A stretch of DNA of 64,000 nt from Deltaproteobacteria bacterium (GTDB taxonomy: Bacteria > Myxococcota > Myxococcia > Myxococcales > JAHFDP01). The translations under genes and the position numbers were made by a program. How positions within the stretch are numbered: the first letter of the stretch is position 1; each line of letters starts with the position of its first letter. The stretch is from the NCBI GenBank assembly GCA_023248955.1, contig JAHFDP010000007.1:1-64000 (forward strand). The letters are read 5' to 3'. Below, one piece after another: positions 1 through 64,000 of this stretch. The notes beneath the pieces are model-generated. The model was not told the DNA's origin. It did not search any database and saw only the letters and a list, made by a program, of their open reading frames with translations.

Positions 1-2
1 AC

Positions 3-2465
3 GCGGATTGCGGCGGCGGCGGAACCTGCGGCTCCGGCTTCTGCACTTGCGACAGTTCGCACAAACTGTGCGGCACGCTCAATGCGTGCGTGGCAACCGG
101 CGTCTGCTGCACCGACAGTGACTGCAGCGGCGGCGGAAGCTGCGTCGGCGGGGCCTGCGTTTGCGACGGAACTCACAAATGGTGTGCCTCGCAAAATGCC
201 TGCATCGTTACCGCGGCCTGCTGCACCAGCGCGGATTGCGGAACGGGCGGCGCCTGCAACAACGGCGTCTGTGGCTGTGATTCGTCCCACAAGATGTGTC
301 CGGGAGCCTCGGTGTGCGTGGCCAAGTCGGCCTGCTGCACCGACAGCGACTGCAGCGGCGGCCAAGTCTGCTCGAACGGCGCGTGCGCTTGCGACAGTGC
401 ACACAAGTGGTGCACCGCGCAGAATGCCTGCATCGCCACCACCGCCTGTTGCACCGATGCGGATTGCGGAACGGGCGGCGCCTGCGCAAACGGCGTCTGC
501 GGCTGCGATTCGTCCCACAAGTTGTGTCCAGGCGCTTCAACGTGCGTGGCGAAAGCAGCTTGCTGCGTGGACGCGGATTGCAGCGGCGGCCAGATCTGCT
601 CGAACAGCGCGTGCGCCTGCGACAGTGCACACAAGTGGTGTACCTCGCAGGGGGCCTGCATTGGTGCCGCGGCCTGCTGCACCAGCGCGGATTGCGGCAG
701 TGGCGGTGCGTGCACGAACGGCGTCTGCGGCTGCGATTCGTCCCACAAGCTTTGCGGTTCCACCTGCGTCGCCAAAGCCGCCTGCTGTGTGGACGGCGAC
801 TGCAGCGGGGGCCAGGTCTGCTCGAGCGGCACGTGTGCCTGCGACAGTGCCCACAAATGGTGCACCGCGCAGAGTGCCTGCATCGCCAAAACGGCCTGTT
901 GCACCAGCGCGGATTGCGGCAGCGGCGGGTCATGCACGAACGGCGTTTGCGGCTGTGATTCGTCGCACAAGTTGTGCCCGGGATCCGCGGTTTGCGTCGC
1001 CCAGGCAGCCTGCTGCGCGGACAGCGACTGCGGCGGGGGACAAATTTGCACGAGCGGCGCATGTGCTTGCGACAGTGCCCATAAGTGGTGCGCCGCACAG
1101 AACGCCTGCATCGCGCTGACGGCCTGCTGCTCCAGCGCGGATTGCGGAACGGGCGGCGCCTGCGAAAACGGCGTTTGCGGCTGCGACGCCGCGCACAAAC
1201 GGTGCGGCGGCTCGGCGTTGTGCGTTCTGAAATCGGTCTGCTGCAGCGACAACGAGTGCGGCAGCGGCCAAGCCTGCACCAGCGGCGTTTGCGCGTGCGA
1301 TGGCGCGCACAAACATTGCCCCAACTCCACGGCCTGCCTGGCCACCGCCGCTTGCTGCTCCAACGCGGAATGCGGAACGGGCGGAACCTGCACCAGCGGC
1401 GCGTGCGGCTGCGACTCGTCGCACAAGCTGTGTCCGGGCTCGTCCGTGTGCGTCCTCAATGTGGTTTGCTGCACCGACAGCGATTGCGGCAGCGGCCAAG
1501 GTTGCACGAACGGCGTCTGCGCTTGCGACAGCACGCACAAGCAGTGCCCGGGCTCGACGGCGTGTGTGGCGAAGGACCTCTGCTGCGGCGACGCCGATTG
1601 CGGCAGCGGCGGAACCTGCTCTAACGGTGCCTGCGGCTGCGATGCCGCGCACAAAAAATGCCCGGGCTCGAATGTGTGCGTGAGCCAATCCGCCTGCTGC
1701 GCGGATAGCGATTGCGGCAGCGGCCAAGGTTGCACGAACGGCGTCTGCGCTTGCGACAGCACGCACAAGCAGTGCCCGGGCTCGACAGCGTGTGTGGCGA
1801 AGGACCTCTGCTGCGGCGACGCCGATTGCGGCAACGGCGGAACCTGCTCTAGCGGTGCCTGCGGCTGCGATGGCGCGCACAAAAAATGCCCGGGCTCGAA
1901 TGTGTGCGTGAGCCAATCCGCTTGCTGCACCGATAGCGCTTGCGGCAGCGGTCAAGCTTGCACGAGCGGTGCGTGCGTTTGCGACAGCGCACACAAACAG
2001 TGCCCGGTTTCCACGGCGTGCGTGGCCAAAGACACCTGCTGCGGCGATGCAGATTGCGGCAGCGGCGGAACGTGCGCCAGTGGGGCATGTGGCTGCGATA
2101 GCGCGCACAAAAAATGCCCAGGCTCGAATCTCTGCGTGGATCAATCCACCTGCTGCGCGGGCAGCAATTGCGGCGGACAAATCTGCACGAACAGCGTTTG
2201 CGCATGCGACAGCACACACAAATGGTGCCCCGCGCAGAGCGTCTGCATCGGCGTCGCAAGCTGTTGCTCGAGCGCGGATTGCAGCGCCGGCAACGACTGC
2301 ATCAACGGCGCATGCACGTCAACGGATGGCGCGACCGTTACTTTGCCTCCTCCTGGCAACGGGATCGCCGGCTGGTCCTGCGGTTGCAGTGCCGCTCGAC
2401 CGGGCGACGCGATGGCACTTCTCGCGCTGCTGATTTTCCTGCGCCCACGCCGGCGGCGATCATGA
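3..2465 (+). CDS. Cys-rich repeat surface protein with MYXO-CTERM tail (5' end outside window)
   Basis: The frame is open from the first base, so the N-terminus and signal peptide lie outside the window. What is visible is about 22 modules of 34-38 residues, each with a CC pair, a DCG.GG.C stretch, a CGCD or CACD turn and an HK.C step, so roughly one residue in six is Cys. Two module types alternate (CGCDSSHK.C and CACDSAHKWC), giving a super-repeat of about 73 residues. The C-terminus has a Cys-Gly-Cys turn, a hydrophobic helix (AMALLALLIFL) and an Arg-rich end, which is the layout of the MYXO-CTERM sorting signal; this implies export and surface anchoring. The stop overlaps the next start by ATGA, so the two genes are probably co-translated. 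Function is unknown; an extracellular disulfide-rich rod is an inference. Confidence 0.85.
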   Translation, partial: ADCGGGGTCGSGFCTCDSSHKLCGTLNACVATGVCCTDSDCSGGGSCVGGACVCDGTHKWCASQNACIVTAACCTSADCGTGGACNNGVCGCDSSHKMCPGASVCVAKSACCTDSDCSGGQVCSNGACACDSAHKWCTAQNACIATTACCTDADCGTGGACANGVCGCDSSHKLCPGASTCVAKAACCVDADCSGGQICSNSACACDSAHKWCTSQGACIGAAACCTSADCGSGGACTNGVCGCDSSHKLCGSTCVAKAACCVDGDCSGGQVCSSGTCACDSAHKWCTAQSACIAKTACCTSADCGSGGSCTNGVCGCDSSHKLCPGSAVCVAQAACCADSDCGGGQICTSGACACDSAHKWCAAQNACIALTACCSSADCGTGGACENGVCGCDAAHKRCGGSALCVLKSVCCSDNECGSGQACTSGVCACDGAHKHCPNSTACLATAACCSNAECGTGGTCTSGACGCDSSHKLCPGSSVCVLNVVCCTDSDCGSGQGCTNGVCACDSTHKQCPGSTACVAKDLCCGDADCGSGGTCSNGACGCDAAHKKCPGSNVCVSQSACCADSDCGSGQGCTNGVCACDSTHKQCPGSTACVAKDLCCGDADCGNGGTCSSGACGCDGAHKKCPGSNVCVSQSACCTDSACGSGQACTSGACVCDSAHKQCPVSTACVAKDTCCGDADCGSGGTCASGACGCDSAHKKCPGSNLCVDQSTCCAGSNCGGQICTNSVCACDSTHKWCPAQSVCIGVASCCSSADCSAGNDCINGACTSTDGATVTLPPPGNGIAGWSCGCSAARPGDAMALLALLIFLRPRRRRS

Positions 2466-3706
2466 ACGCATCCCGACTCACTCCCCCTCTTTTATCGGCA
2501 CTGCTGGTGCTTCACACCGCGGCGACGGTGCGCGCGGAGGAAGTCTCAGCACCCGACGATCCCTTTCACCTCGGCTTGGCCGTCTTTGGCGAGGGCGTGG
2601 CGCGCCGCGCTGGGCTGGAGGCCGAGCTTACCTACGCGCTCTTGCCGGCGATCGACGTTGGGCTGGGCGCCGCGCTCGGCCAGTACCGAGGCGGGTTTCT
2701 GCTCGGCTCGATGGAATTTACGCGTGCCATGGTCCGCCCATTTTTAGAGGTGCGTGGCGTCGGTTATCTCGTTCCCGAGGGCAGCGTTCTCGGTGGCGGC
2801 GTCGGTGTCGGCCTGCGCGGTCCAGCGCTCGGCGGTCGTGCGAAGGCGATCGTCGCCGGTGCTGCTTATGCCGCTCCCCGTGGCTACAACCAGTTCGCGG
2901 CGTTCTTGATGCTTGGTTACGAGTTCGGATTTGGATCGGCGCTTTTTGGTTTCAATCGTACGCCGCGTCCAGTCGCGGCGCCCACGGTTGCACGTCCCGC
3001 CGCGCCACCGGAGGAACCGCCGGCCGCAGAGACAGTCGCCGCGTCTGTCTCGACCGTACCGATCGATGTGCGCCCCGCCTCGCCCGCGCCTGGCGATGGA
3101 ACGTTGCGAGGGCAGGTCACCGATCTCAACGATCATCCGTTGGTGGCCGTGTTGCATCTCTCCAGCAGTGCCAAGACGCTGGGGCGCGATCTTCCAGCCT
3201 CGCCCGGATTCGAGGCGCGCCTCGGGCCAGGGACTTACGCGGTGGAGGTTGTTGCCAACGGTTATCTCGCTCGCGGGGGGACGCTAGAGATTCGCGCTGG
3301 GGAAACGCTCGTCCACGACTTCCAACTTAGGCCGGTGCCGGCCACCGCCGAGGCCGAGCTCACTGCGCAATCGATTCACATTCTTCACCCAATCCATTTC
3401 GCGTTTAACGAGTCGCGCATTCTCTCCGATTCCTTTGGTCTGCTCGATCAGGTGGCCGATATTTTGGTGCGCAAACAGGAAATCCAGGTGCGCATCGAAG
3501 GCAACACCGACGATGTGGGCGGCACGGCCTACAACCAACGGCTCTCGGAAAATCGGGCGCACTCCGTGCTCGAGTACCTCGTCGAGCGCGGCGTCGCACG
3601 GCATCGGCTTACGTCGATTGGTTATGGCAAGTCCCGGCCCCTCGAGCCCAACACCAGCGACGCCGCGCGGGCGCGCAACCGGCGTGTCGAATTTATCGTG
3701 CGGTAG
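2462..3706 (+). CDS. OmpA-family outer-membrane protein with regulatory-like domain
   Basis: A 414-aa exported protein. A signal peptide covers residues 1 to about 25 (ends TVRA-EE). The next ~160 residues are Gly-rich amphipathic strands like a small beta-barrel. A Pro/Ala linker follows, then a carboxypeptidase-regulatory-like fold (GTLRGQVTDLNDHPL to the end of an FQLRPV strand). The last ~110 residues are an OmpA C-terminal peptidoglycan-binding domain, with the typical IEGNTDDVGG, NQRLSENRA and ARNRRVEF motifs. I chose the ATG that overlaps the upstream stop (ATGA); longer starts would run through the upstream gene. It likely tethers the outer membrane to peptidoglycan. The neighbouring caspase-like gene overlaps its 3' end, suggesting a shared transcript. 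Confidence 0.85.
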   Translation: MNASRLTPPLLSALLVLHTAATVRAEEVSAPDDPFHLGLAVFGEGVARRAGLEAELTYALLPAIDVGLGAALGQYRGGFLLGSMEFTRAMVRPFLEVRGVGYLVPEGSVLGGGVGVGLRGPALGGRAKAIVAGAAYAAPRGYNQFAAFLMLGYEFGFGSALFGFNRTPRPVAAPTVARPAAPPEEPPAAETVAASVSTVPIDVRPASPAPGDGTLRGQVTDLNDHPLVAVLHLSSSAKTLGRDLPASPGFEARLGPGTYAVEVVANGYLARGGTLEIRAGETLVHDFQLRPVPATAEAELTAQSIHILHPIHFAFNESRILSDSFGLLDQVADILVRKQEIQVRIEGNTDDVGGTAYNQRLSENRAHSVLEYLVERGVARHRLTSIGYGKSRPLEPNTSDAARARNRRVEFIVR

Positions 3707-5594
3707 GTTCCCCTCCCTGCCAAAGGGAAGGGGAAAGAGCGTCGCGCTGGTCGCCGCGATTCTCTGCTGCGCGTCGGCGCAAGCCGAAGAACGATTCGCG
3801 CTGCTGATTGGCGCCAACGCAGGCTGGTCCAACGATCGCCCGTTGCGCCACGCTGAAACCGATGCCGAGCGGGTGCGCAACGTTTTGGTCGAATTGGGCG
3901 GCTTTCCCGCCGACCGCACGGAGCTCTTGCGCGATCCCACCACTGCGGATGTCCGTGCCAGCCTCCGTCGCCTGGCGGCCGTGCTGCGCGGGCAGACGTC
4001 GCCGTCGCTCGTTGTCGTCTACTACTCGGGCCACGCCGACGAGCGCTTTCTGCACCTGCGCGGCGAGACGCTTTCGCTCGACGAAGTTTACGAAACCTTG
4101 CGCGATCTGCCGGCCACCGTCCGCGTCGGCATTTTCGACGCTTGCCGTTCGGGCTCGATCATTGCTGCGAAGGGCGGCCGTCCGGTGGCACGCTTCGAGG
4201 TGAAAGTCGTCGATGACCTCGCGGTGAGCGGCGTCGCCGTGCTCACCTCTAGCGGCGCCGACGAGCTGGCGCAGGAGACGCGCACGCTGGCCGGATCGGT
4301 CTTCACGCACCACCTCGTGTCGGGCCTGCGCGGTGCGGCGGATGCCAACCACGACGCTCAGGTGACGCTGGCCGAGGCCTACCGCTATGCACACGCGCGC
4401 ACGGAGGCGGACACCGCGGGGAGCCTCGTTCCGCAGCGGCCGGCGTTTCGCTACGAGCTGCGCGGGCAGGGCGAAGTGGTGCTGACGCACGATCAAAAAA
4501 CCGCGGCCACGTTGGTGCTTCCGCGTGGCGATGGCGAGCGCTACGTGGTGGTCGATCCCAACGAGTGGCAGCTCTTCGCCGAGGCGCGCACGACGAAAGA
4601 TCACGCGCAAGCGCTGGAACTTTTGCCCGGCGCCTACCATGTGAAGCAGCTCTTTCCGGATCGGCTCGGCGTGGCAGAAGTTTCGCTCTCCGCGGGCCAG
4701 CGGCTGGAGGTTGCCTCGCTTGCGTTTTCGCCGCGGCCCCTTTCGGCGGGGTTGCTCAAGGGCCGGCCGCTGGACAGCGATCCCGAGGAGCTTCGCCTCT
4801 GGCAGCGCGGCGAAGCCTTGCGGCTCCTCGCCTCCGATGAGGCCGGCGCGGCGCTGGCGATCTTCGACAAACTCCTGGCCGCGCGCCCCGATGATCGGGG
4901 AAGCCTGCGGGGACGCGGTCGCGCGCTGGTGCGGCTGGCCGAAGCTTATGCGCGCGTTGGCGATCACGAAGCGGAGCGCAAGTCGCTCAAGAGCGCGCTC
5001 TCGGCCGATCCGTCACTCTCGGAAGATCCCGATTTTCAGAGCTGGTATCGCCGGCTTGCGGAGCTGGAAGCGGTCCAGCAGCGGCAAGAGGAAATTCACG
5101 CCGCGGTCGAAGAAGAGATCGCCAAAAATCCGCGACTGTTGCGCAAGTGGGGCGTCGGCGGCGAGCTCATCAGCACGCGCGGCGCGATGGGGATCGTCGG
5201 CAACTACATCTACCGTTCCATCTGGTTTCCCAGTGTGATGATCGACTTGCCGGGTCCCGGTCTCGATCTCTCGCTGCGCCTGGTGCCGATATCTTTTAAG
5301 TGGAGTCCATTCATTGGCGCAGGCGCGCATGTCGGATTGAGGACGCCGTCGAAAAGCACCTCCGGTGGCTTGACGACGACCACGGACAAGAAAAACGGAA
5401 CCACGCCGGCGACTTCGCAATACGGCTACGACGAAATCTTCAGCCGCAGCGCCCATGTCGACGTCGGTATTCAGTATTTCGGTCCATCGGGATTTGCGAC
5501 GGAGTTTGGCCTCGGGCTCATCGTTTTCCCGGGGCAAAGTGCACCGCTGGATTGGCTGGTGCTGCCGCAGTTCAACGCGGGTTGGTATTTTTGA
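3684..5594 (+). CDS. Caspase-like (peptidase C14) protein with TPR-like and C-terminal beta-barrel regions
   Basis: About 636 aa if it starts at the GTG chosen here, which overlaps the OmpA-like gene by 23 bp; a start slightly downstream is possible because a purine-rich AGGGGAAAG lies there. Residues 1-34 look like a signal peptide (hydrophobic ALVAAILCCASAQA). Residues 37 to about 260 are a caspase/metacaspase domain with the His of YYSGHAD (about 117) and the Cys of IFDACRSG (about 154), so the catalytic dyad is intact. Helical repeat sequence of TPR type spans about 360-470. The last ~150 residues are alternating strands ending in Trp-Tyr-Phe, as in outer-membrane barrels. The substrate is unknown. 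Its end overlaps tail-to-tail (23 bp) with an anti-sigma gene on the other strand, a context that suggests signalling from the envelope. The fusion of protease and barrel is unusual. Confidence 0.85.
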   Translation: MSNLSCGRFPSLPKGRGKSVALVAAILCCASAQAEERFALLIGANAGWSNDRPLRHAETDAERVRNVLVELGGFPADRTELLRDPTTADVRASLRRLAAVLRGQTSPSLVVVYYSGHADERFLHLRGETLSLDEVYETLRDLPATVRVGIFDACRSGSIIAAKGGRPVARFEVKVVDDLAVSGVAVLTSSGADELAQETRTLAGSVFTHHLVSGLRGAADANHDAQVTLAEAYRYAHARTEADTAGSLVPQRPAFRYELRGQGEVVLTHDQKTAATLVLPRGDGERYVVVDPNEWQLFAEARTTKDHAQALELLPGAYHVKQLFPDRLGVAEVSLSAGQRLEVASLAFSPRPLSAGLLKGRPLDSDPEELRLWQRGEALRLLASDEAGAALAIFDKLLAARPDDRGSLRGRGRALVRLAEAYARVGDHEAERKSLKSALSADPSLSEDPDFQSWYRRLAELEAVQQRQEEIHAAVEEEIAKNPRLLRKWGVGGELISTRGAMGIVGNYIYRSIWFPSVMIDLPGPGLDLSLRLVPISFKWSPFIGAGAHVGLRTPSKSTSGGLTTTTDKKNGTTPATSQYGYDEIFSRSAHVDVGIQYFGPSGFATEFGLGLIVFPGQSAPLDWLVLPQFNAGWYF

Positions 5595-6264
5595 CAAGCC
5601 GTACGTGCCCCACCGCTACGCCAGGCAGCGCCTGCTCTAGCGGCTGGCCGCCTCGGAGCGCGGCGGTTGCCGCTGCCAGCGAAAAAGGCGCGCTGCTGAT
5701 GATCGCGTAGAGATCCTCGCTGACGCCGGCGGCATCGAGCTCGATGGCATCGGGCAGGAGCGGATCGCGCGGATCGTAGCGCTTGGCCGCGCTGGCGCCG
5801 AAGGGCGCGTAGACGGTCACCGCGCCAGTTGAATCACGCCCGATCACCGCCACAAACCCCGCGGCTGGCGCGGTCACTTGAAAGCGAATCTGATCGCCGG
5901 CTGCGAGGTGATCCTCTGGCCCCAAACGAACGGTTACCGCGCCCCGTTTGGCGTACACCACCAGGCTGACGCCGCCTTTGATGGTGGTCGCCTCCTCTCG
6001 GCTGGGTACCAGAACGAGCGCGGCCAGCGCGGCCGCGGGAACCGCCAGGAGCGAAAAGAGCCAGCGCCGCCGCCGCTGCGACGTCAGGCGATCGACCACA
6101 GGTCCGGGAGGATGTTGCAAGAGAAAAGCAGCGCTGTCGGCCCGAAGATCGGCCAGCCGAGCGCGATCGATGTCCGAGCGCTGGAGCGTGGCTTCGAGCT
6201 CGGCGCGCAACGCCGTCGGAAGATCGTTCGCCAAGTAGCGTTCCAGCAGCGCGTCCGGAATCAT
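5572..6264 (-). CDS. Membrane anti-sigma factor with DUF4384-like periplasmic domain
   Basis: A 230-aa protein whose ATG overlaps the sigma gene stop (ATGA), the usual arrangement of sigma/anti-sigma pairs. Residues 1-60 are helical and start with an LLERYLANDLP motif common in zinc-free anti-sigma N-termini. A QRRRRW cluster precedes one membrane segment at about 68-86, which by the positive-inside rule puts the N-terminus in the cytoplasm and residues 90-230 in the periplasm. The periplasmic part resembles the DUF4384 family (VVYAKRGA, GDQIRFQV, GFVAVIGRD, DLYAIISSAPF). Its gene ends inside the end of the convergent caspase-like gene. I infer that it holds the adjacent sigma factor until an envelope signal or proteolysis releases it; the trigger is not visible. 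Confidence 0.75.
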   Translation of the reverse strand: MIPDALLERYLANDLPTALRAELEATLQRSDIDRARLADLRADSAAFLLQHPPGPVVDRLTSQRRRRWLFSLLAVPAAALAALVLVPSREEATTIKGGVSLVVYAKRGAVTVRLGPEDHLAAGDQIRFQVTAPAAGFVAVIGRDSTGAVTVYAPFGASAAKRYDPRDPLLPDAIELDAAGVSEDLYAIISSAPFSLAAATAALRGGQPLEQALPGVAVGHVRLVKNTNPR

Positions 6265-6806
6265 GCCGCCCTCTCGAGCTGCACGCTGCGTTTCTGCGCC
6301 CGCGCCGCGAAATCCGCCAGCATCTTGCCCACCGTCTTGCGCGACAGATCGAGCGTCTGTCCCACTTCTTGTGTGGTGTAGCCTTCCACGAAGTAGAGCA
6401 GCGCCGCCGTCATGACGTCCGCGCGCTCGCCCTTGGTGAGAATCGCCAGGTCGCGGGCCGCTTCAACGCGCCGCGCACCGCCCGTTTGCCCATCGGCGCC
6501 GCGCTCGATTTCGCGCTGCGCTTCGTCTCGGTCCTCTTCGGTGGGCAGCGAGAGACGTACCGTGCCTGACCAGCGTGCCGTGTGCCGAATCTTGTCCAAG
6601 GCCTTGTGGGTCGCGATTTGGTAGAGCATCGCGAAGGGTGAAGCGGCAGTTGCGAGGAGATTCTGTTCGCGCAGCGCGGCCATGAACGTCTCCTGCAAAA
6701 TATCCAGCGCCTCTTGCTCGTCGCCGACCAGCGTTTTGGCGCGACGAAAAATGGCCGGTCCGAACCGCTTGTAAGCTTCTGCAAGCTCCGCGTTCGGACC
6801 GGCCAT
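6261..6806 (-). CDS. RNA polymerase sigma-70 family (ECF-type) sigma factor
   Basis: A 181-aa protein with a region 2 helix set (RFGPAIFRRAKTLVGDEQEALDILQETFMAAL) typical of ECF sigma factors, and a region 4 helix-turn-helix near the C-terminus (YTTQEVGQTLDLSRKTVGKML). No sigma region 1.1 or 3 is present. It lies 13 bp downstream of the small outer-membrane protein gene and overlaps the anti-sigma gene by 4 bp, so all three are probably one operon. Which ECF group it belongs to and which promoters it reads cannot be told from this sequence. Confidence 0.9.
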   Translation of the reverse strand: MAGPNAELAEAYKRFGPAIFRRAKTLVGDEQEALDILQETFMAALREQNLLATAASPFAMLYQIATHKALDKIRHTARWSGTVRLSLPTEEDRDEAQREIERGADGQTGGARRVEAARDLAILTKGERADVMTAALLYFVEGYTTQEVGQTLDLSRKTVGKMLADFAARAQKRSVQLERAA

Positions 6807-6819
6807 GACCGCAACTTAG

Positions 6820-7410
6820 TTAAAGAATCGAATAACCTCCAGAGAGGCCGACGATGAATCCGCCCGGCTCCAGGATGTCCATCACGCCCTTGGTCAGACC
6901 GGTCACCGCGCCGCCGCCGTCATACGAATAGTTGGTGTCGCTGCCCAACTTGAGGCCGTAGCCCGCGCGCAACGCCAGCCACCCGGCAACGCCCAGCCGG
7001 ATGCGGTAGCCGAGCGAAGCATTGACCGTTGCGGTCATCTCCTCGTTGATTTTGCGTGTGACCCCGTTCTCGGTGGAGGAGGCGGTCGAGCCGAGGTTGA
7101 TGCTGGAGCCGGCTTCGATAAAGAGCCCGGCGGTGTTGACGCCGAACGGATAGAGGCGGAGCTGCGGCGTCGCCTTGTAGCCCCAAGCGCCGCTGCCCGC
7201 GCCCAGGCCCACCGAGAGCCAATCGAAGAGGCGGTAGTCGGCCTCAACGCCGTAAACACCGCCGGGATTGTTGAGCCCGCCGCTCACGCCCAAATCGAGA
7301 TGGGGGACCGGAGGACGCGCGGCCGGTTCGTCGGCCCGAGCGGTGGAATTGACGGCGACGAGCGCGATCAGCGCGGAAGCGAGGATGGTGCGAAACGAGG
7401 TGCGGGTCAT
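6820..7410 (-). CDS. Small outer-membrane beta-barrel protein
   Basis: A 196-aa protein with a signal peptide (cleavage near STARA-DEP, residue 26) and Gly/aromatic-rich alternating strands, including LDWLSVGLGAGSGAWGY-like and LGYRIRLGVAGWLALRAGYGL segments, ending in a short hydrophobic strand (GGYSIL). A clear AAGGAG ribosome site sits 8 bp before the ATG. It is the first gene of an operon with a sigma and anti-sigma pair, so it may be part of the sensed or regulated envelope state. The family is not recognised beyond generic outer-membrane-barrel features. Confidence 0.7.
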   Translation of the reverse strand: MTRTSFRTILASALIALVAVNSTARADEPAARPPVPHLDLGVSGGLNNPGGVYGVEADYRLFDWLSVGLGAGSGAWGYKATPQLRLYPFGVNTAGLFIEAGSSINLGSTASSTENGVTRKINEEMTATVNASLGYRIRLGVAGWLALRAGYGLKLGSDTNYSYDGGGAVTGLTKGVMDILEPGGFIVGLSGGYSIL

Positions 7411-7764
7411 GTGTTGCTCCTTGGGTTGGCGGCTCTCAAGCCGCTGGGTTCATTTCAATAGTCGTTTGGGGTGGATTTTCCGGGAACCGTCCGAAAAAGA
7501 GACGCAATCCGAACATTGTTTTGTTGCGCGACATTTCTAGCTGTCCGGGATGTATCCACCCCCCGACAAAACTCGTTGAACTTGTGGCTTGCTTTTTTAA
7601 CCGTTCAGTCTGTCATGGCCGGGCTTGACCCGGCCATCCACGAGGATTTCGATGCACGTGGATGGCCTCCCCGGGCTTGACCCGGGGATCAGCGGCCGGC
7701 CATGACGACTGGTGTGCCGGACTGAACGGATACGCTTTTTTTAACCTCCGGGAGCGCCCACCTG
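7411..7764. other. Non-coding gap between divergent genes
   Basis: These 354 bases separate the leftward outer-membrane-protein operon from the rightward protease gene and must hold both promoters. I see no protein gene. The right half is occupied by one copy of a hairpin-rich dispersed repeat, and a GGGAG ribosome site precedes the protease ATG. The left part is comparatively AT-rich, with a run around 7441-7600, but I could not assign promoter boxes with confidence. Confidence 0.6.
7606..7728. repeat. Dispersed hairpin-rich intergenic repeat, copy 1 of 3
   Basis: The copy contains successive hairpins: GGCCGGGCTTGACCCGGCC, then ATCCACGAGG...GTGGAT around an AATTTCGATG-like loop, then further GGCCGG arms. 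It is bounded by GTCATGGCC and its complement GGCCATGAC, with TTCAGTC and GACTGAA-like outer ends. The same modules recur at 11403-11525 and inside 53329-53496, always outside genes. The element has no coding capacity and resembles REP-type or MITE-like palindromic repeats. Confidence 0.8.
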
Positions 7765-9360
7765 ATGCCCACCAAATTGCCGCTCTCGCTGGTTCTCCTC
7801 GCAGCTTGTGGCCCCGCGGCCCACAGCCCTTCGTTGCACCTCTTGTCGAAGAGCGCCGACATCGTGGCCGGCACCACCGACAGCGCTGACCCCGCGGTGG
7901 TCGAAATCGATTTCGGCAACGCGACCTGTACGGGCACGTTGATTGGTCCGCAGACCGTGCTCACTGCTGGGCACTGTACCGATGATGCCGAGATCAATCC
8001 GAGCGGTCAGAAGCTCTGCGTGAGCAATTGCGGCCAGCGCGATTTTCAGATCGCCGTTCTGTTCGGCGCCGATGATCAGACCGCGTACAAGCAAAACAAG
8101 TACATCGTCGTGGACGCTTACGAGCACCATCCACTGCTGAACCTGAACGGACGGGGCAATCAGATCGCCAACGACATCGGCCTGATGCACCTTGCCTCGA
8201 CCGTCATGGCGAGCGGCGATCCGGAGCCTGCTCCGTTGGAGATCAACCGCACGCCGGCCGAACAGCTCGACCTCTCTTCTATCCGTTTCGTTGGCTATGG
8301 CATCACGAGCGGAAGAGGGCAGGATTCGGGCATCAAGCGCCAAGTCACCAAGCACAACGTGCAAATCGCCAATGCGGACGAGCTCTATTTCAGCGTCGAC
8401 CCCACCGACAAAGGCAACACCTGCTCCGGGGACTCGGGCGGCCCGGCCTTCGTGACGATCAGCGGGAAAGAGTACGTCCTGGGCGTCACGTCACGCGGCG
8501 ATGGTTCGTGTCAGCAGGAGGGAATTGACACGCGCGTCGACGCGAGCCTCGATTTCATCACCCAATTCGCCACCAAGCGCGGCGACACGCTGGTGGGCGG
8601 TAATGGAACTGGTGGGAGTGTTCCTGGGACCAGTGGCGGTACCACGGGTGGCGCGACAACGGGTGGCGGAACGGGAGGGACGACGGGTGGCGGCGGCAGC
8701 GGGGCGTCCTGCAAGGCCTGTACATCGGACGCCACTTGCGGCGCGGGCGGACACTGCGTGGCGGAGACGGCAAGTGCCACCAGTGGTTATTGCTCACCTC
8801 CGTGCGGCGCGAACGGCGCCTGCGCCTCGGGCGACCAGTGCTACTACCTCGATCAGGCCAAGACCATCAGCGGCTGCTACCCCGCGTCCGGTTCATGCGC
8901 GTCGGGCGGTGGGGGCACCGCGGTGGCCTCTTGCTCCGATTGCCAAGCGGACGCGGATTGCGGGAGCGGCCGCTGCGTGTCGGAGCCAACCGGCGGCTAT
9001 TGCGCGGCGGCCTGCAGCACCGACAGCGACTGCGGTGCTGGCTTTGGCTGCGTCGTTGTCGACCGCGCCAACGCGGTGAAAGGCTGCCGGCCAACGATCG
9101 CGGACTGCGGGTCTCGGCCGAGCGGAAACGGCGGCACGACTGGCGCCACGGGCGGTACGACTGGTTCTTCCTCCACCGGCGGAACCACAAGCGGCACGAC
9201 GGATGGAACAGGCGCTGGTTCTGGCGGAGAGGTCGGTGCCACCACCACCGGTGGCGGAACGGGTCGCGGATCCCCCGGTTGCAGTAGCACGGGCGGCGAT
9301 TTTGCCTGGATGCTCCTCGGACTCGTTCCTGTGTTGCGCCGCCGTCGTCGTGCGTGTTGA
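7765..9360 (+). CDS. Trypsin-like serine protease with Cys-rich modules and MYXO-CTERM tail
   Basis: A 531-aa exported protein. The first 15 residues end in LLAAC, a good lipobox. Residues about 33-275 are a chymotrypsin-fold protease (family S1) with an intact triad: His70 in TAGHC, Asp137 in NDIGL and Ser224 in SGDSGGP. Next come Gly/Thr linkers and two Cys-rich modules (CKACTSDATCGAGGHC and CSDCQADADCGSGRC). The C-terminus has a Gly-Cys turn, a hydrophobic segment (FAWMLLGLVPVL) and RRRRR, a MYXO-CTERM-like signal. Carrying both a lipobox and a C-terminal sorting signal is odd. It probably cleaves proteins at the cell surface or after release; no zymogen propeptide beyond the IVAG-like N-terminus of the mature chain (residue 33) is obvious. 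Confidence 0.9.
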   Translation: MPTKLPLSLVLLAACGPAAHSPSLHLLSKSADIVAGTTDSADPAVVEIDFGNATCTGTLIGPQTVLTAGHCTDDAEINPSGQKLCVSNCGQRDFQIAVLFGADDQTAYKQNKYIVVDAYEHHPLLNLNGRGNQIANDIGLMHLASTVMASGDPEPAPLEINRTPAEQLDLSSIRFVGYGITSGRGQDSGIKRQVTKHNVQIANADELYFSVDPTDKGNTCSGDSGGPAFVTISGKEYVLGVTSRGDGSCQQEGIDTRVDASLDFITQFATKRGDTLVGGNGTGGSVPGTSGGTTGGATTGGGTGGTTGGGGSGASCKACTSDATCGAGGHCVAETASATSGYCSPPCGANGACASGDQCYYLDQAKTISGCYPASGSCASGGGGTAVASCSDCQADADCGSGRCVSEPTGGYCAAACSTDSDCGAGFGCVVVDRANAVKGCRPTIADCGSRPSGNGGTTGATGGTTGSSSTGGTTSGTTDGTGAGSGGEVGATTTGGGTGRGSPGCSSTGGDFAWMLLGLVPVLRRRRRAC

Positions 9361-9403
9361 GAACGGCCTGTCGGTAGCTCTTCAACAAAACGGCGGTGAC
9401 ACC

Positions 9404-11365
9404 ATGCGTACGGTTCTCTTCTCGCTCTGCACGGCTGCGGCGCTTAGCGGCTGTAACTGCGGCGGTCCCGGAGTTCGTGGTCAACCGCTGTTGTCGGTGA
9501 GTCTTGGTAAGAGCAGCACCGACGGGCGGACGCTCAATTTTGGCGCGGTTAACGTCGGGCAGAAAAAGACGCTCACGCTCACCGTCGACAACGTGGGCTC
9601 GGTGGATTTCATCCCGAGCGTGGGTGCCATCACCGGCGATGCGCTGGCTTTCGTCGTGACGCCGACGGGCGACTTGCCGATCTTGGTTTCGCAGAAGGGC
9701 ACCACGCTCTCCGTTACGTTTTCACCGACGGTGGTGCGTGCCTACAGCGGCCAGTTTAGCGTGACCTGCGCGGGCTGCGTGGAGCAGGTGGTGAACCTCG
9801 CTGGCGCTGGCTCCGGTGATTGCGAAGTGACGCTTTTACAGAGCACGCTAGTCTTTCCGTCGGCAGCAGGCGGTCAAGTGAAGACGCTCGACCTCACCAT
9901 CAACAACACCGGGCTTAACGATTGCCACCTCTCCATCAAGCTCGATCCGCAGAGCGACCCCGCTTTTGCGCTGCCCAAGGGGGCGGTCACCGGCAGACTC
10001 AAGGTGGGCGCGCTCTTCAAGCCGACGGTCTCCTTCACCGCGCCGAGCGGGGGCGCGCTGGGCCACAACGGCTTTTTGCTGCTCGACTCGGATGACCCCA
10101 AAAATCCGCACCGCAAAATTCCGCTCGTGGCAAGCAATGAGGACGCCGGCTACGCCACCACGCCTTGGCCAAAATGGCACCGTACCTCAACCAACTCAGG
10201 GCTCTCGTTCGTGGACACCTCGGGGTTCAAGGGCAGCTTGGTTTGGAAGCACAACATCGGGTCGCAGGCGAAGTCCGTGGATCCCGATGCCATCTATCTG
10301 GCGTCGCCGTCGATTGGGGTCGGCGGCGTGATCTACCAGATGGGATTTGGCACTTCCCTAACGCAGCAGGGATCGTTCGTCGCGCTGCAGCCCGATGGCA
10401 GCGAGAAGTGGCGGGTGAGACTGACCAGCCCCGAGCCGACTTGCGCCGAGTCCACGGCTACCGTGGCCGCGGATGGCGACATCTACCTGATGACCGGCGG
10501 TGATGGCGTGTCGGGACACGGTGGTCACGGGAGCGCCGAATTTTTTCATCTCGCGGCTGCCGACGGCCACACCATCTGGTCGACCCAAAACTCCGACGAT
10601 GGTTTCGATAGCTCGCCCGCGCTGGGGCCCGACGGGACGCTCTATGTGATCGTCGACGACAACCAGACCGTGCAAGCGTACAAGAACGACAAGCTCCTCT
10701 GGAACGGAACGGTTTCGTTGAGCTGGCCGGAGACGTTTTCGGGCGCGCTCAGAGGCGATGGGACGAGCTTCTGGTCCGCGCAAGGCGAGGCGTCGGCGCT
10801 CTCCGCGGATGGTTCGCGAGAACTTTGGCACGTTGCGCTCGGCAGCGGTGGCGGCGGTTTGTTCGGAGCGAGTGGTGGCAAAGCCGCGCCAGCGCTGGGT
10901 CCCGACGGAACGGTCTATGTTGCCGTCGACGATACGGGGACCACGGTTACGGCCTATGCGCTCGATCCGGCCACCGGGAACGCCAAATGGTCGGCCGCTG
11001 GAAGCGGCACGGGCAACGGCGGAGGTGGCTTCGGCGGTTTTGGTGCAAGTGGAGGCTACTCGTCGCCCGCGCTGACACCCGAGGGCGGCATTGTTGTTGG
11101 CGGTCCTGCGGGTATGCACAGCTTCGTCAATGGCAAGGAGCATTGGCGCTTCCCCTGCGGCGCCGTCTACAGCTCGCCCGCGGTGGGCGCCGATAGCACC
11201 GTCTTCTTTGGATCGACCGACGGAAACTTCTACGCCGTCGATGCCAACGGCAAGCTTCGTGCGAAGTACAACGTTGGCGCGGCGGTCAATTCGTCGCCCG
11301 CCATCGGTGGCGACGGAACCATCTACGTGATGGCGGACGACGGCAACTTGTACGCGTTCCGGTAG
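9404..11365 (+). CDS. Lipoprotein with two ASH/HYDIN-like domains and a PQQ-type beta-propeller
   Basis: About 653 aa. The ATG was chosen because it begins a lipoprotein signal (AAALSGC, Cys17). Residues about 25-240 hold two immunoglobulin-like domains of the ASH/choice-of-anchor type (LNFGAVNVGQKKTLTLTVDNVG and LVFPSAAGGQVKTLDLTINNTG). From about 250 to the end are PQQ-like propeller blades (SLVWKHNIG, DGTLYVIVDD, DGTVYVAVDD, VYSSPAVGADSTVFFGS, DGTIYVMADDGNLYAF). No catalytic site is evident, so a structural or binding role in the periplasm or at the surface is likely. It lies 43 bp after the protease gene in the same direction. Confidence 0.85.
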   Translation: MRTVLFSLCTAAALSGCNCGGPGVRGQPLLSVSLGKSSTDGRTLNFGAVNVGQKKTLTLTVDNVGSVDFIPSVGAITGDALAFVVTPTGDLPILVSQKGTTLSVTFSPTVVRAYSGQFSVTCAGCVEQVVNLAGAGSGDCEVTLLQSTLVFPSAAGGQVKTLDLTINNTGLNDCHLSIKLDPQSDPAFALPKGAVTGRLKVGALFKPTVSFTAPSGGALGHNGFLLLDSDDPKNPHRKIPLVASNEDAGYATTPWPKWHRTSTNSGLSFVDTSGFKGSLVWKHNIGSQAKSVDPDAIYLASPSIGVGGVIYQMGFGTSLTQQGSFVALQPDGSEKWRVRLTSPEPTCAESTATVAADGDIYLMTGGDGVSGHGGHGSAEFFHLAAADGHTIWSTQNSDDGFDSSPALGPDGTLYVIVDDNQTVQAYKNDKLLWNGTVSLSWPETFSGALRGDGTSFWSAQGEASALSADGSRELWHVALGSGGGGLFGASGGKAAPALGPDGTVYVAVDDTGTTVTAYALDPATGNAKWSAAGSGTGNGGGGFGGFGASGGYSSPALTPEGGIVVGGPAGMHSFVNGKEHWRFPCGAVYSSPAVGADSTVFFGSTDGNFYAVDANGKLRAKYNVGAAVNSSPAIGGDGTIYVMADDGNLYAFR

Positions 11366-11402
11366 GTTCTCCGCGTCGCTGCTTCTTCGTAAATCGTATC
11401 CA

Positions 11403-11525
11403 TTCAGTCCGACACACCAGTCGCCCGCACTCCAGTCGTCATGGCCGGCCGAAGAGCCGGCTATCCACGTGCATCGAAATCCTCGTGGATGGCCGGGTCG
11501 AGCCCGGCCATGACGAACTGAAGGG
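11403..11525. repeat. Dispersed hairpin-rich intergenic repeat, copy 2 of 3
   Basis: This copy fills most of the gap between the propeller gene and the BIG2 gene. It has a GGCCGGCCGAAGAGCCGGC hairpin, the ATCCACGTGCATCGAAATCC / CGTGGAT hairpin in the opposite orientation to copy 1, and a GGCCGGGTCGAGCCCGGCC hairpin, between GTCATGGCC and GGCCATGAC ends. The left flank also shares the GTCCGACACACCAGTCG stretch with copy 1 (inverted). Confidence 0.8.
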
Positions 11526-11636
11526 CTACCGTAAATCGAAATAGTGCTTGACACCGCCATCGGGTCTGCGCCATTTCTCGCTGTTCGAAGCCCAACATTG
11601 ATGGGTTCCGAACATAACTCTAAGCCGAGGGATTCC

Positions 11637-14600
11637 ATGAATAAGCAGCGCGCGAACGTTTTGGCGACTTCGCTTTCCGCCGTTCTTGCCGTTTTTGCCC
11701 TCGCGGGATGCCCGGCTCCTACCAACGGAAACGCCGATGGCGGCGACGTTGTTACGGTGACGCTCTCGTCCATCGCGCTGACGCCGGACAGCAAGTCGAT
11801 TGCCGTCGGCACGACTTTCAAGTTCGTGGCCACCGCAACGCTTTCCGATAAGACCACGAAGGATCTGAGCAGCACGGCGACCTGGAGCAGCGCGGACGCC
11901 AAGGTGGCGACCGTCTCGTCCGCCGGAGAGGCGACAGCCGTTGCCCCGGGCACGGCGGTCATCACCGCGGAGAAGGATGGAGTCAAAGGAACGGCAACGC
12001 TAACGGTGACGGCCGCGAAGCTTCTCTCGATCGCACTCTCGAATCCGAAGGCATCGATATCCAAGGGGACCAGCGTTCAGCTCACGGCGACCGGAACGTA
12101 CGACAACAACACCACGCAGGACCTTACCGCCATGAAGGGCGTGACCTGGACCTCGTCGGACTCCAGCATTGCCGCCGTTGACGCGGGTCTCGTGCATGGC
12201 GCGGCGGTTGGCACCGCCAAAATTACGGTGACCGACGATGCGACGAAGCTGACTGCGGATACCCAGATCGCGGTGACCGATGCGGTACTGGATCACGTCT
12301 CCGTCGAGCCGCTCTTGCCGTCGATTCCCAAGGGCACGCCACAGGAATTCACGGCCACCGGCGTTTTCACCGACGGGACCACGCAGCCGCTCAAGTCGCC
12401 GGACGACGTGGTCTGGTCTTGCGCCACGCTCACGGGAACCGGCGTGTGCACCATTTCGGTGGCGAACGGTGAAAAGTACACCGTGACCGGAACGGGTGAG
12501 GGAACGGCGACGGTAGCCGCGACGCACACCAGCGGCATCGTCGGAAGCACCACCCTGACGGTGACCGCCGCGCAACTGGTGTCGATGACCATTGCGCCCG
12601 CGACGCTTCCGGCCTCGGTGCCGAACGGTTTGCGGTTGCACTTCACGGCAACGGGAGTCTTCACCGATAGCGTCAGCCACGACATCACCAACGACGTGAC
12701 GTGGGACACCGCCGATCACGCGGTCGCCGTTATCGCCAACGCTGACAACAACGCAGACAAGGTCAAAAAAGGCGACGCCACCGGAAAGGCCGTCGGTAGC
12801 ACCGATGTCACCGCGACGTTGCACGGCATCACGAGTCCTGCGGTGAAGCTCACGGTGACGGATGCGGTGCTCTCCAAGATCGAGCTGCACCCTGGGTCGA
12901 GCGAAGTGGCCAAGGGTCTGCACCAACAGTTTGATGCCACCGGCATCTTCTCGGACGGTTCCAACAAGCCCATTACGGCCGACTGCACCTGGACCTCGTC
13001 GGACACCTCGGTGGCGACGGTCTCCAACACGATTTCCACCAAGGACCCCGTGGGAAACGCCACCACTTTGAAAGTTGGGCCGACCACGATTTCCGCGGTT
13101 CATCCAAAGTACACGGACGTTCCGGCTGGAACGGCGCTGCTCACGGTGACTGGCGCCCGGGTCAATGGCCTGCTTATCTCGCCGGCGGTTCCGCAGCTTC
13201 CTCGTGGAATGAGCCTGCAGTTCCAGGCTTCCGCGCTCTACACCGACGGAAGTGCCGCTGATGTCACCACCGATTCGCACCTGGTTTGGTCGTCTGAAAA
13301 CGCGCTGGTCACGGGCATTAGCACGGGCGGTCTGGCCGGGCCTGCCTCCGACCTGGACAGCAGCACCCACACCACGCGCATCACGGCCATCTATTCGACC
13401 AGCAACGGCGTGAATGCGGGGCCATTTTCCGCCGTCACCGTGCTCACGGTGACGGCGGCCATCGTCGATACACTCAGTATCGGACCGACATCGCTCACGC
13501 TTCCGGTGGGCGTGCATGACGGCCACTTCGTCGCTACCGCCGCCATGACCGACGGCAACCACCGCGACATTACCAACGACGAGCACATCACCTGGTCCAG
13601 CAGCGCGCCCACCATCGCGCAGGTCAGCAATGCCGGGGGCGCCATCAAGGGCAACATCAGCCCGCTCGTTGCGAGCAGCGACACGGTGATCATCACCGCG
13701 ACCTACGCTGGCCTGACCAAGAGCGGAGCTATCGTCACGGGCACGGGCAGCGTGACGGTGACCGCGGCGCAGGTGGTCGACTTCATCGTGCAGCCATTCG
13801 GTGGCGCCACGGTGAACAACGTCAACATCCCGCCCGTCAGTATTTCCAGCGGCAGCTCGCGCCAATTCCAGGCGCTGGCGGCGTTCACGGACGGGACTTC
13901 TTCCGCGATTACCAGCAGCGCCACGTGGAGCGTGGAAGGATGCACGCCGATCGGCGCCGGGTCGCTCGACGGTTCCAAGCCCGGCTATTTTACAGCGAAC
14001 CATCTGGGAACCTGCACCATCTCGGCCTCGGCGAAAGCGGGGCACGCCCAGCTACTGCAGAAGCGCCAGACCGTCGTCAAAGTTGAGCCGCCGTACATCA
14101 CGCAGGTTAGCGTGACGCCGACCGATCCCACGGCGACCACCAATGCACTGCCGAGCCAGTTCCATGCCACCGCGCTGTTTAGCGATGGCCACCAAGCGGA
14201 CATCTCCAAGGATCCGAATCTCGCCTGGACGTCGTCGGTAACGAGCGTGGCCACCATCGGAAATGACAACACGCACATGACCGAGAAGGGCGTGGTCAAG
14301 ATCGTCGCTTCGGGGACGAGCGTGATCACTGCCAAGATTAACAACGGCACCTCCGACTTGACCGGCACCACCACGCTCACCGTTTCCAACGCGGTGCTCC
14401 AGAAGATCACGGTGGAGCCGCCGACGCCTTCCTTCAGCGCTGGCGCGCATTTTCCCGTCGCCGCTTTTGGCCTCTATAACGACAACACCAAGCGCGGCCT
14501 CACCCTCGACGCCGCCTGGAGCAGCAGCAATGCCTCCATCGCCAAAGTGACCTACGTTTACGACAGCAACAATGTAGTGATCGGCGTGTTCGTGGACGCC

Positions 14601-17600
14601 GTGGCGCAAGGCACCGCTACCATTACCGCGACGTATGGCAGCACGACTGGCACTTCTACGGTGACGGTCAACGCGGCGACGCTGAAGGGCATCGGCATCA
14701 GCCCAGTGAATGGCACGGTTCCGTCCGGGACCAAGCTGCAATTCACGGCTACCGGTTACTACTCCGACCTCTCAACGCAAGATCTCACCAGCGTGGCGAC
14801 CTGGACCTCATCGGTCACGGCCTCGGCCACCGTCGATGCGACCGGATCTGCGCTAGGTCTTCTCAAGGGCCAAACGGTGGTGACCGCGACCTACGGCGGT
14901 AAGACCAGCAACCCAGCTACACTCAATGTAACCGGCGCTGTCCTCAACTCGATCGCGCTCTCTCCGGCTGCTCCGTCCATCGCCAAGGGCACGCGTCGCC
15001 CGCTGGTGGCCACCGGAAACTTCTCCGACGGCACCACGCGCAACATGAGCGGTGGCGTGGCCTGGACCACTTCGGACACCGCGGTGGCCACGGTTGACCC
15101 CTACGGCGTGGTGTTTGGCGCCGGAACGGGAACGGCCACCATCACCGCAACCGATTCCTTGTCCTCGGGGATTGCCGCGACGGTTGTGGTCACGGTTACC
15201 TCCGCTACATTGAATGGAATTGCTGTCGATCCAGGCCGCGGTGTTGTCGCCGCCGGAACGACGTTGCAGTTCCACGCCACCGGCTTCTACTCCGATGGCG
15301 GCCATGTCGATCTCACCAGCAGCGCCACCTGGTCCTCGTCCTCCAGCGCCGTGGGAACCATCTCCACCACAGGCTTGGCGACCGGTGTGGCGCAAGGCGT
15401 GGCGTCGATTTCGGCGACCTATGGCGGGAAGACCGCACCGACCGTGCTGCTCAATGTGACCCAGGCAACGCTGGTGTCGATCGGCATCACGCCCAGCAAT
15501 GCCAGCATCGCCAAGGGAACGCTGCAGCAGTTCCGAGCCACCGGACTTTACAGTGACAACACCACGCAAGATCTCACCGGCAAGGTGACCTGGACCAGCG
15601 ACTCCACCAGCGTCGCGCCGATCACGAGCTCGCCCGATGTGACGTTTGGCATCGCTTACGGCGCCGGCCAAGGAACGGCCACCATCACCGCGACGGCTTC
15701 TTGGACCACGACGCCGGTTACGGCTTCCAGCACGCTCACCGTGAACGCGGCCACGTTACGCTTGGTGAGCGTAAGCCCGAAAGTCACCGCGGTGCCCAGC
15801 GGCAACAGCGTTCAGTTCCACGCCACGGGCATCTACTCGGATGGATCCACGCACGACCTGACCGGCGCGGTGCAGTGGACGGCGGGTGACGCTGCGGTGG
15901 TGAGCGTCTCCAGCGCCACCGATTCGGCCGGCGTGGCCACGGGAATCGCGCAAGGATCGACGACGGTGATCGCGACCTACGCGGTGGATGCTTCCACCAC
16001 GATGTACGGCGCGGCGGCGATCGCCGTTTCCGCTGCGACGCTCGCCTCTATCGCGGTCACGCCAGCGTCTGTCACCATGCCGAAGGGGACGTTGCAGTGG
16101 GTCCATGCAGTCGGAACCTTCTCGGACAAGAGCACGCGAGACATCACCGGCGGCGTAACCTGGTCCACGGATTCCTCGAGCGTCGTGGCAGTCGGAAACG
16201 GTCTCGATGCGGGTGGCAAGCTCTACGCGGTGGGTGCGGGTTCGGCGACTATCACCGCCAGCATGCCCATTGCCGGGAGCGCCACGCCCAAGAGCGCCAC
16301 GGCGTCGGTGACCGTGTCGAGCGCCACGTTGTCCAAGTTGATCCTCAACCCAGTTGCCTTCGCCATTGCCAAGGGCACCGCGCTGCAAATGCATGCGCTG
16401 GGTATCTACAGCGATGGCTCGAACAAGGATCTCACCTCGACGGTAACCTGGGCGGTGAGCGCGAACACGTCGTCGTTTGCGTCCATCTCCAACGGCGCGA
16501 CCGACGTGGGAACGGTGACCGGACTCGCGGAAGGTGTAGCCAGCATCTCGGCGACCGATTCCAACTCGTCCGTCGCCTCGACGGTGCCGGCGCTCATCAA
16601 GGTGACTGCGGCGACGCTCAAGTCGCTCTCGATCACTCCCTCTTCCGTGAGCATTCCCAAAGGCACGCTTCATCACTTCGTGGCTATCGGGACGTTCACC
16701 GATGGATCGACGCGCGATTTGACTAGCGTGGCGGGCTGGGACACCTCCGACCCCACCATTGCCACGGTGTCGAGCGCGTTCACGGTCGGTGGTCTGGCCT
16801 ATGGCGTCGCGCAAGGCAGCGTCACCATCACAGCCAAAGTGCCGGCCGGTACGAGTTACGTCAGCGCTTCCGCGGGACTCAACGTGAGCGCGGCGACGCT
16901 GCTCGGCGTTGTCGTCAATCCCCTCGGAACTTCCATCGCCGCGGGAACCACGGTGCAGTACCACGCCACCGGTATCTACACGGACAAGACTACGCAAGAC
17001 CTGACGGGTGCTGTGACCTGGGAAATCGATTCCAATTGCACTGCAGCGACAATCTCCAACGCGGCCGATTCGGCGGGCGTTGCAACGGGCGTTTCCGCGG
17101 GATCTTGCACGGTAAAAGCCACGGACGCGTCCTCGGGTGTGGCCAGCCTTTCGGTAGGTCTGGCCGTTCGGGCCGCGTTCCTCTCGAAGCTCGACGTGAC
17201 CACGCAGACGCCCAACATCGCCGCCGGAACACGTGGTTGGTACATGGCGACCGGCACCTTCTCGGACGGACGTGTGCAGGACATGACCCATCTGGTCGGC
17301 TGGAAGTCCTCGGATCCCGCCATCGCTTCAGCCGTGGATGGCGTCGTCTACGGCGTGGCAGCTGGATCGGCGACGATCTACGCCACGGGCATCGGCAACA
17401 ACGGCGCTTCCGTAAGCGGTGCCGCGGGAGTCGCCGTCGGCACAGCCACGCTTGACCATCTCATCATCGATCCGATCAAGTGGGCCATGCCCGCGGGCAC
17501 CATTCGGCAGTTTCACGCCATCGGCATCTACTCCGACAAGTCGGCGCGTGACTTGACGAACGATCTGAGCTGGTCGACCGGTGACGCAACGTTGGCCTCG

Positions 17601-19727
17601 GTGAATAGCACCGGCGTGGTTTCCGCCATCGCGCAGGGGACGACCACGGTGAAGGCCACCTTCGCGGATTCCAGCGTCGACTCTTCGAAGTGGATCTCCG
17701 CGACGACGCTCGAGCTGAAAATCACCGCCGCGACGCTGCAAGCGATTGTCGTGTCGCCGCAAACGGCGACCATACCGGCGGGCGGCCATTGGCACTTCCA
17801 AGCCTCGGGTCTCTTCTCGGATGGCTCCAGCCGCGACCTGACCGGCGTGGTGAGTTGGTCCTCGGCGGACGCTGCGACGGCCGTGATCGGCGACTGGGCG
17901 GGAAGCTCTGGTTGGGTGTTCGGCGTGGCGAAGGGCAACACCACGGTCAGCGCGAGCCTCTACACGCCGTTGGGTGTGGTGACCAGCCAACCGGCGACCG
18001 TGAACGTTACCGCCGCGACGATCGTGAACCTAGCCGTCTTCCCCGCGCTCTGGTCGATTCCCAAGGGAACGACGCTGCAGTTCTACGCTACGGCCTACTA
18101 CTCCGACGGCACGGTAAGCGACGTGACGAACGACGTGGCCTGGAGCGCCGTCGATGCGGGGCTCACCACCAGCACGTTCGCGGCTGTCTCCAACGCCGAC
18201 GGCACGCACGGCCTCGCCAGCGGAAACGCGGTGGGAACGGCGACCGTCACGGCGGTGATCGGCGGCGTGTCACAGAAATCTATTCTGAATATTCGCCTGC
18301 CGGATTTGGCCAGCATCAGCGTGGGCCCCTCACCGGTGACCATCGCCGCGGGCACGGGCATTCAGCTGCACGCCATTGGCAACTTCTCCGACGGAACGTC
18401 GATGGACATCACCAACCGCGTGGCGTGGGACTCGAACGATCGCGCCTCGGCGACGGTGGTCAACGGTTGGCTCTACGGCGCGGCGCAGTCGAGCGGCGCG
18501 GTTAGCATCACCGCCATCGGAGCGAAGGCCGACGGTAAGACGTTGGTCACCGGCAGTGTCTCGGCCACCATCAGCGGCGCGGTCCTCAAGCGGCTGGTGG
18601 TGACACCGGCGGTTCGCGCCATCGCCAAGGGAACCACGATTCAATATTGGGCAAACGGCGTGTTCAGCGACGGCTCGGTGCGCGACCTGACGGGCGGGGT
18701 GACCTGGTCGTCTTCGGACGAGACCGTGGCTAGCGTGAGCAATGCCGATGGATTGCGCGGTTTGGCGACTGGCGTGGCGACTGGCGGAGTGACCATTACG
18801 GCCACCGATCCATTCACTGGCGTCTACTTAAAATCGTCGCTGACGGTCGCCGCGCAGAAGCTCTCCAGCATCAGCATCGCCACGGTGGGCGGCGCTTCCA
18901 CCACCATCGTCAAGGGCACGTCGGTGCTGCTCAAGGCGACGGGAACATTCACCGACGGCAGCACGCAAGACATCACCGGCGGGGTGAGCTGGGCTTCGAG
19001 TGATCCCACCGTGCTCACTGGCTGGTATGCGTTCGGCGGCGGCGTGGCCTGGGGGGTTGGTGTCGGGACGGCGAACGTCACGGCCACCGTTCCGAATTCC
19101 ACGGTCACTGCGGGAACGCTCTCCATCACGGTGAAAGCGGCCACGCTGACAACGGTGACGGTGCAGCCAGTTAGCCCGACGATTGCGGCCGGTACCACCA
19201 TCGAGCTGCACGCGATCGGCACCTTCGACAACGGCAGCAAACAGGACCTCACTGGACAGGTGTCGTGGACGTCCAGCGACGAGAACAGCGTGACCGTAAC
19301 GAACGGAACGGACACCTATGGCGTGGCGTATGGAGTGAAGGCGACTAGCGCGGCGGTAACCGTGACGGCCACCGCGGCGTTCACGGATAGCTCGGGAGCC
19401 ACCAGCACAGTAAGCGGCACCACGGCGCTCTCTATCAGCGGCGCGCTGGTTTCGAGTCTGGCAATTACGCCGGATCCTTCGACGTTGACGCTCTCCGCGG
19501 GCCCGACGGCGCAGCTCACTGCGACCGCCACCATGAGCGATGGCACCACGCAAGACGTGACCCACTTCGTCCTGTGGGAATCGGACAACACCGGCGCGGC
19601 CTTCGTCGGCACCGGACCGAGCAACGGCGGCCTCGTGTATGGTGTGGCGGCCGGTAGCGCGGTGATTACCTGCACCGTTCCGTGGAAGCCGAGCGTGACG
19701 GACGAGACGTTGGTGACGATTCAATAG
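11637..19727 (+). CDS. Giant BIG2 (bacterial Ig-like) repeat lipoprotein
   Basis: About 2,696 aa. The ATG has a GAGGGA ribosome site and opens a lipoprotein signal (FALAGC, Cys25). The rest is about 28 consecutive BIG2/invasin-type Ig-like domains of about 95 residues. Each starts with a hydrophobic-strand motif such as LVSIGITPSNASIAKGT, followed by FTATG.YSDG...DLT, then VTWTSSD, an ATV strand, GTATITAT and a closing LTV strand. The chain ends directly in the last domain with no C-terminal anchor, so the protein is probably held by the N-terminal lipid and projects outward as a rod. A TTGACA box at 11548-11553 is a possible -35. A strong terminator follows the stop. Role in adhesion is inferred from the family, not shown. 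Confidence 0.9.
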   Translation: MNKQRANVLATSLSAVLAVFALAGCPAPTNGNADGGDVVTVTLSSIALTPDSKSIAVGTTFKFVATATLSDKTTKDLSSTATWSSADAKVATVSSAGEATAVAPGTAVITAEKDGVKGTATLTVTAAKLLSIALSNPKASISKGTSVQLTATGTYDNNTTQDLTAMKGVTWTSSDSSIAAVDAGLVHGAAVGTAKITVTDDATKLTADTQIAVTDAVLDHVSVEPLLPSIPKGTPQEFTATGVFTDGTTQPLKSPDDVVWSCATLTGTGVCTISVANGEKYTVTGTGEGTATVAATHTSGIVGSTTLTVTAAQLVSMTIAPATLPASVPNGLRLHFTATGVFTDSVSHDITNDVTWDTADHAVAVIANADNNADKVKKGDATGKAVGSTDVTATLHGITSPAVKLTVTDAVLSKIELHPGSSEVAKGLHQQFDATGIFSDGSNKPITADCTWTSSDTSVATVSNTISTKDPVGNATTLKVGPTTISAVHPKYTDVPAGTALLTVTGARVNGLLISPAVPQLPRGMSLQFQASALYTDGSAADVTTDSHLVWSSENALVTGISTGGLAGPASDLDSSTHTTRITAIYSTSNGVNAGPFSAVTVLTVTAAIVDTLSIGPTSLTLPVGVHDGHFVATAAMTDGNHRDITNDEHITWSSSAPTIAQVSNAGGAIKGNISPLVASSDTVIITATYAGLTKSGAIVTGTGSVTVTAAQVVDFIVQPFGGATVNNVNIPPVSISSGSSRQFQALAAFTDGTSSAITSSATWSVEGCTPIGAGSLDGSKPGYFTANHLGTCTISASAKAGHAQLLQKRQTVVKVEPPYITQVSVTPTDPTATTNALPSQFHATALFSDGHQADISKDPNLAWTSSVTSVATIGNDNTHMTEKGVVKIVASGTSVITAKINNGTSDLTGTTTLTVSNAVLQKITVEPPTPSFSAGAHFPVAAFGLYNDNTKRGLTLDAAWSSSNASIAKVTYVYDSNNVVIGVFVDAVAQGTATITATYGSTTGTSTVTVNAATLKGIGISPVNGTVPSGTKLQFTATGYYSDLSTQDLTSVATWTSSVTASATVDATGSALGLLKGQTVVTATYGGKTSNPATLNVTGAVLNSIALSPAAPSIAKGTRRPLVATGNFSDGTTRNMSGGVAWTTSDTAVATVDPYGVVFGAGTGTATITATDSLSSGIAATVVVTVTSATLNGIAVDPGRGVVAAGTTLQFHATGFYSDGGHVDLTSSATWSSSSSAVGTISTTGLATGVAQGVASISATYGGKTAPTVLLNVTQATLVSIGITPSNASIAKGTLQQFRATGLYSDNTTQDLTGKVTWTSDSTSVAPITSSPDVTFGIAYGAGQGTATITATASWTTTPVTASSTLTVNAATLRLVSVSPKVTAVPSGNSVQFHATGIYSDGSTHDLTGAVQWTAGDAAVVSVSSATDSAGVATGIAQGSTTVIATYAVDASTTMYGAAAIAVSAATLASIAVTPASVTMPKGTLQWVHAVGTFSDKSTRDITGGVTWSTDSSSVVAVGNGLDAGGKLYAVGAGSATITASMPIAGSATPKSATASVTVSSATLSKLILNPVAFAIAKGTALQMHALGIYSDGSNKDLTSTVTWAVSANTSSFASISNGATDVGTVTGLAEGVASISATDSNSSVASTVPALIKVTAATLKSLSITPSSVSIPKGTLHHFVAIGTFTDGSTRDLTSVAGWDTSDPTIATVSSAFTVGGLAYGVAQGSVTITAKVPAGTSYVSASAGLNVSAATLLGVVVNPLGTSIAAGTTVQYHATGIYTDKTTQDLTGAVTWEIDSNCTAATISNAADSAGVATGVSAGSCTVKATDASSGVASLSVGLAVRAAFLSKLDVTTQTPNIAAGTRGWYMATGTFSDGRVQDMTHLVGWKSSDPAIASAVDGVVYGVAAGSATIYATGIGNNGASVSGAAGVAVGTATLDHLIIDPIKWAMPAGTIRQFHAIGIYSDKSARDLTNDLSWSTGDATLASVNSTGVVSAIAQGTTTVKATFADSSVDSSKWISATTLELKITAATLQAIVVSPQTATIPAGGHWHFQASGLFSDGSSRDLTGVVSWSSADAATAVIGDWAGSSGWVFGVAKGNTTVSASLYTPLGVVTSQPATVNVTAATIVNLAVFPALWSIPKGTTLQFYATAYYSDGTVSDVTNDVAWSAVDAGLTTSTFAAVSNADGTHGLASGNAVGTATVTAVIGGVSQKSILNIRLPDLASISVGPSPVTIAAGTGIQLHAIGNFSDGTSMDITNRVAWDSNDRASATVVNGWLYGAAQSSGAVSITAIGAKADGKTLVTGSVSATISGAVLKRLVVTPAVRAIAKGTTIQYWANGVFSDGSVRDLTGGVTWSSSDETVASVSNADGLRGLATGVATGGVTITATDPFTGVYLKSSLTVAAQKLSSISIATVGGASTTIVKGTSVLLKATGTFTDGSTQDITGGVSWASSDPTVLTGWYAFGGGVAWGVGVGTANVTATVPNSTVTAGTLSITVKAATLTTVTVQPVSPTIAAGTTIELHAIGTFDNGSKQDLTGQVSWTSSDENSVTVTNGTDTYGVAYGVKATSAAVTVTATAAFTDSSGATSTVSGTTALSISGALVSSLAITPDPSTLTLSAGPTAQLTATATMSDGTTQDVTHFVLWESDNTGAAFVGTGPSNGGLVYGVAAGSAVITCTVPWKPSVTDETLVTIQ

Positions 19728-19742
19728 GGATTTTCCAGCGTG

Positions 19743-19781
19743 AAAAAGGGGGCGGGGGCCACGTGCCTCCGCCTTTTTTTT
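19743..19781 (+). terminator. Strong intrinsic terminator after the BIG2 gene
   Basis: A GC-rich stem (GGGGCGGGGGC against GCCTCCGCC, with small bulges) is flanked by five A on the left and eight T on the right, 15 bp after the stop. The A tract can also pair with the T tract, so it may work in both directions. Confidence 0.85.
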
Positions 19782-19807
19782 GCGCCGGCTCGGGGCTTTC
19801 TTCCATT

Positions 19808-19824
19808 TTCTATTCAGAATAGAA
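19808..19824. promoter_or_regulatory. Perfect palindrome before modA, candidate operator
   Basis: TTCTATTCAGAATAGAA is an exact inverted repeat (8-bp arms, 1-bp centre) ending 7 bp before the modA start. It is very AT-rich for this genome. The position suits a repressor site on a short leader. It does not match the known E. coli ModE site. Confidence 0.5.
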
Positions 19825-19831
19825 CCTCCCG

Positions 19832-20575
19832 ATGTCTCTGCTGGCGACCCTTTGCGCCCTGTCGCTTCTTGGGGCGCCAACGCACCTGCTGCGCGTTTCG
19901 TCGGCGGTTTCGCTGAGCGAGGCAGTGCGTTCGTTGGCCGCGCGTTTCGAAGCGCAGCATTCCGAAGTTCATCTTGAGTTAAACTTCGGCGCGTCGGGCG
20001 AGTTGGAGCGGCAAATTCGCGAAGGCGCGCCGGTGGATCTTTTTCTGCTGGCGGCGACGGAGAATGCGGATCGACTTCAAGCGCGCGGACTGTTGGTGCC
20101 GGCGTCGCGCCGCGACATCGCCCGGAACCTTTTGGTGCTGGTGGCGCCGAAGGACAACGTTCCCGCAGGCGAGGGCGCGCGAGAAAAAATTCTTTCGCCG
20201 AACGTTCTGCGGATCGCCATCGGTGAGCCGCGCACCGTGCCAGCGGGCGCGTATGCGATGGCGGTGTTGATGGCGCTCGGAATCGACGAGCGCGTGAAGG
20301 ATCGGCTAGTACAACTCGGCAGCGTGCGGCAGGTGCTCGATGCGGTGGCGCGTGGCGAAGTGGATCTCGGATTCGTCTATGCGAGCGATCTGCGTGTGCG
20401 GCCGGGCGTGGTCGAGGCCGCGCCATTGCCCGCCCAGATTGCGCCGCGCATCGTTTATCCGGCGGCGATCGTCGCGTCTTCAAACGAAAAGGTGTTGGCC
20501 GAAAAATTTCTGGCGCTGCTGGCCGGTCCCGAGGGACGCGCGGCGTTGCTGGCCGCGGGATTTCTCGCTCCGTGA
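19832..20575 (+). CDS. modA: Molybdate ABC transporter, substrate-binding protein ModA
   Basis: A 247-aa periplasmic binding protein with a short signal peptide (LLATLCALSLLGAP). Family motifs are clear: VSSAVSLSEAVRSLA near the mature start, LNFGASGELERQI with the oxyanion-binding Ser, GAPVDLFLLAATENADRL, NLLVLVAP and GEVDLGFVYASD. It should bind molybdate or tungstate. The stop overlaps the modB GTG (GTGA). A perfect palindrome lies just upstream. No ribosome site is obvious before this ATG, so the transcript leader may be very short. Confidence 0.9.
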   Translation: MSLLATLCALSLLGAPTHLLRVSSAVSLSEAVRSLAARFEAQHSEVHLELNFGASGELERQIREGAPVDLFLLAATENADRLQARGLLVPASRRDIARNLLVLVAPKDNVPAGEGAREKILSPNVLRIAIGEPRTVPAGAYAMAVLMALGIDERVKDRLVQLGSVRQVLDAVARGEVDLGFVYASDLRVRPGVVEAAPLPAQIAPRIVYPAAIVASSNEKVLAEKFLALLAGPEGRAALLAAGFLAP

Positions 20576-21225
20576 CCGACTGGTCGCCGCTTTGGCTTTC
20601 ACTGCGGGTGGCTGCGACGGCACTGGTGGTTGTGGCGCCGCTGGGCACGCTTCTTGGTTATGCGCAAAGCCGCGCCCAGAGCCGCTTGGCGCTACTTTTG
20701 GATGCGCTGCTCTTGCTCCCGCTCGTGTTGCCGCCCTCGGTGACCGGCTACTACCTTTTGGTTCTCTTCGGTCGCCACGGCGTTTTCGGAAGCGCGTTGC
20801 AGAAATTTGGCGTGACCATCGTCTTCACCTTTTGGGGCGCCGCGTTGGCCTCGGCGGTGGTGGCATTGCCGTTGATGGTCAAGACCGCGCAGGCGGCGTT
20901 CACTGGTGTCGATCCCGATCTCGAGGAGGTCGCCTACACGCTCGGCCTCTCGCGGATGCGGACTTTTTTCGCCGTGACGTTGCCGCAAGCACGCGCCGGA
21001 CTTCTCGCCGCCACGACGCTGGCGTTCGCGCGCGCGGTGGGCGAGTTCGGTGCCACGCTGCTCTTCGCCGGCAACATTCCTGGCAAGACCAACACCGCGC
21101 CGCTCGAAATCTACGCTTCGCTGCAAGTGGGCGACGATGGCCGCGCGGCCGCGCTGACGCTCGGGCTGACGCTGATTTCCGTCGTGGTGGTCCTGGTCGC
21201 GGGAAGGTTTGCGCGGGTGGCTTGA
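20572..21225 (+). CDS. modB: Molybdate ABC transporter, permease ModB
   Basis: A 217-aa inner-membrane permease with about five hydrophobic segments and the ABC-binding loop EVAYTLGLSRMRTFFAVTLPQARAGLLA (EAA motif), plus the ModB signature AVGEFGATLLFAGNIPGKTNTAPLEIY. The length is normal for ModB. It starts with GTG inside the modA stop and shares one base with the modC start, so the three genes are translationally coupled. Confidence 0.92.
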   Translation: MTDWSPLWLSLRVAATALVVVAPLGTLLGYAQSRAQSRLALLLDALLLLPLVLPPSVTGYYLLVLFGRHGVFGSALQKFGVTIVFTFWGAALASAVVALPLMVKTAQAAFTGVDPDLEEVAYTLGLSRMRTFFAVTLPQARAGLLAATTLAFARAVGEFGATLLFAGNIPGKTNTAPLEIYASLQVGDDGRAAALTLGLTLISVVVVLVAGRFARVA

Positions 21226-21914
21226 TGCTCGAGGTCGACGCCAAAATCGATTCGCCCTTCGCCCTTGCGGTTCGATTTCGCGCCGGGCCCGGTGTCACCG
21301 CGCTCTATGGCCCCTCCGGCGCGGGCAAGACGCTGACGTTGCGTCTCGTGGCGGGCTTGGTTCGCGCAGGACGGGGACAGGTGAAATTCGGAGACGTGCA
21401 ATTCGATGGCGCCGCCTTCGTTCCGCCGCAAGCGCGCGGTGTCGGTTACGTCCCGCAACACGCAGCGCTCTTTCCCCATCTGACGGTGCGCGAAAATATT
21501 GTGCTGGGAACGGTCTCGGCGAAATCTGCGGTCGTCTTGCCCGAACGTGATCCGGGCATCCGCGAAATCGTTTCCGCGCTGGGCCTCGCTCCACTCCTCG
21601 ATCGCAAACCAGACAAACTTTCCGGCGGCGAGCGGCAACGCGTTGCACTGGCCCGTGCGTTGGCGCGAAATCCGCGGCTTCTGCTCCTCGACGAGCCGCT
21701 CTCCGCGCTCGATCTCGACGTGCGTGCGCACGCGGAAACCTGGCTGAAGGCGCGCATCGCGCAGATCGGCGCGGTGGCGCTTCTGGTTACGCACGATCCG
21801 GTAGAGGCGCGCGCACTGGCCGATCGCGTGGTGCTCTTTCATCCCGGCCGCGCGGAAGGCGATGCGCCGCCGGATGTATTACTTCCGATCATTGCCGGCC
21901 GCGTGGGTGTTTAG
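21225..21914 (+). CDS. modC: Molybdate ABC transporter, ATPase ModC (short form)
   Basis: A 229-aa ATPase with all nucleotide-binding motifs: Walker A GPSGAGKT (residues 29-36), Q-loop YVPQ, signature LSGGERQR, Walker B LLLLDEP and switch His in VTHD. It ends soon after the H-loop, so it lacks the C-terminal TOBE/MOP domain of the ~350-aa E. coli ModC, which binds molybdate. It starts at an ATG that overlaps the modB stop by one base (TGATG). It powers uptake by ModB with ModA. Confidence 0.92.
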   Translation: MLEVDAKIDSPFALAVRFRAGPGVTALYGPSGAGKTLTLRLVAGLVRAGRGQVKFGDVQFDGAAFVPPQARGVGYVPQHAALFPHLTVRENIVLGTVSAKSAVVLPERDPGIREIVSALGLAPLLDRKPDKLSGGERQRVALARALARNPRLLLLDEPLSALDLDVRAHAETWLKARIAQIGAVALLVTHDPVEARALADRVVLFHPGRAEGDAPPDVLLPIIAGRVGV

Positions 21915-21985
21915 CACCAAGCGCTGCTCGAAAATGCTACGGTGCGCGCTTGTCCAACTCAGCGCGCCAACTTTCCCCGCCCGAC

Positions 21986-22240
21986 ATGACCCTCGAACAG
22001 GCCCAGGCAGAGGCTTTGCGCCGCTGGGGCCGTGGCGGCGCCGTTCGCCTCCGTCCCACGCCTGCGGCCCGCAACGGCAAAGAGCCGGGCCGTCTCGCGC
22101 GATACCGTTGCACCGTCGGCAACCACGGCCTGGGTCGCGCCTGCTCCATCGAAGGCCAAGGCGACACCTGGCGCGCGGCATTCGCCGATGTCCACAAAAT
22201 CGCGTTGCGCGTGTCCATCGCTGACGACGAGGCGACGTGA
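21986..22240 (+). CDS. Small hypothetical protein
   Basis: An 84-aa protein from the ATG at 21986; a TTG at 21950 would add 12 residues, and neither has a clear ribosome site. It contains an Arg-rich stretch (ALRRWGRGGAVRLRP), a CTVGNHGLGRACSIEGQG segment with two Cys and a final acidic tail. I do not recognise the family. It is 71 bp after modC and overlaps the next gene by GTGA, so the two small genes are likely coupled and may be read through from the mod operon. Confidence 0.55.
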   Translation: MTLEQAQAEALRRWGRGGAVRLRPTPAARNGKEPGRLARYRCTVGNHGLGRACSIEGQGDTWRAAFADVHKIALRVSIADDEAT

Positions 22241-22575
22241 GCCTGTTCGATAACGCTCCTCGCCAGCGCTGGCCGCGATCGCAGCACTTTCGGCTTACGG
22301 AAAAGGGCATCGAAGCCGAGGCCCAGTACCGCGAAATGATCGCCGCCGCACGCGATGGCCAGGGGCGGTTTTCGTACGATGCCGCCCGCGCGGCTTGGGC
22401 GTTGCCATTGAAATTGGAGCCGAGTGACGGGCTTTGCCTCGGTGAATTGCAAACCGAACCGCGCACGCTGCCGGAGATTGTGCTGGCGCTGGAGCCGTGC
22501 GGATCGACGAAGCAGGAAGTCCGCGCCGCGGTGGAGCGGTTGGTGGACGGTGGATTTTTGGACCTGGTGGTTTAG
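22237..22575 (+). CDS. Small hypothetical protein, winged-helix-like C-terminus
   Basis: A 112-aa protein starting with GTG in the stop of the preceding gene. Its second half (LGELQTEPRTLPEIVLALEPCGSTKQEVRAAVERLVDGGFLDLV) has the helix-helix-helix then GGFL strand pattern of a winged-helix DNA-binding fold. No membrane segment or signal is present. A regulatory role is a guess from this pattern only. About 148 bp of sequence without a visible gene follow it, up to the convergent aminopeptidase. Confidence 0.6.
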   Translation: MSLFDNAPRQRWPRSQHFRLTEKGIEAEAQYREMIAAARDGQGRFSYDAARAAWALPLKLEPSDGLCLGELQTEPRTLPEIVLALEPCGSTKQEVRAAVERLVDGGFLDLVV

Positions 22576-22723
22576 GCGGAGGTTTTGCCCCAAGCTGGCT
22601 CATCCAAATATGGAATTGTTGAAATCGACTACGGATCGCTGACCGCCACGGGTGCGAATCTCCTCGGCTCCGACGGTGACCCGAATTCGCTCTGCCCGCA
22701 GTAACCGTCGGGTTAAACGCCGC

Positions 22724-25252
22724 CTACTTTTTTTCTTCCGCGATCCAGGCGCGCACAGCCGCGGTCTCTCGTTCTTTACGCGCCACGCAGGCCTCATTTC
22801 GCTCGATGGCGAGCCGCAGCGGCCGTTCCATCTCCGTCAGGTAGATCGACGGCTGCGAAAAGAAATCGTGGATCTCCGCGCTCGCAGCATGCGAGCAGAG
22901 CGCGCCCGTCTCTTCGACCAGCCGGATGCGCCGGAAGAGCGGAACTTTTTTCGTGATCTCGGTCCAGCGCGTGCGCAAGGCCGCCCACGTCAGCGCGCGG
23001 CCGTGTCGGCTGCCGAGCTCCGCGGCCAGCAGATGCCCGGCGTCTTGCTTTCGCGCCTCGGGCGAGAGTGCGAAGTCGATGGTGCGGCGAACCAGCTCCG
23101 GTGTTTCGAAGGCGGGCAGCGCGTCCAAATAGCGGCTCTTCTCCTGCGGCGTTTTGGCGGCCAGCGCCAACGTGCGCATCGTCTCCCAGCGCTTCGCGTC
23201 ACCCGTGGCGGCGGTGATCGCGGTGGCTGCGTCGGCTTCGATGGGCTCCAGCGCATTGGGGTCACGCACGAGTTTGTCGAAACGTTCCTGGGCCTGGCGC
23301 ACCAACGCTTCCGGGCGTGCTAGTGCGCCCAGCGTGACGAGTGCACTCTCGCGGGCGCGGGTTTGCGAGATGGGCTCTCCTGATTTCGCACGCCAACCGA
23401 GCGAGGCCACGGTCGGGCCGAGGACCCGTTCCACCGCGCGTGCAAACGCTGGCAGGTCGGCATCAGCGACGAGATCGCGGTTCCAGTTCGACAGAATTTC
23501 TTCGACCGCTTCGAGCGGAAGTGTTTCCAATTCGCCCGTTGCGGCGTCTATCAGCAGCGTCTCGCGATCGGCTGGCTCAAGCCCCGCGCGGACCAGCGCG
23601 GATTCGTCTTGAAGGAGTGCGAAGCGTTCCGTAGGCTCCAGCGATTTGAAAGCGTTGGCCAAGGCGGTGAATCCCGCGGCGTCATACTGCACCCGGTAGA
23701 AGCCAGCGCGGTGTGCGTTCAAAACTTTTCCATCCGCCAGTGCGGGCAGGGACGCGGTTTCGAGCAGGCGACATTCGGCCGATGTACATACAGGCACACG
23801 CCACGTTTGCGCCGCGGAATTTTCCGGCGACGCTCCCTCGAAAAAACGCTGCTGCGAGATGGTCTGCGCCTTGGCACGAACGAGCGGATAACCCGGCTGA
23901 TCCACCCAGCTCTGGGCGATGGCGGTGATCGGCTTTCCGGACGCTCGTTCTAGCTCCGTCCACAAATCCGTCTCGGTGGCGCTGCCGAAACGGTGCGCTG
24001 CCATGTAGCGCCGCAGCCCGGCGCGAAATGCCTCATCGCCCAGGTAGGTCTCCAGCATGCTGAGGACGCTGGCCCCTTTTTGGTACGTCACCGGATCGAT
24101 GTCGCACTCCGCCTCGGCGACATCCCCGATGGCGTGGTGAATGGCATGGGTGGCCGCGAGTGCGTCCATGTCGAACGCACGCGCACGGTCGCTTTCCCAG
24201 TCGTCACGGATGTGCCAGGTCGGCTCCAGCGCGTCGATGGCTTTGAACTCCATCCAGGTGGCGAAAGATTCGTTGAGCCAGAGATCGTCCCACCACTTCA
24301 TCGTCACCAGATCGCCGAACCATTGGTGCGCGATTTCGTGAGTGACGACGAGGGCGATCTCGCGCAGATCGTCGGGGGTGACCGCCTTCTCGTCGGCGAG
24401 GATCGCGGTGTCGCGGAAAAAGATCGCGCCGGCGTTTTCCATCGCGCCGTGCTCGAAGTCGGGAATCGCCACCAGGTCCAGCTTGGGGAACGGGTAGGGT
24501 TGGTCGAAATAATTTTCGAGCCACGGAATTACGCGCGCCGCGATGCTCTGTGCGAACTTGCCAAGCCGTTCGTCGCCCTCCGGCGCCCACACCGCGAGAT
24601 CGCGCGGACCATTGCGCGTTTTCATTTTCACGGCGATCGACTGGAACGGACCGACCGCAAAAGCGAGCAGGTAAGTTGGCAGCGGCGGCGTCTCGTCGAA
24701 CACCATCGTCTGCTGCGTCTTGCTCGCGTAGAGAAGGCGCTTGCCGGGCGTGTTGCTGATCACCGCGACGTTCGGCGGCGCGACCACGGTCAGCCTGAAC
24801 GTGGCCTTGAAGCCCGGCTCGTCGAAGCAGGGAAACATGCCACGCGCATCGGCGGATTCGAACATCGTGGACGCGAAAGTTCGGCCGCCGTGACGGCTTT
24901 TGTAGAGGCCGCGCAACTGCGGATTGAAGGGTGCGGTCCAATCGATATTCAGTGTCGTCTTGCCGGCCGGCAGTGCGTTTTGAAAGTTGAGGGTCGCGGT
25001 TTGCGCGTCCGCGTCGAGCGCCACCAGCGCGATCTGACCCGCGGCAGTGACTTGCGAAAATGTTAAGTCACGTGCGTGCAGGGTCACGACGCGCGTGGGT
25101 TTGGCCAGCGTTACGTCAATCGTTTCATGGCCTATGAAAGTCGCCGCCGCGAGATCGTGCACGTTGATCGTAAGCGCGTAATGCGTGGGACGAACGTCGG
25201 GCGAGAGCCGTGGCGCAGCGGCGAGAAGGAGCGCGAGCGTGGTTGGGATCAT
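22724..25252 (-). CDS. M1 family zinc metallo-aminopeptidase
   Basis: An 842-aa protein with a short N-terminal hydrophobic stretch (TTLALLLAAAP) that may be a signal peptide. The M1 motifs are intact: GAMEN at 269-273, HEIAH at 305-309 with the third zinc ligand Glu328 in LNESF. The N-terminal beta-saddle (YALTINVHDL), catalytic domain and a long C-terminal helical domain (residues about 530-842, ERAP/PepN-like) give the full family length. It removes N-terminal amino acids from peptides; export would make it a nutritional or envelope peptidase. Its ATG overlaps the stop of the upstream RCC1 gene by one base (TAATG), so the two are coupled. Confidence 0.92.
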   Translation of the reverse strand: MIPTTLALLLAAAPRLSPDVRPTHYALTINVHDLAAATFIGHETIDVTLAKPTRVVTLHARDLTFSQVTAAGQIALVALDADAQTATLNFQNALPAGKTTLNIDWTAPFNPQLRGLYKSRHGGRTFASTMFESADARGMFPCFDEPGFKATFRLTVVAPPNVAVISNTPGKRLLYASKTQQTMVFDETPPLPTYLLAFAVGPFQSIAVKMKTRNGPRDLAVWAPEGDERLGKFAQSIAARVIPWLENYFDQPYPFPKLDLVAIPDFEHGAMENAGAIFFRDTAILADEKAVTPDDLREIALVVTHEIAHQWFGDLVTMKWWDDLWLNESFATWMEFKAIDALEPTWHIRDDWESDRARAFDMDALAATHAIHHAIGDVAEAECDIDPVTYQKGASVLSMLETYLGDEAFRAGLRRYMAAHRFGSATETDLWTELERASGKPITAIAQSWVDQPGYPLVRAKAQTISQQRFFEGASPENSAAQTWRVPVCTSAECRLLETASLPALADGKVLNAHRAGFYRVQYDAAGFTALANAFKSLEPTERFALLQDESALVRAGLEPADRETLLIDAATGELETLPLEAVEEILSNWNRDLVADADLPAFARAVERVLGPTVASLGWRAKSGEPISQTRARESALVTLGALARPEALVRQAQERFDKLVRDPNALEPIEADAATAITAATGDAKRWETMRTLALAAKTPQEKSRYLDALPAFETPELVRRTIDFALSPEARKQDAGHLLAAELGSRHGRALTWAALRTRWTEITKKVPLFRRIRLVEETGALCSHAASAEIHDFFSQPSIYLTEMERPLRLAIERNEACVARKERETAAVRAWIAEEKK

Positions 25253-27408
25253 TATTCGAACGGTCCTACATCAAGCGGCGTTGTGCTGGCCACCGTGGTG
25301 TTGGTGCCCAACTGACCGCTCTCGTTCGCGCCCCAGCACCGCACGACGCTGGCAATCACTGCGCAGGCGTGCTGGTCGCCCGCGGCGATCGCCGTCACGT
25401 TCGCGGCGAGCCCGTAGACTTGCGCTGGAAGTGCGCCAGCTGCGCCCGTTCCCAACTGACCGTTGGTGTTGTCTCCCCAGCACTGCGCACCACCGTTCAT
25501 CAGGCCGCAGGAAAACGAAGTGCCGTCGGCGACGGCGGTCACGCCAGCGGAGAGAGAGAGCACGGCGGTTGGCGTGTAGGCGGGGACGAAGAAGTCGTTC
25601 GGGTTGCCGATCTGGAAGTAATTGTTTAGACCCCAGCATTGTGCGGCGCCGTTCACCACCGCGCAGCTGTGCGACCCGCCCGCGGCGATGGCCTGACCAC
25701 CGGAAGCGATCACCCACACCGGTGCAAGACGGTACCCTGCTCCGCCGACGGGGACGCCGTCTCCAATTTGACTAGAAAAATCATTTCCCCAACAGCCGAC
25801 GGCACCGCCGGCGATCATGCAGCTGTGCGCCGCGCCCACCGCAATGGCCGACACACCGGTATTAAACGAGGGAACGAGCATTGGCGTTGAGCTGTCACCC
25901 TGGCTTAAGTCGCCGAGTTGGCCGCTGTCGTTTTTGCCCCAACAATAGGCGGCGTCGTTGGCGATTGCGCAGACGTGTTGGCCGAGTCCAGCGCTGATGG
26001 CCTGCACGCCGGACGAGAGACCTGCCACCAGAACCGGCGTTGCGCTGGGGACCGTGGTGGCGTTGCCGAGTTGGCCGTGATCGTTGGCGCCCCAGCAGTA
26101 GGCCGCGCCTCCGACGATGGCGCAGGATATGTCGAAACCTGCGGTGATTGCTTGCACGTTCGTACCGAGGCCCGTGATCGCCACTGGGACGAGGCTGTTG
26201 CTGACCGTGCCATTGCCGAGTTGGCCGTGGTCGTTGGCGCCCCAGCAATAAGCGCGGCCGCTCGCCACGGTGCAGCTGTGGTGCGCGCCCGCGGCGAGTG
26301 TGGTTGGGGTTCCTGGGGTAGTGCCTCCGGTTGTTCCGCTACCCGTGGTGCCCGAACCCGTGGTTCCAGAGCCGGTTGTTGCCCCCCCCGTGGTTCCGCC
26401 GGCAGTTGTGCCGCCACCGGTCGTGGCTCCGCTGGTCGTGGCGCCCCCCGTAGTGCTCCCAGTCACCGTGACGGAGAAGGCGATCGCGTTGCTTGCCCCG
26501 CCGCCCGGGGCCGGGCTCGTCACGACCACCGCCACGGTGCCGCTGTTCTGCACGTCCGCGGCAACGATGCTCGCCAGGAGCTGAGAGGTGCTCATAAAGG
26601 TCGTGGTACGCAGCGCGCCATTCCAAGAGACCATGGAGTCGGAAACGAAGTTGCTGCCGTTGACGGTCAGCACAAACGCCGGGCTTCCAGCGGTGGCAGT
26701 CGCGGGTGAAAGGCTGGTCAACGCGGGAACGGGGCTCGTGGAATTCGAGAAAGAAACGACGAAGACGAGGGCATTCGATGTTCCCACCGAAGGCGTGAAC
26801 ACAGTCACCTGGAAGTTTCCCACCGCGAAGACGTCGCTGGAGGAGATAAGCGTGGAGAGGTGACCGCTGTCGATGTACGTGGTCGTGCGCGCGGTGCCGT
26901 TCCACTGGATGATTGAACTGCCATTGAACCCGTAGCCGGCAACCGTCAAGGTGAATCCAGAACCGCCGGCAAAGGCCGAGCTCGGACTGAGCGACGAGAG
27001 ACTCTGCGTCGTTCCATTGCCGCCGCCGGTGGATCCGTTGCTGGCGATGGTGAAGGACGCCGCGTTGGAAAGCGTGGATCCGTTTTTTACCTCGATGTTC
27101 GCGGTGCCGGTCGTGGCCACGTCCGCCGCATCGATTGACGCGCTTAGCGTTGTGCCGTTGACGAAGGTGGTGAAGCGAGGCGCGCCGTTCCATCGCACCG
27201 AAGAGGTGGACGTGAAGCCTTTGCCGAAGACGGTGAGGACGAAGGACAGCGATCCCGCGTTGGCTCCCGGAGGAGAGAGGCTTGTGATGGACGGCGTCAC
27301 TGCCGTCGTGATGCCGCCGGCGTTGGGGGTCGTTGCAGGCGAGCAGGCTGTGGCGACTGTGGCGAGGGCGAGCACGAGCAGATTCACGGACTGAAATTTC
27401 GTTCGCAT
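25252..27408 (-). CDS. Lipoprotein with three IPT/TIG domains and an RCC1-like propeller
   Basis: About 718 aa. The ATG opens a lipoprotein signal (ATVATAC, Cys22) and has a GGGAG-like site before it; upstream in-frame codons look non-coding. Residues about 35-310 are three IPT/TIG Ig-like domains (SLSPPGANAGSLSFVLTVFGKGF and two relatives). A Gly/Thr-repeat linker (TTGGGTTAGGTTGG type) follows. From about 370 to the end are seven RCC1-type repeats (AGAHHSCTV...AYCWGANDHGQLGNG), which would form a closed seven-bladed propeller. It is probably a surface protein for binding. It is transcribed with the downstream aminopeptidase. Confidence 0.88.
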   Translation of the reverse strand: MRTKFQSVNLLVLALATVATACSPATTPNAGGITTAVTPSITSLSPPGANAGSLSFVLTVFGKGFTSTSSVRWNGAPRFTTFVNGTTLSASIDAADVATTGTANIEVKNGSTLSNAASFTIASNGSTGGGNGTTQSLSSLSPSSAFAGGSGFTLTVAGYGFNGSSIIQWNGTARTTTYIDSGHLSTLISSSDVFAVGNFQVTVFTPSVGTSNALVFVVSFSNSTSPVPALTSLSPATATAGSPAFVLTVNGSNFVSDSMVSWNGALRTTTFMSTSQLLASIVAADVQNSGTVAVVVTSPAPGGGASNAIAFSVTVTGSTTGGATTSGATTGGGTTAGGTTGGATTGSGTTGSGTTGSGTTGGTTPGTPTTLAAGAHHSCTVASGRAYCWGANDHGQLGNGTVSNSLVPVAITGLGTNVQAITAGFDISCAIVGGAAYCWGANDHGQLGNATTVPSATPVLVAGLSSGVQAISAGLGQHVCAIANDAAYCWGKNDSGQLGDLSQGDSSTPMLVPSFNTGVSAIAVGAAHSCMIAGGAVGCWGNDFSSQIGDGVPVGGAGYRLAPVWVIASGGQAIAAGGSHSCAVVNGAAQCWGLNNYFQIGNPNDFFVPAYTPTAVLSLSAGVTAVADGTSFSCGLMNGGAQCWGDNTNGQLGTGAAGALPAQVYGLAANVTAIAAGDQHACAVIASVVRCWGANESGQLGTNTTVASTTPLDVGPFE

Positions 27409-27706
27409 GAGCGTCTCCCTTGGGAACGTCAGAAACAAAGCAATTTTGATGCCAAAACGAACGCGCTGGGCGTCCCATACCTGAAGGAGCATTAGTGCAC
27501 CAGGTGCGACGGACGCGCGCGCTCTAGTTACCAGGACCCCATGCGCGTTAGCTCTCTCCCTCGAGGAGAAACACGACGCCGCTCGGGCAGTTTTGCCCAT
27601 CGCCGTGCGCCGTCTTGTGCGTGTAATAGATGACCGCCGATGTTTCGGAGATGTCTCATTTTGAGACGCTGAGTCGCAGGCGCTCCCCCACCCTGACCCT
27701 CCCCCG
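27409..27706. other. Intergenic region between lon and the RCC1 gene
   Basis: I see no protein gene in these 298 bases. They should carry the RCC1-gene promoter and the lon 3' end. A short exact inverted repeat GTCTCA-ttt-TGAGAC lies at 27653-27667. A GGGGGAGGGTCAGGGTGGGGG-type stretch (minus strand) sits directly at the end of lon; it pairs as CCCCCgtcaaGGGGGG and could help termination. Confidence 0.5.
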
Positions 27707-30175
<2,469 letters not shown>

Positions 30176-30294
30176 GTGTGCGCCTCCTCGATGGACTGCC
30201 TAGCGAAGCGTAACCGCGGATTGTCGGGCTGTCACGCAGAACAGAGGAGAAAAGCGAATAATTCGCTCAGGTGATACACTTGGGCGGAGGCCCC

Positions 30295-30447
30295 ATGTTT
30301 GGCGACGGCGCGCTGACCCTTAAGGAATTCGTCATGCAAGAACCGCTGCCGCTCTGGATGCGGCCGAAGCAGAAGCGCCGATTCTCGTGCTGTGGAATGA
30401 GATCGTGGCGCAGGAAATTCTGCCCGAGGACGACGACGCGTTTTAGG
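30295..30447 (+). pseudogene. Possible remnant of a small gene with one frameshift
   Basis: An ATG at 30295 reads MFGDGALTLKEFVMQEPLPL, then the frame becomes Arg-rich and implausible. Shifting by one base near 30354 gives LDAAEAEAPILVLWNEIVAQ and a natural acidic end (EDDDAF, stop). The two halves together look like one decayed or truncated protein of about 50 residues. The family is not recognised, so this rests on composition alone. Confidence 0.3.
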
Positions 30448-30645
30448 GACGTGCTTTAGACCTCGATTCACGAGCGAGAGAGTTCGACTTCGACTTTCTC
30501 CCAGGGAAGATATCGAATTGATACGTGTAGTAGCCTTGGTCGTCCTGGGTCTCCAGGAATACGTGAACGCCAGCGCGCCGAGGCTGAAGTCGAACATGCT
30601 TGCAGCGCTGTACCCACGATAGAATTCAAGCTCGACGGACGTCAA
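30443..30645 (-). pseudogene. Frameshifted gene fragment downstream of giant gene A
   Basis: Reading leftward, one frame gives LTSVELEFYRGYSAASMFD then FSLGALAFTY and then turns implausible at about 30557. One extra base there restores FLETQDDQGYYTYQFDIFPG and a stop at 30443. The joined peptide of about 65 residues is well-behaved, so I read it as the 3' part of a gene carrying a single-base deletion. It touches the end of giant gene A and converges on the remnant on the other strand. Confidence 0.35.
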
Positions 30646-33600
30646 TACATCTTGAGCAGCGTCACGCCGTTCTGCTCGTCGGGGACGAGGAGCAGCGGCC
30701 CGGAGAGGCCGAAGACTTCGCGGCTGGCGGCGGTGAGGCCACCGTAGGCGCCCACCACATTCGGCATCGGCAACGATAGGTCGAATCCCGCGATTCCGTT
30801 GAAGCTCGGGGAGGAAGACATCTGCGGCCCAACCAGGTAGGGCCCGGTTCGCACGAGCGCGCCGCCCGAACCGACGCTGCCAAAGGTCGGGAAGGTTGCG
30901 CTGACGCTGCCTGTGGCGTCGAGGTGCCGCGGATAGTCGGGTGCCACGGTTGGATGGTACGCCCGCGAGATGTCGTAAACATCGATACCCGAAGCGCCGT
31001 GCGAGGTGTAGAGGCGCGGGCCGTCTGGATAGATGCCATCCACGGCGGAGCTAGAAAGGCAGACCTTCTCGGTCTTCGCAAAGAAATCGACCACGCAGAA
31101 ACCGGAGGCCGTGCCGACGTAGGCAAAGGTGCCTTGCAACTCGACGCTGCGCCCATGGTCCACGCCGCTACTGGAAGTAATCGTACTCTGCACGGGGGCG
31201 GTAATGTTGGTCAGGTCCCAGATTTCGCCGTAGATCCCATCGCGGTCCTCGCTGGCGATCAGGTAGTCGTTGGCGGCAGCCAGGCCCGTGACTGGACCGC
31301 TGGCGGTGATGGTGGCGATGGGCCCGGCGACCATCCCGTTCGGTGTTCCCAAGTCATAGACAAAAATCTTGTTGGTCGGGGTGCAGGTGCCAACTCCCAG
31401 GTAGGCTGGATCGTTGGCCTGCGCGACAAACGCGTAGTCGTTGGCTGTGGTCATCGGGAGGGCGTAAGCGAAGTTCCCAAGGAACGTGGTGCAGTTCGAG
31501 TCGAACGTCGGGGCGAGGGTGCTCGAGGAGATGAATCCCGGCGCCAGGTCCCTGTGCAGGTCGAGGTTCGACAACGTGAAGGTGCCGCTGGTGGAGTTCA
31601 GCAGCACGATGCCACGCGAACCGCGAATGCGCGCCGCGGTAGCCGCGCCGATGTTGTTTGGATAGACGGAGTTTTCGAAGGTGGTCACGCGCGGGCCGCC
31701 CATCTCGATCACGTCGATCGCGCTGGGGCCTGGGGGACCGCCGTAGTTGCTGAGCATGAAGAGGTTCGACCCCGACAGGCCCATGTCGACGGCGTAGTTG
31801 AGGCTGCCTTGGATTTCGCTCGGAACGTTCATCTCGTAGTTGCCGACCCAGGTGGGTAGCGACGCATCGTTGAGCGTGAACTCCTCGATGGCGGTTACGC
31901 CGTAGCCGTACTGCTCCGAGGCGATTAACAGGTCGCCTACAACCATGAGCTTGGTCGCCGTATTGTGAACGGTGCTCTTGCGGTCGAATGAGCCGAGCGT
32001 GCCGGCCGGGATCGGCGCGACGAAGAGTCCCTTATCGCCTGTGACATAAGCGTAGGAGTCAAGTCGACCCATATCGATGGCAAGCGCTCCGTAAGAGCCC
32101 GTCGGCACCGACCGGCTGGTGACCAGCGTGATGTGCTTGAAGTCGTCGGAAATCCGATACTGCTCAAGAACCAACGGGTTGTTGTGGAGGACGAAGACGA
32201 AGGGGAAAGCGACCTGGACGTCCGCGGCTACGGTCTGAAGATCCAGCGCCATCGCGTTGGAGTCGGGTGCGTCAATGTCCAAGTGATCGAAGGCTGGTAT
32301 CCCCGCGCTAACGAAGTCGGTGTAGGTCGCGATGGCGTACTTGCCCTTCAGTCCGCCAAACGTACCGAGAAAGGTAAAAACGCCGTGCGTCTTTCCGACG
32401 CCACCAATGTCGCCATGGTGGATTGGTACCAGGTGATCGACTCGGGCCTGCGGCAGGTCGGATGGCGACGGGAGGGGATTACCGCCATAGACGTTGCGTA
32501 GGTTGATCGGGTTGCCGGAGTCAATAACCGAAACGCCACAATTGTTTGTCTCCGTTCCAGAACAACTCATGGCCGGGTCGAATCCGTACAGCGTGCGGTT
32601 GCTGTCAGCGACCAGGTACTTGGCTCGGTAATCCTGAATCGATCCGAGCGTCGTTAATGCCCCATAGCGATCGTAGGCGTAGGCCGTGATGGTGTAGGGC
32701 GCGCTTTGCCCCGACGAGACGAATACGTTCTCGCGCTGCACCGCGATCGAGTTGGAGTAGGCGGAAACTTCCACGTGCACGGCGCGGTCGAGCGGCGCTG
32801 TGTTGGGATTCACCTTGTAGGGCGTGATGGTGGTGGAGACGTTCGGGCCCGGGTCGACCGCGGAGTCATAGGCCACCACAGCGACGTAGAAGGCGCTGCC
32901 GTTGGGCAGGCTCGTGAGCATCAGATCGGTGCGGTTGCCCACGTCGATTGGCGACGGCCCCTGCGCGGCGAGAAAGCCCGTGTAGGCATCGGCCGTGGTT
33001 GCGGCGATGGGGCCGTAATAGACCTTGTATCCCGCAATGGGGAGGCTTGAGATCGACGCTACCGCCGTCCAGCTCACGCGGGCTCCGTTTTGCCGGTTGT
33101 CGACGTGGACATTCGTGGGCGCCGCCGGTGTCGAATTCTCCATGTGGACGGTGACGAAGGTGGTGGCGCTGCTGTTTCCTGCCGCGTCGACCGCGTAGAC
33201 GTGGATATTGTTGTCGACGCCATTCACGAGTGGCACCGCTTGCGGCGCCGCCCCCGTCCAACTCGCCCAGCCGGTGTCGTCCGCGCAGCTCGGGCTGCAG
33301 ACGCGGTACTGGTAGCTGCCCGCGCCGCTTACGGGCGTGAAGTTGTTGGTCGGCTGCGTGTTGTCGCTGCTGTGCTGAACCAGCGAGATGTTGGCGGTTG
33401 ATGAGGTGGTTGGCGACGTCTTGGAGCTCGCGATCTTCGGCATGCTGGGTGCGATGATGTCCACCAAGTTGTCGCTGACGTCAGTGGTTCCGCCGTCGTC
33501 CACGGTCTGGCCGGCATTAGAGGAACTGGTGTGCCCTGGAAAGGTCGCCGTCACCGCGTAGCTTCCTGAAGGGAGGTTTGAGAAGGTGGCGATGCCCGTC

Positions 33601-36600
33601 GAGGCATTGGTAACCTGATTGCCGCGTGAAACCGCCGAACCGTTGAAAGCCGTGCCGCTGAGCGCAACGACGACGCCGGCGTGACCGATGGTTCCGCTGC
33701 TGCCGAAGTCTTTGAGACCATAGGTTGTTCGCAGCGTTCCAGCGGAGACGGTAAGCGTTAGGCCGGTGGCGGTGGCGGTGCCTCCTGCGCTGACTGTGAC
33801 CGTGGCCGCCGCGCTCGCGCTGTAGTGGTGTTTGTCGACAGAGACCCTGTAGGTTCCGCCGTTCACCGTCGCGGGGATGCCGCCGAGCGAAAAGTTGCCC
33901 GAAGAATCGGTGCTGGTGGTCCACGGCCCGGTGTCCCTGAGATCATCGCCATCGATCTTGATGGTCGCACCCTCCTTGTCGCTGCCGCCGAGGGTGATCC
34001 CAGTCCCGCCAGCGTTAAACGTTACCGTGCCAGCGACGGTTCCGCTCGAGCGACTCAGCGTAACCGAAGGCACTGTGGTGTCGCTGCTGGCGACCGTGAT
34101 TCCGTCGAGCGTCGTAGTGGCGAAGGCTGTTCGGGCGAGCGTAATCGAGTAGGTGCCATTGGCGACGTTGATGAACGTGTAGGTTGACCCGGCAACGCCG
34201 CCGCACGTCGTTCCGCTAGATGGGCCGGTCGCGGACTTGGTATACGAGGTGCCGTTGAAGGCGACGCCCGAAAGCGTCGCGGTCACGCCCGTGGAATTCT
34301 CAGCAGGAGAGGGTACGACGACGCAGCCGGTGATGGTGCTGCCGAGCGCGTTGAGGGCGATGTCGGATACCGTGACCGCCGATCCCGGCGTGAGCGTCCC
34401 GGAGCCCGTGGCGCTCTGGAACCCGGCCTTGCTCACCTTGAGTGTGTAGGTAGCGCCCGGCGTGAGCGGTGCGGGAATGCCGGCGATCGAATAGTTGCCC
34501 GCGGAGTCGGTGACCGCGCCAAAGTTGGCCGAAAGCGATGAATCGCTGACTGCCACCGTGATGCCCGCGGAATCCGCCGTTGCGATGGTAAGCCCTGTCG
34601 ACGGTGAAGTGGACTGCGCAGTCACGTGGCCGGAGAAGGTTCCCGACGCGCGTGACAGCGTGCCGGACAGCGAAGGCAGCGATGCCGGCGGCGCGGCTAC
34701 GACCACCGGCGAGATGGTGAGCGCCGTGTAGGAGCTGTTCTTGGAGAGCGTTGCTGTGTAGTTCCCGGCGGGGACCGCGGTGAAGTTGAAGACTCCCGCC
34801 GCGTTGCTGGGCGCCGCGGCCGAGGCGGTGTAGGAGGCGCCGTTGAAGGCCACGCCTGCGAGCGTCGCGGTGACGCCGGCGTTGCTGGCTGCGTCCTGGA
34901 CGGTGGCCGTTCCGGTGAGCGCGTAGGGCGCTACATTGAGTGTAAGATCGGAGGCCTGCGTGTCGAGTCCCGCGGCCACGAGGACCGATGTGCTGGAGCT
35001 CACGAATCCGCTCTTTGCGGCCGTGATGGTGTAGCTGCCGGCGGGAACGCCGACCGGAATGGAGACGATTCCCCAGTTGCCGTTGACGTCGGTCGTGGCA
35101 CCGAACGAGCCGCCGATGTTGGTGCCAGAGACCGTTACGCTCACGCCGGCCGAATCGTTCGCGGCAAAGCCGAGCCCCGTGCCGTTGGCCGCCAGTGTGA
35201 CCTGGCCGTGGAGGCTGCCGGTAGCGCGGGAAAGCGTCTGCGCCGTCGCGGTGACGCTGGTCCCCGCGGCTACGGCGATCCCGGAAACGATGGCCTGGTT
35301 GAAGCCTGTGAGCGAGAGCGTGAGGGTGTAGGTGCCCGGCGGAACGTTGGAGAAGGTGTAGCCACCGTTGGCGGCGGAGGTGGCGTTGGCGGCGTGCGAG
35401 AAGGCCGAACCGTTGAAGGCCGTGCCCGAGATGCTGGCCGACACGCCCGACGAATCGCTCGCCGGCGGTTGCGGAACGCTGACGGTGCCGCCCAAACTTC
35501 CCGCGTTGATGGCGATGGCTAGTCCGGTGACCGTGGTCGAGGTGCCCGCAATGACCTTCGCCGTGGCGCTCGACGAGGTGTAGCTCGCCTTGCTGGCACT
35601 CACCGTGTAGGCCGTGCCCGAGGGGCTCACCGGAATCTGCGCGAGGCTGAAGCCGCCGCTGGCGTCCGTCACGCACTGGTAGGTGACGCCGAGCAGGTCG
35701 GTGCCCGTGACGCGCACGGTGATGCCGCTGGCGTCGGGCGTGACACCGGTTGAGCCGTCGGTGGCGGCGATCGTTCCGGCCAAGGTGCCCAGCGAGCGCG
35801 ATAGGTTGGGGTTTGGCCCAGCGATCGACGGCGGCGTGCTGCTGGCGGGCACCGGAATGTTCAAGGTCTGCGTAAAATCGTCGTAGCCCTTGAGCGAGAA
35901 GGTTACCGTGTATTGGCCGGCGGGGATTGCGGTGAAAGCGTACTGCCCGGCGGCATTGCTCTTGGCGTCAGCGCTGCGGGAAAATGTTGTTCCATTGAAT
36001 GTATTTCCAGTCAATGCTACCGAGACTCCGCTGTTGTTGGCGGCAGGCGCGGGCACCGTCACCAGACCGCTTACGTTGCTGGCGAGGGCGGTTAGCGTAA
36101 GCGCCGGCGCAGTTACAGTTTGGCCCGCGAGCGCGGTGACGTTGACCGACGCTACGGCGTAGCCGCGGCGGGTTGTGGTGGCTGAATACTGCGCTGCGCT
36201 GAAGCTCACCGGGACGCCGCTGAAGGTGTAGTTACCCGCGGAGTCGGTGACCGCGACGAGCGGGCGCGCCAGATCGGCGGAGGGTCCCGTGAGCGCGACG
36301 CCGATGCCAGAGAGATCGCTGTCCGCGGTGAAGCCGGTGATGGTGCCCGTCGAGAAGGCGACCGATCCCGCGAGCGTGCCGGTGGCGACGGAGAGCGCAA
36401 GCGTGGTGCCGGTGGCCTGCTGTCCCTGCGAGAGCGTGATGGTTCCCGATTGGGCGGAGTTGAAGCCCGCGTGCGTGCAAGTGACGGTGTAACTTCCGGC
36501 GGGAAGCGAAAGCAGGGTGAAAGAGCCATTGTTCGCGGTGCTGCTGGCGGAGGTGATGGTCTTGCCGTTGAAGTCACTGCCAGCAAGTTGCAAGGCGCTG

Positions 36601-39600
36601 ACGGGCGACGATGCACCCGTCGCGGTGCAGGTGCCCGCGATGGAGGCGCTGCTGTCGATGGTGAGCGCCGCCGTGGTGAGCGTGGTGGTCTGCCCGAGCG
36701 AAACCGTAAACTGGGTGGCGGTGGTGAAGGTGGAGTAGCCCGTGCGGGAGGCCACGAGATCGTACTTGCCAGCGGGGACGCTTGCGATGGCGAAGCTGCC
36801 GTCTTGGCCGGTGGTGCCGACGAGGCTGGTGCCGGCGATCTGCACGAGCGTTCCGGAGTTGGTGGAGGCGCCGGGCGCGGTCAACGTTCCGGCGACGGTG
36901 CCGCGCGCGATGGCGAGCGTGGTGGCCGGCTCGGCGTACGTGCCTCCCACGGAGAGCGAGACCGCCGCGAGCGAGGTTGTGATGTATCCCGAGAAGGAAA
37001 GCGCGATGGCGTAGTTGCCCGCGGCGAGCGCCGTCAAGGAATAGGCGCCGCTCTTGGCTGCGGCGGTGGTCTTGGTGACGGCCGCGCCGGTCTGGTCGGT
37101 GCCCGAGAGCGAAACGACCACGCCGGTGGGATCGGCGCCGCCTTCGAGTGCCACGGTGCCGGTGATCGACGCGCCGGACGAGAGCGCCATCGTGGCCGCC
37201 GTGCTGGGGACCGTGAGCTGCGATCCCTGCGCGATGGTGAACGAGGCCGAGCCAAAGTTTGTGTAGCCGGTGTGGCGCGCGGAATAGGTGTAGGTGCCGG
37301 CGGGAATGCCTCCGATACTGAATGTACCATCGGTGCCCGTGACCGCGGTGAGGCTGGTGCCGTCGATGGCCACGGTGGTGCCGCTGGCGTCGGTAAGTCC
37401 AGCCAAGAGGAGTTGTCCCGAGACGCTGCCACGGCTGATGGTGAGCGCGGCGGCCGAGACGGTGAGCGCGAGTCCTGGCGTGACCGTGAGCCCGCCGCTG
37501 TGCACGCCGACGTAGCCTGCCTTGGAGAGATCGACCGCGTAGGTTCCCGCGGGGACGGTAGCGACGCGGTAGCTCCCGCTCGAGTTGGTGATGGCCGTCA
37601 GCGTGACGGCGGTGCCGTTGACGTCCGAGCCGGTGAGCGCGACGGCAATGCCGCTGGCCGAGCTGCTGCCTTCGAGCGTTGCGGTGCCGGCGACCGATCC
37701 CGTCGTGTCGAGCGCGAGCTGCACCGCGCTGGCATGGGCGGTGGCGCCCAGCGTGACGGCGTAGGCCGGGAGCGTGGCGGTGACATAGGCCGTGTGTTGC
37801 GCGACCGGTGTGTAGTTGCCGACGGCGAGTCCCGTGAAGGAGAAGCTGCCGTCGGTGGCCGTTACCGCGGTGGCTCCTGCAATTGAAACGACCGTGCCCG
37901 AGGCGTCGGTGTGGCCGGCCAGCGTGATGGTGCCAGTCAGCGATCCTCGGGCGATACTGAGTGTAATCGGTGAGGCCACCACCGCGACGCCGGGCGCGAC
38001 GGCCATGGAGGCGAGCTGCGCTGCGGCGTAGCTCGTGAGTGTGAAGGTGAGGCCGTAGCTGCCAGAGACCAGCCCCAGGAAGGTGTAGTTGCCGCTGGTG
38101 TCGCTGGTGGTGGAGGCGGTGAGCGCTTTACCGGCGAAGGTCGTTCCCGCCAGCGCCACGGTGACGCCGGCGGCGCTGGACGTGCCTTCCAACGCGACGA
38201 GGCCGGAGAGCGAGCCGGAGCTATCGGGTTGCAACGTGGTGCTGCCGAGTTGTGCGAGCGAGCCTTGCGTGACGGTGAACGCGGTGGAGGTGGAGCTCGC
38301 AAAGGCCAGGTGCGACGCGGTGACGGTGAAGGTTCCCGAGGAGAGGCCGCCGAGCGTGAAGGATCCGTCGGCGCCGGTGAGCGTGGAAGCGCCCGCCGCG
38401 GCCACCAGCGTACCCGAGTGATCGGTGGCGCCGGCGAGGAGGAATTTGCCAGCCACGCCGCCGCGCGAAATGGCGAGTTGCACCGCGGGGAGGGTCAGCG
38501 TCTGACCGGTGGCGAGCGAGAGCCCGGTGACGGTGTTTCCGACGAAGCCCGTCTTGGAGAGCGCCAGTGTGTATTGCCCGGCGACCAAGGCGCCGAAGCT
38601 AAAAGTACCGTCGGATGCGGCGCTGCCGGTGGTGTTGACCGCGGCGCCGTTCAGGTCGCTGCCGGTGATCACCGCGGTAACGCCGGTTGAAGAGGTGCCG
38701 CCCTCGAGGGAAACCGTACCGGCGATCCGCGCGGTCCGAATGAGCGCCAGCGTGCCGGGCGCCGCGGGGACGGTGGTGGAGAGGTCCGCGGCGACACTGA
38801 ATGTCGTAATACTCAGTGGCGTATAATCTTTATGTTTCGAAATTAGCGCATAGGGATTGCCGAGCGTGGAGAGGCCGCTCAATTGAAAATTTCCGCCGCT
38901 ATCGCTGGTCGCCGACGCTACCGTGGCGCCGCCGCTGGAGACGCTGACCACGATCCCGCTGTGATCGGTCGCGCCCTCGAGGAGCAGTTGTCCCGCGACG
39001 TCGCCCTTGGCTTGCAAAAGCTTGACGGAAGGTAGTTGCACCGTGGCGCCGGCCGCGACGGCCGCTGGTGGCAACGCGCTCGCCGTGTAACCGGCGTGGC
39101 TGAAGGCCGCGGCGTAAGTTCCCTCGGGCAGTGCGGTGAACGCGTAGCTGCCGTCCTTCTGGGTGGAGGTGCTCTGCGCCACCGCCGTGCCGTTGAGATC
39201 GCTGCCCGACAGGAGCACCGTGGTGCCGGATTGATCGGCGGTGCCCAGGAGCGCCGCGCCCGAGACTTGGCCGGTGCGCAAGAGCGAGAGCGTGATCGTG
39301 GCGCTCTGAAATTGCGCGGTCAGTCCAGCCTGTACTTGGAATACCGGCGACGAATAGATCGCATAGGCGCGCAGCTTGGCGGTGAGCGAGTAGCTCCCCA
39401 CACGCACGCCCTGCATCAGGAAGGATCCGCTGGCGTCGGTGAGCGCACTGTAGGATTCGCCGGAGGGACCGCCGGTTAGCGAGACCTGAATGCCAGAGCC
39501 GTCGCCGCGTCCTTCGGCGGCGAGCGTTCCACCGACGGCGCCGCGGGCCACGGCCAGCGTGATGATCGGTAGCGCCACGATTTCGCCAGGGAGCGTGCTC

Positions 39601-41045
39601 ACCAGAATGCGGCCGGTGGTGTAGCCCGCACGTGTGACTGCCACGGAGTGCTGGCCGGCGCCGACATGATCTATTGAATAGCTTCCATCTTTCGTGGTTT
39701 GGCCGGTGAGGCTGGTTCCCTCGACGGAGACGGTGGTGCCCGAGATGTCCGCGCCCAGGCCTTTGTCCTCGAGAAGCACCGAACCGGTCAGCGTTCCGGG
39801 TGTGGTGGTGAGTGTCACGGGCGACGGAATCGAAGCGGAATCGGCCACGACAGTCGCGGTGCCGGTCGTCGGGTGGTAGCCCACGTGCGAGAAGGCGAGG
39901 CCGTAAGGGGGCCCGACGGGGACGTTCGAAAATTTGTAGGTGCCGTCGCGATCGGTCAGCGCGGTGCCGAAGGGATCTTGTGCGAAGCCACCGTCGGTCG
40001 TGGCGATACCCGCATCGGTTCCACCGTCGGCATCGCTCGCGGCCACGCCTGCAAAGAGCAGCACCTGCGTGCCGGAGTTGTCGCTCTGGCCATCGAGCTT
40101 GGCCACGCCGATGATGCTGCCGGTTGCTTGCACGAGCCGCGTGATGCCCACGTCGGCGTTGGCGCCAGCGGCCACCACCGCGGAGACGTGCTGATCGCGG
40201 TAGCCGAGCTTTTGGACCAGCAAGTCGTAGTAGCCCGGCGGTATTCCGGTGAGTGAAAACGCGCCCTGCTCGTTGGTGATGGCGGGCGAGCTCGTTGTGT
40301 AGGGCTTTCCGGAGTGGGTAGTGCCCGTGGCGACCACGGTGACGCCGTCGTTTTTCTGCGGCGACGCGGTGAGGATGACCATGCCGGAGACCGAGCCCGG
40401 ATAGATGGAGAGCGTGACCGTGCCGGCCTGCGTGGTCTTGTTGGCGTCGACGGCGAGGCCCGTTGCGGAAGCGGATTTGAAATCGGCGTGCGTGAAGGCC
40501 AGCGTGTAGCCCGCCTGCTCGGGAACGCCGGTCAGCAGATACGTGCCGTCGGCGCCCGTCAGCACCACGTGTGGAGTGCCGACCACGCTGACAGCGATGC
40601 CGGTGGAATCGCTTTCGCCGTCGAGCAGCGCCGTGCCGGCGATGGATCCGCGCGAGAGATTGAGATGGAAACCGCCGAGGTCGACCGAGTTGGCCGCCGC
40701 GTATTGCAGCGGGATGCTCATCGGCGGCTCGCGCACCGTCTCGTAGCCCGCCTTGGAGATGGACAGGACGTAATCGCCCGGCAGCACCTCGGCCAAGACG
40801 AAGTGGCCATCGGGTCCGGTGCGCGCGGTGACGTTGGCACCCTCGAGCGAAATCAGCGCACCCGACTGATCGAAGCCGCCATCGGCCTCGCTCTTCTCCG
40901 GCGATTCCAGCGTGACGGTGCCGGTCAGCGTGGCGCGCGCCATGTTGTTTTTGGGCGTGGACGGGTCGAGGGGATTGTTGGGATCGACCTGCGCCGGGCA
41001 CGCGGCGAGCACGCTGAGTGCTGCGAAAACAAGGCGGCGAGTCAT
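30642..41045 (-). CDS. Giant lipoprotein A: carboxypeptidase-regulatory-like repeats, Fn3-like domain, propeller
   Basis: About 3,467 aa. The ATG has a GAGAGG site 9 bp upstream and starts a lipoprotein signal (SVLAAC, Cys16). Residues about 35-2520 are roughly 28 carboxypeptidase-regulatory-like (CNA-B/transthyretin-like) domains of 80-95 residues, each with a GTVAGT strand, DSSGTTV, DGSFSI or NGTYTF turn, and P.GTYTL followed by GY. A short Ig-like segment and a fibronectin-III-like domain (about 2,645) follow. The last ~800 residues repeat WD/LVIVD-like propeller motifs (GVDVYDIS, AIEEF). The first ~1,617 codons are identical in protein to giant lipoprotein B. A large surface fibre or adhesin is inferred. 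No C-terminal anchor is visible. Confidence 0.9.
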   Translation of the reverse strand: MTRRLVFAALSVLAACPAQVDPNNPLDPSTPKNNMARATLTGTVTLESPEKSEADGGFDQSGALISLEGANVTARTGPDGHFVLAEVLPGDYVLSISKAGYETVREPPMSIPLQYAAANSVDLGGFHLNLSRGSIAGTALLDGESDSTGIAVSVVGTPHVVLTGADGTYLLTGVPEQAGYTLAFTHADFKSASATGLAVDANKTTQAGTVTLSIYPGSVSGMVILTASPQKNDGVTVVATGTTHSGKPYTTSSPAITNEQGAFSLTGIPPGYYDLLVQKLGYRDQHVSAVVAAGANADVGITRLVQATGSIIGVAKLDGQSDNSGTQVLLFAGVAASDADGGTDAGIATTDGGFAQDPFGTALTDRDGTYKFSNVPVGPPYGLAFSHVGYHPTTGTATVVADSASIPSPVTLTTTPGTLTGSVLLEDKGLGADISGTTVSVEGTSLTGQTTKDGSYSIDHVGAGQHSVAVTRAGYTTGRILVSTLPGEIVALPIITLAVARGAVGGTLAAEGRGDGSGIQVSLTGGPSGESYSALTDASGSFLMQGVRVGSYSLTAKLRAYAIYSSPVFQVQAGLTAQFQSATITLSLLRTGQVSGAALLGTADQSGTTVLLSGSDLNGTAVAQSTSTQKDGSYAFTALPEGTYAAAFSHAGYTASALPPAAVAAGATVQLPSVKLLQAKGDVAGQLLLEGATDHSGIVVSVSSGGATVASATSDSGGNFQLSGLSTLGNPYALISKHKDYTPLSITTFSVAADLSTTVPAAPGTLALIRTARIAGTVSLEGGTSSTGVTAVITGSDLNGAAVNTTGSAASDGTFSFGALVAGQYTLALSKTGFVGNTVTGLSLATGQTLTLPAVQLAISRGGVAGKFLLAGATDHSGTLVAAAGASTLTGADGSFTLGGLSSGTFTVTASHLAFASSTSTAFTVTQGSLAQLGSTTLQPDSSGSLSGLVALEGTSSAAGVTVALAGTTFAGKALTASTTSDTSGNYTFLGLVSGSYGLTFTLTSYAAAQLASMAVAPGVAVVASPITLSIARGSLTGTITLAGHTDASGTVVSIAGATAVTATDGSFSFTGLAVGNYTPVAQHTAYVTATLPAYAVTLGATAHASAVQLALDTTGSVAGTATLEGSSSASGIAVALTGSDVNGTAVTLTAITNSSGSYRVATVPAGTYAVDLSKAGYVGVHSGGLTVTPGLALTVSAAALTISRGSVSGQLLLAGLTDASGTTVAIDGTSLTAVTGTDGTFSIGGIPAGTYTYSARHTGYTNFGSASFTIAQGSQLTVPSTAATMALSSGASITGTVALEGGADPTGVVVSLSGTDQTGAAVTKTTAAAKSGAYSLTALAAGNYAIALSFSGYITTSLAAVSLSVGGTYAEPATTLAIARGTVAGTLTAPGASTNSGTLVQIAGTSLVGTTGQDGSFAIASVPAGKYDLVASRTGYSTFTTATQFTVSLGQTTTLTTAALTIDSSASIAGTCTATGASSPVSALQLAGSDFNGKTITSASSTANNGSFTLLSLPAGSYTVTCTHAGFNSAQSGTITLSQGQQATGTTLALSVATGTLAGSVAFSTGTITGFTADSDLSGIGVALTGPSADLARPLVAVTDSAGNYTFSGVPVSFSAAQYSATTTRRGYAVASVNVTALAGQTVTAPALTLTALASNVSGLVTVPAPAANNSGVSVALTGNTFNGTTFSRSADAKSNAAGQYAFTAIPAGQYTVTFSLKGYDDFTQTLNIPVPASSTPPSIAGPNPNLSRSLGTLAGTIAATDGSTGVTPDASGITVRVTGTDLLGVTYQCVTDASGGFSLAQIPVSPSGTAYTVSASKASYTSSSATAKVIAGTSTTVTGLAIAINAGSLGGTVSVPQPPASDSSGVSASISGTAFNGSAFSHAANATSAANGGYTFSNVPPGTYTLTLSLTGFNQAIVSGIAVAAGTSVTATAQTLSRATGSLHGQVTLAANGTGLGFAANDSAGVSVTVSGTNIGGSFGATTDVNGNWGIVSIPVGVPAGSYTITAAKSGFVSSSTSVLVAAGLDTQASDLTLNVAPYALTGTATVQDAASNAGVTATLAGVAFNGASYTASAAAPSNAAGVFNFTAVPAGNYTATLSKNSSYTALTISPVVVAAPPASLPSLSGTLSRASGTFSGHVTAQSTSPSTGLTIATADSAGITVAVSDSSLSANFGAVTDSAGNYSIAGIPAPLTPGATYTLKVSKAGFQSATGSGTLTPGSAVTVSDIALNALGSTITGCVVVPSPAENSTGVTATLSGVAFNGTSYTKSATGPSSGTTCGGVAGSTYTFINVANGTYSITLARTAFATTTLDGITVASSDTTVPSVTLSRSSGTVAGTVTFNAGGTGITLGGSDKEGATIKIDGDDLRDTGPWTTSTDSSGNFSLGGIPATVNGGTYRVSVDKHHYSASAAATVTVSAGGTATATGLTLTVSAGTLRTTYGLKDFGSSGTIGHAGVVVALSGTAFNGSAVSRGNQVTNASTGIATFSNLPSGSYAVTATFPGHTSSSNAGQTVDDGGTTDVSDNLVDIIAPSMPKIASSKTSPTTSSTANISLVQHSSDNTQPTNNFTPVSGAGSYQYRVCSPSCADDTGWASWTGAAPQAVPLVNGVDNNIHVYAVDAAGNSSATTFVTVHMENSTPAAPTNVHVDNRQNGARVSWTAVASISSLPIAGYKVYYGPIAATTADAYTGFLAAQGPSPIDVGNRTDLMLTSLPNGSAFYVAVVAYDSAVDPGPNVSTTITPYKVNPNTAPLDRAVHVEVSAYSNSIAVQRENVFVSSGQSAPYTITAYAYDRYGALTTLGSIQDYRAKYLVADSNRTLYGFDPAMSCSGTETNNCGVSVIDSGNPINLRNVYGGNPLPSPSDLPQARVDHLVPIHHGDIGGVGKTHGVFTFLGTFGGLKGKYAIATYTDFVSAGIPAFDHLDIDAPDSNAMALDLQTVAADVQVAFPFVFVLHNNPLVLEQYRISDDFKHITLVTSRSVPTGSYGALAIDMGRLDSYAYVTGDKGLFVAPIPAGTLGSFDRKSTVHNTATKLMVVGDLLIASEQYGYGVTAIEEFTLNDASLPTWVGNYEMNVPSEIQGSLNYAVDMGLSGSNLFMLSNYGGPPGPSAIDVIEMGGPRVTTFENSVYPNNIGAATAARIRGSRGIVLLNSTSGTFTLSNLDLHRDLAPGFISSSTLAPTFDSNCTTFLGNFAYALPMTTANDYAFVAQANDPAYLGVGTCTPTNKIFVYDLGTPNGMVAGPIATITASGPVTGLAAANDYLIASEDRDGIYGEIWDLTNITAPVQSTITSSSGVDHGRSVELQGTFAYVGTASGFCVVDFFAKTEKVCLSSSAVDGIYPDGPRLYTSHGASGIDVYDISRAYHPTVAPDYPRHLDATGSVSATFPTFGSVGSGGALVRTGPYLVGPQMSSSPSFNGIAGFDLSLPMPNVVGAYGGLTAASREVFGLSGPLLLVPDEQNGVTLLKMY

Positions 41046-41150
41046 GTGGGGAGCCTCTCTTTTCCTGTCCATTTTTTAGCACAGTTGGCTGGCGGACAGC
41101 CGTGCGGCGGATCACGTTTAGTCGGCGACTCCGGCCCACACCGTGGGATA
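36193..41150. repeat. 4,958-bp direct repeat, copy A
   Basis: This block covers about 105 bp upstream of giant gene A and its first ~1,617 codons. It matches 47414-52371 at a constant offset of 11,221 bp. I found two differences only, both next to the start codon. Identity stops sharply at both ends: at 36193 within the coding sequence and at 41150 upstream of the gene. Confidence 0.93.
37953..37965. promoter_or_regulatory. AT-rich palindromic word inside giant gene A (example site)
   Basis: GATACTGAGTGTA is one of ten distinct places that match AYAYTSARTRT in the window. It lies in coding sequence and uses codons rare in this GC-rich DNA. The same word occurs at 49174-49186 in repeat copy B. 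A DNA-level role is inferred from recurrence only. Confidence 0.4.
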
Positions 41151-41225
41151 GCCAAGGTATGGATAGTTGAAGGGCCAGGCCGAATATTTCATCGGCTCAC
41201 GGTGCGTGCTGTAGGACGTACAAGC

Positions 41226-41648
41226 TTACGGCCTGACGCGAAACCCCTCGAGGCGCGCGGCGCTGCACAACCGATCATCGTAGCCCACGAAATCAACGTC
41301 GGTGCCGACACCCTCGCGCAGGATGATTGCTGCGGCGAGATGAAGCGCGTCGCCCGTGCGCAAGGGATGCCTTGAAAAAAGCGCATGCAACGAGGCGACC
41401 AGAGGCGCTGCTAGCTCCACGATGTGCATACGCACCAGGTCTGCGCGCAACATGGCCAACGCTTCATCGAGAGCGGAAGGCGACAGACCTCCTTCGCGCA
41501 GCCGCCTCGCCAACGCCGATCCAATTTCGGCCTCGGTCAGACGGCAGGTCGCCGATGACGACTCCCGGAACAACTTGCGTACGAACGACGAGCCGGTTTC
41601 TTCGACGTAAAGCTTCAGAAGCGCACTGGCGTCAAAGTAGTGAATCAG
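41226..41648 (-). CDS. vapC: VapC-type PIN-domain toxin, probable CTG start
   Basis: About 140 aa, reading LIHYFDASALLKLYVEE from a CTG that overlaps the antitoxin stop (CTGA). The first conventional start, 75 bp further in, would remove the catalytic N-terminal strand, so the CTG is preferred. PIN acidic residues are all present: Asp6 (YFDAS), Glu in RLTEAE, Asp in TGDALHLAAA and Asp in GYDDRL. VapC toxins are RNases that cut tRNA or rRNA. Together with the antitoxin gene it lies between the two giant genes, on the same strand. Confidence 0.82.
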   Translation of the reverse strand: MIHYFDASALLKLYVEETGSSFVRKLFRESSSATCRLTEAEIGSALARRLREGGLSPSALDEALAMLRADLVRMHIVELAAPLVASLHALFSRHPLRTGDALHLAAAIILREGVGTDVDFVGYDDRLCSAARLEGFRVRP

Positions 41649-41935
41649 AAGCGATCCTCGCGATCTTCCTCGAGCGTGCGGCCCAGTGGCTTGCCTTTTA
41701 CCTTGATGGGGCGAAACGGAGGCCGCGGTGCGCCGGAGCCGCGCGTGAGAAGTCCGGCTGCTTGCAGAGCGTCGAGCCGTGCATCGATGCCCCTGGTGCG
41801 AGGCAAGGGTCGCAGCTCTGCCACCGCTTCGCCGCGCTCGGTCACGACGAGCGTTGCACCCTCGCGGACAGCGCGAATGTAGTGACCAAGTCGCATCTTC
41901 AACTCTCGGGCACCGACCTTTCGCGCGGCTCGCAT
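41645..41935 (-). CDS. vapB: Phd/YefM-type antitoxin paired with VapC
   Basis: A 96-aa protein with the Phd/YefM N-terminal DNA-binding fold (VGARELKMRLGHYIRAVREGATLVVTERGEAVAEL) and a flexible, charged C-terminal tail (LEEDREDRF) that would mask the toxin. The stop overlaps the toxin start. It begins 32 bp after the end of giant gene B, so it may be read through from that gene as well as autoregulated. Confidence 0.85.
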   Translation of the reverse strand: MRAARKVGARELKMRLGHYIRAVREGATLVVTERGEAVAELRPLPRTRGIDARLDALQAAGLLTRGSGAPRPPFRPIKVKGKPLGRTLEEDREDRF

Positions 41936-41967
41936 GTGGTCATTGTAGTCACATGATCCGCGCGAGG

Positions 41968-44900
41968 CTAGTACATCCGGAAGAGCACAAGGCCGCGATC
42001 ATATTCGGGGACCACGACAAACGGACCGCTGACACCAAACACGTTTGGCAACGGCAACCGGACCGCGGAGGTCCCAATGAGCGGTTGGCCTGCCTGGCTG
42101 AGATCGTTGGCTGCGAGGCCAGTGAAGACGCTGCTGCCGTGTTGCGTAGAGAGCAGGTAGGGGCCGAGCCGCTGGAATTGCCATATCTGACTTCCGGTGA
42201 GTGGTGCCGAGGCGAGTGCGCTGGGGCTCGTTGGATTGGAGAGGTCGTAGATCTTGATGGTCGGCGATGCGTAGTAGTCGAGCGAGAGATAGAGCTTGCC
42301 CGCATCGACGTGGACACCGCCGACGGTGGTGCCGAGAGTAACGCAGGACATCTCCACGGGGTTCGGCGTGGAGCGGTAGTCGACGATGCAAAAGCCAGTG
42401 CTCGTGCCGACGTAAGCGTAGCGGCCGTAAACGTCGATTCCATGGCCTCCCGCTTGGGTGTGTACCGAAGTCGTGGTGGGCCCGACGAGTGCCGTGATGT
42501 TGGTCAGGTCCCACCGCTCGAAGTAGCTGCTCGAGTCGACGGCTGCCAGCAGGTAGTCGTTGGTGACCGCGAGTGCGGTGATGGTGGCAGGCGCGGCGGC
42601 CGATGTAACGATGGCGGCGCCTAGCGCGGGCGGTGCGCTCACGTCATAGATTGCCACCGTGGCCGTGTCGCGATGAACGGCGTAGGCGTAGTCGCCCGCC
42701 ACGACCATGGGTCCCATGCCACCGGCTTTATCGACCTGGCCTCCCAAGGTCGAAGGCCAAGTCGCCGATCGCGTGAATCCACCGAAGCCGGTGGTCGAGG
42801 CAGTGTGGAGGTCGATGTCGACGAGCTCGGCCGTGGTGGTGTTGAGATCGGTGATCGAGGCAATGGCACGGGAGCCGCGGATCTGCGCCGCGCCAGCGCC
42901 GTAGTTGTCGGGTTTGGTCGCGTCGGTGTTGAGGGTAAGACGCGGACCGCCGAGCTCGACGACTTCCAATTCACCCTGGGAATTGCCGTAGTAGGGGTAG
43001 ACCCAGTCGCTCGCTTCGGATTTGAAGAGCAGGAAGAGATTTGACCCAGCAAGCGCCGCGCTGCCGATCCCGGCCAGGTACCCAAGCTCCTGTGGGACGT
43101 TGAACTGATAGTTCCCTGCAGCCAAAGGGAGCGTGGGCGACGAGAGGTCGAACGCCTCCACGGCGACCTGGCCATAGCCGGGATCCTCTACGGCGTAGAG
43201 ATAGCCGCCAGTGACGAACATCCTGTCGGCGGCGCTGCTGAGGTTGCCGCCCTTGCTGACCGCCGAAAAAGTCACTGCCGATGTCCAGGCAGAGGTGAGG
43301 GTTGCGGTGGAGAGCTGTGAACCAGCGGAGGAGAAGTAGACATAGGGCCAGTCGACGACGAACGCGACCGGGTAGTTGAACCCGCCCTGGGGATCGGCCA
43401 CGCTTATCCCGCTGTCGTAGGTGATCGACTTCCAGTCGGCCGCGACGGTGTACGCATCGATGTAGACCGATCCCCAACCAGCACCGCGGTGGAGTGTGAA
43501 AATATGGTTGCCGGCGGACTGCACATCGTAGGGTGCCGTCTGGGTGTGAAGGTCGAGCGTAAAGTTCTGGACGCCGATCCCGAGATGGTCAGGGTAGTAG
43601 GTAAAACCCTCGATGCGCTGCTTGGCCGTTCCGAGATCCTTGTAGGTGATGATCCCGTGCGATTTTCCCGTGCCGCCGACGTCGCCGCGGTGAAGCGGAA
43701 GCAGGTGATCGACGCGGGACCCCGTGCGGTCGGTAGCGTAGTTGAGTTTGATGTTGCCGATGTCGCCGATGTCGATTTCGTCAATGCCCGCGCCAGCTGG
43801 ATCAAAGGCGAAGAGCGCGCGACCGTCGGCAACAATCACTTTGGCCTGCGCGTTGGTGAATGGCGTGGGTTGCGAGTGGAGGACGAGACTTCCGTAGGCG
43901 TCGTAGGTGTACGCATTGATGGTGTAGGGCGACGCTGAACCCGACGAGATGAAGACCGTGTCTCGCTGAACGCTCATGGAGTTTGTGTAGGAGGGCGCTG
44001 CCATGTGCACCGCGCGATCCATCGGTGCGAGATTCGGATTGACCAGAAGCCCGCCCGACGAGGGGTTGGTCTCGTTGGGTGAAGGATCGGTGACCGTGTC
44101 GTAGGCCGAGATCTTGACGTAGAAGGGGCTCGTGTTCGAAAGGCCGGAAAAGACGAACTCGTGGCGGCTGCCCACATCGATAGGGGACGGTCCCTGCGAA
44201 GCGACGCTGCCGCTGTATTCTGTCCACGAGGATCCCGTGCCCGCGATGGGTCCATAGTAGACGCGGTACCCGGCAATCGGAAGCGAAGAGCCATTGGCGG
44301 CAGGTGCCGACCATATTATTCGCGCCGATCCGTTGCGGTTGTCGACTTGTACGCTTAGCGGTGCGCCGGGTTTGATCGACTCAGTGTGGACGGTGATCAC
44401 GGACGTGCCACTCGCGTTCTGTGCGGCGTCAACGGCGTAGACGAAGATGTTGTTGTCCTTGCCACTGACCAGCGGAACGCCGGGCAGTGGACTCCCGTCC
44501 CAGCTTGTCCAAGGATCGGTTGCCGCGCACTTCGGGCTGCAGACGCGATACTGATAGCTTCCCGAGCCGCTGGTTGGAACGAAGTTATTGGCGGGCGCCG
44601 TCGCGTCGCTGCTGGGCTGGGAGAGCGAGATCGTTGTCGAGGTCGCGTTGGTCGGGGAGAGGCGCGAGCTGGTGATGGTGGGATCGGTCGGCGCGATTTG
44701 ATCCACGAGGTTGGCGCTGACCGGCGTGGTGTGGCCTCCGCTCACTGGAATATCGGGTAACGAGACACTGGTATGGCCCGCCAAACTTGCGGCGAGCGCG
44801 TAGGTTCCCGGGGGTAGCGAGGTCCAGGTGGCAACGCCGGTCGTCGCGTTGGTGGATTGGTTTCCCGCCGAGACCGCGGCGCCGTTGAACGCGATTCCGC

Positions 44901-47900
44901 TCAGTGACGCGGTGATGGCGGTGTAGGTCGTTCCGCTAGCGAAATCCAGGAGGCCAAGTGTTGCTTGCAAACCGCCCGCATCGACGGTCAGCGTTAGCCC
45001 CGCCGCAGTGATCGTTTGGCCCGCGGTGACCGTGACACTAGCCGTTCCCGCAGCGACGTAATGGGCTTTGGTAACGGTGACGGTATAGGTGCCGGCATTT
45101 ACGTTGGCCGGGATGCTCGCGATTGTGAAATTGCCGGAGCTGTCGGTCGTTGCCGTCCAGGTGCCGACGAGATCGTTGCCGGTGACGGTGACGGTGGCAC
45201 CGGTGCGGTCGGTGGAGTTCAGCGTGAGGCCCGTGCCTCCGGCGCTGAAGGCCACGGTGCCGTTGATGCTCCCGGAGTCGCGTTTGAGCGTTGCGGTGGG
45301 CAACGTGATCGCCGCCCCAGCCACGGTGATTCCCGAGAGTGAAAGCGCGGCGTAGGCCGTACGCGTGAGCGCGATGGTGTAGCTGCCATTGGCGACGTTG
45401 CTGAAGGTGTAGCGGCCGGTTTTGCCGGGGCACGAATCATCGGTGACGGACGTTCCGTTGGCGCTCTTCACATAGGCGGTGCCGTTGAAGGCCACGCCGG
45501 AGAGCGACGCCGTGACACCCGAGGAATCGGTCGCCGGCGAGGGAACGACGACGCAGCCGGTGAGCGTGTTGCCGAGCGCTGTTATGGCGATGTCCGAGAC
45601 GGTGACCGGCAGCCCCGACGTGAGCGTGCCCGTCCCGTTGGCGCCGGCGAAACCGGCCTTGCTTACATTGAGTGTATAGGTAGCGCCCGGCGTGAGCGGT
45701 GCAGGAATCCCGGCGATGGAGTAGTTGCCCGCGGAGTCGGTGACGGCGCCGAAGTTGGCGGCCAAGGAGCCGTCGCTAACAGCGACGGTGATGCCCGCGG
45801 AATCGCCAGCCGAGATGCCGAGGCCCGTGGAGCCCGCACCGGGCGTGACGTGGCCGGAGAAAGTTCCGGTGGTGCGAAGCAGCGTGCCCGAGAGCGTCGG
45901 TAACGAAGCGGGCGGCGGAGACACCACGACCGGCGTCAAGATGAGCGGCGTGTAGGAGCTGTTCTTCGTGAGCGTGACGCTGTAGTTGCCGGCCGGAACG
46001 CTGGTGATCGTGTAGTTGCCGGCGGCGTTCGTTAGCGCGGAGGCGGCTTTCGAATAGGACGCGCCGTTGAAGGCGATACCAGCGAGCGTCGCCGTAACAC
46101 CTGCGCTGTCGGTGGCGCCTTGCACGGTCACTGATCCGGGCAGCGTGAAGGGCGCTACACTGAGTGTAAAATCGGCGACCTGCGTGCTGGAGGAGGCGAT
46201 GACCGTGGCCGTCTGTATGGTGCTGATGAATCCGGCTTTGCTGGCTGTGACCGTGTAGCTGCCGCCGGTGATGGAGACGGGAATCGCGGCGACGGTCCAG
46301 TTTCCGTTGCTGTCGCTGCTGGTGCCGAAGGAGCCGTCGAGACCGGTTCCGGTGACGGTGACATTGACGCCGATGGAGTCGGATGCGGCGAAGCCGAGGC
46401 CCGTGCCATTCGCGCTCAGCGCAACATGGCCGTAGAGGTTGCCCGAGGAGCGGTGAAGCGCTTGCGCAGCGATGGGAATGCTCGCGCCGGGAGCGACCGT
46501 AATTCCCGGGACGACGACGGTGTCGAAGCCGGCCAGGGAAAGCCGCAGTGTGAAGGTTCCGGGCGGGACTTTGGTGAAGGTGAAAGTTCCGTCGGCTGCC
46601 GAGGGTGCGTCACTTGAGTGGGACCAAGCCACGCCACCGAAGGATCCAGAGAGTGTAGCGGTCACGCCTGAAGCGTCGGCGGCGGGTGACGGTACCGAGA
46701 CGATTCCGGTCACGGTGGAGACGTTCACCGCGAGCGAGAGTCCGGTGACGGTGACCGGAATTGCGGTCGCCGTGACGACCGCGCTGGAGGTTGCGGTGAC
46801 GTAGTTCGTCTTGGTGGCGGTCACCGTGTAGCTAGCGCCCGTTGGGCTCACCGGAATGTTGCGGATGCTGAAAGCTCCCGTCACGTCGGTGTTGGCTTGG
46901 TAGCTGACGCCGAGAAGATCGGCGCCGTTTACGCGGACGGTGACGCCCGAAGCGTCGGTGGTGGCGCCCGATCCGCCGTCGCTCACGGTGAGCGTGCCGA
47001 CCAGATCGCCGACACCGCGCACCAGGGTTGGGGACGGTCCGAGAAGGTTCGGGGGAGTGCTGCTAGATGGCACGGGAACGGCGGTGCCGACGGTTACCGA
47101 GCTGAAGCCAGCGAGCGAGAAGACCATCGTGTATTGGCCGGACGGAAGTCCTGTGAAGGTGTATTTGCCCGCGGCGTTGGTGGCGGCGTCCGCGTTGCGT
47201 GAGAAGGCGGTTCCGTTGAAGGCGCTGCCGGAGAGCACCACCGCGACGCCGCTGGCGTCGGCCGCGGGCGCGGGAACGGTGACGGTGCCGGACAGGTTTG
47301 CCGAGGAGACGATCAGCGAGAGCGCCGAGGCGGAGACGGTTTGGCCAGCCAGTGCGGTGACGGTGGTGGACGTGGCGTTGTAGCCACGGCGCGTGGCGGC
47401 GACGGTGTACGCGGCTGCGCTGAAGCTCACCGGGACGCCGCTGAAGGTGTAGTTACCCGCGGAGTCGGTGACCGCGACGAGCGGGCGCGCCAGATCGGCG
47501 GAGGGTCCCGTGAGCGCGACGCCGATGCCAGAGAGATCGCTGTCCGCGGTGAAGCCGGTGATGGTGCCCGTCGAGAAGGCGACCGATCCCGCGAGCGTGC
47601 CGGTGGCGACGGAGAGCGCAAGCGTGGTGCCGGTGGCCTGCTGTCCCTGCGAGAGCGTGATGGTTCCCGATTGGGCGGAGTTGAAGCCCGCGTGCGTGCA
47701 AGTGACGGTGTAACTTCCGGCGGGAAGCGAAAGCAGGGTGAAAGAGCCATTGTTCGCGGTGCTGCTGGCGGAGGTGATGGTCTTGCCGTTGAAGTCACTG
47801 CCAGCAAGTTGCAAGGCGCTGACGGGCGACGATGCACCCGTCGCGGTGCAGGTGCCCGCGATGGAGGCGCTGCTGTCGATGGTGAGCGCCGCCGTGGTGA

Positions 47901-50900
47901 GCGTGGTGGTCTGCCCGAGCGAAACCGTAAACTGGGTGGCGGTGGTGAAGGTGGAGTAGCCCGTGCGGGAGGCCACGAGATCGTACTTGCCAGCGGGGAC
48001 GCTTGCGATGGCGAAGCTGCCGTCTTGGCCGGTGGTGCCGACGAGGCTGGTGCCGGCGATCTGCACGAGCGTTCCGGAGTTGGTGGAGGCGCCGGGCGCG
48101 GTCAACGTTCCGGCGACGGTGCCGCGCGCGATGGCGAGCGTGGTGGCCGGCTCGGCGTACGTGCCTCCCACGGAGAGCGAGACCGCCGCGAGCGAGGTTG
48201 TGATGTATCCCGAGAAGGAAAGCGCGATGGCGTAGTTGCCCGCGGCGAGCGCCGTCAAGGAATAGGCGCCGCTCTTGGCTGCGGCGGTGGTCTTGGTGAC
48301 GGCCGCGCCGGTCTGGTCGGTGCCCGAGAGCGAAACGACCACGCCGGTGGGATCGGCGCCGCCTTCGAGTGCCACGGTGCCGGTGATCGACGCGCCGGAC
48401 GAGAGCGCCATCGTGGCCGCCGTGCTGGGGACCGTGAGCTGCGATCCCTGCGCGATGGTGAACGAGGCCGAGCCAAAGTTTGTGTAGCCGGTGTGGCGCG
48501 CGGAATAGGTGTAGGTGCCGGCGGGAATGCCTCCGATACTGAATGTACCATCGGTGCCCGTGACCGCGGTGAGGCTGGTGCCGTCGATGGCCACGGTGGT
48601 GCCGCTGGCGTCGGTAAGTCCAGCCAAGAGGAGTTGTCCCGAGACGCTGCCACGGCTGATGGTGAGCGCGGCGGCCGAGACGGTGAGCGCGAGTCCTGGC
48701 GTGACCGTGAGCCCGCCGCTGTGCACGCCGACGTAGCCTGCCTTGGAGAGATCGACCGCGTAGGTTCCCGCGGGGACGGTAGCGACGCGGTAGCTCCCGC
48801 TCGAGTTGGTGATGGCCGTCAGCGTGACGGCGGTGCCGTTGACGTCCGAGCCGGTGAGCGCGACGGCAATGCCGCTGGCCGAGCTGCTGCCTTCGAGCGT
48901 TGCGGTGCCGGCGACCGATCCCGTCGTGTCGAGCGCGAGCTGCACCGCGCTGGCATGGGCGGTGGCGCCCAGCGTGACGGCGTAGGCCGGGAGCGTGGCG
49001 GTGACATAGGCCGTGTGTTGCGCGACCGGTGTGTAGTTGCCGACGGCGAGTCCCGTGAAGGAGAAGCTGCCGTCGGTGGCCGTTACCGCGGTGGCTCCTG
49101 CAATTGAAACGACCGTGCCCGAGGCGTCGGTGTGGCCGGCCAGCGTGATGGTGCCAGTCAGCGATCCTCGGGCGATACTGAGTGTAATCGGTGAGGCCAC
49201 CACCGCGACGCCGGGCGCGACGGCCATGGAGGCGAGCTGCGCTGCGGCGTAGCTCGTGAGTGTGAAGGTGAGGCCGTAGCTGCCAGAGACCAGCCCCAGG
49301 AAGGTGTAGTTGCCGCTGGTGTCGCTGGTGGTGGAGGCGGTGAGCGCTTTACCGGCGAAGGTCGTTCCCGCCAGCGCCACGGTGACGCCGGCGGCGCTGG
49401 ACGTGCCTTCCAACGCGACGAGGCCGGAGAGCGAGCCGGAGCTATCGGGTTGCAACGTGGTGCTGCCGAGTTGTGCGAGCGAGCCTTGCGTGACGGTGAA
49501 CGCGGTGGAGGTGGAGCTCGCAAAGGCCAGGTGCGACGCGGTGACGGTGAAGGTTCCCGAGGAGAGGCCGCCGAGCGTGAAGGATCCGTCGGCGCCGGTG
49601 AGCGTGGAAGCGCCCGCCGCGGCCACCAGCGTACCCGAGTGATCGGTGGCGCCGGCGAGGAGGAATTTGCCAGCCACGCCGCCGCGCGAAATGGCGAGTT
49701 GCACCGCGGGGAGGGTCAGCGTCTGACCGGTGGCGAGCGAGAGCCCGGTGACGGTGTTTCCGACGAAGCCCGTCTTGGAGAGCGCCAGTGTGTATTGCCC
49801 GGCGACCAAGGCGCCGAAGCTAAAAGTACCGTCGGATGCGGCGCTGCCGGTGGTGTTGACCGCGGCGCCGTTCAGGTCGCTGCCGGTGATCACCGCGGTA
49901 ACGCCGGTTGAAGAGGTGCCGCCCTCGAGGGAAACCGTACCGGCGATCCGCGCGGTCCGAATGAGCGCCAGCGTGCCGGGCGCCGCGGGGACGGTGGTGG
50001 AGAGGTCCGCGGCGACACTGAATGTCGTAATACTCAGTGGCGTATAATCTTTATGTTTCGAAATTAGCGCATAGGGATTGCCGAGCGTGGAGAGGCCGCT
50101 CAATTGAAAATTTCCGCCGCTATCGCTGGTCGCCGACGCTACCGTGGCGCCGCCGCTGGAGACGCTGACCACGATCCCGCTGTGATCGGTCGCGCCCTCG
50201 AGGAGCAGTTGTCCCGCGACGTCGCCCTTGGCTTGCAAAAGCTTGACGGAAGGTAGTTGCACCGTGGCGCCGGCCGCGACGGCCGCTGGTGGCAACGCGC
50301 TCGCCGTGTAACCGGCGTGGCTGAAGGCCGCGGCGTAAGTTCCCTCGGGCAGTGCGGTGAACGCGTAGCTGCCGTCCTTCTGGGTGGAGGTGCTCTGCGC
50401 CACCGCCGTGCCGTTGAGATCGCTGCCCGACAGGAGCACCGTGGTGCCGGATTGATCGGCGGTGCCCAGGAGCGCCGCGCCCGAGACTTGGCCGGTGCGC
50501 AAGAGCGAGAGCGTGATCGTGGCGCTCTGAAATTGCGCGGTCAGTCCAGCCTGTACTTGGAATACCGGCGACGAATAGATCGCATAGGCGCGCAGCTTGG
50601 CGGTGAGCGAGTAGCTCCCCACACGCACGCCCTGCATCAGGAAGGATCCGCTGGCGTCGGTGAGCGCACTGTAGGATTCGCCGGAGGGACCGCCGGTTAG
50701 CGAGACCTGAATGCCAGAGCCGTCGCCGCGTCCTTCGGCGGCGAGCGTTCCACCGACGGCGCCGCGGGCCACGGCCAGCGTGATGATCGGTAGCGCCACG
50801 ATTTCGCCAGGGAGCGTGCTCACCAGAATGCGGCCGGTGGTGTAGCCCGCACGTGTGACTGCCACGGAGTGCTGGCCGGCGCCGACATGATCTATTGAAT

Positions 50901-52266
50901 AGCTTCCATCTTTCGTGGTTTGGCCGGTGAGGCTGGTTCCCTCGACGGAGACGGTGGTGCCCGAGATGTCCGCGCCCAGGCCTTTGTCCTCGAGAAGCAC
51001 CGAACCGGTCAGCGTTCCGGGTGTGGTGGTGAGTGTCACGGGCGACGGAATCGAAGCGGAATCGGCCACGACAGTCGCGGTGCCGGTCGTCGGGTGGTAG
51101 CCCACGTGCGAGAAGGCGAGGCCGTAAGGGGGCCCGACGGGGACGTTCGAAAATTTGTAGGTGCCGTCGCGATCGGTCAGCGCGGTGCCGAAGGGATCTT
51201 GTGCGAAGCCACCGTCGGTCGTGGCGATACCCGCATCGGTTCCACCGTCGGCATCGCTCGCGGCCACGCCTGCAAAGAGCAGCACCTGCGTGCCGGAGTT
51301 GTCGCTCTGGCCATCGAGCTTGGCCACGCCGATGATGCTGCCGGTTGCTTGCACGAGCCGCGTGATGCCCACGTCGGCGTTGGCGCCAGCGGCCACCACC
51401 GCGGAGACGTGCTGATCGCGGTAGCCGAGCTTTTGGACCAGCAAGTCGTAGTAGCCCGGCGGTATTCCGGTGAGTGAAAACGCGCCCTGCTCGTTGGTGA
51501 TGGCGGGCGAGCTCGTTGTGTAGGGCTTTCCGGAGTGGGTAGTGCCCGTGGCGACCACGGTGACGCCGTCGTTTTTCTGCGGCGACGCGGTGAGGATGAC
51601 CATGCCGGAGACCGAGCCCGGATAGATGGAGAGCGTGACCGTGCCGGCCTGCGTGGTCTTGTTGGCGTCGACGGCGAGGCCCGTTGCGGAAGCGGATTTG
51701 AAATCGGCGTGCGTGAAGGCCAGCGTGTAGCCCGCCTGCTCGGGAACGCCGGTCAGCAGATACGTGCCGTCGGCGCCCGTCAGCACCACGTGTGGAGTGC
51801 CGACCACGCTGACAGCGATGCCGGTGGAATCGCTTTCGCCGTCGAGCAGCGCCGTGCCGGCGATGGATCCGCGCGAGAGATTGAGATGGAAACCGCCGAG
51901 GTCGACCGAGTTGGCCGCCGCGTATTGCAGCGGGATGCTCATCGGCGGCTCGCGCACCGTCTCGTAGCCCGCCTTGGAGATGGACAGGACGTAATCGCCC
52001 GGCAGCACCTCGGCCAAGACGAAGTGGCCATCGGGTCCGGTGCGCGCGGTGACGTTGGCACCCTCGAGCGAAATCAGCGCACCCGACTGATCGAAGCCGC
52101 CATCGGCCTCGCTCTTCTCCGGCGATTCCAGCGTGACGGTGCCGGTCAGCGTGGCGCGCGCCATGTTGTTTTTGGGCGTGGACGGGTCGAGGGGATTGTT
52201 GGGATCGACCTGCGCCGGGCACGCGGCGAGCACGCTGAGTGCTGCGAAAACAAGGCGACGTGTCAT
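41968..52266 (-). CDS. Giant lipoprotein B: paralogue of A with identical N-terminal half
   Basis: About 3,432 aa with the same lipoprotein signal (Cys16), ribosome site and domain order as giant lipoprotein A: about 28 carboxypeptidase-regulatory-like domains, an Ig-like segment near 2,522, a fibronectin-III-like domain near 2,638 and a C-terminal propeller. The first ~1,617 residues are identical to A. After that the two remain alignable domain by domain but differ at a large share of positions (for example VAPYALTGTATVQ in A against VAPFTLPGSVTVQ in B). The end is VLFRMY where A has LLKMY. The pair looks like a tandem duplicate with a shared constant half and a divergent half. Confidence 0.9.
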   Translation of the reverse strand: MTRRLVFAALSVLAACPAQVDPNNPLDPSTPKNNMARATLTGTVTLESPEKSEADGGFDQSGALISLEGANVTARTGPDGHFVLAEVLPGDYVLSISKAGYETVREPPMSIPLQYAAANSVDLGGFHLNLSRGSIAGTALLDGESDSTGIAVSVVGTPHVVLTGADGTYLLTGVPEQAGYTLAFTHADFKSASATGLAVDANKTTQAGTVTLSIYPGSVSGMVILTASPQKNDGVTVVATGTTHSGKPYTTSSPAITNEQGAFSLTGIPPGYYDLLVQKLGYRDQHVSAVVAAGANADVGITRLVQATGSIIGVAKLDGQSDNSGTQVLLFAGVAASDADGGTDAGIATTDGGFAQDPFGTALTDRDGTYKFSNVPVGPPYGLAFSHVGYHPTTGTATVVADSASIPSPVTLTTTPGTLTGSVLLEDKGLGADISGTTVSVEGTSLTGQTTKDGSYSIDHVGAGQHSVAVTRAGYTTGRILVSTLPGEIVALPIITLAVARGAVGGTLAAEGRGDGSGIQVSLTGGPSGESYSALTDASGSFLMQGVRVGSYSLTAKLRAYAIYSSPVFQVQAGLTAQFQSATITLSLLRTGQVSGAALLGTADQSGTTVLLSGSDLNGTAVAQSTSTQKDGSYAFTALPEGTYAAAFSHAGYTASALPPAAVAAGATVQLPSVKLLQAKGDVAGQLLLEGATDHSGIVVSVSSGGATVASATSDSGGNFQLSGLSTLGNPYALISKHKDYTPLSITTFSVAADLSTTVPAAPGTLALIRTARIAGTVSLEGGTSSTGVTAVITGSDLNGAAVNTTGSAASDGTFSFGALVAGQYTLALSKTGFVGNTVTGLSLATGQTLTLPAVQLAISRGGVAGKFLLAGATDHSGTLVAAAGASTLTGADGSFTLGGLSSGTFTVTASHLAFASSTSTAFTVTQGSLAQLGSTTLQPDSSGSLSGLVALEGTSSAAGVTVALAGTTFAGKALTASTTSDTSGNYTFLGLVSGSYGLTFTLTSYAAAQLASMAVAPGVAVVASPITLSIARGSLTGTITLAGHTDASGTVVSIAGATAVTATDGSFSFTGLAVGNYTPVAQHTAYVTATLPAYAVTLGATAHASAVQLALDTTGSVAGTATLEGSSSASGIAVALTGSDVNGTAVTLTAITNSSGSYRVATVPAGTYAVDLSKAGYVGVHSGGLTVTPGLALTVSAAALTISRGSVSGQLLLAGLTDASGTTVAIDGTSLTAVTGTDGTFSIGGIPAGTYTYSARHTGYTNFGSASFTIAQGSQLTVPSTAATMALSSGASITGTVALEGGADPTGVVVSLSGTDQTGAAVTKTTAAAKSGAYSLTALAAGNYAIALSFSGYITTSLAAVSLSVGGTYAEPATTLAIARGTVAGTLTAPGASTNSGTLVQIAGTSLVGTTGQDGSFAIASVPAGKYDLVASRTGYSTFTTATQFTVSLGQTTTLTTAALTIDSSASIAGTCTATGASSPVSALQLAGSDFNGKTITSASSTANNGSFTLLSLPAGSYTVTCTHAGFNSAQSGTITLSQGQQATGTTLALSVATGTLAGSVAFSTGTITGFTADSDLSGIGVALTGPSADLARPLVAVTDSAGNYTFSGVPVSFSAAAYTVAATRRGYNATSTTVTALAGQTVSASALSLIVSSANLSGTVTVPAPAADASGVAVVLSGSAFNGTAFSRNADAATNAAGKYTFTGLPSGQYTMVFSLAGFSSVTVGTAVPVPSSSTPPNLLGPSPTLVRGVGDLVGTLTVSDGGSGATTDASGVTVRVNGADLLGVSYQANTDVTGAFSIRNIPVSPTGASYTVTATKTNYVTATSSAVVTATAIPVTVTGLSLAVNVSTVTGIVSVPSPAADASGVTATLSGSFGGVAWSHSSDAPSAADGTFTFTKVPPGTFTLRLSLAGFDTVVVPGITVAPGASIPIAAQALHRSSGNLYGHVALSANGTGLGFAASDSIGVNVTVTGTGLDGSFGTSSDSNGNWTVAAIPVSITGGSYTVTASKAGFISTIQTATVIASSSTQVADFTLSVAPFTLPGSVTVQGATDSAGVTATLAGIAFNGASYSKAASALTNAAGNYTITSVPAGNYSVTLTKNSSYTPLILTPVVVSPPPASLPTLSGTLLRTTGTFSGHVTPGAGSTGLGISAGDSAGITVAVSDGSLAANFGAVTDSAGNYSIAGIPAPLTPGATYTLNVSKAGFAGANGTGTLTSGLPVTVSDIAITALGNTLTGCVVVPSPATDSSGVTASLSGVAFNGTAYVKSANGTSVTDDSCPGKTGRYTFSNVANGSYTIALTRTAYAALSLSGITVAGAAITLPTATLKRDSGSINGTVAFSAGGTGLTLNSTDRTGATVTVTGNDLVGTWTATTDSSGNFTIASIPANVNAGTYTVTVTKAHYVAAGTASVTVTAGQTITAAGLTLTVDAGGLQATLGLLDFASGTTYTAITASLSGIAFNGAAVSAGNQSTNATTGVATWTSLPPGTYALAASLAGHTSVSLPDIPVSGGHTTPVSANLVDQIAPTDPTITSSRLSPTNATSTTISLSQPSSDATAPANNFVPTSGSGSYQYRVCSPKCAATDPWTSWDGSPLPGVPLVSGKDNNIFVYAVDAAQNASGTSVITVHTESIKPGAPLSVQVDNRNGSARIIWSAPAANGSSLPIAGYRVYYGPIAGTGSSWTEYSGSVASQGPSPIDVGSRHEFVFSGLSNTSPFYVKISAYDTVTDPSPNETNPSSGGLLVNPNLAPMDRAVHMAAPSYTNSMSVQRDTVFISSGSASPYTINAYTYDAYGSLVLHSQPTPFTNAQAKVIVADGRALFAFDPAGAGIDEIDIGDIGNIKLNYATDRTGSRVDHLLPLHRGDVGGTGKSHGIITYKDLGTAKQRIEGFTYYPDHLGIGVQNFTLDLHTQTAPYDVQSAGNHIFTLHRGAGWGSVYIDAYTVAADWKSITYDSGISVADPQGGFNYPVAFVVDWPYVYFSSAGSQLSTATLTSAWTSAVTFSAVSKGGNLSSAADRMFVTGGYLYAVEDPGYGQVAVEAFDLSSPTLPLAAGNYQFNVPQELGYLAGIGSAALAGSNLFLLFKSEASDWVYPYYGNSQGELEVVELGGPRLTLNTDATKPDNYGAGAAQIRGSRAIASITDLNTTTAELVDIDLHTASTTGFGGFTRSATWPSTLGGQVDKAGGMGPMVVAGDYAYAVHRDTATVAIYDVSAPPALGAAIVTSAAAPATITALAVTNDYLLAAVDSSSYFERWDLTNITALVGPTTTSVHTQAGGHGIDVYGRYAYVGTSTGFCIVDYRSTPNPVEMSCVTLGTTVGGVHVDAGKLYLSLDYYASPTIKIYDLSNPTSPSALASAPLTGSQIWQFQRLGPYLLSTQHGSSVFTGLAANDLSQAGQPLIGTSAVRLPLPNVFGVSGPFVVVPEYDRGLVLFRMY
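46156..46168. promoter_or_regulatory. AT-rich palindromic word inside giant gene B (best palindrome)
   Basis: TACACTGAGTGTA is an exact 13-bp palindrome with a one-base centre. In the coding strand it spells ACA CTC AGT GTA (Thr-Leu-Ser-Val) with codons that the surrounding GC-rich repeats seldom use. Related words are at 45664-45676 and 34932-34944. Confidence 0.4.
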
Positions 52267-52371
52267 GTGGGGAGCCTCTCTTTTCCTGTCCATTTTTTAG
52301 CACAGTTGGCTGGCGGACAGCCGTGCGGCGGATCACGTTTAGTCGGCGACTCCGGCCCACACCGTGGGATA
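47414..52371. repeat. 4,958-bp direct repeat, copy B
   Basis: Same sequence as 36193-41150, same orientation. The only differences I found change codons 2 and 3 of the giant gene (ACA CGT here, ACT CGC in copy A); both are synonymous. The upstream border at 52371 is followed by an unrelated sequence that leads into a divergent gene. Confidence 0.93.
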
Positions 52372-52395
52372 TTCAACATATGCTAAAATGACACC

Positions 52396-52905
52396 ATGTC
52401 TGACGATTCCCTTCGCGCGAAAGGCACGTCGTTGCGGCGCGTGCGGATGGTCGAGGGAAAAACCGACGATCAAGGCAAGCGCGTTTGGCACGCCGGCGAA
52501 GGCGTGGATGTGACGACGCACGTCAATTGGTTCGGGCGCGCGTACCGTCAAACGATGACGTTGGAAGGCCGGTTTCTCGAGTGGAGCAACGATGCGGGCG
52601 TCCGCACCGGTCACGAGATCAACAATGGCAAATCCGCGTCGCGCGGCGGAACGCCCACCATTCAGTTTGATTCCGTGCCGGCGCCGGATGTGTTGCGCGC
52701 GGTACAGATTGTGGCCGAGGCGGGAGGCGATGATCGTTATCTGCGCCACCTGGCGGAAGTGGCGAGTGCTGCTTTTGAGGCGGGCGCGGATGCGTCGACC
52801 GATACCGTGACCACGATGGGGGAAATTCCCGCGAATCCGAAGGCGGCTGCACCGGCAGCGAAGAGTGGGTTGCGGGGGTGGTTAACTCGCCTTGCCGGTG
52901 GGTGA
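52396..52905 (+). CDS. Hypothetical protein, divergent from giant gene B
   Basis: A 169-aa soluble protein with no signal or membrane segment. The N-terminal ~110 residues mix strands and turns (MVEGKTDDQGKRVWHAGEGVDVTTHVNWFGRAYRQTMTLEGRFLEW), followed by a helix (DVLRAVQIVAEAGGDDRYLRHLAEVASAAF) and an Ala/Pro-rich linker ending in a basic amphipathic tail (LRGWLTRLAGG). I do not recognise the family. It is read away from giant gene B across 129 bp, so the two promoters share that region. Confidence 0.65.
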   Translation: MSDDSLRAKGTSLRRVRMVEGKTDDQGKRVWHAGEGVDVTTHVNWFGRAYRQTMTLEGRFLEWSNDAGVRTGHEINNGKSASRGGTPTIQFDSVPAPDVLRAVQIVAEAGGDDRYLRHLAEVASAAFEAGADASTDTVTTMGEIPANPKAAAPAAKSGLRGWLTRLAGG

Positions 52906-52984
52906 CTGGACGCGCTGGCGCGCACAGCTTCTCTAGAAACTTTTTGCCTGGGCGGCGGCCGGAGCCCGACGGCGTGACGGACGT

Positions 52985-53062
52985 GCCTTTGCGGCCGCGG
53001 TGACCGGATGCGTGGAGGAGGGTCGGATTCGGGTGGTAGCAAGTCACCGCGGCCGCAAAGGC
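52985..53062. repeat. Perfect 20-bp inverted repeat with 38-base loop
   Basis: GCCTTTGCGGCCGCGGTGAC at 52985-53004 is matched exactly by its complement at 53043-53062. It lies within the left arm of the larger palindrome. There is no T tract after it, so it is not a standard terminator. Confidence 0.8.
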
Positions 53063-53328
53063 CCATCCGTCTGCCGTCGGAGGATTGATTAGGGTAGGTC
53101 GGGAGAGACGTGCTGGGTTGCGAGTTTCAGTGCAGAGGACTTTCGGCCGATCGCCCGCGACGCCGCCAAACGTAGCGCCGTCGTTCCGCCCTGGCCGACG
53201 GGATTTTTTTAGAGGATCGATCAGATTTGGAGTCACGGCGCGGAACGACGGCTGGTTTGGCGACGTCGCGGATTCGTGGGGTGGAGCTCTCGTGGTTGAG
53301 AGGGATCGCGCATTTTGTCAAGATTCGT

Positions 53329-53496
53329 GATCTTGGTATTTCATCAAGTCCGGCCCGCAGGTCGTCATGGCCGGCCGAAGAGCCGGCCATCCACGTGCAT
53401 CGAAATCCTCGTGGATGGCCGGGTCAAGCCCGGCTATGACGGACTGAACGGTGGCCATGACGACTGGCGGGCCGGACTTGATGAAATATCAAGATC
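53329..53496. repeat. Dispersed hairpin-rich repeat, copy 3, with long flanking arms
   Basis: Arms 53329-53372 and 53453-53496 are inverted copies of about 44 bp with two or three mismatches (TTTCATCAAGTCCGGCCCGC). Between them is the same hairpin core seen at 7606-7728 and 11403-11525, with the GGCCGGCCGAAGAGCCGGCC, ATCCACGTGCATCGAAATCC and GGCCGGGTCAAGCCCGGC modules. Confidence 0.8.
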
Positions 53497-53730
53497 GCTA
53501 TCGATTACCCAAACAGCGTTCCATCACCACTCCGAAACCTCCACCACTCGAATCCGCGACGCCGCCAAACCAGCCGTCGGAGGCCGCCGTGACTCCAAAT
53601 CTGATCGATCCTCTCTAGAAACCACGTCGGCCAGGGGCCTCCGATGGCGCTACGTCCGTCACGCCGTCGGGCTCCGGCCGCCGCCCAGGCAAATTTTTTC
53701 TAAGGAAGCCCCACGCGCAGCCAGCAGCCC

Positions 53731-54348
53731 CTATTTCTCCTGCACCTTGATCTCTAACCCTGCCCCCTCCCCAAGATGAACCCCTCCAACAGCCCCATCA
53801 GGCAAAGCTTCCCCCTGGCTGGTGTGCGTAATATTCACCCCCATTACCCGCACCACCGCCGGTACATCCTCGTCGCGAATCTTCGATCGATCCTCAATGA
53901 TCACCCGCCGCCCGCTCGAGAACCAGCCGTGCGGCCACGCTCCGGGCCACGGCGCAAACAGCTCGACGGTCACCGCCAACAAAGCTGACGATCGCACGTC
54001 GTCATTCACCCGATCGGGCACGACGCGAATTTGTTTGAAGACCAGCGGCACGCCGTCGGCGGTGACTTTCAAAAACAGCGTCGCCGTTCGCACGAGATAA
54101 GCGGTGAACAATTCCTGCTCTGGCGGCGAAAGATGGCCGTTGGAATCGCGATCGAAGAGCTCGCGCATTGCTTGCGCGTCGGGGCCGGGATTCACTTCGT
54201 AATCAACGAAAGCGCGCACGCCGTTGGCGGAGAGCGTGAAGGCGTCCTTCTTCGGATGAGGAAGATTGTGCGCGCTGACCGCGCCTGCCGACGCCACGAG
54301 AAAGGCGAGGCAGCGCGCTCGGGCCGGACCGTTAGTCCGCACGCGCAT
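53731..54348 (-). CDS. Secreted EF-hand-like hypothetical protein
   Basis: About 205 aa from the ATG at 54348; it starts a signal peptide (CLAFLVASAGAVSA) cleaved before HNLPHP. A single EF-hand-like calcium loop is visible (DRDSNGHLSPPE). The rest is strand-rich (FLKVTADGVPLVF, LLAVTVELFAPWPGAW) and has no known signature. The start lies 17 bp inside the end of the PIN-toxin gene on the same strand, so it may be the last cistron of that transcript. A periplasmic role is inferred. Confidence 0.65.
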   Translation of the reverse strand: MRVRTNGPARARCLAFLVASAGAVSAHNLPHPKKDAFTLSANGVRAFVDYEVNPGPDAQAMRELFDRDSNGHLSPPEQELFTAYLVRTATLFLKVTADGVPLVFKQIRVVPDRVNDDVRSSALLAVTVELFAPWPGAWPHGWFSSGRRVIIEDRSKIRDEDVPAVVRVMGVNITHTSQGEALPDGAVGGVHLGEGAGLEIKVQEK

Positions 54349-54757
54349 CAAAGCCTTCTTTCGAGGCAGTGACGAGCAGCCGATCATCGAAACTATAGAA
54401 CCCCAATCCTTCGGGTCGTCCCTGCGCCCACGTCACCGCTGCAGCAAGCTGGAGCGCATCCGCCGCACGGAGCGCATGGACGCGAAGTAATCTCCGCGCT
54501 TGGCTCTTCACGGCATCCACGTCGAAAACGATGTCGGCAGCGGCGACGAGTTCATCGAGAGATCGCTCTGCTTGGGCGCCACCTTCATTGGTGAGCAGGC
54601 CCTCCCGCACCAGGCGCGCAACAGCCGCCGCTGCTTCGACGGAGGTCATCGTCCAGAGGACCACGTGGGGATCGTTTTCCCAGCGTTTCTTGGCCAAGTT
54701 TGTTTGCGGTTGTCGCACGAGGAGCGGAACGAGGGCCGAGCTGTCCCAAAACTTCAC
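54332..54757 (-). CDS. vapC: VapC-type PIN-domain toxin (second system)
   Basis: A 141-aa PIN-domain protein starting MKFWDSSALVPLLV. Acidic catalytic residues are present: Asp5, Glu in TSVEAAAAV, Asp in AADALQLAAAV and Asp in SFDDRL. The ATG overlaps the antitoxin stop (ATGA). It is predicted to be an RNase that arrests translation when free of antitoxin. It is a distant relative of the toxin at 41226-41648, not a recent copy. Confidence 0.87.
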   Translation of the reverse strand: MKFWDSSALVPLLVRQPQTNLAKKRWENDPHVVLWTMTSVEAAAAVARLVREGLLTNEGGAQAERSLDELVAAADIVFDVDAVKSQARRLLRVHALRAADALQLAAAVTWAQGRPEGLGFYSFDDRLLVTASKEGFDARAD

Positions 54758-55062
54758 AGGCCCTCCTCTCGCTCTTGGAGAAGCACCGCCACGATGTCGC
54801 CCTTGGTCTTGGGGGCCTTGGCAACGAGATCGTCGAGCCGTTTGCGCGACAAGGTACTGTGCGCGCGCCGCAGGATGCCTTTGCGCTCGAGCGCGCTGCG
54901 CCGCCGTCCCTCGTCGTCGTCGGTTGCCGCGCTTTCACCCGCCGCCTCGAGGCGTGCCACCACGCGGTTGCGATCGAGCACGAGAACGGGTTGACCCTTT
55001 TGAACCAGCCGCAAGTAGTGGCTGAGGTGGGACTTGAGATCGCCGATATTAACCTCTTTCAT
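54754..55062 (-). CDS. vapB: Phd/YefM-type antitoxin (second system)
   Basis: About 102 aa from the inner ATG (MKEVNIGDLKSHLSHYLRLVQKG), which matches the usual N-terminus of this family; an ATG 30 bp upstream would add ten atypical residues. The N-terminal half is the DNA-binding fold and the C-terminal half is charged and flexible. The start codon lies within an 8-bp direct repeat that may be its own operator. The gene is 43 bp downstream of the small lipoprotein gene. Confidence 0.82.
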   Translation of the reverse strand: MKEVNIGDLKSHLSHYLRLVQKGQPVLVLDRNRVVARLEAAGESAATDDDEGRRRSALERKGILRRAHSTLSRKRLDDLVAKAPKTKGDIVAVLLQEREEGL

Positions 55063-55078
55063 GACCAGATCATGACCA
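55060..55078. promoter_or_regulatory. Direct repeat over the antitoxin start, candidate operator
   Basis: CATGACCA-GAT-CATGACCA is two identical 8-bp words with 11-bp centre spacing. It covers the preferred antitoxin start codon. Autoregulated toxin-antitoxin pairs often bind repeats at this place; binding here is inferred. Confidence 0.4.
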
Positions 55079-55105
55079 AATTGGATGGCCATTGCAAGTC
55101 ATGAA

Positions 55106-55618
55106 CTATTCAGCGTTCGAAATCCCAGCCAACTTCCACGTTTCTCCGTCGCGCGTCAGATGAAGAAATCGCGCCGCTGCTTGCGGCCGTCCGTCGCGCG
55201 CGGAAAATCCTTCGCGGACTGTCGCCGTTTTCGCGTCGTAGCGCAGCACCCAGTTCGCAGGCGGTGCCGGGCGCGCCACGGCCCGCACCAAGCGAAGGAG
55301 CGACCCGAGGCGCGGTGCCCAGGTTCCGCGCAACAGCTCCACGCCGCCCAGCCCGGAGACGGCCAGCGCGATCTCCTCTTGGCCTTCGGCGTTCACCTGA
55401 ACTCCATCCAAAAGACCGCGCGCGGTGAGGTGAACAGCGCATTGCGGCGGATCTCCCGCGCGGTCGACGAATGTCAAGCTCGCGGGATGAAAATCGCCCG
55501 CGGGCCCGGCGAAAATCGCGGGCGGTGCCTGTTGCGCGCGCAAGAGCGCGGCGTCGATCGAACCAGAAGTTGGCGCGCAAGCCGCGATCAGGACGGCCGC
55601 GAAAATGGACAACCGCAC
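55106..55618 (-). CDS. Small hypothetical lipoprotein
   Basis: A 170-aa protein with a lipobox (AVLIAAC, Cys14). The mature part is strand-rich with a single extra Cys (PPQCAVHLTARG) and ends in a helical/strand segment (ARFLHLTRDGETWKLAGISNAE) like the lipoprotein tails that measure a binding cleft. The family is not recognised. It starts 6 bp after the bamD stop, so it is probably in the recX-bamD operon and may act in the outer-membrane periplasmic face. Confidence 0.7.
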   Translation of the reverse strand: MRLSIFAAVLIAACAPTSGSIDAALLRAQQAPPAIFAGPAGDFHPASLTFVDRAGDPPQCAVHLTARGLLDGVQVNAEGQEEIALAVSGLGGVELLRGTWAPRLGSLLRLVRAVARPAPPANWVLRYDAKTATVREGFSARDGRPQAAARFLHLTRDGETWKLAGISNAE

Positions 55619-55624
55619 GGAACG

Positions 55625-56452
55625 CTACCCGCCAGAGGCGGGAACTTTTTCCTGGAGGTCGCCAGCGAGCAGCGCGGTTGCCGCCGCTTGATGCGCACTC
55701 GCTGGAAACTCCTTCGTGAGCTGCTCCAGCGCTTTTCGCGCGCGCGTCTTGTCGCCCAAATGCACGGCGCAATCGCTCAGCCGCCACAGCGCTTCGTCGT
55801 CGAATCCGAGGCCGGCATAGTCGCGCACCAGCGCTTCGTAACGGTTGGCGGCGGCGATCCACCTTTCGCGCTTGTAATAAAAATTGCCGACGTAGTCCTC
55901 GTGGTGCGCCAGCCGCGTGCGAATTTCCTTCTGCTTGTCGCGCGCTTCGTCAACCAGCGTGGATTTCGGATAGGCGCCCAAGAAGTCGTTGAACGAATTG
56001 AGCGCCGCTTTCACCTGCGTCTGATCTTTTTCGTGCGCCGGCGGAAAGAGAAAAAAGTCGGACGGCATGTCTTTGTAATAGGAGAGCGCCGCGCGGTAGG
56101 CCGCGTAGTCGACCTTAGCGTGCTTGGGGTGCAGCCGCGCGAAGGCCGCGTAGGCCTCGGCCGCCTCGAGGAAGTGGCCATGCTCGAAGGAGTCGTCGGC
56201 CAAGGCCAGTTCGGCCAGCACCGCAAATTGCGAATAAGGAAACTTGTTGCGGACGTGCTCGAAGTAGCGGCGGGCCTGTAGCGGATTGCCGTCTTTCTCC
56301 TCCAGCGCGCCCTTGTCGAAAGCCTTCTGGGCGTCGCCCGCGAACTCGGCGGGGAGCGGCTCGTCAGCGGTGCCCACGACTTGGCCGGCGCCCGCGGCAC
56401 CCGAGGTGGCGCAGCCGATGGAGGCAAGAATCAGGATGGCGAAAAATTTCAC
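55625..56452 (-). CDS. bamD: Outer-membrane assembly lipoprotein BamD-like
   Basis: About 275 aa from a GTG with GGAG upstream; it overlaps the recX stop (GTGA). A lipobox (LASIGC, Cys14) is followed by five TPR-like repeats with the BamD hallmarks ARRYFEHVRNKFPYSQFAVLAELALAD, AYAAFARLHPKHAKVDYAAYRAALSYY and FLGAYPKSTLVDEARDKQKEI. It is part of the BAM complex that inserts beta-barrel proteins into the outer membrane. The longer open frame upstream runs through recX and is not coding. Confidence 0.9.
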   Translation of the reverse strand: MKFFAILILASIGCATSGAAGAGQVVGTADEPLPAEFAGDAQKAFDKGALEEKDGNPLQARRYFEHVRNKFPYSQFAVLAELALADDSFEHGHFLEAAEAYAAFARLHPKHAKVDYAAYRAALSYYKDMPSDFFLFPPAHEKDQTQVKAALNSFNDFLGAYPKSTLVDEARDKQKEIRTRLAHHEDYVGNFYYKRERWIAAANRYEALVRDYAGLGFDDEALWRLSDCAVHLGDKTRARKALEQLTKEFPASAHQAAATALLAGDLQEKVPASGG

Positions 56453-56919
56453 GATTTCTCCACGTCGTCGGGGAGGCCGAGCAGGCGCTCGATGTGCTGC
56501 GTGTCGTGGCCGCGCCGGATTAGGTAGCGCCCCAACTTGCGCCGCGTGGCGAGATCGCTCGGAAGGGGGCCTTTCGTTTTGGCCTCCAGCGCTCGGCGGC
56601 ACAGATCTTCGGCCGTCACGCCCACCGCCGCGGAGCGCACAGCCGCGGCGGCGTCCACCTCGTCAAACCCGCTCTGGGCCAGCTTGCGCGCTGCTAGGTC
56701 TATTGAATATCCCTGCGCCAAAAAGAGCCCCGAGCGTGCGCGGGCCAGCGCGTTGTCGTCGAGGTAGCCGAGGTTCTCCGCGCGGGAAATAGCGTCGGCA
56801 ATTTCGCCCTCGGCCGCGCCGCTCAACTTGAGCCGCCCGCGAACCTCGGCCGCGCTGTAGGGTCGGGCGGCGAGCAGGCGGACGGTTCGCTGAAAGGTGC
56901 TGTCAGGTGGGCGAGGCAC
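56449..56919 (-). CDS. recX: Regulatory protein RecX
   Basis: A 156-aa helical protein with the three-helix repeats of RecX (AARPYSAAEVRGRLKLSG, ENLGYLDDNALARARS, RKLGRYLIRRGHDTQHIERLLG). RecX modulates RecA filaments. recA is not in this window. It lies 54 bp after pilT and is coupled to bamD by a 4-bp overlap, an unusual partner. Confidence 0.88.
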   Translation of the reverse strand: MPRPPDSTFQRTVRLLAARPYSAAEVRGRLKLSGAAEGEIADAISRAENLGYLDDNALARARSGLFLAQGYSIDLAARKLAQSGFDEVDAAAAVRSAAVGVTAEDLCRRALEAKTKGPLPSDLATRRKLGRYLIRRGHDTQHIERLLGLPDDVEKS

Positions 56920-56973
56920 GCGGGATTAATACTCGAACGGGCGAAAAAAATCCGGTTGCAGCAAGTTGACCGG

Positions 56974-58323
56974 TCAGAACCGCTCGATCTGAAAATCATC
57001 GTCCGCCGCTTCTTCTTTTTTCGGCTCTGCGGGCTTGACCGGCTGCGCTTGAACGGGCCGCACCGCCGCCGGTTTTGCCACCGGCGCCGTCGCCGGCATG
57101 GTTGGCTGCGCGATTCCTCCAGCCGGCCGCGGTTTGAGCAGCATGGGTTCCACTTTCGGCGCCGCCGCAGCGGGTGCAGTTGCCGGAGTCGCGACCGGCG
57201 CCACCTGCGACGATGTTCCGCCTTCGAAATCGTCCCACGACGAATCGCTCGTTCCGCTGACACCCGAGGCGCGCAGCGCGAAATCGTCCGGATTCGACGA
57301 CTGGCGCAGCGCTTCTTGGTAGGTGATGACCTGCCGTTTGTAGAGACTCATCAGCGATTGATCGAACGTTTGCATCCCGTAGCTGACGAAGGACTGCGCG
57401 ATGGCGCCGGCAATCTCCTTGGTGCGATCCTTGTCCTCGATCATCTCCCGAATGCGGCCGTTGGCGACCATGACCTCGACCGCGGCCACGCGCCCTTTGC
57501 CGTCCGCGCGCGGCACCAGGCGCTGCGAAACCACGCCGCGAATCACGCTGGCCAACTGCAAGCGCACCTGCTTCTGCTGATGCGGCGGAAAGACGCCGAT
57601 GATGCGGTTGATGGTCTCGGTGGCGTCGAGCGTGTGCACGGTGGAGAGCACCAGGTGGCCCGTTTCGGCGGCGGTCAGCGCGGTTTCGATCGTTTCCAAG
57701 TCGCGCATTTCGCCGACCAGAATCACGTCCGGATCCTGCCGCAACGCGGACTTCAGCGCGGCGCCGAAGGTCTGCGTGTCGACGCCCACCTCGCGCTGGT
57801 TGACGATGGACCGTTTGTCGCGCACCAAAAACTCGATCGGGTCCTCGATGGTCATGATGTGGCAAGTCTCGTTGGCGTTGATGAAGTCGATCATCGCCGC
57901 CAGTGTGGTGGACTTGCCCGAGCCGGTGGTGCCGGTGACCAGGATCAGCCCGCGTTCTTCGGCGGCGATCTTCTCCAGCGATTTGGGAAGGAGCAGCTGA
58001 TCGATACTCAATATCTTAAATGGAATCACCCGCAAAACGACACCGATGGCTCCGCGTTGCTGAAAAACATTGACGCGAAACCGACCCAGCCCCGGGACAC
58101 CGTAGGCGAGGTCGAGCTCGTTCTGGCGCTTGAAACGATCTTGCTGAAATTCGTTCATGATGCTCATCGCCATGCGGCCGATCTCCTCCGGCGGCAGGCG
58201 GCGCGCGTCTTTGAGCGGCAACAGCTGGCCGTCGATGCGAAACATCGGAGGCAGGCCGGCTTTGAGATGGATGTCGCTGGCGCCGCTCTTGAGCGCGGTT
58301 TGCAGGATTTCGTTGAGTTCCAA
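56974..58323 (-). CDS. pilT: Type IV pilus retraction ATPase PilT with C-terminal tail
   Basis: A 449-aa secretion-type ATPase. The N-terminal PAS-like domain (SGASDIHLKAGLPPMFRIDG) is followed by Walker A GTTGSGKST (131-139), the Asp box EDPIEF, Walker B VGEMRDLET, and the PilT His box TGHLVLSTVHT. Residues about 355-449 form an Ala/Pro/Val-rich tail ending in an acidic-hydrophobic patch (DDDFQIERF), which ordinary ~345-aa PilT lacks. It drives pilus retraction, and in myxobacteria social gliding. It begins 9 bp after the LamG gene. Confidence 0.93.
   Translation of the reverse strand: MELNEILQTALKSGASDIHLKAGLPPMFRIDGQLLPLKDARRLPPEEIGRMAMSIMNEFQQDRFKRQNELDLAYGVPGLGRFRVNVFQQRGAIGVVLRVIPFKILSIDQLLLPKSLEKIAAEERGLILVTGTTGSGKSTTLAAMIDFINANETCHIMTIEDPIEFLVRDKRSIVNQREVGVDTQTFGAALKSALRQDPDVILVGEMRDLETIETALTAAETGHLVLSTVHTLDATETINRIIGVFPPHQQKQVRLQLASVIRGVVSQRLVPRADGKGRVAAVEVMVANGRIREMIEDKDRTKEIAGAIAQSFVSYGMQTFDQSLMSLYKRQVITYQEALRQSSNPDDFALRASGVSGTSDSSWDDFEGGTSSQVAPVATPATAPAAAAPKVEPMLLKPRPAGGIAQPTMPATAPVAKPAAVRPVQAQPVKPAEPKKEEAADDDFQIERF
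58003..58015. promoter_or_regulatory. AT-rich palindromic word inside pilT
   Basis: GATACTCAATATC matches AYAYTSARTRT at 58004-58014. On the coding strand it uses AAG ATA TTG AGT ATC; ATA and TTG are among the rarest codons expected at this GC content. It is outside the giant genes and so is independent of their repeats. Confidence 0.4.
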
Positions 58324-58332
58324 GGCCGCTCC

Positions 58333-60030
58333 TTACGTGCCGGTCAGCTCGGTCGCCATCAAGTAGCTGTTCCACTCGCTTCGGATCCCAGCGATTTGGG
58401 CGTCGTAGATCTTGACCTGGATAGTCTGGTCCGCCGTTGGCGTGTAGATCTCAAGGCAGCCGGCGTGGAAGGAGTAAGCTCCGGCTGATGTCGGTACCCC
58501 CGTATCGCCTTTGATAGCGACGCCGCTGTAGCAGACGTCTCCGACTGTGGTTGAGCCGTTGAAAAAGAGGTAGCCCAGGTAGCCTGCCGACTCCCCTGTG
58601 ACGTTATAGAGATTGACGATCGACTCGAGCCGATAGGTGTGTCCAGCTTTGACGTTGATTCCGTTGGACGACGAGGTCATGCGATTGGCGGTTTTGACGG
58701 TGTCGAAGTTGATGATCGGACCACTTCCCCCATTCCCGGAACCCGAAAAGAGGGCCACGGTTTGGGCGACCGACATCCCCAATTTGATGTAGGCGGGTAT
58801 CGCGCGGAACGATTTGGCGATCGCCGAGATGCGCACTTCGTCGACGATGCCGTTGAAGGAGGTGGTTGAGGGCGATGAAGCCTGCGCTCCGATTGCCAAG
58901 TTGCTCGTGGTTGTCGGGAGTGGCCCGCAGGCGCACGGTGTTAGCGATGCTAGGGCGCCGTTGACGTAGAGGCTGGCGTTCACGCCATCGTAAGTCGCGG
59001 CGACGTGCGTCCATGTGGCCAGCGGAATCGGGTTCGTGGTTCCCTTGCCCGTAGGCATTCCGAACCCCAGCGAACCGTTCGGGTTGATCGCGAGCGCGTA
59101 TTGGTTGGGTTTGTCCAAGACGTAGACGGACCCCGGCCCGGACGGGTAGGCTGTGATGTTGATCCAGGCTTCGACCGTGATGTTGTTGGTGACGTTTAGC
59201 GAGGCAGAATTGGCGATGGTGAGCACCCCTCCGCTGCCGGTGAACTGAATGGCGCCGCTGTTGTTGTGCCCGGTCGTGACGCGCGTGACACCGCTGGCGG
59301 AGAGTGTGCCGCTGTTGCCCGCGCCGCTGAGATCGAGGACTGGCGTGGTGTTGCCGCCGCCTTCTTCGAAATTAAGCACCAGCCGTTCGACTCCGAGCTG
59401 CGGCAGCGCTGTCGGTTCCCACTGCGTCCCATTGAACAGGAGCATCTGTCCCGCCGCAGGTGCTGTCGAAGCGATCGGTACACCCTGGAGCTTGGCCACC
59501 ATCGCGTTGCCCAGAGTACCCGAGAGATCGCCGCCCTCCGCCGGAGCCGAAAGCGCAGCTGGTTTCCAAGTGGCGCTCGCCGAATCGTACGTAAGTACCT
59601 GGCCACCAGTAGGCGCGGTCGTGGCGATGGGCACGCCGGCAATTGCGGCGGCGTTGTCGGAGAGCGCAGCCTTGAGCGCGTAGGGGACGCTCTGGACCGC
59701 CTCTCGCGGCTTCATCTCCTCCTCGCCTTCCAGCGTGATTCCCAGATAGAGCGAGCGCCCATCCCAAAGATTCGTTTGGAATTGCGTTATCGCGCCGAGC
59801 GCGGTCGAGTAGTAGCCGCTGGGATCGAGGCCCAGCGCGGAATGGTGCTCGGTCCACAGTGGCGTGCCTCCGGTGCTGGTATCGTAAAGCACGAAGGTGG
59901 CGCCTACGGACGCGTTGGCCTCCGGCGTTCCGTCGGATTTGAGGATTCTACCCTGCTGGTCGATGGTGCCTGGGACCGCTGCCGCCGCCGATACGGAGAG
60001 GAACATTGCGAGCATCGTCCCGCGCGTCAT
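58333..60030 (-). CDS. Secreted LamG/concanavalin-like domain protein
   Basis: About 565 aa from the ATG at 60030, which starts a signal peptide (MLAMFLSVSAAAAVPG). Residues about 15-130 read like a choice-of-anchor/regulatory domain (GRILKSDGTPEANASVGATFVLYDT). Two short repeats (GVPIATTAPTGGQVLTYDSASATWKPAAL and a relative) follow. A LamG domain spans about 230-420 (LNFEEGGGNTTPVLDLSGAGNSGTL, WTHVAATYDGVNASLYVNG, FNGIVDEVRISAIAKS). The remaining ~145 residues are strand-rich. It probably binds sugars or other surface ligands. It is divergent from rarA and heads the pilT operon, so a link to pili is possible but not shown. Confidence 0.85.
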   Translation of the reverse strand: MTRGTMLAMFLSVSAAAAVPGTIDQQGRILKSDGTPEANASVGATFVLYDTSTGGTPLWTEHHSALGLDPSGYYSTALGAITQFQTNLWDGRSLYLGITLEGEEEMKPREAVQSVPYALKAALSDNAAAIAGVPIATTAPTGGQVLTYDSASATWKPAALSAPAEGGDLSGTLGNAMVAKLQGVPIASTAPAAGQMLLFNGTQWEPTALPQLGVERLVLNFEEGGGNTTPVLDLSGAGNSGTLSASGVTRVTTGHNNSGAIQFTGSGGVLTIANSASLNVTNNITVEAWINITAYPSGPGSVYVLDKPNQYALAINPNGSLGFGMPTGKGTTNPIPLATWTHVAATYDGVNASLYVNGALASLTPCACGPLPTTTSNLAIGAQASSPSTTSFNGIVDEVRISAIAKSFRAIPAYIKLGMSVAQTVALFSGSGNGGSGPIINFDTVKTANRMTSSSNGINVKAGHTYRLESIVNLYNVTGESAGYLGYLFFNGSTTVGDVCYSGVAIKGDTGVPTSAGAYSFHAGCLEIYTPTADQTIQVKIYDAQIAGIRSEWNSYLMATELTGT

Positions 60031-60073
60031 GAAGGCCCCTTTTGAGTTTGTTAAAAAGTGTATCACGTGTCCC

Positions 60074-61372
60074 ATGGATCTCTTCGACCGCGCTGCCGAT
60101 CATTCGGCGGAATTGACCCCGCTGGCCGAGCGAATGCGGCCGCGCACGCTCGATGAGGTTGTCGGGCAGGATCATCTCGTTGCGCACGAAGCGTTGTTGC
60201 GGCGCGCAGCCGAAGCGGGGCGGCTCCCCTCGGCGATCTTGTGGGGACCGCCTGGCAGCGGAAAGACCACGCTGGCGCGGCTGCTCGCCGAGGCGTCGAA
60301 GGCGCGGTACGAGCAGCTCTCCGCGGTGCTGGCCGGCGTGAAGGAAATTCGCGAGGTCGTTGCGACCGCGGAATCGCTGCGGCGCTCGGGGAAAAAAACG
60401 GTTCTCTTCATCGACGAAATTCACCGCTGGTCGAAGTCGCAGCAGGACGCGTTGCTCCCCTCCGTCGAGCGCGGCGTGGTTACGCTGCTTGGTGCCACCA
60501 CGGAAAATCCGTCGTTCGAAGTGAACGCCGCGCTCCTTTCGCGCTGCCGCGTGTTCGTGCTGCGTCCACTCTCGCCGGAGCACATTGCCGCGTTGGTGAC
60601 GCGCGCTGCCGATATTGAAAAGATCGATGCTGCGCCGGAGTTCGTCGAGACGCTCGCCGCCCGCGCGGATGGCGACGCCCGTCGTGCGCTCAACGCGCTG
60701 GAAGTGGCCTGGAGCGCCGCGCAGGCCGCTGCCAAGAAAACGCTGACTCGCCAAGATGCCGCCGAAGCGCTGCAGCAGCGCACGCTTCTCTACGACAAGG
60801 CCGGCGACGAGCACTACAATGTCGTCTCCGCGTTCATCAAAAGCATGCGTGGCAGCGATCCCGACGCCGCGATCTACTACCTGGTCCGCATGTTGGACGC
60901 CGGGGAGGAGCCGCGGTTTCTCCTGCGCCGGATGGTGATTTTCGCCGCGGAAGATATCGGCAATGCCGATCCTCGCGCGCTCGGAGTAGCGGTGGATGCG
61001 CTGCAGGCGTTCGAGCTGGTGGGCTTGCCGGATGGCGCGATTCCGATGGCGCAAGCAGTGACCTATCTCGCCACCGCGCCCAAATCGAACGCCAGCTATA
61101 GGGCGCTGAACGCCGCGCGCGCCGACGTTCAAGAGAAGGGCGCGCTGCCGGTGCCCGAGAAACTGCGCAACGCGCCGACGGCGCTGATGAAGCAGCTTGG
61201 CTACAGCGCCGGTTACCAGTATCCGCATGATCACGAGGGGCACTTTACGGCGGAGCGTTACTTGCCGGAGGCGCTCGGTACTACAAAGTATTACAATCCG
61301 GATCCGCAGAGCGGGTACGAAAAGGCGATTGCGGAACGGCTAACGGCGTGGCGCGCGAAATCGAGACGGTAG
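60074..61372 (+). CDS. rarA: Replication-associated recombination protein A (MgsA/RarA)
   Basis: A 432-aa AAA+ ATPase. Motifs: PLAERMRPRTLDEVVGQDHL, Walker A GPPGSGKT (58-65), Walker B VLFIDEIHRW, sensor GATTENPSFEVN and the C-terminal tetramer domain (LYDKAGDEHYNVVSAFIKSMRGSDPDAAIYYL, MAEDIGNADP-like AAEDIGNADP). The ATG was chosen because the conserved N-terminus starts there. It works at stalled replication forks. It is divergently transcribed from the LamG gene with only 43 bp between starts. Confidence 0.95.
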   Translation: MDLFDRAADHSAELTPLAERMRPRTLDEVVGQDHLVAHEALLRRAAEAGRLPSAILWGPPGSGKTTLARLLAEASKARYEQLSAVLAGVKEIREVVATAESLRRSGKKTVLFIDEIHRWSKSQQDALLPSVERGVVTLLGATTENPSFEVNAALLSRCRVFVLRPLSPEHIAALVTRAADIEKIDAAPEFVETLAARADGDARRALNALEVAWSAAQAAAKKTLTRQDAAEALQQRTLLYDKAGDEHYNVVSAFIKSMRGSDPDAAIYYLVRMLDAGEEPRFLLRRMVIFAAEDIGNADPRALGVAVDALQAFELVGLPDGAIPMAQAVTYLATAPKSNASYRALNAARADVQEKGALPVPEKLRNAPTALMKQLGYSAGYQYPHDHEGHFTAERYLPEALGTTKYYNPDPQSGYEKAIAERLTAWRAKSRR

Positions 61373-61426
61373 GTTTATTTTGAATGGCTGAAGTCGTGCT
61401 ACGCTGGGCGTTCGCCAGGAGGCCCT

Positions 61427-62890
61427 ATGCGTCGAATCGAACTGCTTCTCATGCTTGCCACGCTCGCCGGTTGTCCGAAGAACGACGGTGGCGGCAACTG
61501 CACCAACGTTGACGATTGTGGTAGCAAGGATGGTGGCAGCAAGGATGGTGGGAACACGGATGGTGGCAAGACCGATGGCGGAAACACCGCGCTGACGTTG
61601 AGCCAGTTCGCCACCCAAGCCAACGCAAAGGCCTGCCCTCTCGTCGGCAAGTGTGCTTTCAACGAGGCGAACTACCTCGTCCAGGCGTGTAAGGACGGGC
61701 AGTTGGTATTCAATGGCGCCGCCGTCCAAACGGCGATCAGTGCTGGACGCCTTGCCTACGATGCGAGTCACGCCCAGGCTTGCCTCGACGCGATCGCCGC
61801 AGCGACCTGCAACGGCAGCGGAATTACTTACGTAATCGCGGACTGTCGCGCCACGTTGCGTGGCACCGTTGCTTCTGGCGGGGCTTGCGATTCCGCTCTG
61901 CTCGACCTCGAATGCGCGCACGGAATGTGTGGGCCGTCAGCCGACCCCAACGCGCCGGTTTGCGCCTCAACTTGCACACCCTACCTGGTCTTTGGAACGG
62001 ACTGCACTGCCGGCGGCACATGCGATCCCACTCAGGGCCTGGCCTGTGTGAATGGCAAGTGCCACGCGCCGCTCGACTTGGACGAGCCGTGCGCCAACGC
62101 TGGCGATTGCAAGCTGGGCCTCTCGTGTGTCAACAAAAAGTGCGTCCGTCCGATTGCGGGCACACCCTGCGATTCGTTTGCTAACGACTGCGCTCCCGGT
62201 TTCTACTGCCCGGCACCAGACGTGGACGCCGGCAGCGCTTGCGTCGCGCAGATCGCTCAAGGTGGAAGTTGCGGCGAGCAACGGCCGGGAATTGCCGCGA
62301 ACCACTGGTGCGCGAGCGATCTCACTTGCAAGGGATTCTCGATCGAGATTGGGCTTGGCGCGAGCACCGTGACACAGGGGGCGTGTGCGCCGGCCGCTGA
62401 GGAGGGCGAAAGCTGCGTCAATGAACCTGCACCAGGGGAATTGAAGGTCGTTATCTCTGGGTGCAAGACCGGTCTGGCCTGCCCCAGTGGAAAGTGCCAG
62501 AAGCCGCCCATCAGCGGTGCCTGCGCCAACACCGCCAATCCTTATTTTCAGTGTCTCATGGGAGCCGCCTATTGCGATCTCAACCAGAGCCCGCCGCCCT
62601 GCGTGACCGCAAAGGACAACGGTACGGAATGCCAAGCTGACGGGGATTGCAAGAGCGGAAACTGCTCGAACAGCACCTGTGCTGTGCGCGGCGCCTGCGT
62701 GGAGCCCTCTGACGCGGGTCAGGCAGACAGCGGTTTCTCAACGACTTGCGAACAGAATGGGGGCAAGTGCGTTGGCTTTGGTGCAGGGGGGCCGCAGTGT
62801 CCGCCGGGGATGACCGAAGACGACAACCTTGGTACTTGCGGCATTGGCGGTGCCTGCTGCGGTCCTTCCGGCAGCGACGGCGGTTCCTAG
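61427..62890 (+). CDS. Cys-rich lipoprotein with Asp-Gly-Gly linker
   Basis: A 487-aa protein with a lipobox (ATLAGC, Cys16) and a GGGNCTNVDDCG module, then a KDGGSKDGGNTDGG linker. Residues about 60-170 hold a helical domain typical of myxobacterial lipoproteins (CPLVGKCAFNEANYLVQACKDG). The rest is Cys-rich (GGTCDPTQGLACVNGKC, AGDCKLGLSCVNKKC). No catalytic motif is visible. It is the last gene before a bidirectional terminator. Function is unknown. Confidence 0.8.
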   Translation: MRRIELLLMLATLAGCPKNDGGGNCTNVDDCGSKDGGSKDGGNTDGGKTDGGNTALTLSQFATQANAKACPLVGKCAFNEANYLVQACKDGQLVFNGAAVQTAISAGRLAYDASHAQACLDAIAAATCNGSGITYVIADCRATLRGTVASGGACDSALLDLECAHGMCGPSADPNAPVCASTCTPYLVFGTDCTAGGTCDPTQGLACVNGKCHAPLDLDEPCANAGDCKLGLSCVNKKCVRPIAGTPCDSFANDCAPGFYCPAPDVDAGSACVAQIAQGGSCGEQRPGIAANHWCASDLTCKGFSIEIGLGASTVTQGACAPAAEEGESCVNEPAPGELKVVISGCKTGLACPSGKCQKPPISGACANTANPYFQCLMGAAYCDLNQSPPPCVTAKDNGTECQADGDCKSGNCSNSTCAVRGACVEPSDAGQADSGFSTTCEQNGGKCVGFGAGGPQCPPGMTEDDNLGTCGIGGACCGPSGSDGGS

Positions 62891-62895
62891 AAATA

Positions 62896-62925
62896 AAAAT
62901 GGCCGGGTCGAGGCCCGGCCATTTT
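62896..62925. terminator. Bidirectional terminator between convergent genes
   Basis: A 12-bp perfect stem, AAAATGGCCGGG against CCCGGCCATTTT, with a 6-base loop. It ends in T on both strands and sits between the ends of the Cys-rich lipoprotein and rpsI. Its core resembles the GGCCGGG hairpins of the dispersed repeat. Confidence 0.88.
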
Positions 62926-62946
62926 CGAATGTCGCGTCGGCGAAGC

Positions 62947-63342
62947 TTAGCGCTTCGAGAACTGGAACCGGCGGCGCGCACCCGGCTGGCCATACTTCTT
63001 GCGTTCCACGGCGCGCGGGTCACGCGTCAGGAAGCCGGCCTTTTTGAGCGGCGGACGGAATTCGGGGTTGAGAATGATGAGTGCGCGCGCAATGCCGTGC
63101 CGAATCGCGCCGGCTTGACCGGAGAGCCCGCCGCCCTTCACCGAAATCGCCACGTCGAGCTTGTCTTTTTGCTCGACCAGCGTCAGCGGCTCCACCAAGA
63201 CCATCTTCGACGTCTCGCGACCGAAGTAGTTGTCGATCGGGCGCTCGTTGATGGTGATGAGACCGGTGCCCGGCGTCAGGCGAACACGGGCGATGGCGTT
63301 CTTGCGGCGACCGGTGGCGGCGTTCTTTTGAATGCTCGGCAT
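62947..63342 (-). CDS. rpsI: 30S ribosomal protein S9
   Basis: A 131-aa S9 with its conserved features: [49 protein letters not shown], and the basic C-terminal tail ending RFQFSKR that reaches the P-site tRNA. It follows rplM by 11 bp, the usual operon. The AT-rich word GCATTGAGTATAG overlaps its start codon. Confidence 0.98.
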
Positions 63343-63353
63343 TGAGTATAGTC

Positions 63354-63791
63354 CTAGTACGCCAGCTTGTAAGCGGCGGGATTCTGCGCGGTGTGCGGAT
63401 GGGTCGGGCCAGCGTAGACCTTGAGCTTGCGGCAGAGCTGGCGTCCGAGCGGCGTGTGCGGAAGCATCCGCTTCACGGCGTCTTCGAGGAGGCGCTCAGG
63501 GTGCTTGGCGAGCTGCTTGCCCGCCGGCGTTGCCTTGAGGCCGCCCGGGTAGTTGGAGTGGTGGTAGTAGAGCTTGTCGGCCAACTTGTTGCCGGTCAGC
63601 TTCACCTTCTCGGCATTGATAACGACTACAAAGTCACCCGCGTCCATGTGCGGCGTGAACTCGACCTTGTGCTTGCCACGAAGAATGGCCGCGATTTGGC
63701 TAGCGGCACGGCCCAGCACCTGGTCCCTGAGGTCGACGAGGAGCCAGTTGCGCTTCACGGTTTCGATCTTGGAGCTGATGGTCTTCTGCAT
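63354..63791 (-). CDS. rplM: 50S ribosomal protein L13
   Basis: A 145-aa L13 of normal length, starting [20 protein letters not shown]; longer upstream frames are not conserved. Family motifs [47 protein letters not shown] and [20 protein letters not shown] are present. First gene of the rplM-rpsI operon. Confidence 0.98.
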
Positions 63792-63859
63792 GGTCACTTC
63801 CGACAAAAAGCGAGAACGCCTGCGCAAGGCAGACGCACCCGAAGGTCAAAGAATGGGCG

Positions 63860-63888
63860 TGATTACGTGATTGGGATGCCTCTGTCAA
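63860..63888 (-). promoter_or_regulatory. Probable rplM-rpsI promoter
   Basis: On the minus strand TTGACA (63888-63883) is followed 17 bp later by TAATCA (63865-63860). The -35 box is perfect and the spacing ideal, the -10 weak. It lies about 70 bp upstream of the rplM start and just after the next gene's stop. Confidence 0.5.
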
Positions 63889-63922
63889 GACTGGCGCGAG
63901 AGGATTGCCTGGCCTTGGATGG

Positions 63923-64000
63923 CTAGTTGCGGCGCTTTCCCATTAGTCGCAAAAGCGACAGAAAGAGGTTGATGAAGTTCAAATAGAGCAAGAGCGCGCC
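63923..64000 (-). CDS. C-terminal end of a probable Bax-inhibitor-1 (YccA-like) membrane protein (cut by window edge)
   Basis: Only the last 25 codons are inside the window, reading ALLLYLNFINLFLSLLRLMG then a basic KRRN end and a TAG stop. The sequence YLNFINLFL..LLR is the characteristic C-terminal helix of bacterial BI-1/YccA family proteins, which have seven membrane segments and have been described as calcium-leak or FtsH-associated proteins. It lies upstream of rplM on the same strand. The identification depends on this short motif alone. Confidence 0.65.
   Translation of the reverse strand, partial: GALLLYLNFINLFLSLLRLMGKRRN

Follow-up and report, generated by a model that had tools for sequence, protein, structure and literature searches.

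To our knowledge, few bacterial caspase homologues have a known natural substrate. The PDZ serine protease DegS is anchored in the inner membrane. In the DegS/RseA/RseP pathway, a transmembrane anti-sigma factor is cut at site 1, and subsequent RseP and ClpXP steps free the ECF sigma factor (PMC10028731). In Craspase (Cas7-11-Csx29/Csx30/CASP-sigma), a caspase-family protease has been shown to cut an ECF sigma inhibitor, and relief of the inhibition is supported (PMC10028731). The cited sections of PMC8999054 describe ECF54 sigma genes adjoined by CHAT, subtilase or carboxypeptidase genes and propose proteolytic control, while those of PMC8195603 describe EACC2-caspase systems, in which the caspase has ECF sigma neighbours and caspase-triggered activation is proposed. 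The main text of a 2012 survey places four of the five M. xanthus metacaspases in operons with sigma-70 genes, and reports metacaspase/sigma-70 operons of Myxococcus, Anaeromyxobacter, Haliangium and Sorangium (Asplund-Samuelsson 2012, PMC3501461).

Here, we analysed a window of 64,000 nucleotides (the whole stretch of DNA under study), in which the gene of a caspase-like protease adjoins those of an anti-sigma factor and an ECF sigma factor. From the sequence, we consider it likely that the locus encodes an envelope-spanning relay in which a caspase gates an ECF sigma factor: the caspase would process itself and then make the site-1 cut in the anti-sigma factor. As in Craspase, a caspase-family protease would be aimed at an ECF sigma inhibitor, the cut being a prediction here; however, Craspase is RNA-activated by a CRISPR effector and uses a CHAT-type protease, whereas the present protease is exported and of the C14 type and would act on a membrane anti-sigma factor. 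The likeness to DegS/RseA/RseP lies in a transmembrane anti-sigma factor controlled by a predicted site-1 cut, but the candidate site-1 enzyme is a caspase, with an outer-membrane barrel in this copy. The ECF54 loci likewise have caspase-clan proteases adjoining ECF sigma genes, but in the cited sections the proposed action involves no anti-sigma factor, CHAT is another branch and export is not mentioned. The EACC2-caspase systems are described as counter-invader conflict systems, and the cited sections describe neither a transmembrane anti-sigma factor nor a shared cut site.

The metacaspase/sigma-70 operons in the main text of PMC3501461 are very probably the same module as the present one. 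That text suggests autolysis or cell death, whereas we propose a cleavage model for anti-sigma control; we found in it no mention of an anti-sigma factor or the periplasm, and the cited sections describe neither a barrel nor a K/R-G motif, nor do they propose cleavage. Since the metacaspase and sigma-70 operon was published in 2012, the association itself is not new. The sequence-only reading of this DNA had taken the protease/sigma architecture to be undescribed to its author's knowledge. The association has been known since 2012; the anti-sigma factor, the compartment and the cut sites of the metacaspase-sigma operon were not found in the literature searched.

Organization of the locus

The genes of the locus are as follows:
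2462..3706, plus strand: barrel/OmpA-domain protein (OmpA 74 bits); its 3' end runs 23 bp into the caspase gene
3684..5594, plus strand: exported caspase-like protease, 636 aa (Peptidase_C14 match; orthologues)
5572..6264, minus strand: transmembrane anti-sigma factor, 230 aa, with a DUF4384-like periplasmic domain, family A1 (DUF4384 match, model)
6261..6806, minus strand: ECF sigma factor, 181 aa (Sigma70_r2 35.9 bits; TIGR02937 45 bits)
6820..7410, minus strand: small secreted barrel protein (OMP_b-brl E=2.8e-4, under cut-off), ending 13 nt before the sigma gene start

The tail-to-tail overlap of the caspase and anti-sigma genes, already noticed at first reading, spans 23 bp. The barrel/OmpA-domain gene is probably co-transcribed with the caspase gene, and the small secreted barrel gene is the probable first gene of the sigma/anti-sigma operon.

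The sigma factor exceeds the cut-offs of Sigma70_r2 and TIGR02937 (45 vs 42.9 bits), with region 4 slightly below its own cut-off, which places it among the ECF sigma factors. The anti-sigma factor has the features of a transmembrane anti-sigma factor: a four-helix N-terminal domain in the structure model, a single transmembrane segment (6004..6063, minus strand; residues 68-87, hydropathy 2.4) and a gene that overlaps the sigma gene by 4 bp; sigma binding is predicted. The zinc-motif Cys is absent from it, and Cys-containing relatives are present in the family. The DUF4384-like periplasmic domain ascribed to it at first reading stands as a similarity below the Pfam cut-off (E=1.5e-4, 22.2 vs 27 bits), while a paralogue in the same genome scores 43.2 bits. 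Both the caspase and this anti-sigma domain are predicted from their sequences to be located in the periplasm.

The caspase and its predicted anchor

The caspase gene starts with a GTG codon. Its product belongs to peptidase family C14, with a Peptidase_C14 match over the cut-off (E=4e-17, 63 vs 21.4 bits) and an intact His/Cys dyad, and orthologues align to residues 21-636 with 41-58% identity. From the N- to the C-terminus, the protein consists of a signal peptide, a caspase domain, a TTR-like domain, TPR-like helices and a barrel, including the following features (all on the plus strand; a slash marks the signal peptide junction):
3684..3785: signal peptide, residues 1-34, ending ASAQA/EE (hydropathy peak at residues 20-34)
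3861..3863: Asp60, predicted acidic residue of the S1 pocket (68/68 module caspases)
4032..4034: catalytic His117 (His in 68/68 module caspases)
4137..4145: Asp152-Ala-Cys154, the catalytic Cys and the second predicted S1 Asp (68/68)
5148..5588: predicted 8-stranded C-terminal barrel, residues 489-635 (AlphaFold2; Foldseek)

The hydrophobic, signal-type N-terminus ends in CCASAQA/EE, and the A-x-A/E junction recurs in the orthologues. The signal peptide and the intact dyad that the sequence-only reading gave to this protease are both borne out, the latter by His117 and Cys154, whereas its helical repeats hold only as TPR-like helices with a weak TPR_8 match under the cut-off (E=0.005). Identity with the CHAT proteases (the TPR-CHAT protein Csx29 of Craspase) was rejected, given the Peptidase_C14 score, the lack of a CHAT match and the signal peptide. 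A phmmer search of the PDB gave no useful caspase match, the best metacaspase having an E of 0.14.

Both predicted S1 Asp residues are invariant among the 68 aligned module caspases; the role of Asp60 is one that we assign by analogy with metacaspases. By this analogy, the S1 pocket of the module caspases is predicted to suit basic residues. Orthocaspase cleavage occurs after basic residues (PMC6426788).

The C-terminus, modelled with AlphaFold2, has eight strands (pLDDT 81.9, pTM 0.73), and its nearest solved folds in a Foldseek search of the PDB are the barrels of OprF, Opa60 and OmpA (probability 1.00), with TM 0.51/0.60 to OprF. Because the best fold match reaches an E of only 1.7e-3, the evidence for the barrel is moderate, and the C-terminus is predicted, on this model, to fold as an OmpA-like outer-membrane barrel. 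Anchors are exchangeable among these caspases, which have a barrel, a transmembrane hairpin, a lipid or none. The proposed fusion of caspase and barrel is predicted for this copy, but is not the fixed architecture of such caspases.

A conserved three-gene module

The window locus is one rearranged copy of a common myxobacterial sigma/anti-sigma/caspase module. Of 40 Myxococcales loci chosen solely for their anti-sigma similarity, 37 have an adjacent caspase gene. The module is present in several copies per genome and occurs in convergent, divergent and two co-directional gene orders, the three genes often forming one operon. An anti-sigma orthologue is found in 22 of the 23 genomes that have a caspase orthologue, including those where the genes are unlinked. 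In one genome (G103), four of the five PF00656 caspases have an adjacent anti-sigma gene. At two loci (L040 and L042) the caspase has no adjacent anti-sigma gene, and an anti-sigma gene lies elsewhere in their genomes (L129, L130). Since orthologues of all three genes cluster in other genomes, a chance neighbourhood is ruled out. The earlier proposal, in which a periplasmic caspase cuts the anti-sigma factor and frees the sigma factor, is thus supported by the predicted barrel and by the conserved neighbourhood.

A K/R-G motif in both proteins

A basic residue followed by Gly is found at three positions in the two proteins:
5974..5979, minus strand: K96-G97 in the anti-sigma periplasmic stalk, predicted caspase cut site (K/R-G in 121/121 caspase-linked anti-sigma factors)
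4170..4175, plus strand: K163-G164, 9 residues past the catalytic Cys, predicted self-processing site between the subunits (Lys in 68/68)
4758..4763, plus strand: K359-G360, between the protease/TTR and TPR/barrel parts, predicted anchor-release site (60 K and 7 R of 68)

Across the caspases, the post-Cys basic-Gly motif lies 7-9 residues after the catalytic Cys, and an R-type clade has Arg in place of its Lys. The inter-domain K/R-G precedes the transmembrane hairpin, or lies just past the lipobox, in the other anchor types. In the R-type clade, all three sites (stalk, post-Cys and anchor) are Arg almost throughout, and K versus R, scored at the aligned position of the stalk, matches between the anti-sigma stalk and the caspase post-Cys site in 118 of 119 operons; the mismatch, L238, combines an R anti-sigma with a K caspase. 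A strict K-versus-R covariation was rejected, since several K-type caspases have Arg at the anchor site while the anti-sigma factor keeps Lys, and since the tree shows only one switch in the caspases. The presence of the same cut-site motif in the anti-sigma factor and the caspase suggests that the protease opens the anti-sigma factor from outside the inner membrane, and gives this idea a specific predicted cut site.

In the structure model, K96 lies in a low-confidence stalk directly before the first DUF4384 strand. This position would also suit a structural role of K-G at the entry to the domain, its likeness to the caspase sites being coincidental, but the motif is absent from seven anti-sigma factors with the same domain and no caspase (L131, L206, L220, L225, L227, L228 and L236), and the R-type modules carry R in both proteins, so that a structural role is highly improbable. 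Among the DUF4384-like domains of anti-sigma factors, which the stalk counts cover, the motif is kept in 131 of 131 with a cognate caspase and lost in 7 of 8 without one (Fisher p 4.7e-11, relatedness ignored), the orphan L223 retaining R-G. On the tree, the K-to-R switch of the caspases is a single event and the motif losses are only about four, and the phylogeny-corrected power is therefore low. The gene set, the predicted compartments, the catalytic residues, the linkage, the K/R-G motif and its loss without the caspase are all based on sequence.

The caspase might instead be an output of the module, with the sigma factor controlling the caspase operon, the caspase taking part in cell death or targeting other proteins of the envelope, and the linkage reflecting transcriptional control only. 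A shared operon is usual for regulon members, and programmed cell death was suggested in the main text of the 2012 survey (PMC3501461). However, this explanation accounts neither for the caspase's own motif in the anti-sigma stalk nor for its retention when the genes are unlinked but present and its disappearance when the caspase is gone, and we regard it as unlikely. The same pattern bears on a different Lys/Arg-specific envelope protease that would cut both proteins alike, the caspase being a parallel substrate. A motif in both proteins does not by itself name the cutting enzyme, but loss of the stalk motif goes with loss of the caspase, the dyad and the predicted basic S1 pocket are retained in all aligned module caspases, and we saw no second protease that constantly accompanies the module. 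Such an enzyme is very improbable.

Alternatively, the stalk could act as a pseudosubstrate, keeping the caspase bound and in check and making the anti-sigma factor a protease sensor or inhibitor rather than its victim. The conserved K/R-G stalk would suit docking in the S1 pocket, and a near-invariant Lys, 2-6 residues from the anti-sigma C-terminus (71/72), could dock uncut. Yet Gly occupies P1-prime in all of the linked stalks, just as it does at the sites of predicted self-processing, and flexibility is predicted for the stalk; thus cutting is favoured, and we consider docking improbable, if slightly less so than a separate protease.

A proposed model for caspase-gated sigma release

In the cleavage model that we prefer, the anti-sigma factor would hold the sigma factor at the inner membrane, with its DUF4384-like domain in the periplasm, while the caspase would be exported as a zymogen, with its barrel as the tether to the outer membrane in the window copy. 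A signal would trigger self-processing after K163, beside the active site, and after K359, the latter releasing the protease from its anchor. The active caspase would then cut the anti-sigma factor after K96, in the stalk that adjoins the outer face of the inner membrane; this site-1 cut would remove the periplasmic domain. Release of the sigma factor may then be completed by an M50 site-2 protease together with proteases of the cytoplasm; M50 proteases are encoded in the genome. We infer every cleavage and the order of the cleavages, as well as the signal and the site-2 step.

The model names a candidate substrate and an exact predicted bond for a large caspase family, of which a myxobacterial genome has several copies. 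It thereby puts forward a caspase as a possible site-1 protease in anti-sigma control, and a way in which several ECF sigma factors of myxobacteria may be activated. It also offers a non-lethal role for caspases, which are often assumed to act in cell death. A broader reading, which we put forward tentatively and at somewhat less than even chances, is that the myxobacterial envelope contains families of parallel caspase-zymogen cascades with exchangeable anchors (outer-membrane barrel, membrane helices or lipid) and K/R-G self-maturation and release, each opening its own ECF sigma factor via the matching anti-sigma site. If true, this broader reading would bring caspase logic into bacterial transmembrane signalling, with several channels per cell.

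The lipoprotein clade of caspases lacks the post-Cys site. A covariation at P2 was considered in this clade and rejected: caspases with GEKGG accompany anti-sigma factors with GEKG in L239-L244, but others pair VEKGG with GVKG.

Genes at the window locus

The genes named in the sequence-only reading were all found, and their placement was right.

Gene organization of the window locus
2462-3706, + strand: OmpA-domain gene, 3' end overlapped by the caspase gene
3684-5594, + strand: caspase gene, GTG start
5572-6264, - strand: anti-sigma gene, 23-bp tail-to-tail overlap with the caspase gene
6261-6806, - strand: sigma gene, 4-bp overlap with the anti-sigma gene
6820-7410, - strand: small barrel gene, the sigma gene close behind

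The catalytic residues of the caspase are His117 and Cys154. Its C-terminus had been described as barrel-like, and the structure prediction is in line with this: eight strands, along with short helices, are predicted for the last 164 residues (pLDDT 81.9, pTM 0.73). Among solved structures the barrels of OprF, Opa60 and OmpA come closest, with a probability of 1.00 but modest E-values.

Two other proteins are encoded nearby. A 791-aa Cys-rich-repeat protein (90-2465, + strand), the end of which overlaps the OmpA-domain gene, terminates in a MYXO-CTERM-like sorting tail (GWSCGCSAAR...LLALLIFLRPRRRRS), and searches of Pfam and NCBIfam returned zero matches to it. At 11544-19727 (+ strand), a 2727-aa ORF has a lipoprotein-like start followed by many bacterial Ig-like (Big_2-looking) repeats.

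Conservation of the module

A search of the order (145 genomes) with the caspase as the query recovered relatives that are full-length and share its C-terminus. The same sigma and anti-sigma families lie beside them in several gene orders, in line with the conserved neighbourhood that had been anticipated. The order is convergent in the window, divergent at loci L037 and L039, and co-directional as sigma/anti-sigma/caspase (L038, L041, L046 and L048) or caspase/sigma/anti-sigma (L050 and L051).

A search with the anti-sigma alone, from which about every second rank was taken, yielded 40 loci (L082-L121), with an adjacent caspase in 37. Of the remaining three, L083 lies at a contig edge, the genome of L112 has a separate caspase of similar type elsewhere (L029), and L121 has a signal peptide and a barrel remnant at the caspase's place. 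This 203-aa secreted-type remnant (L121:5157-5768, directly after the anti-sigma gene) retains the barrel end only, as if the catalytic domain had recently been lost.

Close orthologues of the caspase occur in 23 genomes and those of the anti-sigma in 22, with both in 22 (hypergeometric 4e-25, relatedness ignored). The co-occurrence is kept even with the genes far apart, for example in four genomes of genus g33 (loci L033-L036 versus L122-L125), one of which matches Pyxidicoccus caerfyrddinensis. MAGs that bear the label Kofleriaceae or Deltaproteobacteria also have related operons (L149, L151-L153), and the window's own genome has three modules, C25 (the window copy), C37 (L087) and C19 (L002).

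A K/R-G motif in the anti-sigma stalk

All 121 non-identical anti-sigmas with an adjacent caspase carry K-G (90) or R-G (31) within 42 residues past the TM segment. In the first anti-sigma set the aligned stalk column is Lys in 70 of 72 sequences, and the remaining Lys columns of this alignment do not exceed 22%, except one near the C-terminus. The window site, K96, lies in a low-confidence stretch of the structure model between the TM segment and the first DUF4384-like strand. K225 of the window protein, a near-invariant Lys (71 of 72 anti-sigmas) located 2-6 residues from the C-terminus with no Gly after it, is possibly a docking element.

The motif follows the presence of the protease. It is found in 131 of 131 anti-sigmas that have a cognate caspase, whether next to them or at another place in the genome, the partners of unlinked anti-sigmas being assigned by orthologue families. 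Among eight anti-sigmas of the same family with a sigma gene and without a cognate caspase, seven lack the motif and have Q, T or a deletion at the K/R position, and one, L223, has R-G (Fisher p = 4.7e-11, kinship ignored). On the tree, four changes of the motif and four of caspase presence were counted, and the pairs in an independent-pairs test were too few for significance, with none in the opposite direction. L191, a caspase outside the module, stands without a neighbouring sigma gene, shows no clear signal peptide and lacks K/R-G past its Cys.

K/R-G sites and anchors of the caspase

The window caspase, like those of most modules inspected, has a barrel-like C-terminus, the modelling covering the window's first-tier family. 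The C-terminus consists of two hydrophobic helices in L038, L041, L043, L044 and L046-L048, and this anchor is absent from L050-L051. In a fourth clade, found in 84 of the 145 genomes, an N-terminal lipobox accompanies it. In the barrel, helix and lipobox types, a K/R-G dipeptide lies between protease and anchor: LLK-GRP in the window, FVK-GVE before the helices and (E/D)K-GG just after the lipobox Cys. Anchor type differs among the module caspases, and the predicted cut motif is constant.

A second K/R-G lies 7-9 residues past the catalytic Cys (Lys in 68 of 68 aligned caspases) and is absent from the lipoprotein clade. Since the activating cut of effector caspases falls some 12 residues past the Cys (Asp175 in caspase-3), this site would be where a caspase zymogen matures. 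The two Asp residues which build the pocket for basic side chains in metacaspases are kept in all 68 K-type caspases checked. Cleavage after basic residues is reported for orthocaspases (PMC6426788).

The basic residue also agrees between the proteins. The C19 module, like some 28 relatives recovered alongside it, has Arg at the three sites in the two proteins, with few exceptions. The stalk and post-Cys residues are the same in 118 of 119 operons (88 K/K, 30 R/R and one R/K), a strong pattern with weak statistics because the K/R switch is a single event in the caspase tree.

Proposed mechanism and known systems

The caspase would be exported as a zymogen, cut itself near the active site and then be set free from its anchor. 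The anti-sigma stalk would be cut just outside the inner membrane, and site-2 and cytoplasmic proteolysis would then release the sigma factor; the genome encodes candidate M50 site-2 proteases. The sequences support the parts, their compartments, their linkage and the shared motif, and from these we infer the cleavages, their order and a triggering signal. The earlier proposal, that the protease cuts the anti-sigma after an envelope signal and so releases the sigma factor, is well supported by the comparative data, now with an exact predicted bond.

The association of caspase and sigma genes is partly known. According to a 2012 survey, four of five M. xanthus metacaspases are in operons with sigma-70 genes, and Anaeromyxobacter, Haliangium and Sorangium have the same operon structure (PMC3501461); the words anti-sigma and periplasm are absent from its main text. 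The proposed mechanism has a parallel in Craspase, in which a caspase-family protease is shown to cut the protein that inhibits an ECF sigma factor (PMC10028731), and further parallels are the ECF54/CHAT (PMC8999054) and EACC2-caspase/ECF (PMC8195603) associations. Searches of open-access literature, on orthocaspase together with anti-sigma and on DUF4384 together with caspase and anti-sigma, turned up no description of this mechanism. What appears new is the membrane anti-sigma, together with the exchangeable anchors and the shared cut motif.

Variant architectures

Two caspase relatives, L024 and L128, have long WD40-type repeats and no barrel after the K-G site. In seven caspases (L086, L093, L107, L117, L140, L141 and L202), long GVQxAxGxNxAxG-type repeats, suggestive of a repeat stalk, separate the K/R-G site from the terminal barrel. 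L045 (the L154 locus) contains two neighbouring caspase modules in one genome. In L049 (6429-8372), from a one-contig genome, an exported caspase and an ECF sigma share one ORF with no stop between them. A true fusion would bring the sigma factor into the periplasm; since the sigma start codon is kept inside the ORF, it is likely that the stop was lost and that translation of sigma starts internally.
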